From: a virus
Length of the DNA stretch: 22,192 bases
Direction: 5' to 3' (one strand)
IMG/VR virus record: IMGVR_UViG_3300032665_000212
Coordinates: 1 to 22,192 of that record
Of this stretch, positions 1 to 22,192 are shown piece by piece. The first letter of the stretch is position 1; each line of letters begins with the position of its first letter. Under the pieces are notes generated by a model, which saw nothing but the letters and a program-made list of their open reading frames with translations, was not told the origin of the DNA and did no database searches. A program made the position numbers and the translations under genes.

Positions 1-404
1 GCATAGCCGCTAGATTGGTTGTTCGGCCCAGAAGGTGTTGTAAAGCTATAGCCTGTCAATTGAGCCAAGACACCAGCCCCTGTTAAGGAATACAGCTGCG
101 TATCCCCATTGTTAGGAATCGTGGGAGTTGTCTTGGTAGTCATTCCAACGGTATAGGTAAGGGTGCCAGGAACGCCCGAGAAGACTTGATTGACTCCACT
201 GATTGATGTAACGGCAGTTTGGGTGACCTCGTGTATGACCGTGTGATATCCCGCAGGATTAGATCCTGGTTGACCGTTGTTATTCACGTGATCGACGTTC
301 AGGGTTTGAAAAGTTCCGTCGAGATTGTTTCTGATCGCAGTCTTTGTTTGCCCCAAGGATGAACCATCGGGTGGATATCCTGGTGTGTATGTTGGAATCG
401 CCAT
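1..404 (-). CDS. Tail- or head-fibre-like structural protein (partial, C-terminus off the window)
   Basis: The open frame starts at ATG 404 and runs off the left edge without a stop, giving about 134 residues. The start is fixed by AAGGAGAG nine bases upstream, which overlaps the stop of the preceding 45-aa gene. The N-terminus reads MAIPTYTPGYPPDGSSLGQT, followed by a stretch with LDGTFQTLNVDHVNNNG and then a Gly/Thr/Ser/Asn-rich region with no charged clusters or membrane segment. That composition and an N-terminal 'YPPDG..LGQTK..IR.N' segment leading to 'DHV' are typical of phage head- or tail-fibre proteins, as I remember them. Being last in the head/neck operon agrees with this. The exact part of the virion is inferred, and the receptor-binding end lies outside the window. 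Confidence 0.7.
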   Translation of the reverse strand, partial: MAIPTYTPGYPPDGSSLGQTKTAIRNNLDGTFQTLNVDHVNNNGQPGSNPAGYHTVIHEVTQTAVTSISGVNQVFSGVPGTLTYTVGMTTKTTPTIPNNGDTQLYSLTGAGVLAQLTGYSFTTPSGPNNQSSGY

Positions 405-413
405 AGTCTCTCC

Positions 414-551
414 TTAGCTCACGCATACCGTTGGAATAGGCTGCTCTGGCCTAGGGTTTTTCAATTGTTTCTTCGCTTTCTTGCTCAGCTTTGCATTCGC
501 TGGAGAAAGGGGCTTTTTCAGTACTTTTTCTTTTCCTTTGATGACTACCAT
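414..551 (-). CDS. Small Lys/Pro-rich protein (45 aa), unknown function
   Basis: Starts at ATG 551, 8 bases after the stop of the 46-aa gene, and ends with TAA ten bases before the start of the fibre-like gene. Its stop abuts the Shine-Dalgarno site of that gene. The protein begins MVVIKGKEKVLKKPLSPANA and continues with KLSKKAKKQLK, so it is strongly basic, then ends in a Pro-rich tail. There is no membrane segment or cysteine pair. The start has only a weak AGGG-like site, so it may depend on translation of the upstream gene. Function is unknown; small basic proteins in this position can be nucleic-acid-binding or minor virion components. Its support is the tight packing on both sides. Confidence 0.6.
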   Translation of the reverse strand: MVVIKGKEKVLKKPLSPANAKLSKKAKKQLKNPRPEQPIPTVCVS

Positions 552-559
552 AAACACGT

Positions 560-700
560 TCACCCTGTTGTGTGACGCCCTACAAAGGGCCCTCCTCCTA
601 GAGGGATTCTTTTGTTTGGCAAAGGTTTTATCTTCTTCTTGTTATCTCTTTTCAAAAGGACAGCAGCTCGGTTTCTTTTAACTTTTTTGTCATTCTTCAT
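560..700 (-). CDS. Small Lys/Arg-rich protein (46 aa), unknown function
   Basis: Its ATG (698-700) overlaps the TGA of the 377-aa gene by one base (TGATG), a standard coupled junction. The protein begins MKNDKKVKRNRAAVLLKRDN and continues with a KKKIK cluster, then a Gly-rich end (PLGGGPFVGRHTTG). It is very basic and probably unstructured or nucleic-acid-binding. Its own ribosome binding site is poor (GGA), consistent with re-initiation after the upstream gene. The plus-strand frame over the same stretch (481-681) lacks these junctions and looks like a shadow. Confidence 0.6.
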   Translation of the reverse strand: MKNDKKVKRNRAAVLLKRDNKKKIKPLPNKRIPLGGGPFVGRHTTG

Positions 701-1833
701 CAGATCGATCCAAAGGGCGCTAAACCACCAGAGCCCCATTGATATTTCAGCTGGTCGCTATAAATTGTGTTGATACTTTCTTGTCCGATCTGAGCGTATG
801 TCCTTGTCTCGATGATGTCGTAGCGCTCCTTCAGCATCTTGTCGATGAAGATGACACCATCGCTATCTAGTCTCTCTTCGAAGATTTTTTTAGAAGCCCC
901 TACAGCGAGGATTTCCCACCATTCAGAGAGTTCGGGATTGCCGGCTTGATCGGCTGCTAAAAGAGCCTGGATTGGCTGTCTATAGCAGGTCATTTCAATG
1001 GTATAACCGGCATCGGGCACAGGGGCGAGCGTGAATTGATTCTGGAAGAAGAGAATCGCAAGCGGGATCGAAAACTGCTTCGGATTGTACTGTACCTGTA
1101 TCGGTGTTCCTGAAGGAATCGCCTGAGCAAAGATCAATCCGGTGATTTCACCAGTTTGATAATTGATCGTGGCATTTCCTGGCACCGTGGGCGTTGAAGA
1201 GGCGTACTGCCGATAGTACGTCCAGGCATACTCCTGATTGCCGCTATTGCTCGTCTGGAAGATTTGAATCAGATTGCCTTGACCATCATCCGTGACGTTC
1301 TGCGTTTCTCCTACGCCATTGGCTCCTATGACATTGGCCGTTATGAGTATGTTTTGAACCCTTCCTTGAGGAAAGAAAAGGTTCCTTGCTGTCTGAGTCC
1401 CTGGATCATTGTTAATACTCGCAACAAAAGGAAAAGCGGTCGTAAAGCCGCTATAAGGGCCTGTAGTTCCATCCCCAGTAGCGAAATTGGTAAAGCTTTG
1501 CCAGTTGTAATTATTTGCATAAAAGGAACTAGGAGTATTAAACCAACGCAATTCCCTTTTAGCGCATGTTGCCGGCTGATTAACAGTCGTATAAAGCTCG
1601 CTATTGAAGGGATATGTCTCTTGACCCACGTTCGTATTGAAGGAATAGACATCCTGAAGCTTTAAAGAGCGAAACTTTGCTGGCAAATCGTAGGCATAAA
1701 AGCTATGCATTTGCTGCACAATGTAAGAATCCGTTACCTGGAAGGCATTGCTAGAGCCAGTGAGCTTCCTCGTCTTCGTTATCGCATTAGCGAGAGTCGG
1801 ATAGAGAGGATATGTAGGGACAAATGTGCTCAT
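700..1833 (-). CDS. Virion structural protein, connector/neck-like (377 aa)
   Basis: The 377-aa protein starts with MSTFVPTYPLYPTLANAITK and has a Thr/Asn/Gln/Tyr-rich beta-type middle. Its C-terminal third is more helical, with 'YTIEMTCYRQPIQALL' leading to 'ELSEWWEILAVGASKKIFEERLD'. A W..ll..GA..k..e.r pattern at the end of an all-beta protein recalls phage neck, tail-adaptor or tail-tube-type proteins that sit below the portal. I do not recognise the exact family. Its start overlaps the end of the 134-aa gene by four bases (ATGA, 1830-1833), so the two are translationally coupled. A neck or tail-accessory role is inferred from position in the head operon. Confidence 0.7.
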   Translation of the reverse strand: MSTFVPTYPLYPTLANAITKTRKLTGSSNAFQVTDSYIVQQMHSFYAYDLPAKFRSLKLQDVYSFNTNVGQETYPFNSELYTTVNQPATCAKRELRWFNTPSSFYANNYNWQSFTNFATGDGTTGPYSGFTTAFPFVASINNDPGTQTARNLFFPQGRVQNILITANVIGANGVGETQNVTDDGQGNLIQIFQTSNSGNQEYAWTYYRQYASSTPTVPGNATINYQTGEITGLIFAQAIPSGTPIQVQYNPKQFSIPLAILFFQNQFTLAPVPDAGYTIEMTCYRQPIQALLAADQAGNPELSEWWEILAVGASKKIFEERLDSDGVIFIDKMLKERYDIIETRTYAQIGQESINTIYSDQLKYQWGSGGLAPFGSI

Positions 1834-2234
1834 GTTGTCGGCTCGTTATCAAATGCATCTTCTAGCGTTATCGCCGTTGTTCCCTGGATGATTCCTGAGG
1901 CTACAGGAACGGCCACACAGGGCACTTGCGGATCTTGTACGTATATAAACGGATAAAAATTGCGTGTGTCTATGGCTATTGTGGCTGTATTAGGCGTTAG
2001 TGAAATTATCTGTGCTTTTTGATTATTCAATTGAATCATGCCGTTAGGCGGAGGAATCCTAAAGCCGATCCACTCCGCCACGGTAAAGTTCGTATCGTCC
2101 AAGAAGGTAACGACCGCAGGATTGGCCTGCGTTATGTTCGTTATGTACTGCAAATTCGGGATGAAATTCGCTCCAAAGGGAGGCCCATAGTTGCTAGGAC
2201 CTCCTGGAACGACATGTGGGCTCGAATTTTGCAT
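1830..2234 (-). CDS. Beta-domain structural protein (134 aa), paralogue of the C-terminal half of the 362-aa protein
   Basis: The ATG at 2234 overlaps the previous gene's TAA by one base. The protein contains 'FIPNLQYITNITQANPAVVT', then 'GFRIPPPNGMIQLNN', then 'ATIAIDTRNFYPF', and ends 'LEDAFDN'. The same ordered elements recur in the 362-aa gene (2654-3742): 'FLPNTLPVAYITQATQAVV', 'DFQIPTPYGMTQLSN', 'SITIDVDTTGFTAFQ' and 'LADAFDN'. The ANPAVVT...GM..LN pattern resembles the small beta domain often annotated in phage proteins as E1-FCCH-like. It is probably a capsid-decoration or neck/tail component. The family name is from memory; the paralogy is directly visible. Confidence 0.75.
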   Translation of the reverse strand: MQNSSPHVVPGGPSNYGPPFGANFIPNLQYITNITQANPAVVTFLDDTNFTVAEWIGFRIPPPNGMIQLNNQKAQIISLTPNTATIAIDTRNFYPFIYVQDPQVPCVAVPVASGIIQGTTAITLEDAFDNEPTT

Positions 2235-2596
2235 TACAGAACATCCACGGGTGTAAATCGAACTCTAGACACTGTTTCATAATGACGAGGCACACGACCT
2301 CCTGCAGCCGGTAGCTCTAAAGAGTAGCGTCTGACCTTTCGTTTCGTGTTGTTCAAATGCTTAATAAGCCCCATGGTCAAATCGCATATCTCTCCATGAA
2401 CGAGCTTAATCATCTGAATCGCTTCCCCTGGATATTTGCGATAGGAGAATTCGAGCCATCCGCCTTGTGCATCGAGGAATTCGAACATGCCTTTTCGAAC
2501 TTTGTCGTCTTCCCTACGCATTTTCTTAATCAATTCATCCCGCTCTTGTGCAGGGAGGGTATTGGGTAGTTTCTTATGTAATTCTCTGACTTCCAT
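2234..2596 (-). CDS. Conserved-type phage protein (120 aa), unknown function
   Basis: Starts at ATG 2596 with an AAGGAA site upstream and ends with a TAATG overlap into the 134-aa gene. The N-terminal 45 residues are highly charged and helical (MEVRELHKKLPNTLPAQERD, then ELIKKMRREDDKVRKGMFEFLD). A W-L-E-F-S-Y-R-K-Y-P segment follows, then a second charged helix, and the tail is basic with 'HYETVSRVRFTPVDVL'. No membrane segment or catalytic motif is evident. Sitting between two paralogous structural genes, it may be an assembly factor or a minor head protein. I cannot assign a family. Confidence 0.65.
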   Translation of the reverse strand: MEVRELHKKLPNTLPAQERDELIKKMRREDDKVRKGMFEFLDAQGGWLEFSYRKYPGEAIQMIKLVHGEICDLTMGLIKHLNNTKRKVRRYSLELPAAGGRVPRHYETVSRVRFTPVDVL

Positions 2597-2615
2597 GTGA
2601 TGTATTCCTTGAATT

Positions 2616-2646
2616 AGAGGAGGGGGACAAAAGATCCCCCTCCTTT
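2616..2646 (-). terminator. Strong stem-loop directly after the 362-aa structural gene
   Basis: A perfect 10-bp GC-rich stem (AGGAGGGGGA pairing with TCCCCCTCCT, arms 2618-2627 and 2635-2644) encloses a 7-base loop and can extend to 12 pairs with one G-U. It begins eight bases after the stop of the 362-aa gene on the minus strand. The bases after it in that direction (CTAATTCAAGG) are not a U-tract, so it is a weak intrinsic terminator at best. It may reduce read-through or protect the 3' end of the upstream capsid mRNA, a common way to keep capsid genes more abundant than those behind them. Confidence 0.65.
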
Positions 2647-2653
2647 GGTTTTG

Positions 2654-3742
2654 TTATGCGTTCGTGATTCCATTGACGAAATCAGCTTTGAACGCCATGA
2701 CTACCATGTTGGCGCTTGCCACTCCTGCAGCAGATGTACCAATGTTCATGACGTACTGAGCCTTGTTATCGAAGGCGTCCGCCAAGTTGGTTCCTGGAGG
2801 CGATGCAGGGATCGTTGCGCTTCCGCTAAGAGGTACAACGCCTGAACCGGCAGGAATACACACAGCTGGAGATGCTCCAGAGGCAAAGTTGGCCGATGTT
2901 GGATACTGGAATGCAGTGAATCCTGTCGTATCGACATCGATGGTGATCGATGACTCTGTAGACGAATTCGTTACACTCAATACCCTAGCCGCACCTGCTG
3001 GGTTGCTCGTAAATGGTCCGCTTCCCGATTTGCCAGTCAAATTGCTCAACTGGGTCATGCCGTAAGGCGTTGGGATTTGGAAATCGACGAGTTCCCCTGG
3101 TGTGTATGGGTTCTGTCTGAAGAAGTACACAACTGCTTGGGTAGCTTGTGTGATATAAGCTACAGGCAGCGTGTTTGGCAGAAACTGACTTGGATATACT
3201 TTTTGGTAAAATCCAGTCGTTCCGTTAGCAACAACTAAACCTGCAGTTGCAGCAGTTGCAGCGTATCCAAGCGTAATGCTCGTGGCAGCAGAAACAGCAG
3301 TGACTTGATACAGGTTCGGGCCGCTGATTTGTTTCGCACCGGTAATATTGATAAGACGAACGAGGTCACCCACGTTAATCCCAGTTGTAGTACCAGTTGA
3401 AACAACAAACGAGCTTCCGTTGACCGCAGTTACAGCCACCTTTGTAAAGGTAGGCAGATTCGTTTGGTTAATGAAAGTAAAGCCACCAGATGTACCCTGA
3501 GAGGTATAGGTGGTTACGCCTGTAGTCGTGCTGCTTGGTTGTCCAAGAGCAAGATAAGAGCCAGCAGCCATGAAGCTAAACCATTCGGCATAGATCGGAT
3601 TAGCAGCTGTGCTTTGTGCGCCCCAGTTGGTCGTATCCTTGACGAAAACCCAATCGGGCTTTGCGGTCATGGGTATGTTCACTGCGACGACGGTTGCAGG
3701 GTTTGTGTAAGTCCACATCCCAATAAAAGAAAATGGCAACAT
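2654..3742 (-). CDS. Structural protein with two beta domains (362 aa), probable head-decoration or tail-associated protein
   Basis: Starts at ATG 3742 behind a perfect AAGGAGGT site that overlaps the stop of the major capsid gene. The sequence is Thr/Ser/Gly/Ala-rich with few charges. The N-terminus reads MLPFSFIGMWTYTNPATVVA. Residues about 100-170 hold one small beta domain ('VVSTGTTTGINVGDLVRLIN' followed by 'LYQVTAVSAATSITLG'). Residues about 190-345 hold a second region that repeats the whole 134-aa protein encoded at 1830-2234. Direct placement after the coat gene and a very strong ribosome binding site suggest an abundant virion protein. Decoration or fibre-base is inferred, and I see no enzymatic motif. 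Confidence 0.75.
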   Translation of the reverse strand: MLPFSFIGMWTYTNPATVVAVNIPMTAKPDWVFVKDTTNWGAQSTAANPIYAEWFSFMAAGSYLALGQPSSTTTGVTTYTSQGTSGGFTFINQTNLPTFTKVAVTAVNGSSFVVSTGTTTGINVGDLVRLINITGAKQISGPNLYQVTAVSAATSITLGYAATAATAGLVVANGTTGFYQKVYPSQFLPNTLPVAYITQATQAVVYFFRQNPYTPGELVDFQIPTPYGMTQLSNLTGKSGSGPFTSNPAGAARVLSVTNSSTESSITIDVDTTGFTAFQYPTSANFASGASPAVCIPAGSGVVPLSGSATIPASPPGTNLADAFDNKAQYVMNIGTSAAGVASANMVVMAFKADFVNGITNA

Positions 3743-3752
3743 AATGACCTCC

Positions 3753-4700
3753 TTAAATACCTGTTGAGCGTAGGTTTTGAACCCAGAGGTCGTTGGTGAT
3801 GCACTGCCCTTGATAGAACGAGCAACCCGCAGTATGTCTCAACATGCAAGGGTCGTTGTTATATCCTGGAGGCAGATAGATAAAGCGAGCTTTACCCCCT
3901 GCTTGCCACACAACTTTGTAAGCTTCTTTAGCTGCTACGAAACAGTTAGCTATGTCATTTCCAAGCACTGAAGCATTGGGGCTGACAGAACCTTGTTCCG
4001 AAGCAAAGAAGCGCACGTTATTCGCTCCGCCTATCTCAACGCTCAAAGTCTGAGATATGTTTGGATACTGGAACTTCTTGATGAAACCGGTCATGTTGTA
4101 GAGGACTGGGATCATGCGAGTCGTCAACATGCATCCGTACGCATCGCCTATTGGTGATGTTCCAAAACGAAGCTCGGCTTCTACGATATTTGTTATGTAT
4201 TCGCCTGAGTTGTTTTGGAGAACGGTAAAGACGTCGTCGACGTCGGTTATGGTCATCTCTGTTGGGATGTCACCATTACTTCCGCCTACGCAGTTGATGA
4301 TTGACGCAGAAGATTCCAAGTTGTCTCTTTGCAGAGCATCTTGAGTCTCTCGGAGAGACTGTCCAAGGCGCGCTGCCGCAGAGTTAAGTACTGGATCTTC
4401 GTTGGTGATCGTGACTTGACGGGTCAATACGATATAAGTCGCATAGACGCGTACACGGCAGTCCACGTCAACGCGATTAAGATGTTGAGGTGGTGGGTTG
4501 TTTTGGCCATCGTCGAGAGGCACTTCAAACAGGTCGAGCCTGTCATAGCGTGACTGCCGATCAATGAAGCCTTGGTTATCTGGCAACTCCACGGGGGTAG
4601 CAAACAACTGGTGAATCAGGTTGTGCTCGGGAGTAGACAGTAACTTTGCGTTGTACCGCTGTTGAATTTGCGGTGGCAACGTTGCAATTGATACCGACAT
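3753..4700 (-). CDS. Major capsid protein, N4-gp56-like family (315 aa)
   Basis: The 315-aa protein starts MSVSIATLPPQIQQRYNAKL with an AAGGGA site upstream. The N-terminal 'RYNAKLLSTPEHNLIHQLFA' leading to 'LPDNQGFIDRQSRYDRLDLF' and 'VYATYIVLTRQVTITNEDPV' follows the layout of the N4 gp56 group of HK97-fold coat proteins: an axis at the start, a 'P...g..i...RYd.L' segment, then 'g.yv.lT..v'. Later 'VLQNNSGEYITNIVEA' and 'YGCMLTTRMIPVLYNMTGF' fit the same fold, and the length is in the usual range. It lies between scaffold and a strongly translated structural gene, the expected place. Four cysteines near the C-terminus are unusual and may matter for stability. Confidence 0.85.
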   Translation of the reverse strand: MSVSIATLPPQIQQRYNAKLLSTPEHNLIHQLFATPVELPDNQGFIDRQSRYDRLDLFEVPLDDGQNNPPPQHLNRVDVDCRVRVYATYIVLTRQVTITNEDPVLNSAAARLGQSLRETQDALQRDNLESSASIINCVGGSNGDIPTEMTITDVDDVFTVLQNNSGEYITNIVEAELRFGTSPIGDAYGCMLTTRMIPVLYNMTGFIKKFQYPNISQTLSVEIGGANNVRFFASEQGSVSPNASVLGNDIANCFVAAKEAYKVVWQAGGKARFIYLPPGYNNDPCMLRHTAGCSFYQGQCITNDLWVQNLRSTGI

Positions 4701-4711
4701 AGTGTTCCCTT

Positions 4712-4726
4712 TGACCTATTAGGTCA
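4712..4726. repeat. 15-bp palindrome at the scaffold stop / capsid leader
   Basis: TGACCTATTAGGTCA is a perfect palindrome with 7-bp arms around a single central base. It spans the scaffold stop codon (4719-4721) and lies just upstream of the capsid ribosome binding site. With no loop it would not form an RNA hairpin easily, so it is more likely coincidental or a protein-binding site. Confidence 0.4.
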
Positions 4727-5501
4727 TTTCGGGAACCGATCCGGCTAAAGCTGCATATCCATGCATTTCACGGTATAAGTCTTTCTTCATGGCATCGGTC
4801 AGCTTGAAAGCTTGGGCAATAGGCCGCTTATCGTAAGCCATGGGAGACGTCACCGCCTTCTCTTGCTTCTCGATAGCCTTGTCTATTTCCTTCTCTCTAC
4901 GCACTTCCTTAGCCGTTTGGGAAAGCCCCATGGCCTTGATGTATTTGTAGCTCTGTACTCCGATTTTGTACGGATCTTTTAAGTCCGCAATCGTAGCCGC
5001 CAGTTCCGGTTCCTTTTCTTCCAAAATTGATAAAGTTTCAGGATTGACGACCTCGGAGAAATCTGAGTATTGACGCTGCAAACGATCCATGAATTGAGTA
5101 TCTTGATGCTTCTTGATCTGCCTTTCGACTTCTTGACGCACAAGATTTTCGGCACCTTGGAGTGCTTTCTGAGAGCTTTTCTCAGCTAGCTTTTTCACCT
5201 TACCTAAGGGAATGAACTCTTCATCGCCGATTTTGTCCAACTCATCGAGCTCTTGCCGCACAGGCGCTTGACTTTGCTGGGCTAACTGAGCCTGCATCAT
5301 CTGCATCTGCGTTTCACGCAATTGCTTCAGCTCTCTTTCGAGTTCGGCATTCTTTAGACGCATGGCCTTCAAGTGCTGGTTCGTTACCGGCTCTTGAGCT
5401 GGCGCTTGCGCCTCTTTCACTTCATTGATCTGGTTCGCATCAACCTGAGGTGCTACCTCTTTAACTTCGCTGTCTGGGTTTTGCATTGCAGTCGCAGTCA
5501 T
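4719..5501 (-). CDS. Capsid scaffolding protein (260 aa)
   Basis: Start chosen at ATG 5501 (MTATAMQNPDSEVKEVAPQV) because AGAGGA lies just upstream; a further 12 codons are open upstream but have no good site. The protein is almost entirely charged and helical. An acidic, Gln/Pro-rich N-terminus is followed by a coiled coil at about residues 45-85 (QHLKAMRLKNAELERELKQL, then a Gln/Met-rich run), a second long Lys/Glu/Gln helix, and a helical basic C-terminus. This layout and its place directly before the major capsid gene are typical of phage scaffolds, which are internal to the prohead and leave or are degraded on maturation. No protease domain is seen. Confidence 0.8.
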   Translation of the reverse strand: MTATAMQNPDSEVKEVAPQVDANQINEVKEAQAPAQEPVTNQHLKAMRLKNAELERELKQLRETQMQMMQAQLAQQSQAPVRQELDELDKIGDEEFIPLGKVKKLAEKSSQKALQGAENLVRQEVERQIKKHQDTQFMDRLQRQYSDFSEVVNPETLSILEEKEPELAATIADLKDPYKIGVQSYKYIKAMGLSQTAKEVRREKEIDKAIEKQEKAVTSPMAYDKRPIAQAFKLTDAMKKDLYREMHGYAALAGSVPEMT

Positions 5502-5584
5502 GAATTTCCTCTTTTGTAGGTGGCTGGCTAGCTCCACGTATTACGCCGTGCCGGAAGGCTACTCCGACTTTTGTACGCCTTACA

Positions 5585-5613
5585 TTGACTTTGTTTAATA
5601 AAAATAATATATG
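5585..5613 (+). promoter_or_regulatory. Sigma70-type promoter for the 5628-6472 cassette
   Basis: TTGACT (5585-5590) matches the -35 consensus in five of six positions. It is 17 bases before TATATG (5608-5613), a four-of-six -10, in an A/T-rich stretch. Transcription would start near 5620, only about eight bases before the first ATG, which would make the first gene's message nearly leaderless. Confidence 0.6.
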
Positions 5614-5627
5614 TCTAATAAAACTTA

Positions 5628-6017
5628 ATGATTATGTTCTGCGATAATTGCAATTCTGAAAGAAAAGAAACTGACTTTATAAATAAGCAGAAATTTTGCT
5701 TTCACTGTATGTATCGGATAAAGCTAGAAAATGAACCAAAGAAGCGAACTCAGAAAAAACAGCTTTGCCGCTCCTGCGGGCAAGAAATAACGCAAGACAT
5801 GGACGAAAAGAAACGTCACAGAACGGTTTTTTGCTCACTTTCTTGCGCTTCAAATGGACATAAGGAGCAGCTAGAGAATCACTGGACTAGAAAAATCAAA
5901 GGCGAGGCAACGAAATGCAGCACATATCAAAAATTGATCCCTCTAGAGAGACGGTCGGGAAGATATACCGTGATGCGCAGATTCACGCCGAAGAAGGCGT
6001 GGTTATTGGAGACGTAA
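5628..6017 (+). CDS. Small zinc-ribbon protein (129 aa)
   Basis: Plus-strand gene against the direction of the surrounding capsid operon. Two Cys4-type clusters are visible: CDNC at residues 5-8 paired with CFHC around 23-26, and CRSCG around 47-51 paired with a later CSLSC. The rest is Lys/Arg/Glu-rich. This resembles zinc-binding DNA- or RNA-binding proteins, or the N-terminal part of HNH nucleases like that at 14758-15330, but no HNH core follows. There is no Shine-Dalgarno site before ATG 5628; ATG 5634 is an alternative start. Its last 34 codons overlap the next gene by 103 bases in another frame, so the C-terminal end may be a late extension or the product of a frame change. Confidence 0.55.
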   Translation: MIMFCDNCNSERKETDFINKQKFCFHCMYRIKLENEPKKRTQKKQLCRSCGQEITQDMDEKKRHRTVFCSLSCASNGHKEQLENHWTRKIKGEATKCSTYQKLIPLERRSGRYTVMRRFTPKKAWLLET

Positions 6018-6472
6018 ATCACGAAATCAAGAAGGATTTAGTGAAGGATATCAATGAAGCCATAGAGCAAGGCTTGGCATCGAGCGAATTCAAAGGAAAG
6101 CCCTTCTATCTCGCTATCTATGAGAAATACGATCTAATGTTAAAGCATGGGCATGTGAGAATACCGAAGATCACCAAATACCGTCCCTATCCAGAGCAAG
6201 ACATGATGCTCTTTCACGTCTATCCTGAAGGCGAGGTTTACTTCTGCTGGGAGCTTCCTCATAGGACACAGATGATGAATATCATTGCGAACGAGAACCT
6301 CTACCCCCCTGAGCAAGTGCTACTACTGAAGCGCTGGGAAAACATTCAGCTCGAGTACTTCGGCTTTAAGAAGGACGGCGAAGGCAATTGGGTAGAAAAC
6401 GAGCTCTATCGAGGCGATTATCTCATGGGCCAGCCTCAGCAAGAGAAAAAGTCGAAGATTTTACTCGCTTAA
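5915..6472 (+). CDS. Conserved-type phage protein (185 aa), unknown function
   Basis: ATG 5915 follows GAGG at a suitable distance. The protein begins MQHISKIDPSRETVGKIYRD and contains 'KPFYLAIYEKYDLMLKHGHV', 'ITKYRPYPEQDMMLFHVYPE', 'VYFCWELPHRTQMMNIIANE' and 'LLLKRWENIQLEYFGF'. From memory this matches a family of uncharacterised phage proteins with 'RPYP.PD..L' and 'CWdLPh.....ml.N', found near portal genes. It is mixed alpha/beta with no membrane segment. It overlaps the zinc-ribbon gene in front and its 3' end overlaps the convergent 81-aa gene by 12 bases. Together with the zinc-ribbon gene it behaves as a plus-strand insertion with its own promoter. Confidence 0.75.
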   Translation: MQHISKIDPSRETVGKIYRDAQIHAEEGVVIGDVNHEIKKDLVKDINEAIEQGLASSEFKGKPFYLAIYEKYDLMLKHGHVRIPKITKYRPYPEQDMMLFHVYPEGEVYFCWELPHRTQMMNIIANENLYPPEQVLLLKRWENIQLEYFGFKKDGEGNWVENELYRGDYLMGQPQQEKKSKILLA

Positions 6473-6706
6473 CCAAGATCCCCAGCGGCGCAGATAGGCG
6501 GCAATTTCATATTCCTGATCTAGGCCAAGTTCCTTACACCAATCTTTATCTTTTATCAGCGCCTCATGCTCGAAGCGACCCCTAATATTGACGTATTTCA
6601 CTTCATTGTTCGATTTCCTGATTACATTCAGATGCGTGAAGTGTTCTCCCTGTTTACAGGGACACCCTTGAGAACAAACATTTTCTAGAATGCATTCTGA
6701 GGACAC
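6461..6706 (-). CDS. Cys-rich small protein (81 aa) downstream of the partition pair
   Basis: Starts with GTG at 6706, seven bases after GAGGG, which lies in the last codons of the RHH gene, only three bases after that gene's stop. The N-terminus carries a compact cysteine cluster (C-x5-C-x3-C-x-C within residues 5-16: ECILENVCSQGCPCKQGEHF), suggesting metal binding, followed by a short mixed domain with two Trp residues near the end. Tight linkage to parA and the RHH gene suggests co-expression as a third member of that unit. No family recognised. Confidence 0.6.
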   Translation of the reverse strand: MSSECILENVCSQGCPCKQGEHFTHLNVIRKSNNEVKYVNIRGRFEHEALIKDKDWCKELGLDQEYEIAAYLRRWGSWLSE

Positions 6707-6709
6707 AAA

Positions 6710-6928
6710 TTAACCCTCAAATTTTACCTTCTCGTAAATAGCATCTATTATCCATTGAGTCCTATTTGACCAAGGCTTTTTTTTAAGCGCCTGATCTACT
6801 TCATCTAAAATACACACAGGCATTCTGATGAGCACGTTCTTAAAACTCTTTTCTTCACTTGCCTTGACATCCGCTCCCTTGTCAATGAAATCCTGAACGG
6901 AGGCTTCCTTTCTTTTCTTAACTGCCAT
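6710..6928 (-). CDS. Ribbon-helix-helix DNA-binding protein, probable ParG/ParB-like partner of ParA (72 aa)
   Basis: Start chosen at ATG 6928 (MAVKKRKEASVQDFIDKGAD) with AGGA upstream; the longer open frame lies inside parA and has no site. A flexible basic N-terminus is followed by 'SFKNVLIRMPVCILDEVDQA' and 'WSNRTQWIIDAIYEKVKF', the strand-helix-helix pattern of small CopG/Arc/ParG-type proteins. It sits 25 bases after parA. In type Ib partition systems such a protein binds the centromere, represses the operon and stimulates the ParA ATPase with its N-terminal tail. That role here is inferred from family and position. Confidence 0.8.
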   Translation of the reverse strand: MAVKKRKEASVQDFIDKGADVKASEEKSFKNVLIRMPVCILDEVDQALKKKPWSNRTQWIIDAIYEKVKFEG

Positions 6929-6941
6929 ATAATTCCTATAT
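6927..6941. promoter_or_regulatory. ATATA-N5-TATAT box at the RHH gene start
   Basis: Inverted repeat ATATA/TATAT separated by five bases, covering the ribosome binding site and start of the RHH gene. The minus-strand 16 bases ATATAGGAATTATATG match the parA start region ATATAGGAGATATATG at 14 of 16 positions. Candidate operator or centromere subunit for the RHH protein. Confidence 0.5.
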
Positions 6942-6953
6942 ATCCTCTGTATG

Positions 6954-7589
6954 TTAATTGTATAGAGCTGCGTATAAAGCTTGCATCTCTTTCCAAGCCT
7001 TCTTGTCTCTAGGGCGCATTTCTCCGATGCCAAGTCCTTCAGCAGCTGCATTGCGAAAAGCTTTTCGATTGCCGATAGTGCAGGGAAGCACTTCTATTTC
7101 GGCGAATTCCTTCAATATGGCCCTAGCCTCTTCGTTATCGTTTCCTTGAGGATCAGCCTGGCAAATGACAGCAAAGGCTCTGAGATAGACGTTTACGCAT
7201 TCTGAAAGGATCACGCGGATAGGCGACATCGTCCAAATGTCAATCGAAGATGGCTTGAAAGGAAGAAGCAGCTTATCGGCAATGCAAAGAGCCGAGCGCT
7301 GACTTGTAGTATCTCTACCCCCCGTATCTACGATTATGTCGTCATAGTCGTCTTTGAGCTTTTTCAAATTGGCATGGATCGATTTACCCGACATGCATAC
7401 CGTGACAAAAGAAGCACCCAAAATGTCGCCCACGAGGCAATCTCGTTGCTGTGACCAATCCCAGGCGCTCTTTTGTTCGTCCGCATCGACTAAAAGGACT
7501 TTCTTAGAAGCAGCTCTCATGACTGCAAGATTCGTGGCAATTGTGGTCTTGCCGCTACCGCCCTTGATTCCTCCTATGACCAAGATCAT
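6954..7589 (-). CDS. parA: ParA-type partition ATPase (211 aa)
   Basis: Short, type Ib-sized ParA without an N-terminal HTH domain. The deviant Walker A KGGSGKTT is at residues 9-16 with its signature lysine (K9), followed by LLVDADEQ at 32-39 (A' motif) and the Walker B-like DIIVDTGG at 84-91. The start (ATG 7589) has AGGAG five bases upstream. ParA dimers bind DNA nonspecifically and pull or tether plasmid copies with a centromere-binding partner, here the downstream RHH protein. It is followed by the RHH and Cys-rich genes as one unit. Its place between portal and scaffold genes is odd for a virion operon and points to stable extrachromosomal inheritance of the prophage. A non-partition role is possible but less likely. 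Confidence 0.9.
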   Translation of the reverse strand: MILVIGGIKGGSGKTTIATNLAVMRAASKKVLLVDADEQKSAWDWSQQRDCLVGDILGASFVTVCMSGKSIHANLKKLKDDYDDIIVDTGGRDTTSQRSALCIADKLLLPFKPSSIDIWTMSPIRVILSECVNVYLRAFAVICQADPQGNDNEEARAILKEFAEIEVLPCTIGNRKAFRNAAAEGLGIGEMRPRDKKAWKEMQALYAALYN

Positions 7590-7624
7590 ATATCTCCTAT
7601 ATGCTTGATATAGGTAGGATATAT
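7588..7624. promoter_or_regulatory. Two ATATA-N-TATAT boxes upstream of parA (candidate operator/centromere) with promoter-like elements
   Basis: Box one (7588-7602) is ATATA-N5-TATAT and box two (7608-7624) is ATATA-N7-TATAT. Both are related to the box at the RHH gene start. On the minus strand a weak promoter, TTGATT then 17 bases then TATCCT, overlaps box two. This arrangement suits autoregulation of parA by the RHH protein, and the boxes may also be part of the centromere. Boxes and spacing are directly visible; the role is inferred. Confidence 0.5.
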
Positions 7625-7653
7625 AGAAGGAATATGGAAATCAAATAGAAAAA

Positions 7654-7730
7654 GGCACGAGTAAGACTTGCGCTTACGCCTTAGCCAGGTCATAACCCTG
7701 ACTACGTTCTACTACCTGAACTATCATGCC
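7654..7730 (-). tRNA. tRNA-like gene, apparent anticodon UAU, with an 8-bp anticodon stem
   Basis: The minus strand folds as a cloverleaf. The acceptor is GGCATGA paired with TCGTGCC (seven pairs, one G-U). The D arm has stem GTTC/GAAC with loop AGGTAGTA, and the T arm has stem GTAAG/CTTAC with a seven-base loop CGCAAGT. The anticodon arm pairs TAGTCAGG with CCTGGCTA (eight pairs, one G-U) around loop GTTATGA, where U33 is followed by UAU (isoleucine). The normal stem is five pairs. The T-loop lacks the usual TT at its start and the D-loop lacks GG, so the D/T contact is likely lost. No CCA is encoded; the 3' end is followed by a T-run. It could be a functional phage tRNA-Ile, a decayed tRNA, or a tRNA mimic. 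Confidence 0.6.
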
Positions 7731-7809
7731 ATGGTAAAATGGGGCCGATGGCTCACAGGCATCCGCACCCCTACTTGCGGTTATCAGTCACAAGTAATAA
7801 GACAATAAA
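7731..7809. other. Non-coding stretch with hairpin potential between the tRNA-like gene and the 60-aa gene
   Basis: About 80 bases with no open frame that has a ribosome binding site. It holds CCGCA...TGCGG and GATG...CATC complementary arms and a GGGG/CCCC pairing that precedes ATTTTACC on the minus strand. It may act as a weak terminator or processing site in front of the tRNA-like gene. I tried to fold it as a second tRNA and could not. Confidence 0.3.
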
Positions 7810-7992
7810 CTATTGCTTGGGCTCATGTAGAGTCAAGCGCTTACCGTCATGACGCATAGCATTTTCTTGGATATCCCGCATCGTGTGCTCAGGCTCTCTG
7901 CGATAGTTGAGCGAATATTGCTCATTCATGCTTATAGGGCCTTGTTGCACCTCAACGGGCTCTCTAGGCGACGATCTTTCTTTTTTTGCCAT
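7810..7992 (-). CDS. Small polar protein (60 aa), unknown function
   Basis: ATG 7992 follows GGGAG at seven bases. The protein starts MAKKERSSPREPVEVQQGPI and is rich in Arg, Glu, Pro and Gln throughout, with no hydrophobic core, so it is probably disordered. It is second in a pair of small genes behind portal, ending with TAG. The N-terminal MAKK resembles the neighbouring 65-aa protein's internal MAKRGYEQ. It may be a minor head protein or assembly factor, but nothing in the sequence shows this directly. Confidence 0.6.
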   Translation of the reverse strand: MAKKERSSPREPVEVQQGPISMNEQYSLNYRREPEHTMRDIQENAMRHDGKRLTLHEPKQ

Positions 7993-8007
7993 ACAAAGAG
8001 CTCCCGA

Positions 8008-8205
8008 TTAGGAATAACGGCCTTGATAAGATTGCTTATTCACGTCTTTTGCCATGCCAGCTTGCCTTTTGTCTTGGCGCTCGACATACTCAGTGGTTTT
8101 ATTGAAACCTCGCTGAGAAAAGTCTTTTTCAGGTTTTTGATAGCTTTCAACCGTGGGTTTCATGTCCCCTTGTTCGTAGCCTCTTTTTGCCATTGCTTCT
8201 TTCAT
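8008..8205 (-). CDS. Small charged protein (65 aa), unknown function
   Basis: ATG 8205 is preceded by GGAGAGGTGA, a strong site. The protein starts MKEAMAKRGYEQGDMKPTVE and is rich in Lys, Gln, Glu, Arg and Tyr with almost no hydrophobic residues. It lies 30 bases after portal and 15 before the 60-aa gene, in the same direction. Low-complexity polar composition suggests a disordered virion-associated or assembly protein. No family recognised. Confidence 0.65.
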   Translation of the reverse strand: MKEAMAKRGYEQGDMKPTVESYQKPEKDFSQRGFNKTTEYVERQDKRQAGMAKDVNKQSYQGRYS

Positions 8206-8235
8206 AAATCACCTCTCCTGGGTTTAAACTTAATG

Positions 8236-10251
8236 TCATGCAACAGTTTGTTTATTTTCAACTGTTTCCTTTTCTGGATTAGCTGCAGGACTTAAAGCAT
8301 TTAAAATCTCGACTTGCTGCATGATGTGATCGAGATCAATACCTTTTAGCTCCTTAATCGCCTTGACTACATTGAGCAAGCTATTTGTATCCTCTTGGTG
8401 AGCTCTGCGCAGCTTATCTTCGGCAACGGCGTTATCGGTCTTGATCTTAGCAACGCGCTCGGCGGCTAGTCCTTCTTGACTATGCGCATAAGCTACCTTC
8501 GTCATGTTATCGATCTGCATCTGCTGCATTTGCAATTGCTCGACCTTCTGTTGCTGGTCAGCAGCGGCTTTCTGTTTAGCCAGCACCTTCTCAACGAGGC
8601 TATCTTTATTCTGGATTGTCATACGCTCTAAGACTTCATCGGGAGGCACGAGATCAGGATATAGCTGCTGGAAGTGCAGTATTTGAGCAAGCTCTAGCTG
8701 TTGTTGCGTTTCGGTAAGAGCGGCCTGAACGACCTTACAGCCGTATTTAAAGAAGATTTTGCTATCAAATTCGGCCGTAGGCTCTTCGCCTATGACTTGC
8801 CGCACCTTGCCATAAGTCCAATTCCTCTGAATGTATTCGACTTCGATATTGCTGCAAAGACGTTGCGCTGTATCTACTTGATCGAAGAGGCGCTGCAAAT
8901 TCCTTGCCGTAGCTGCCTGTCTCATCATAGAAATGATGCCTGCCTTGTCATCGATATCCATGCCCATGGCGCTAGGATCGATGCCAGCTACGTTGTAGAA
9001 GATGCCTTTAAGCATCTCTTCCATTTGTAACATGACAGGCGAAGGAGGAACGATAGGCATAGGTTGCACATCATCCATTTGAAAATCTGGATCAATCGAA
9101 AGAACGCGACCATGACCTTGGTTTAATGAATCTTCTGGCGTTACAAGAGCGCCCTTTTTAACCTTTAATCCCTGTTGTTGAGCATCGAGTATTTCTAGGT
9201 TAGAAATTTTGAGGCGGTTCAAAAGGTACTGGCAATCCCTAAGCATGGTCATGGGGCTATTGAATTTGTAAGCGTAATAGGGAGAATCCATGTTGCAGAG
9301 GCTCATAAGAGGTACGACAGGGTAGCGATCCATGCCATAGGGATTCGGCTCATCGACAATGACGCGGTCATTTAAAATAATACTGCGTCGCACAGTAGGA
9401 ACATTTTTTTTAACCACGGCGAGCTTTCCTTTGAAGGCTTGCATGATTTCTTTGAGCTGCTCTTCTGTCCCTTGAAATTCCTGGCATTCCTCAGTTTTCT
9501 TATCCACAAGGAATTTAGCTTCTCGATTCGTAAGATACCAATATTCATCAAAAGCAATAAGATTAGGAAATTGGATTTGATAGACTTCGGGCATATAGTA
9601 AAATTTATCATCGCGATACGTTCCTTTTGGCAAAGAGAGGATTTCATCGCCAAATTGCGGATATATAATCGCCGCTTCCTGAGCATCGAAGAAGGTTCTT
9701 ACCCACCAGAAACGGGCATCGCTCATGTCGGCTTTGCGGAAATAGGGATCAAAGAGCGTCGCCTTCATGTCTATGTAGCGCCATCGAGGATCAGGGCTTA
9801 TCGGATCTTTTGTTGAATCTCCGTAAAGATACATGAAACCTAAGCCTTGAATGATCGCCCCCTGCTGGAAACAATCGCTAAAAGTCTCGTGAAAGCCGCA
9901 TTTGTGATTGTGATAGAGGCACTTTGTTAGCTGATCTGCCGTCTTTTGCATTCCATTATGAATCGGAATGACAGCAGAGCTTTTGCGCGTCTGTCTCTGT
10001 TGGCCGCTTATCGCCTCGCTGATTGGATTCATGATATTGAAGTTCCAAATCTTGCGGCGATACGTCGCAACCCCTGGAAAAATGAGCCCCCAGACTTCCT
10101 GGTCATTCATGGTAAAGCGCTGATTTAGATCGGCCTGATACCATTGCGTCTGAAGGATATTGATGCTATCGGAATAATTCTTTTCCATGGCCTGGCGCAA
10201 AGACACATTAAGACTATCTTCCGGCCAGAAAATCGGTGAATTGTTTCTCAA
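8236..10251 (-). CDS. Portal protein, P22-like (671 aa)
   Basis: The portal forms the dodecameric ring at the capsid vertex through which DNA is packed and ejected. The N-terminal half contains 'GVATYRRKIWNFNIMNPISE' and the core has 'QQGAIIQGLGFMYLYGDSTK'. Near residue 400 is 'GIFYNVAGIDPSAMGMDID', and a long Gln-rich coiled-coil C-terminus (about 530-640) matches the P22-type group, which is similarly long. The start is TTG at 10251, chosen because GGAGG lies seven bases before it; the next Met is 21 residues in. It leads the head operon. Late in the protein 'KQKAAADQQQKVEQLQMQQM' forms the C-terminal helix typical of portal barrels. Confidence 0.85.
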   Translation of the reverse strand: MRNNSPIFWPEDSLNVSLRQAMEKNYSDSINILQTQWYQADLNQRFTMNDQEVWGLIFPGVATYRRKIWNFNIMNPISEAISGQQRQTRKSSAVIPIHNGMQKTADQLTKCLYHNHKCGFHETFSDCFQQGAIIQGLGFMYLYGDSTKDPISPDPRWRYIDMKATLFDPYFRKADMSDARFWWVRTFFDAQEAAIIYPQFGDEILSLPKGTYRDDKFYYMPEVYQIQFPNLIAFDEYWYLTNREAKFLVDKKTEECQEFQGTEEQLKEIMQAFKGKLAVVKKNVPTVRRSIILNDRVIVDEPNPYGMDRYPVVPLMSLCNMDSPYYAYKFNSPMTMLRDCQYLLNRLKISNLEILDAQQQGLKVKKGALVTPEDSLNQGHGRVLSIDPDFQMDDVQPMPIVPPSPVMLQMEEMLKGIFYNVAGIDPSAMGMDIDDKAGIISMMRQAATARNLQRLFDQVDTAQRLCSNIEVEYIQRNWTYGKVRQVIGEEPTAEFDSKIFFKYGCKVVQAALTETQQQLELAQILHFQQLYPDLVPPDEVLERMTIQNKDSLVEKVLAKQKAAADQQQKVEQLQMQQMQIDNMTKVAYAHSQEGLAAERVAKIKTDNAVAEDKLRRAHQEDTNSLLNVVKAIKELKGIDLDHIMQQVEILNALSPAANPEKETVENKQTVA

Positions 10252-10309
10252 AACAAAGCCTCCATTGATAACTCTGGGCCAAAATGTCGAAATACTCTAT
10301 CATAGAGAC

Positions 10310-10798
10310 ATGGAAAACATGAGTCCCTTTGACATCGCCAAATTTTGGATGAAGGTTCGTATTTGCGATCAAACAAAAGATCAACATTATAAAAAAACTT
10401 ATATAGGTTTTTGCTGGATATGGAATTCTGTCCTTTTTGACAGCGGTTATGGCCATTACATTTTGAAAGGAAAAGACTATCGCGCTCATCGAGTAGCTTA
10501 TGAGCTTGCTTATGGAAGAATCCCCTTGGATAAAGTGATCTGTCATAAATGCGACAATCCAGCGTGTGTAAATCCGCTTCATCTCTTTTTAGGAACCTTT
10601 CAAGAGAATACTCATGACATGATCCGAAAAGGCCGCTTAAACAGATCAAGAGGGAAAAATAAAGGAATATCTTTTCGAAAAGAAACCGGCCGATGGCGTG
10701 CAAGATACATGAGAAACTACCAGAATGTTTTAATTGGAGAATTTGAAACAAAGGAGGCGGCTCTTGAAGCATTGAAAAGGGCACGTTTATCCTCATAG
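10310..10798 (+). CDS. AP2-domain HNH endonuclease (162 aa), free-standing homing type
   Basis: Start chosen at ATG 10310 (MENMSPFDIAKFWMKVRICD); a longer frame would run into the portal gene on the other strand and is less likely. The HNH core is clear: 'HRVAYELAYGRIPLDKVICH', then 'KCDNPACVNPLHLFLGTFQE' and 'NTHDMIRKGR'. The C-terminal 45 residues, 'GISFRKETGRWRARY' leading to 'GEFETKEAALEALKRA', form an AP2-like DNA-binding domain. Proteins of this type cut DNA at specific sites and copy themselves by repair. It starts 58 bases from the portal start, in the opposite direction, and ends with TAG. Ribosome binding site is weak. It is one of three HNH genes in the window, each of different architecture. 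Confidence 0.88.
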   Translation: MENMSPFDIAKFWMKVRICDQTKDQHYKKTYIGFCWIWNSVLFDSGYGHYILKGKDYRAHRVAYELAYGRIPLDKVICHKCDNPACVNPLHLFLGTFQENTHDMIRKGRLNRSRGKNKGISFRKETGRWRARYMRNYQNVLIGEFETKEAALEALKRARLSS

Positions 10799-10858
10799 CG
10801 CTTTATTACTCTCATGCTGTAGGATAAAAATTATTATAGGCAAGGAACTAAATCCCCT

Positions 10859-11113
10859 ATGGAACCTCATTCCGTTTCTCAAGATGATATTCAAGACGTC
10901 ATGGAGCTAACTGACAAGCTTGAGTTGGCCATAGGAGAGATTTTGAATGGAAATCAGACGACACTAGCTATTTCTGCTATTATTAGCGCTAGTATTAATT
11001 GCTGTTTCTCTCAATGTAGCACCATGGAAGAGATAATAGTATATAGAAATATGTTTGTTCGAGTAATAGACGAAACGATTAAAAACTTTCAGATCAAGAA
11101 ACCAAATTCCTAA
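10859..11113 (+). CDS. Small helical phage protein (84 aa), same type as the 71-aa protein at 20488
   Basis: ATG 10859 follows CAAGGAA about 12 bases upstream. The protein has two or three helices: 'MEPHSVSQDDIQDVMELTDK', a hydrophobic middle with 'LAISAIISASINCCFSQC', and 'EEIIVYRNMFVRVIDETIKN'. The layout (charged helix, hydrophobic small-residue helix, then a helix ending before a basic tail) resembles the 71-aa protein encoded at 20488-20703. The middle is not long enough or clean enough to be a sure membrane helix. Function unknown. Confidence 0.65.
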   Translation: MEPHSVSQDDIQDVMELTDKLELAIGEILNGNQTTLAISAIISASINCCFSQCSTMEEIIVYRNMFVRVIDETIKNFQIKKPNS

Positions 11114-11119
11114 TCTACT

Positions 11120-11242
11120 TCACCCAAAAAAAGAAAAAAACCCTAAAATAGCGCCTAGAGCAGCTGTGCAAATAAAGCCTAGGAGGGTTATTTTCACTAT
11201 ACCGTCGACAACTCGAGCAACGAGTAGCTTAGGGTCGATCAT
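11120..11242 (-). CDS. Small single-span membrane protein (40 aa)
   Basis: ATG 11242 overlaps the stop of the 69-aa gene in an ATGA junction, and AGGCAGG lies upstream. Residues 1-15 (MIDPKLLVARVVDGI) are followed by a long hydrophobic span, 'VKITLLGFICTAALGAILGF', and an FSFFG end. One transmembrane helix with a short charged N-terminus fits a holin-like or other small lysis/membrane protein, but no lysozyme is visible nearby. This gene is shorter than usual ORF-calling limits. Function is a guess; the coding call rests on the coupled start and the helix. Confidence 0.6.
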   Translation of the reverse strand: MIDPKLLVARVVDGIVKITLLGFICTAALGAILGFFSFFG

Positions 11243-11448
11243 TTTGCCTGCCTCTTGATTTTCTTTTTTACTTTTCCTTCTTCCTCTTTATCGATTGATT
11301 TCTCGCAAAGACTTCCTGTGCGCTCATGTTCTTCCAAAATGCTATCGTAACTTAGGCTCAGATCAATTATTTTATCTGAAATAGCCACCATCCATTCATC
11401 TATACTATCGAGGCGCTTTTTTATATCTTTTAAATCATGCCAAAACAC
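11239..11448 (-). CDS. Small coiled-coil-type protein (69 aa), unknown function
   Basis: The GTG start at 11448 is preceded by GGAGAGG, which lies inside the 3' end of the 97-aa gene; the two overlap by 14 bases. The N-terminus 'FWHDLKDIKKRLDSIDEWMV' and the following 'ISDKIIDLSLSYDSILEEHE' have a heptad-like pattern, and the C-terminus is very basic (GKVKKKIKRQAK). It is coupled to the 40-aa membrane gene through ATGA, so the two may work together, for example a membrane anchor plus a cytoplasmic partner. No family recognised. Confidence 0.65.
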   Translation of the reverse strand: MFWHDLKDIKKRLDSIDEWMVAISDKIIDLSLSYDSILEEHERTGSLCEKSIDKEEEGKVKKKIKRQAK

Positions 11449-11728
11449 TATTTGCCTCTCCTGACCAAAGGTTCAAAAGAGACTGGTACGCACTCTTGGC
11501 GGAATCTTCGTCTGCCAGCTCAACCGGCAGCGTCTTGTTGTGGAAGTCGAAAAAGAGGGTTTTCCCTTCCTGTCGCATGATCGCAACGTGGTCGAAATTG
11601 ATGGCGGTAGGTTTTTCACTAGCAAAATAAACGATATCCCTTTTGGATTTTGGCTTAGCTTGAGGAGCTGAAACTTGATCTTTTTTTTCGGCATATGGCA
11701 CTGTTTCTTGAGCGACTTCATTATCCAT
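11435..11728 (-). CDS. Small phage protein (97 aa), unknown function
   Basis: ATG 11728 is preceded by AAGGA at seven bases. The first 35 residues are acidic then Lys/Pro/Gln-rich (MDNEVAQETVPYAEKKDQVS). They are followed by a compact region with 'DIVYFASEKPTAINFDHVAI', 'GKTLFFDFHNKTLPVELADE' and 'SAYQSLLNLWSGEANS'. The second half looks like a small folded beta-sheet/helix domain that could hold a short binding site. It heads a three-gene coupled set (97, 69 and 40 aa). Function unknown. Confidence 0.7.
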   Translation of the reverse strand: MDNEVAQETVPYAEKKDQVSAPQAKPKSKRDIVYFASEKPTAINFDHVAIMRQEGKTLFFDFHNKTLPVELADEDSAKSAYQSLLNLWSGEANSVLA

Positions 11729-11816
11729 ATTCTAGTCCTTAGCAATTTTGTTTGGCGTCTGCTATCTTTTCTGTTTGCCACAAGGATTTTTACTTGTACA
11801 GAAAAAGTTTAAATAT

Positions 11817-11927
11817 TTACACGGAAGCCTTCACCCATTTCTGACCGTTTTCGTCGATGTAGAAATTCTCTACATCGAGCTTCCGCTTGCTAACTCCTGA
11901 GTTCCTTTTCCGCGCAATCTTCATCAT
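11817..11927 (-). CDS. Tiny basic protein (36 aa), overlapping gene
   Basis: The frame starts ATG ATG at 11927, inside the end of the amber-interrupted gene in another frame, and ends with TAA at 11817. It reads MMKIARKRNSGVSKRKLDVE then NFYIDENGQKWVKASV. The start has no Shine-Dalgarno site of its own, so it would depend on translation of the frame above it. The C-terminal 'NFYIDENGQKWVK' looks like a real folded end rather than random sequence. It is below normal size limits and the call is moderate. Confidence 0.45.
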   Translation of the reverse strand: MMKIARKRNSGVSKRKLDVENFYIDENGQKWVKASV

Positions 11928-12048
11928 CGGGATCGCAAAGATCGATTGGAAAATCCACAATCGGAATGTCTATTGAATCCTCTTCTGGAAGTCCGCCCTA
12001 ATAAGCTACGTTAGTTAAAGCAATGGTGATAAGAATAATTGTTTTCAT
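11890..12048 (-). pseudogene. Small secreted-type gene interrupted by an in-frame TAG at codon 17 (nonsense mutation or readthrough)
   Basis: ATG 12048 follows a strong AAAGGAG site and overlaps the stop of the 49-aa gene (ATGA). Sixteen codons encode MKTIILITIALTNVAY, a typical signal-peptide-like start. A TAG at 11998-12000 interrupts the frame, after which it continues for 35 codons as GGLPEEDSIDIPIVDFPIDL, an acidic run, and 'CDPDDEDCAEKELRS', ending in TAG at 11890-11892. The downstream part has a biased acidic composition and two cysteines, so it looks coding. Other genes here also end in TAG, so full recoding is not supported. Either the gene was inactivated by one base change (for example from CAG or TGG) or the stop is read through. 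Confidence 0.5.
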
Positions 12049-12194
12049 TGTTTCTCCTTTTTTTCAATGAATTCATTCATCTTCATTTGTTTTATGAATT
12101 GATTAATGAGCCTGTTTTTACAATACTCACATAATTCCCAAGATGATATGTCAATACAATTATCTTGAGGAGGAGAAACACATTCATCTTTCAT
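12045..12194 (-). CDS. Small Cys-containing protein (49 aa), unknown function
   Basis: ATG 12194 follows GGGGAAAC and overlaps the previous gene's stop (ATGA). The end (TGA at 12045-12047) overlaps the next start the same way. It begins MKDECVSPPQDNCIDISSWE and carries four cysteines: two in the first 13 residues, and a C-x2-C (ELCEYCKN) near residue 22. A helical basic tail ends in KKEKQ. The C-x2-C pair suggests a small metal-binding or disulfide-stabilised protein. Tight junctions on both sides support it as a gene. Confidence 0.6.
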   Translation of the reverse strand: MKDECVSPPQDNCIDISSWELCEYCKNRLINQFIKQMKMNEFIEKKEKQ

Positions 12195-12421
12195 TGTTTC
12201 CCCTTTTTTCCGAAAGAAAAAGTATTGTACGGGTTAAAGTCACGCATCATAACTTCGCGCATTTCTCTTTGTGTTTTGAAATGTCTATGAGTCGCGTTTC
12301 TTTTAAGCCCCTCTTTAATAAAGTGATCCATTTTTTGGAATTCATCATACAGAATGTTTTTCTCAGTCTGAAAGCGACTAGAATTTTTTTCCATTAAATC
12401 GAATAGTTCGGCGTCAGTCAC
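12191..12421 (-). CDS. Small helical protein (76 aa), unknown function
   Basis: Start chosen at GTG 12421 because AAAGGA lies five bases upstream, and it overlaps the end of the DUF551 gene by 8 bases; a longer open frame that reaches further into that gene lacks a site. The protein begins (M)[20 protein letters not shown] and is helical and charged through 'EFQKMDHFIKEGLKRNATHR' and 'FKTQREMREVMMRDFNPYNT', with a basic tail. No membrane segment or known motif. It is coupled to the 49-aa gene by ATGA. Confidence 0.65.
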   Translation of the reverse strand: MTDAELFDLMEKNSSRFQTEKNILYDEFQKMDHFIKEGLKRNATHRHFKTQREMREVMMRDFNPYNTFSFGKKGKQ

Positions 12422-12725
12422 GAGAATCCTTTGGCGGCTCAGGTAATGCCATCCAATGAGTAACTCCTTCTCCTGATATGAAAGCCTCGGGCCATGATTC
12501 CCAAGAGCAATAGGAAGGATCTTCATTGGCTTGAGTGGACTCGTTCCAGTCTACAATAACGTTCTCGTCGACGCAAAGCAAAACGGTTTCCATAGGGGGA
12601 GGCGGCCCGTCTTTCACACTGATCCATTGGCCCCGTAGAATAAGCGTTGCCGTAGATACCGTTTGTCCGCAATCTGCGCATTTCCATTCTAGCTTTCGGC
12701 AGCCCCTAATCTGGCATTGGTTCAT
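12414..12725 (-). CDS. DUF551-domain protein (103 aa)
   Basis: The C-terminal 70 residues show the DUF551 pattern, a phage/bacterial family of unknown role: '[20 protein letters not shown]' leading to '[11 protein letters not shown]' at the end (the W-I-S-V-x-D and T-H-W-M-x-L-P-x-P-P hallmarks). The N-terminal 25 residues add a zinc-ribbon-like C-x4-C...C-x2-C ([14 protein letters not shown]). ATG 12725 overlaps the stop of the HNH gene (ATGA). DUF551 proteins are common in phage accessory regions; the biochemical role is not known. Confidence 0.85.
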
Positions 12726-13195
12726 GAATCTACCTTAATTCCATATTGCTCAAGAAAATCTATGCACCATTTGATCTTATCTTCGACTCGTTGACCGCTT
12801 GGCTGAGATTTGCTCCATAACTCTAAATTTTCAATTCGATTGTCTAATCTAATCCCATTTTTGTGATGAACAAATTCACCCTTATTTAAAGGACGCTTCA
12901 AATATTGGCTCATAACAAGAACGTGCTCAGCTACTCCAGCGATAAATTTGTATCCTGATTTCGCTATATATCCCGAACCCCTTTTTGCTACTTTTCGCAC
13001 TGGCTGATCCAGTGGAATACCTTGCTTCAATCTTCTCTTTATCAGTCTTTCGTTTAGAATCTGCCTTCTATTGGGACTTTCATAGAGTCTTCTCTGATAA
13101 ATGCAATTAAAATGCTGGTCTTTACATTTCCTGCTACAGAAGTTCCTTTGGCGACGCCGTATAAGATCGCTTCCACAAATTTTGCATATTCCCAT
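12722..13195 (-). CDS. HNH endonuclease (157 aa)
   Basis: An N-terminal zinc ribbon ([20 protein letters not shown], then CSRKC around 20-25) is followed by a basic linker and the HNH_3-type core '[20 protein letters not shown]', '[20 protein letters not shown]' with the H-H-K-N and D-N-x-x-x-N-L catalytic and structural residues. A '[20 protein letters not shown]' C-terminus follows. It starts at ATG 13195 with GGAG only two bases away. It lies directly after the large terminase gene. HNH proteins next to TerL in some phages help packaging, but this architecture looks like a free-standing homing endonuclease. Both readings are possible. Confidence 0.87.
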
Positions 13196-13243
13196 AACTC
13201 CATTATAATTTAATTCAGTTTGAGATAATAGAAAAATATGATT

Positions 13244-14758
13244 TCAATTATTAAAATATCTCCCTACAGCTTTTATGTCATTTTCCGCACTTCCACGATA
13301 ACTGTTCTCAAGATTTTTCAAGCCGACGGCTAAATACCTAAAGGCATCGGCCGCGTGAGAATGTTCATCGTGCAACGGACGGTTCTGATAACAGCCGAGT
13401 CGATCATCCCATATTTTTTTATAAGCTTCGAGATGTTTAAAACCTTTAGATGTCTTCTCTTCATCAAAGACACATCGAGCCAGCATCGAACGGACGGTTT
13501 GAATACCTTCCAGTTTGTCACACTCCTTGATATCCAGTACCGCGAACTTACCTTCGAGTAGCGGAGTAACGTGGTCAAGATATTGCGTCTTAGCTCCCAT
13601 GTCTCTCTTTCTTGCATCATGAGGGAAGATATGGCGCCCAAAACGGTATCTTTGCTTATTAAGCCAGTCACAGTAATGAGATGCTCCCTCGTCCCAGTTT
13701 TCATAGTAGTTGATAATTGATACACATCCACCTCGTCCTATTTGAAAAACCCATATAGCAGTAAAATCATCAAGGCCGATATCCCAAGCTGTATGAACAG
13801 GGAGCGCCTCGTCATAGGGAACACGAGTAATGCTGCCATTAGCCCGTAACTTAGCAAGCTGAGTCCCAAAATAAAGCCCTTCATTAGCACTTTCAAAAGC
13901 CTCACTTGGCGTCGATGGATATTCCTGCTTCATGCTATCGCCTAGCATGCGCTGCTTCATCTCGTACCAGCGCCGCTGCTCTTCGTCGAGCTTGCGCTGC
14001 CTTTCAATTTCAATCCTATCTAGATATTCTTGCGTCTCTTTGCTAACCACTATTCCTTCTCCAGATTCGCGGTATCCTGGTTCTTCATACCACGGAAAGA
14101 AGAAGAAGCGCATTTGCATTGGTGACAGATCGACGGAAAGTCCCGCCAGCTCTTCTGCTCTTTTGGAGAAGTCGTAGAAGTATCCTTCTCTCCCTTCGGC
14201 TGTAGATTCGATCGCAATAACCTGATCCGTGCTAACCGTATTGAGTGAGCCAGTAACGATTTCTTTTGCGACATCGGGAGACTTGGCGCAAATCTTTCCG
14301 AATTCACTAACAAGTAGCCGTTGATATGTTCCAGAGCGGAAACCGGTAGAGACTCTATAAGATGAGCCATTTTTAAAAGCGAGCTCGCCGCTTCTATCGT
14401 TTGTTGCGCTGTTAAATGTTCGGCTCCATTGAGGCATTCTGTCATAAGCGTATTTCACCTTCTTTTTGAATATATCTTCGGCATCTTCCTTTCTATGAGC
14501 AATAATGCCCGCATGAGTATTACGGTGCCAAAAACAATCATCGAGGAAATTAATTGAAAAGTAAGTCGTAACGCCGAGCTGACGAGCCTTAAGAACAAGC
14601 ATCTGATGCCATTCTTTTTCATAAAGCTCCTTTTGAGCCCAATTGAGATCGAAGAGTATCTCTTCTCCGGCCTTGTTCGTGATGCAGTAAAGATTTGTCA
14701 GGCGCCAGAGCTTGTTGCAAAGCTGCTCTCTTGTTGGAATATATTCACTTGGTCTCAT
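13244..14758 (-). CDS. Terminase large subunit (504 aa)
   Basis: The DNA-packaging motor subunit. The ATPase has a deviant Walker A (KARQLGVTT at residues 57-65), LLVSEFGK at 148-155 as Walker B region with the catalytic Glu, and IAIESTAEG at 181-189 as the coupling motif. The C-terminal nuclease shows 'AWDIGLDDFTAIWVF' near 325-337 (first acidic residue) and a late 'DEHSHAADAFRYLA' with its own conserved Asp. It hydrolyses ATP to translocate DNA into the prohead through the portal and cuts concatemers. ATG 14758 overlaps the stop of the upstream HNH gene by one base (TAATG). Confidence 0.9.
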   Translation of the reverse strand: MRPSEYIPTREQLCNKLWRLTNLYCITNKAGEEILFDLNWAQKELYEKEWHQMLVLKARQLGVTTYFSINFLDDCFWHRNTHAGIIAHRKEDAEDIFKKKVKYAYDRMPQWSRTFNSATNDRSGELAFKNGSSYRVSTGFRSGTYQRLLVSEFGKICAKSPDVAKEIVTGSLNTVSTDQVIAIESTAEGREGYFYDFSKRAEELAGLSVDLSPMQMRFFFFPWYEEPGYRESGEGIVVSKETQEYLDRIEIERQRKLDEEQRRWYEMKQRMLGDSMKQEYPSTPSEAFESANEGLYFGTQLAKLRANGSITRVPYDEALPVHTAWDIGLDDFTAIWVFQIGRGGCVSIINYYENWDEGASHYCDWLNKQRYRFGRHIFPHDARKRDMGAKTQYLDHVTPLLEGKFAVLDIKECDKLEGIQTVRSMLARCVFDEEKTSKGFKHLEAYKKIWDDRLGCYQNRPLHDEHSHAADAFRYLAVGLKNLENSYRGSAENDIKAVGRYFNN

Positions 14759-15330
14759 TAAACTCGCCTGCTGATATTATGCTCATTGTTTTCGAAACTT
14801 TTTATGAGATTGCAGTTGGCGCACAATACCTGTATGTTCTTTTTCGCCTCGTCAAGATTCTTAATATAGTATCTATATATTCTCGCGCCTATTCTTTTCC
14901 GATCAGCCTTTCCGTCTCCGTTAATATGATCCAAAACTAAAGCCCTTTTGTCTTCTTTATAGGCACATCTCTGGCACTGATCCCCCAAAATTCTTATTAA
15001 AGCAAATCTTTTATCCGAATCTCTTTTGAGGCACTTATCCTTACATTCAGGATTATTTCTCCAATATACCTGTTGCCTTGTAAGTCCCTTGATCTGAGGG
15101 TATTTTCTGTTACGGATATTTCTATCAGTTGTTTCTTGAGCGTGAGATAACCCAAAGCATTTCATGCTACAAAACTTTCTTTTACTTCGCCCGATGTATG
15201 TTTTAGAACATCGGGTACAGGTTCTTGGTTCTCCTCTGAATTTTGCGCGACAAGAGCGAGTACAATAAAGTTTTTGAGTAGGCTTGTTTATAAAGTCTTT
15301 TTGGCAGCCAAGGCATTTCTTAGTTTCCAT
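14758..15330 (-). CDS. HNH endonuclease with double zinc ribbon (190 aa)
   Basis: Start chosen at ATG 15330 (METKKCLGCQKDFINKPTQK) with AGAGAGA upstream; the frame is open further but without a site. The N-terminus has two zinc ribbons (C-x2-C ... C-x3-C, then C-x2-C ... C-x3-C). A linker follows, then 'CQRCAYKEDKRALVLDHING' with the HNH Asp-His-x-Asn, and 'IQVLCANCNLIKSF' with the closing Cys-x2-Cys and Asn. It sits directly in front of TerL, with which it overlaps by one base. An extended -10 (15356-15364) gives it its own possible promoter. HNH genes next to TerL can serve in packaging cuts; a homing role is the alternative. Confidence 0.88.
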   Translation of the reverse strand: METKKCLGCQKDFINKPTQKLYCTRSCRAKFRGEPRTCTRCSKTYIGRSKRKFCSMKCFGLSHAQETTDRNIRNRKYPQIKGLTRQQVYWRNNPECKDKCLKRDSDKRFALIRILGDQCQRCAYKEDKRALVLDHINGDGKADRKRIGARIYRYYIKNLDEAKKNIQVLCANCNLIKSFENNEHNISRRV

Positions 15331-15355
15331 AATCTCTCTCTTTGTAAAGAGGAAG

Positions 15356-15364
15356 ATTATATCA
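15356..15364 (-). promoter_or_regulatory. Extended -10 promoter candidate for the HNH-TerL genes
   Basis: On the minus strand the bases TGATATAAT form a full extended -10 (TGnTATAAT). They overlap the TGA stop of the 59-aa gene. Transcription would start near 15349, giving a leader of about 20 bases before the HNH start. No good -35 is present, as is usual for extended -10 promoters. Confidence 0.5.
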
Positions 15365-15541
15365 TTTCTTGTGGAATTTTGATAAAGTTTCTGCCAAAAT
15401 TGCACGCTTCCCAATCTTGCCGCCTTTCTTAGCAGCAGCGGCTAGTTTCTTCGCAGGAATCTTCTTTCCTTGAGGAACTCCGAGCTCTTTATGAAGCGCC
15501 CCTGGATGTTTGATCGCTTTCTGAATCCATTTCTTAGCCAT
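15362..15541 (-). CDS. Small basic phage protein (59 aa)
   Basis: ATG 15541 follows AAGGAA, five bases upstream, and lies one base after the stop of the 116-aa gene. The protein begins MAKKWIQKAIKHPGALHKEL and contains 'GKKIPAKKLAAAAKKGGKIG' before 'KRAILAETLSKFHKK'. This W-I-x-K-A-I...P-G-A-L-H-K-x-L-G-V pattern with 'IPAKKLAAAAKKGG' is one I recognise as a widespread small phage protein of unknown role. It is very basic with a short amphipathic helix and may bind DNA. It falls just below usual size cut-offs. Confidence 0.75.
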   Translation of the reverse strand: MAKKWIQKAIKHPGALHKELGVPQGKKIPAKKLAAAAKKGGKIGKRAILAETLSKFHKK

Positions 15542-15542
15542 G

Positions 15543-15893
15543 TTATTCCTTTAGTTTCCTAAATTCAAAAAACCCATCATATTCAGGGTGGTTTAAAACA
15601 AATATGCGAGCATAAAAAGGAAAGTTATTGTTATTGATCTTGTAATTCTCTCTTTTGCGCTCTATGTAGCATTCCCAACGAACCCTTTCAATGAGAAGGC
15701 GAGCTCCTATCTTAGAATAGCCCTTCATGCGAGCTTGAACTGCGGCATTGCAAAAGAAGTCATAAACCTCTGGATGGCTCTTATGGAAGCGCATAAAGGC
15801 GTTCCACTTCCTGGTATCTCTAGGACAAATGTCCGCTCTGGGGAACTCTTCTTCCTGCATTGGAAAAAGAGTGAGTTGCGTTACGCCTCTCAT
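15543..15893 (-). CDS. Conserved-type phage protein (116 aa), unknown function
   Basis: ATG 15893 overlaps the stop of the small-terminase gene (ATGA). The protein has 'WNAFMRFHKSHPEVYDFFCN', 'KGYSKIGARLLIERVRWECY' and 'YKINNNNFPFYARIFVLNHP', followed by 'EYDGFFEFRKLKE'. The HPE.YD.F...A......G...IGA..l.ERIRW pattern with 'KINNN' is a known uncharacterised phage family from memory. It is mostly helical, cytoplasmic and without a catalytic motif. Its steady place beside terminase genes hints at packaging or DNA metabolism, but that is inference. Confidence 0.75.
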   Translation of the reverse strand: MRGVTQLTLFPMQEEEFPRADICPRDTRKWNAFMRFHKSHPEVYDFFCNAAVQARMKGYSKIGARLLIERVRWECYIERKRENYKINNNNFPFYARIFVLNHPEYDGFFEFRKLKE

Positions 15894-16327
15894 TTCGGTT
15901 TCCTTTTGTTCCTGTCGACTTCGTTGAGGATTTCGAGGGCAAGCGCCGTAACGGTTCCATTTTCCCCTTTAAGGGCGGCAGCTTTCCGAAGCTGAGCGTT
16001 TTTGTCGTCTTCATCTTCTGCATCTCTTACCTCTGGATCATATATTCTTAAATAACGATGTGCGATACTTTGATTAACAGTTCCATCAACATATCTAAGT
16101 CCTAATAAAGTACGTGCTCTTTCATAATACCACTGAAATTCTGGCTTTTCTCGCATATGTTCCCATTGTTTGCGAATAAAGCCTTGTTCTGTGTACCAAT
16201 CACAAAAACGCACCCTAAGTGACTCGCCTTCTTTTTGCTTAGCCTGAGCCCAACGAACCAGATCCTTTCCTAGCTCGATTAATTCGGCCTTTTCTGGGGT
16301 TGCTGTTCGTGGTCTTCCTACTGGCAT
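15890..16327 (-). CDS. Terminase small subunit (TerS), probable (145 aa)
   Basis: Start at ATG 16327 (MPVGRPRTATPEKAELIELG), one base after the stop of the 61-aa gene; a TTG three codons earlier is possible but neither has a clear Shine-Dalgarno site. The N-terminal 'GRPR' is typical of TerS proteins, followed by a predicted HTH/helical region with 'VRFCDWYTEQGFIRKQWEHM' and 'WYYERARTLLGLRYVDGTVN', then a charged C-terminal tail 'VTALALEILNEVDRNKRKPK'. It would recognise the packaging site and load the large terminase. The large subunit follows three genes later on the same strand, which fits. No ATPase motif. Confidence 0.7.
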   Translation of the reverse strand: MPVGRPRTATPEKAELIELGKDLVRWAQAKQKEGESLRVRFCDWYTEQGFIRKQWEHMREKPEFQWYYERARTLLGLRYVDGTVNQSIAHRYLRIYDPEVRDAEDEDDKNAQLRKAAALKGENGTVTALALEILNEVDRNKRKPK

Positions 16328-16328
16328 A

Positions 16329-16514
16329 CTATTCAAGTTGCATATGGATTTTTACTGCTATTGACTCAGGACGTCCCTGAAAGTTTCTCAAGGCATCCTC
16401 TTTGCATTTCACTATGATCGGATCGTCATCGGCTACTGTGTACTTCTCATAAATCAAGAAGTCTTGCTTATAACTTCTAGATTTATCCTTTAGTATCACA
16501 GTAATTTCACTCAC
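16329..16514 (-). CDS. Small phage protein (61 aa), unknown function
   Basis: The GTG start at 16514 follows GGAGG at six bases. It encodes (M)SEITVILKDKSRSYKQDFLI and 'YEKYTVADDDPIIVKCKEDA', then 'LRNFQGRPESIAVKIHMQLE'. It is a small beta/alpha protein with alternating hydrophobic residues. The start region lies at the foot of a hairpin (16516-16541) that can hide the ribosome binding site. It ends with TAG one base before the small-terminase start. Function unknown. Confidence 0.65.
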   Translation of the reverse strand: MSEITVILKDKSRSYKQDFLIYEKYTVADDDPIIVKCKEDALRNFQGRPESIAVKIHMQLE

Positions 16515-16515
16515 A

Positions 16516-16541
16516 TGAGCCTCCGATATCTATGAGGCTCA
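16516..16541 (-). promoter_or_regulatory. Hairpin hiding the ribosome binding site of the 61-aa gene
   Basis: TGAGCCTC (16516-16523) and GAGGCTCA (16534-16541) form a perfect 8-bp stem with a 10-base loop. In the minus-strand mRNA the GGAGG Shine-Dalgarno bases are at the end of the loop and in the stem, two bases from the GTG start, so translation of the 61-aa gene would be limited when the stem is closed. Confidence 0.55.
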
Positions 16542-16566
16542 CAGTTGATAATAAAATACTATCTTG

Positions 16567-16809
16567 TCAAGAGGTAATTTTAGCTAATATCGTTCCTTCA
16601 TCAATAACAAGGAACTTTTCCCCATCATGGTCAATTTCGACTCCATAATGTTTCTCAAGAAAAATAACATCCCCGCTCTTGACCGTTATGACTTCATTGC
16701 CTATTGCGATTACGGTGAAGCGGGTAGGTTTTTGATTTGTAAGGAGCAGCTTTCCTGGGGCGCTCTCTACTGGTTTGACGATGACTCTTTTAGCTACTGG
16801 GGTAAGCAT
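16567..16809 (-). CDS. GroES-like co-chaperonin (80 aa)
   Basis: The protein follows the Cpn10 layout. 'LTPVAKRVIVKPVESAPGKL' corresponds to the N-terminal strand and mobile-loop region, 'FTVIAIGNEVITVKSGDVIF' to the central beta strands with A-I-G-N, and 'YGVEIDHDGEKFLVIDEGTI' then LAKITS to the C-terminal strand with ILA. Phage co-chaperonins (T4 gp31, RB49 CocO) cap host GroEL so that the capsid protein can fold. It is 80 aa against about 95 for GroES, so the mobile loop is shortened; 'LLL' replaces the usual IVL triplet. The start has AAGGAG upstream. It heads the packaging operon; no GroEL is present. Confidence 0.85.
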   Translation of the reverse strand: MLTPVAKRVIVKPVESAPGKLLLTNQKPTRFTVIAIGNEVITVKSGDVIFLEKHYGVEIDHDGEKFLVIDEGTILAKITS

Positions 16810-16856
16810 ATCTAATCTCCTTATTTGTCTTGTTTTTACGAATGTTTTCTTTGCCT

Positions 16857-16890
16857 TTGCAAAATATTGCCCTGTGTATATAATCTCTCA
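16857..16890. promoter_or_regulatory. Divergent promoter region between the GroES and 63-aa genes
   Basis: On the plus strand TTGCAA (16857-16862), 16 bases, then a perfect TATAAT (16879-16884) precede the 63-aa gene. On the minus strand TTGAGA (complement of 16885-16890) with a 17-base gap to AATATT could drive the GroES-packaging operon. The two face away from each other and overlap, so they probably compete. Confidence 0.55.
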
Positions 16891-16910
16891 ATTTTACGAG
16901 GTACTCGCTT

Positions 16911-17102
16911 ATGAGCGCACAATTGGAATTTTTTCCTCCAGATCCCATGGACTGCCTTCGCAAAGAAGTGCGAGAGAGCAGTGATAAAGTACGCAAAAGC
17001 CTTTTCGCCCGTCATGGCGACTTGGCTCGTAAATACTCGGAGCTGCATGATCGTCTGTCCCTCCTTGAGCGAAACATATGCCGCGGAACTATTACCATGT
17101 GA
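16911..17102 (+). CDS. Small helical protein (63 aa), unknown function
   Basis: ATG 16911 follows GAGGT and a consensus -10. The protein reads MSAQLEFFPPDPMDCLRKEV and continues as a charged coiled-coil-type helix 'RKSLFARHGDLARKYSELHD' then 'RLSLLERNICRGTITM'. It is the only plus-strand gene in this region, divergent from the GroES operon and convergent with the resolvase gene, which it overlaps by 11 bases. The 'L-E-F-F-P-P' opening recalls a motif seen at the start of small phage proteins near replication genes. Function unknown. Confidence 0.7.
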   Translation: MSAQLEFFPPDPMDCLRKEVRESSDKVRKSLFARHGDLARKYSELHDRLSLLERNICRGTITM

Positions 17103-17613
17103 TGACGATTCTGATTCCATAGGCATCGCTTTTTTCTTGATCGCAGGCGATAGATATTCTCGTATCGCTATCTGCGTGGCCTGCACGGTAATCTCCTGTG
17201 ATTATTGCGCAAACGGCATCGACTATGTACTTAAAACTCATGGGCAAATTATCAAAAACGTCTAGCGCGTCCGGCGCGAAGCGCGTCAACATGAGTCGAC
17301 ATGGGAGTTTTACATGCTGCCTCAAGGGATTAAGCCCTAAGGCCACGAGACGCTTCTGCTCCTTGTGCCTAGCATACTTCACCCGCCACGGCTCGAAGGA
17401 ATTAGCTTCCGAGATCGTCCTGATCGGCAGCGTCACCCTCAGGGAATTTTGTGAAACCTCTGAAAACATGTCTAATTTGGCGTAGGATCGCTTTTTAACT
17501 CGACCCGCTACCTTCACATTACTCGACCTCTTTTGACGCAATCTAGGTACCTTTCTGATTGAATTTGGGCCATTGTGGTTTCTGGTTTCGAACTCAAAAC
17601 GGAACTTCTTCAT
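17092..17613 (-). CDS. RusA-like Holliday-junction resolvase (173 aa), probable
   Basis: Start chosen at ATG 17613 (MKKFRFEFETRNHNGPNSIR) with AAGG upstream; a longer frame is open but overlaps the 106-aa gene by more than 150 bases. The C-terminal half has the RusA-type pattern: 'RFAPDALDVFDNLPMSFKYI' (the D-x-x-D-N block), 'VDAVCAIITG' (the D.l.g helix) and 'ADSDTRISIACDQEK' (the later acidic pair), ending in 'GIRIVITW'. RusA enzymes cut Holliday junctions as dimers. A Lys/Arg-rich N-terminus is longer than usual. It fits replication and recombination genes on both sides. Exact catalytic residues differ from the canonical family, so activity is inferred. Confidence 0.65.
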   Translation of the reverse strand: MKKFRFEFETRNHNGPNSIRKVPRLRQKRSSNVKVAGRVKKRSYAKLDMFSEVSQNSLRVTLPIRTISEANSFEPWRVKYARHKEQKRLVALGLNPLRQHVKLPCRLMLTRFAPDALDVFDNLPMSFKYIVDAVCAIITGDYRAGHADSDTRISIACDQEKSDAYGIRIVITW

Positions 17614-17914
17614 TTTGGAAACCTTGGCTTGGTAACGACCCTCCCGTTCGTCCTTTTTCCCAGGAGCGAGCCTCGAGAAAAGCCTTGATGTCGTCAGCGA
17701 GGAAATTGCTATCCTGCGAAAAGCTCTTGAGATATTTTTTCTCTCCATGGTGCTTGACAGCGGCAGAAATCACATCCCAGAACATGCCGCCATTTTGCAT
17801 TTTTTTCCTCAGGTAAGTTACGCGATATTTTCCCTCGAGGCATAGAGTAACGCTCTCTGCGACGTACTGGTCCTCGGGATAGCTCTCGTGGTTTACAAAA
17901 TCAAATGCTCTCAT
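17594..17914 (-). CDS. Conserved-type phage protein (106 aa), unknown function
   Basis: ATG 17914 follows AGGAG. The protein begins MRAFDFVNHESYPEDQYVAE and contains 'SVTLCLEGKYRVTYLRKKMQ', 'NGGMFWDVISAAVKHHGEKK' and 'YLKSFSQDSNFLADDIKAFL'. The 'YPEDQY..E.V.LC.d.KyRv.Y.RK...NGGMFW..' layout resembles phage proteins I remember as uncharacterised. The C-terminal 15 residues are disordered and overlap the resolvase start by 20 bases. It lies after the initiator gene, so a replication-linked role is plausible but unproven. Confidence 0.7.
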   Translation of the reverse strand: MRAFDFVNHESYPEDQYVAESVTLCLEGKYRVTYLRKKMQNGGMFWDVISAAVKHHGEKKYLKSFSQDSNFLADDIKAFLEARSWEKGRTGGSLPSQGFQNEEVPF

Positions 17915-17993
17915 AATTTTCTCCTATGTTTTTTGGTGTTAAGAGAAAAAATTTCTTTAAAGCAATAAATATTTTCCATTGCGGTATCATTTT
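17915..17993. other. A/T-rich intergenic gap between initiator and 106-aa genes
   Basis: About 80 bases with no start codon backed by a ribosome binding site other than that of the 106-aa gene. Runs of A and T may ease strand opening or hold a weak promoter (TTGCTT on the minus strand), but no matching -10 at a proper distance is visible. Confidence 0.3.
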
Positions 17994-18914
17994 TCATTTT
18001 TTCCCTGCTATTTTTTCGCCGACAGTTTCTCGGCATTTTTTTTCAAACTCTCCATCGACCAAGGAGATAAAAACTGCTGCTTGATGTGGATTAGAACACT
18101 CGAAAAGAATTCCTTTCTGGTCTTTTTGCCGATCCGTGTACAAACGGCATTGCCACCCGTTCCCTTGAGAAAAGTTATGAAACTGATTGCATAATCTCTC
18201 GGCCAGGGCGATATTTTTCTCTATGGAAACCTTTGCTTTGTCTTCAATTTTCCATCGAGCTATCGCATTCGGCCAGTCCGTGATTTCTGTTTTCCTCTTC
18301 GGACTCTTCATGATGAAAGCCACGGCTTGCTTGACACGCTCCACGTCTCCTCGGATTTTCACACAGGCATCCAGCTGCTCTTTGCTCATGAAAACGCCTG
18401 ATCCAACGTCGATCTTTTCGAAAGAAAAGTCATCAGTCGTCAGTCTGTCCCCGTTTGAAGGGACTGAGGGATGATCTTTTCTTATCATTCTTATCATTCT
18501 TATTCTTTCTTGTTTGTCGTTGATCGGTCGTTGATCGGTCGTTGATCGGTCGTTGATTCGGTCGTTATATGATTCTGGATTTATGTCGTAAATGCTTGAG
18601 CTTATGATCTGTACTAGCGTGGAATTGGTCGTTGATCCGGGCGTTGATTTTTGACGTGTTCGATTTGTTTTTAAAATCAAAATATGTTTACGATCCACAA
18701 GGATCTTTTTCGCCGTTCGGTATTCCTGCTCGCTCAATTTATAGGAACGCCAATGCTGTAAGTGACACTGACCAATGCCCAAGCCGTCTGGTGATCCGGA
18801 AGTACGTCGAGCTGTGTTGGCTATGTAAGTGAGTAGACGAAAGGCATTTGGTTTGTGTTCGATCAGCCAAAAGGCTTCTTCGGAGGGGATAAACTTTAGA
18901 AATCTTTCAGCCAT
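17994..18914 (-). CDS. Replication-initiator-like protein with winged-helix N-terminus (306 aa)
   Basis: Start at ATG 18914 (MAERFLKFIPSEEAFWLIEH) with GGAG four bases upstream. The first 100 residues, 'PNAFRLLTYIANTARRTSGS', 'GLGIGQCHLQHWRSYKLSEQ' and 'EYRTAKKILVDRKHILILKT', have the recurring winged-helix layout of phage replisome organisers. A low-complexity linker (about 115-150) follows, with NDR/TTDQR repeats encoded by the DNA tandem repeats at 18519-18563. The C-terminal part is charged and helical (like DnaT/DnaD tails), ending GEKIAGKK. Such proteins bind an origin within their own gene and load the host helicase. Assignment is by layout and position. Confidence 0.65.
   Translation of the reverse strand: MAERFLKFIPSEEAFWLIEHKPNAFRLLTYIANTARRTSGSPDGLGIGQCHLQHWRSYKLSEQEYRTAKKILVDRKHILILKTNRTRQKSTPGSTTNSTLVQIISSSIYDINPESYNDRINDRSTTDQRPINDKQERIRMIRMIRKDHPSVPSNGDRLTTDDFSFEKIDVGSGVFMSKEQLDACVKIRGDVERVKQAVAFIMKSPKRKTEITDWPNAIARWKIEDKAKVSIEKNIALAERLCNQFHNFSQGNGWQCRLYTDRQKDQKGILFECSNPHQAAVFISLVDGEFEKKCRETVGEKIAGKK
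18484..18508. repeat. A/T-rich direct repeats beside the iteron-like repeats
   Basis: TATCATTCT occurs twice in tandem followed by TATTCTTTC, giving an A/T-rich repeat stretch that encodes the RMIRMIRK run of the initiator. Next to tandem 11-bp repeats it would suit a duplex-unwinding element. Confidence 0.45.
18519..18563. repeat. Tandem 11-bp repeats inside the initiator gene (iteron-like, candidate origin)
   Basis: GTTGATCGGTC is repeated exactly three times in a row (18519-18529, 18530-18540, 18541-18551), followed by a fourth copy with one extra base (18552-18563). Degenerate copies follow at 18631-18652. An 11-bp period matches one helix turn, so bound proteins would line up on one face. 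The repeats encode residues about 118-132 of the initiator. In lambda-type phages the origin lies within the initiator gene as such iterons, so this is a good candidate origin. Confidence 0.65.
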
Positions 18915-18957
18915 AACACTCCACAAAGGTATTGATTCGTTTGTAGGGGAGTGTTAT
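18913..18957 (-). promoter_or_regulatory. Inverted repeat covering the initiator ribosome binding site
   Basis: ATAACACTCC (18913-18922) and GGAGTGTTAT (18948-18957) are perfect 10-bp arms with a 25-base spacer. In the minus-strand mRNA the arm nearest the gene contains the GGAG Shine-Dalgarno site and the first bases of the start codon, so closing the stem would block initiator translation. It could alternatively be a protein operator. Confidence 0.55.
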
Positions 18958-18961
18958 TATG

Positions 18962-19037
18962 GGAGCATCTGGTTGTGCTCCATTAGCGAAACCCCTACGG
19001 TTCGCAAAAACGCCCCGCCTAGTAAACGGGGCGTTTT
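18962..19037. terminator. Bidirectional intrinsic terminator plus two smaller hairpins upstream of the initiator
   Basis: AAAACGCCCCG (19007-19017) and CGGGGCGTTTT (19027-19037) form a perfect 11-bp stem with a nine-base loop and A/T flanks on both sides, so it should stop transcription in either direction. Beside it are GCGAA/TTCGC (18986-18990 and 19001-19005) and GGAGCA/TGCTCC (18962-18967 and 18976-18981) hairpins. Together they separate the two small genes at 19088-19698 from the initiator. A short structured RNA is possible from this stretch. Confidence 0.75.
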
Positions 19038-19087
19038 CGTTTCCAAAAGTATCACACTCAATGACTGCAATGCAATAAATGTCTTTA

Positions 19088-19366
19088 CTAGTCATTGGCT
19101 TGCGGGCCCAAGACGTCTATCTGAAAAAGTCCCTCGTTTTCAACGAAATGAATCAAGTTCAGATACATCAAGGGGGCGAGCAAATTGCGGAATAATGTGG
19201 GGGATATAAGATATTCCTTACGCACATGCTTTTTCTCTGTCTCTATGTGCATATTTTTACCCCGTTTATCCCAGAGCTGCACGTATAACAACGCGCTATT
19301 AGGACAGGTTTTCATGACTCTTGTCAGATACTTTAATGGAGGAAATTCACTGTAATCGGCTTGCAT
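19088..19366 (-). CDS. Small protein (92 aa), unknown, possibly winged-helix
   Basis: Start chosen at ATG 19366 (MQADYSEFPPLKYLTRVMKT) because GGAGAGA lies upstream and it overlaps the previous stop by one base (TGATG). The protein contains 'CPNSALLYVQLWDKRGKNMH', 'KKHVRKEYLISPTLFRNLLA' and 'LMYLNLIHFVENEGLFQIDV'. Helix-turn pattern followed by two short strands recalls a winged-helix domain similar in style to the initiator's N-terminus. It ends just before the strong terminator. A regulatory or replication-related role is inferred only from layout. Confidence 0.65.
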   Translation of the reverse strand: MQADYSEFPPLKYLTRVMKTCPNSALLYVQLWDKRGKNMHIETEKKHVRKEYLISPTLFRNLLAPLMYLNLIHFVENEGLFQIDVLGPQAND

Positions 19367-19698
19367 CAATATCTCTCCTCTTCTTTTCTCTTCCACAGAA
19401 GAACGACATCGTCCTGTTTTAAACGGACTCCGTACCAGGTTCTGTTTGTATGCCATCCTGGTATAGTTTTGCCTATAGCCAAGCGCATATAAACGAGATC
19501 GTAGTCTTCTGGAAGGTACTTGGCGCTTTCCGTCCAACCGTCAGCGTCATACTCAAAATCCTTATAGGTATAGAGGACGCGTTCCTTCGTCTCTTTTCCC
19601 CATTTTTTGACTATGATGTGCGCCTTCGTCTCGCCTACCTTATATGGAGGCTTTTTTTTCTTTGGTGTATCTACGTGCGTGGGATCTTCTGTTTCCAA
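19366..19698 (-). CDS. Small protein (110 aa), unknown function
   Basis: The frame begins with TTG 19698 ((M)ETEDPTHVDTPKKKKPPYKV); no ATG in the first 70 codons is well placed, so the start is uncertain. It contains 'HIIVKKWGKETKERVLYTYK', 'DGWTESAKYLPEDYDLVYMR' and 'IGKTIPGWHTNRTWYGVRLK'. It is rich in Lys, Tyr, Trp and Glu and shows no membrane segment. The Lys/Pro N-terminal arm suggests nucleic-acid binding. It is coupled to the 92-aa gene by a TGATG overlap. No family recognised. Confidence 0.6.
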   Translation of the reverse strand: METEDPTHVDTPKKKKPPYKVGETKAHIIVKKWGKETKERVLYTYKDFEYDADGWTESAKYLPEDYDLVYMRLAIGKTIPGWHTNRTWYGVRLKQDDVVLLWKRKEEERY

Positions 19699-19750
19699 GG
19701 ATGCTTTCTTCTCGTTAAATATTTGTTGTTTTATTTATCGAGGAGAGCGT

Positions 19751-19876
19751 ATGTTTGGTGCAGTCAAATATTCGCTTTCCCCGAAGGTTTGCGGGATTTT
19801 AGGTTTTGCTCCTTTGTCTCTCCTCCTTCGCTTTGGCGTTTTGTTTGATGGTATTCTAGTCTCTGGTGCAGTCTGA
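19751..19876 (+). CDS. Tiny hydrophobic membrane protein (41 aa)
   Basis: ATG 19751 has a near-perfect GAGGAGAG site at the right distance. The protein reads MFGAVKYSLSPKVCGILGFA followed by a hydrophobic stretch PLSLLLRFGVLFDGILVSGA and a final V. One membrane span with little outside it. Its DNA both starts and ends with GGTGCAGTC. It stands alone on the plus strand, opposite the 110-aa gene's upstream region. Membrane location is likely; role unknown (holin-like, toxin-like or superinfection-exclusion proteins all have such a form). Confidence 0.5.
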   Translation: MFGAVKYSLSPKVCGILGFAPLSLLLRFGVLFDGILVSGAV

Positions 19877-19894
19877 TTGGCGTCGGGCTGCACC
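19865..19894 (+). terminator. Inverted repeat at the end of the 41-aa gene
   Basis: GGTGCAG (19865-19871) and CTGCACC (19888-19894) are 7-bp arms around a 16-base spacer, overlapping the stop codon. There is only a weak T-rich tail (TACTTCTC), so it is a possible weak terminator or mRNA-stabilising hairpin. Confidence 0.35.
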
Positions 19895-19972
19895 TACTTC
19901 TCATAATATTTTCAAATAATAATTGCAATGCCTTTCATTTATCCGTTAGGTTTTGGATAGTGAGGTATCTAT

Positions 19973-20143
19973 ATGAATGAAGACGAATGGGAGGCTTGGA
20001 AGGCCACGGGAAGAGAAATTTGGCACGGGCTGAAGTCCATGCCGCTGATTATCTATGTACTAATGTTTTTTGCTATCTCTTGGGTCGTGATTTTACTCAT
20101 AGTTTTTTTCTCGCTTCTTGCATCACCATCTAGCCAGTCGTAA
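19973..20143 (+). CDS. Small single-span membrane protein (56 aa)
   Basis: ATG 19973 follows GAGGT at eight bases. The first 22 residues are polar (MNEDEWEAWKATGREIWHGL), then a strong membrane helix 'IIYVLMFFAISWVVILLIVF', and a short Ser-rich end. Its last 91 bases overlap the end of the repressor gene on the other strand. Both readings look real: this one by ribosome binding site and helix, the repressor by its HTH. A membrane role near the immunity gene suggests superinfection exclusion or toxin-like function, but this is only inference. Confidence 0.6.
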   Translation: MNEDEWEAWKATGREIWHGLKSMPLIIYVLMFFAISWVVILLIVFFSLLASPSSQS

Positions 20144-20313
20144 ACGGTTATAGCCCCTTTTGTGTATTTCTCTATCTCGTAGGCAAGGCGTAAGCTTGGC
20201 ATCTGACCCTGTCTCAAGATATCGTGCAGAGTAGAGGTACTTATGCCTAATTTCTGCGCTACGCCTCTTTGCTTTTTGTCCTGGCTCTCGATCCATAAGG
20301 CAAATTTATTCAC
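20053..20313 (-). CDS. XRE/Cro-type HTH repressor (86 aa)
   Basis: Start chosen at GTG 20313 ((M)NKFALWIESQDKKQRGVAQK) because AAGGGGA lies upstream; the frame is open far upstream but without a site. 'RGVAQKLGISTSTLHDILRQ' is a clear helix-turn-helix, followed by 'MPSLRLAYEIEKYTKGAITV' and 'YDWL', the typical end of Cro/YdaS-like small regulators. It has its own good promoter (20374-20402) and faces away from the recombination operon, the classic arrangement of a phage repressor and an early operon. The last 30 codons overlap the membrane protein gene at 19973-20143 on the other strand. Confidence 0.8.
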   Translation of the reverse strand: MNKFALWIESQDKKQRGVAQKLGISTSTLHDILRQGQMPSLRLAYEIEKYTKGAITVYDWLDGDARSEKKTMSKITTQEIAKNIST

Positions 20314-20351
20314 TATATCCCCTTCTTTCTTTTGTATTCCTGTACGAAAAT

Positions 20352-20363
20352 TCGGTAATCCGA
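20352..20363. promoter_or_regulatory. Palindrome TCGG-TAAT-CCGA in the repressor leader
   Basis: Short inverted repeat with 4-bp arms and a 4-bp centre, just downstream of the repressor transcription start. Candidate operator for autoregulation by the repressor. Short arms make coincidence possible. Confidence 0.35.
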
Positions 20364-20373
20364 TACAATGGGC

Positions 20374-20402
20374 AGTATAGACAAGGGAAGGATATAAGGC
20401 AA
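20374..20402 (-). promoter_or_regulatory. Sigma70-type promoter for the repressor gene
   Basis: On the minus strand TTGCCT (complement of 20397-20402), 17 bases, then TATACT (complement of 20374-20379), five of six to the -10 consensus. Transcription would start near 20367, with a 54-base leader to GTG 20313. Confidence 0.6.
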
Positions 20403-20449
20403 GGAGCTTTCTTAAGTGTGTCGGGATTATGTAGACGTATATTTCCCTA

Positions 20450-20475
20450 TGTGTAACAATATAGCCTTGTGTAAC
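20450..20475. repeat. Direct repeats TGTGTAAC in front of the early operon
   Basis: TGTGTAAC at 20450-20457 and 20468-20475 are 18 bases apart, just before the ribosome binding site of the 71-aa gene. Possible operator for the repressor or another regulator. Confidence 0.4.
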
Positions 20476-20487
20476 CAAAAGGAGTTT

Positions 20488-20703
20488 ATGACTGACAAGG
20501 AAAGAGTTCAGGAATTAGGAGAAGATGTAGCCGCTTTATGCGGAGCCTTTAGCGATTTGCCTACTTATGAGGTAGGATACTGTCTAATTGCCTACGCTAC
20601 CATGCTCATGTTAGATACTGCTCCGAATCATCTTATTGCCATGAAGACAATCATGACATCTGTAGAAGTAGGGATTGACGAATATCAACAAGAAAAAGGA
20701 TAA
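20488..20703 (+). CDS. Small helical phage protein (71 aa), first gene of the early operon
   Basis: Start chosen at ATG 20488 (MTDKERVQELGEDVAALCGA) because AAAGGAG lies upstream; the frame upstream has no site. A charged helix is followed by 'LPTYEVGYCLIAYATMLMLD' and 'HLIAMKTIMTSVEVGIDEYQ'. It has the same size and three-helix layout as the 84-aa protein at 10859-11113, and the two may be distant relatives. It leads the operon with RecT and exonuclease genes. Function unknown; as first early gene it may be a regulator or recombination accessory factor. Confidence 0.7.
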   Translation: MTDKERVQELGEDVAALCGAFSDLPTYEVGYCLIAYATMLMLDTAPNHLIAMKTIMTSVEVGIDEYQQEKG

Positions 20704-20764
20704 ATTTTTTAGAAACTAGAAACGCCAAAATATCATCAAACAAAACAAAAAAGGAAGCATTTCC

Positions 20765-21517
20765 ATGGAACAAGTGCCAGTTAAAAAAAACTATCAAATA
20801 GAGCTAGCGAATACTCACGAGCTTTGCTCTCTTCTGCTCAAGACGCCTCACTATGCCAAGCTAGGCCAAGAAGGTATCTTTGCCATTGTAGAGACAGCTA
20901 AGAGCCTGGGTGTCGATCCTAGACAAGCTTTAGGCGGCGGCCTCTACTACGTCAAGGGCAAGGTAGAAATGTCCTCTCGTATGATGAATGCCGTCATACG
21001 CGCTCAGAAGCATAGCATTACTCGCGACGAGAAGAGCGATGAAACCGTATGTATCCTTCATGGGAAACGTGCTGACAATGGCGACACATGGACAGAGAGC
21101 TTTTCTATTCAAGACGCTCAAAGAGCTGGCCTCATGGGAAATCCTGTATGGAAAAACTACCCGAAGGACATGCTCTTTGCTCGAGCTCTTTCTAGGCTAG
21201 CTAGACAGCTTTTCCCTGATATCATAGGAAATTGCTATGTAGAAGGGGAAATTGCTCTATGCGATGCCTTTCAACAAGCGCCTATTGAGGAAGTTTCTGA
21301 AGTTATTGAACCGGCTCAAGTAGAAGCTTTAACGCCTCTCATTGAAAAACTCGATGAAGAGAGTAGCAAGAGCTTTTTTTCATGGATTAAAGAAAAGTTC
21401 AATGCCGAGATAGTTCAAGAGATACCAAAGCATTGTTTTGAAAAATGCCTAGTATCCTTGAATAACAAGATTAAGTATCTCAATGATAAACAAAAACAAA
21501 TTACAGCGGTGGCCTAA
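20765..21517 (+). CDS. RecT-like single-strand annealing protein (250 aa)
   Basis: The protein includes 'GIFAIVETAKSLGVDPRQAL', 'GGGLYYVKGKVEMSSRMMNA', 'WTESFSIQDAQRAGLMGNPV' and 'WKNYPKDMLFARALSRLARQ', which match the core of the RecT-type recombinases found in phages: a 'G....A....G..P..A..g..v..Gk..m' region and a 'WK.yP..Ml.aRalsr..R' block. It anneals complementary strands during phage recombination and repair. It is directly followed, with a one-base TAATG overlap, by the matching exonuclease gene. AAGGAAG precedes the start. C-terminal 60 residues are more variable and helical, as is usual for the family. Confidence 0.75.
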   Translation: MEQVPVKKNYQIELANTHELCSLLLKTPHYAKLGQEGIFAIVETAKSLGVDPRQALGGGLYYVKGKVEMSSRMMNAVIRAQKHSITRDEKSDETVCILHGKRADNGDTWTESFSIQDAQRAGLMGNPVWKNYPKDMLFARALSRLARQLFPDIIGNCYVEGEIALCDAFQQAPIEEVSEVIEPAQVEALTPLIEKLDEESSKSFFSWIKEKFNAEIVQEIPKHCFEKCLVSLNNKIKYLNDKQKQITAVA

Positions 21518-22192
21518 TGATGACATTCAAATTCGTTGAATTAGAGCAAGGCTCTCCCGAATGGTTAGCTTGGCGTAAGACAGTCATAACAGCTACTGAT
21601 GCCTCTATCATCATGGGAAACAATCCATGGGATACGCCTTACCAAGCCTGGCAACGCAAGCTAGGCTTGGCTCAAGAGAAGGTATCAAATGATGCCATGG
21701 AAAGAGGCAAAAGGCTCGAGCCGGAAGCTCGGGCTAAATTTGTCGCCCACTGGGGTATTGAGATGATTCCTAAGGTCGTAGAAAGCACGGAATTCGAGTT
21801 CCTAGGCGCCTCTCTTGATGGCATATCGGAAACCGGCAATATGCTTCTAGAGATTAAATGCGGCGGTTCTAAGCTTCATGACATGGCTAAAAACCAAGAG
21901 ATACCGCAATACTACCTAGACCAAATGCAGCACCAATTGCTTGTTACAGGGGCCGAGCGCTGTTATTACTATAGCTATGATGGTTCTGACGGTATTTGCA
22001 TCGAGGTTATTCCCGATCCAGGGTTTAAGGAATCCTTTATACCTAAGGCGCGTGAATTCTGGCGTTGTGTAGCCATGGAAGAAGCTCCTCCTCTCGTAGA
22101 TAAGGACTATAGGGACATGAGCGATGATGCCTCTTGGCGATCAGTAGCTGATAGCTATAAAGAAATATGCTCTCAGATCAAGGCTTTAGAAG
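21517..22192 (+). CDS. YqaJ-family viral exonuclease (partial, C-terminus off the window)
   Basis: ATG 21517 (MMTFKFVELEQGSPEWLAWR) overlaps the stop of the RecT-like gene by one base. The 225 visible residues carry the lambda-Exo/YqaJ nuclease motifs: 'QGSPEWLAWRKTVITATDAS' with W-x-x-x-R at the start, the 'ASLDGIS' aspartate, 'LLEIKCG' (E-x-K catalytic pair) and 'YYLDQMQHQLLVTG' (the Q-x-Q-H-Q helix). The enzyme degrades one strand of double-stranded ends to give tails for the annealing protein. The frame is open to the right edge, so the end is missing. Confidence 0.9.
   Translation, partial: MMTFKFVELEQGSPEWLAWRKTVITATDASIIMGNNPWDTPYQAWQRKLGLAQEKVSNDAMERGKRLEPEARAKFVAHWGIEMIPKVVESTEFEFLGASLDGISETGNMLLEIKCGGSKLHDMAKNQEIPQYYLDQMQHQLLVTGAERCYYYSYDGSDGICIEVIPDPGFKESFIPKAREFWRCVAMEEAPPLVDKDYRDMSDDASWRSVADSYKEICSQIKALE

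What the first reader, a model, noticed from the sequence alone, without database searches (positions are those of the whole stretch)
7654..7730. tRNA-like gene with an 8-bp anticodon stem and altered D- and T-loops
All four arms pair well, including compensating G-U pairs, but the anticodon stem has three extra pairs. The residues that normally join D- and T-loops (GG and TT) are changed. Good stems with lost tertiary contacts suggest selection for the secondary structure rather than simple decay. It could be a tRNA mimic, a decoy for host tRNA-cutting defences, a non-standard tRNA-Ile(UAU), or a processing signal between portal and par transcripts.
Basis: partly seen in the sequence, partly recalled or inferred. 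Interest (0 to 1): 0.65.

Follow-up and report, generated by a model that had tools for sequence, protein, structure and literature searches.

The report
Phage tRNA-like RNA with repurposed anticodon arm
A soil-phage genome carries a small RNA gene folded like a transfer RNA whose message-reading arm is lengthened and no longer conserved; many related phages keep the same folded RNA at the same spot, so it is a real RNA with a job other than ordinary decoding, although that job is not yet known.

Summary
On the MINUS strand, window 7730-7654 folds into a full cloverleaf (z -3.3) with an 8-bp anticodon stem. ARAGORN and Rfam find nothing there. A covariance model built without the window's sequence recovers it at E about 1e-13. 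The same element lies just downstream of the portal and two small ORFs in 22 of the fetched loci. Across 26 aligned copies, 95.9% of base-pair cells pair and 72 cells are compensatory (shuffled mean 19; slid structures at most 19). Acceptor, D and T arms are conserved. The anticodon arm keeps its helix but varies freely in sequence and length (19-67 nt), so it cannot be a decoding tRNA as a family.

The 'lost' D/T-loop contacts are not lost but swapped: A18+G55 replace G18+U55 while G19-C56 stays. This coupled swap also occurs in ordinary phage tRNAs (53:10 against 2:478, p=1e-60) and is nearly absent from one bacterial phylum sampled (A18 motif 1/145, that one being the phage contig; G18 motif 143/145).

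Phages whose portals are only about 32% identical carry similar elements at the same place. Best reading: a tRNA-derived, non-decoding RNA kept as a substrate for tRNA-processing enzymes. Function is inferred.

The parts
7654..7730 (-). tRNA-like RNA gene (77 nt), cloverleaf with elongated anticodon arm
7724..7730 (-). acceptor stem 5' strand GGCATGA
   Evidence: 98.9% of cells paired in 25 distinct copies
7718..7721 (-). D stem 5' strand GTTC
7710..7717 (-). D loop AGGTAGTA (A18-G19 instead of G18-G19)
   Evidence: sequence
7706..7709 (-). D stem 3' strand GAAC
7697..7704 (-). anticodon stem 5' strand TAGTCAGG (8 bp instead of 5)
   Evidence: 7 of 7 modelled pairs show two-sided changes
7690..7696 (-). 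anticodon-position loop GTTATGA (U33, UAU at 34-36); not conserved in the family
7682..7689 (-). anticodon stem 3' strand CCTGGCTA
7678..7681 (-). variable loop AGGC (AGGTC in most relatives)
7673..7677 (-). T stem 5' strand GTAAG
   Evidence: 3 of 5 pairs with two-sided changes
7666..7672 (-). T loop CGCAAGT (G55 instead of U55; C56 and A58 kept)
7661..7665 (-). T stem 3' strand CTTAC
7654..7660 (-). acceptor stem 3' strand TCGTGCC; no encoded CCA
7649..7653 (-). T run (TTTTT) directly 3' of the acceptor stem
   Evidence: similar T-rich 3' flank in most relatives
7741..7771 (-). G+C-rich hairpin followed by ATTTTA just upstream of the element; possible weak terminator of the portal transcript
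   Evidence: not called by the simple scan; stronger hairpin + T-run directly upstream in several relatives
8236..10251 (-). portal protein gene, upstream in the same orientation
   Evidence: phrog_156, E 5.7e-41
8008..8205 (-). small ORF sm65 between portal and element, conserved
7810..7992 (-). small ORF sm60 directly upstream of the element, conserved
6954..7589 (-). ParA-like gene downstream; absent at this place in many relatives that keep the element

Best explanation
Window 7730-7654 (minus strand) encodes a conserved, tRNA-derived RNA that does not decode. SHOWN: its cloverleaf is kept by compensatory change. Its acceptor, D and T arms and the G19-C56 elbow residues are conserved. Its anticodon arm keeps a helix but not an anticodon or a length. 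It sits at one place, just 3' of the portal/small-ORF genes on their strand, in many relatives. INFERRED: it is transcribed as the tail of the portal transcript, by read-through where a terminator precedes it. RNase P, and perhaps 3'-end enzymes, recognise the intact acceptor/T/elbow half and cut it out, giving a small stable RNA and a defined 3' end for the portal mRNA. The anticodon arm, freed from decoding, serves as a variable stabilising or protein-binding arm (a kink-turn-like motif in one subgroup). Whether the useful product is the trimmed mRNA end or the released RNA is open; I lean slightly to the first because the position is so strictly kept.
For: Fold and model. Covariation: 11 sequences, MAFFT alignment, window not included: 31 compensatory cells, 0/500 shuffles; 25 distinct copies: 95.9% paired, 14 of 23 pairs with two-sided change, 72 such cells against a shuffled mean of 19.1; slid controls 26-56% paired. 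Conservation by region (mean pairwise identity): acceptor 0.84-0.86, D stem 0.94, T stem 0.75-0.77, anticodon stem 0.35, its loop 0.08. Position: (after sm60 in 22 loci, followed by ParA, by the convergent gene orf5915p, or by other genes); L184, L220 and L272 have portals about 32% identical to the window's and an element in the same place. No tRNA family match in the window. The G19-C56 surface is what many elbow-binding partners recognise (PMC4810234).
Against: No expression data; no RNase P, CCA-addition or aminoacylation test. Only L002 has an encoded A-CCA after the acceptor. Many phages of the clade lack the element, so it is not essential. A terminator-like hairpin directly upstream in several relatives would make a 3'-end-processing role partly redundant. 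Ordinary tRNAs sit at or near the same spot in some relatives (L014, L052, L059, L064), so the spot may just tolerate tRNA genes.
Confidence: 0.55

Rival explanations
1. A trans-acting tRNA decoy or sponge: the stable RNA binds a host factor that recognises the acceptor/elbow half of tRNAs (a tRNA-cutting defence enzyme, a modification enzyme or a quality-control nuclease), and the A18/G55 elbow helps it resist or trap that factor.
For: Top half conserved while the anticodon arm varies. The A18/G55 swap is found in phage tRNAs and hardly in bacteria of one phylum, which fits avoidance of a host elbow-recognising factor. Phage tRNAs are already proposed to evade host tRNases by anticodon-loop changes (PMC10264068).
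Against: Anticodon nucleases would need a conserved loop, and there is none. A trans-acting RNA has no reason to stay at one genomic place. No target known.
Confidence: 0.22
2. A working non-standard tRNA (ancestrally tRNA-Ile, UAU or CAU, for AUA codons) that tolerates a long anticodon stem.
For: U33-UAU loop in window, L002, L004, L010, L082 and CAU in L014, L021; AUA is 15.8 per 1000 codons in the window's main genes; A18/G55 occurs in tRNAs that look fully functional.
Against: Three extra pairs would move the anticodon relative to the acceptor end. Other copies have no anticodon and arms up to 67 nt. Anticodon stems of canonical tRNAs are consistently 5 bp (PMC7609411).
Confidence: 0.1
3. 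A decaying tRNA gene that happens to keep its stems.
For: Anticodon loop unconstrained; not detected by ARAGORN or Rfam; many relatives lack it.
Against: 72 compensatory cells in 25 copies, including all seven modelled anticodon-stem pairs; D stem 94% identical; similar elements in phages with about 32% portal identity.
Confidence: 0.05
4. A natural tRNA scaffold that displays a variable hairpin acting as an antisense or guide sequence.
For: Conserved scaffold with a hypervariable arm; L183 and L206 have near-identical scaffolds but different arms.
Against: No antisense match to the copies' own contigs above shuffled arms. Host and foreign targets could not be tested.
Confidence: 0.08

Closest known systems
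T4 species 1 RNA (rnaC) and species 2 RNA (rnaD)
   Same: Small stable phage RNAs encoded beside the T4 tRNAs; rnaC keeps a canonical-looking T arm (CCGGG-TTCGAAT-CCCGG) near its 3' end and a large region where the anticodon arm would be.
   Different: 139 and 119 nt, no R1 match, canonical T loop in rnaC; no sequence relation shown.
Pseudo-tRNAs outside translation (Bacillus cereus tRNA-Other; Staphylococcus tRNA-Gly for cell-wall synthesis)
   Same: tRNA-shaped RNAs kept without a role in translation; the Staphylococcus one has altered D and T loops and poor EF-Tu recognition (PMC3399842, PMC8007984).
   Different: Those are bacterial genes with an assigned anticodon (Trp, Gly) in the sources read; here the anticodon arm is elongated and variable.
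tRNA-Pyl
   Same: Elongated anticodon stem and no G18, G19 or T-Psi-C (PMC7609411).
   Different: tRNA-Pyl has a 6-bp anticodon stem, a short D loop and a single base between acceptor and D stem; here 8 bp, an 8-nt D loop, two bases and G19-C56 kept.
Ordinary phage tRNAs with the A18/G55 elbow (uncultured phages, e.g. L095, L129, L137, L188)
   Same: Same coupled D/T-loop swap; many have the same D arm and an AGGTC-type variable loop.
   Different: Mostly 17-nt anticodon arm with a real anticodon, CCA often encoded; 11 of 77 G55 cloverleafs in that set have arms of 24-70 nt.
Bacterial Y RNAs (YrlA), recalled from memory
   Same: Non-coding RNAs with a tRNA-like module.
   Different: As I recall, YrlA carries a separate Ro-binding stem and its tRNA-like module is closed at the acceptor end; here both RNA ends lie at the acceptor stem. 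Not tested.

Membership tests
Canonical elongator tRNA | 7-bp acceptor, 5-bp T stem with 7-nt loop, 4-bp D stem, 4-5-nt variable loop | tested here: met
Canonical elongator tRNA | 5-bp anticodon stem and 7-nt loop with conserved anticodon | tested here: not met
   8-bp stem in window; arm 19-67 nt and loop 8% identical across copies
Canonical elongator tRNA | G18-G19 and T54-U55-C56 | tested here: not met
   A18-G19 and C54-G55-C56
Canonical elongator tRNA | recognised by tRNA finders | tested here: not met
   ARAGORN 0 genes, Rfam 0 hits; ARAGORN calls some relatives with conflicting identities
Canonical elongator tRNA | aminoacylation and decoding | not testable with these tools
   needs experiment
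tRNA-Ile (UAU) | UAU anticodon kept by relatives | tested here: not met
   UAU in 5 and CAU in 2 copies; absent from the rest
Pseudo-tRNA (non-translational tRNA-like RNA) | tRNA fold under selection without a decoding constraint | tested here: met
Pseudo-tRNA (non-translational tRNA-like RNA) | stable expressed RNA not on polysomes | not testable with these tools
   no expression data
T4 species 1 RNA | sequence or model similarity | tested here: not met
   R1 matches only T4 Thr, Pro and Ile tRNAs, not rnaC or rnaD
tRNA-Pyl | single base between acceptor and D stem, short D loop | tested here: not met
   two bases (TA) and an 8-nt D loop; criteria from PMC7609411
RNase P substrate | acceptor/T stack plus elbow (G19-C56) with cleavage 5' of G1 | tested here: inconclusive
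   structural features present; cleavage not testable here
Kink-turn (subgroup only: L017, L019, L184, L220, L258, L272) | C-stem, 3-nt bulge, tandem G.A pairs, second stem | tested here: inconclusive
   sequence form at the arm base N-NNN-GA-UCC...GGG-GA-G in six copies; consensus recalled from memory, L017's and L258's closing pairs are U.G, fold not tested; motif absent from the window's copy

The most novel reading that the evidence does not exclude
Phages encode a widespread class of non-decoding tRNA-like RNAs in which a phage-type elbow (A18/G55 in place of G18/U55) is kept and the anticodon arm has become a hypervariable module (simple long helix, or kink-turn-like hairpin) with a function outside translation, one lineage of it fixed downstream of the portal gene.
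Probability: 0.4. Interest if true: 0.8.

Novelty: new variant of a known kind. Interest (0 to 1): 0.62.

Why it matters
Phage tRNA-like RNAs of unknown function have been known since the T4 species 1 and 2 RNAs, but as isolated cases. Here is a family with many copies, clear covariation, a fixed genomic place and a natural series of anticodon arms, so the question 'which half of the molecule matters, and to whom?' can be tested. The coupled A18/G55 swap was not found in the papers searched. It is a readable mark that separates a group of phage tRNAs from those of the bacteria sampled, and it suggests selection on the tRNA elbow during phage-host conflict. Standard annotation misses the window's copy and most relatives.

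Tried and rejected
(1) Plus-strand reading: weaker and a different fold. (2) Antisense or guide role of the arm against the copies' own contigs: longest matches do not exceed shuffled arms. (3) DNA-level relatives in annotated phages: none, and no portal relative by tblastn, so no named phage. (4) Host from MAG contigs: four hits filed under four different groups, not trusted; ParA hits in plasmids all below 60% identity. (5) First thought that G55 and A18 were special to this element: rejected after ordinary phage tRNAs with canonical anticodons showed the same pair. (6) Five cultured phages with many tRNAs: no G55 T loop, so the swap is not general to phages. (7) Link to the par cassette: rejected, the element persists without ParA.

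Full report
CHECK OF THE OBSERVATION. The stretch 7654-7730 reads as a cloverleaf on the minus strand: acceptor GGCATGA/TCGTGCC, D arm GTTC-AGGTAGTA-GAAC, an 8-bp anticodon stem TAGTCAGG/CCTGGCTA with loop GTTATGA, variable loop AGGC, T arm GTAAG-CGCAAGT-CTTAC. Its predicted minimum-energy fold is this cloverleaf, with the T loop drawn slightly differently (-27.4 kcal/mol, z -3.28, 0 of 200 shuffles as stable); the plus strand is weaker. ARAGORN finds no tRNA in the window and Rfam gives no hit at E<=1 on either strand. The record is a 22,192-base virus contig identical to the window.

RELATIVES. The portal gene (8236-10251, minus; phrog_156) brought in 80 viral contigs and four contigs filed under bacterial MAGs. 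BLAST and ARAGORN on these showed a similar element at the same place, called by ARAGORN with conflicting identities (Ser, Met, 'catg', 'gtcc') or not at all; the Trp call in L014 proved to be a separate normal tRNA. From 11 relatives, without the window, I aligned the elements with MAFFT (A3), named the cloverleaf and counted pairs: 96.0% of cells pair, 11 pairs and 31 cells with changes on both sides, 0/500 shuffles as high on those measures; structures slid by 1-3 columns pair at 30-60%. The covariance model R1 from these finds the window copy at 70.2 bits, E 1.1e-13. The model includes relatives of the window's phage, so this is strong homology, not independent discovery.

COVARIATION IN THE FULL SET. 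Twenty-six matches (25 distinct) were aligned to R1 (A4): 95.9% paired, 14 of 23 pairs with two-sided change, 72 compensatory cells (shuffled mean 19.1; slid structures at most 19), and all seven modelled anticodon-stem pairs vary on both sides. A4 is fitted to the model and leans towards it; A3 is not and agrees. The shuffles do not keep relatedness; the slid controls do. T-stem variants GTAAG/CTTAC, GTAGG/CCTAC, GAAGG/CCTTC, GATAG/CTATC, GTCAG/CTGAC and GTTGG/CCAAC are plain to the eye.

WHAT IS AND IS NOT CONSERVED. Mean pairwise identity is 0.84-0.86 in the acceptor strands, 0.94 in the D stem, 0.75-0.77 in the T stem, 0.35 in the anticodon stem and 0.08 in its loop. Arm length (positions 27-43) runs from 19 to 67 nt, against 17 in a normal tRNA. 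A U33-UAU loop is seen in window, L002, L004, L010 and L082, and CAU in L014 and L021; other copies have no such loop. L002 has an encoded A-CCA after the acceptor; most others have T-rich sequence there. The ancestor may have been a tRNA-Ile for AUA, but as a family the RNA cannot be a decoding tRNA.

THE ELBOW IS SWAPPED, NOT LOST. Position 55 is G in 25 of 26 rows, the D loop of most copies carries A-G where G18-G19 is normal, and C56 stays in most. Other tRNAs in the fetched viral contigs, many with normal anticodons and encoded CCA, show the same pair of changes. To avoid the bias of the search patterns, I counted only tRNAs that those patterns do not match: A18 with G55 53, A18 without G55 10 (several of these look misparsed), G18 with G55 2, G18 without 478; Fisher p 1.2e-60. 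The contigs themselves were still chosen by pattern, so frequencies are not estimates. In 145 genomes of one bacterial phylum the A18 D-arm motif occurs once, in the L082 phage contig itself, and the G18 motif in 143. Five cultured phages with many tRNAs have no G55 T loop. No paper in the library held A18, G55, tRNA, D-loop and T-loop together; subscription journals are not covered.

PLACE. In 22 loci of the first set the element follows portal, sm65 and sm60 on their strand, then comes ParA/RHH, the convergent gene orf5915p, or other genes. So it belongs to the portal side, not to the par cassette. Many relatives have no match at that spot. In L184, L220 and L272, whose portals are about 32% identical to the window's, a small ORF follows the portal and then a G55 tRNA-like element with a long arm; most members of that second clade lack a match.

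OTHER LONG-ARMED COPIES. Among G55 cloverleafs from the other pattern-fetched contigs, 11 of 77 have anticodon arms of 24-70 nt; L183 and L206 have near-identical scaffolds but different arms. Six copies (L017, L019, L184, L220, L258, L272) share N-NNN-GA-UCC...GGG-GA-G at the arm base, the sequence form of a kink-turn; that consensus is from memory and was not tested in 3D.

SPECIFICITY OF THE MODEL. R1 also matches ordinary tRNAs: at most 57.5 bits in four bacterial MAGs, apart from the element itself, and up to 64.9 in phage tRNAs of the A18/G55 kind. The window (70.2) is above both; L002 (61.0), L009, L017 and L019 (53-57) are not, and are assigned by place and T/D loops.

MECHANISM. Shown: conserved fold, conserved top half, unconstrained anticodon, fixed place and strand. 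Inferred: recognition by RNase P or another elbow/acceptor binder; release of an RNA and formation of the portal transcript's 3' end. In several copies a hairpin plus T-run lies directly upstream of G1 (for example L004, L014, L021, L109), so the element would be made by read-through. In the window this hairpin (7741-7771) is weak and was not called by the terminator scan. An antisense role against the own contig found no support. I cannot decide between a cis product (mRNA end) and a trans product (the RNA itself).

KNOWN KINDS. It works like a pseudo-tRNA and resembles T4 species 1 RNA in plan, but R1 does not match rnaC or rnaD. It fails the defining features of a canonical tRNA and of tRNA-Pyl (PMC7609411). 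I file it as a new variant of phage tRNA-like RNA.

Noticed in passing
L040:10641-10755, L025:2927-3040, L043:3330-3440, L009:4172-4280, L084:10691-10810 (approximate ends): A second tRNA-like family at the same intergenic spot: long variable arm, TTCAAAT/TTCGAAT-type T loop, start CCATAGTTTAA, large anticodon domain (loop TCGTACG in L040, L025, L043 and L009), possibly with a D-loop pseudoknot (CCAGGA...TCCTGG). L009 carries both families in tandem.
   Followed up: partly
L095, L129, L137, L188 and other uncultured phage contigs: Ordinary-looking phage tRNAs with coupled A18/G55 in place of G18/U55; a wide survey by host and phage family is warranted.
   Followed up: partly
L184:5750-5838: A second tRNA-like RNA directly after the element, with encoded CCA, canonical T loop and an enlarged anticodon arm.
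   Followed up: no
L303, L279, L280, L287, L323 downstream of the small ORF after the portal: Other closed, structured-looking intergenic stretches sit where related phages have the tRNA-like element (L303 has a diverged tRNA-like with CCA).
   Followed up: no
window 7590-7653: AT-rich stretch with partly repeated ATATAGG/TATATCC words between the element and ParA; could be a partition site.
   Followed up: no
L021:2779-2852 and L064:4575-4643: Further G55 tRNA-likes: a Trp(CCA)-like one with a 7-bp anticodon stem, and a Thr(UGU)-like one with a normal arm.
   Followed up: partly
L351 (phage csAssE-Sib) and L359 (Streptomyces phage GiJojo): Ro-like RNA-binding protein genes lie next to phage tRNA clusters.
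   Followed up: no
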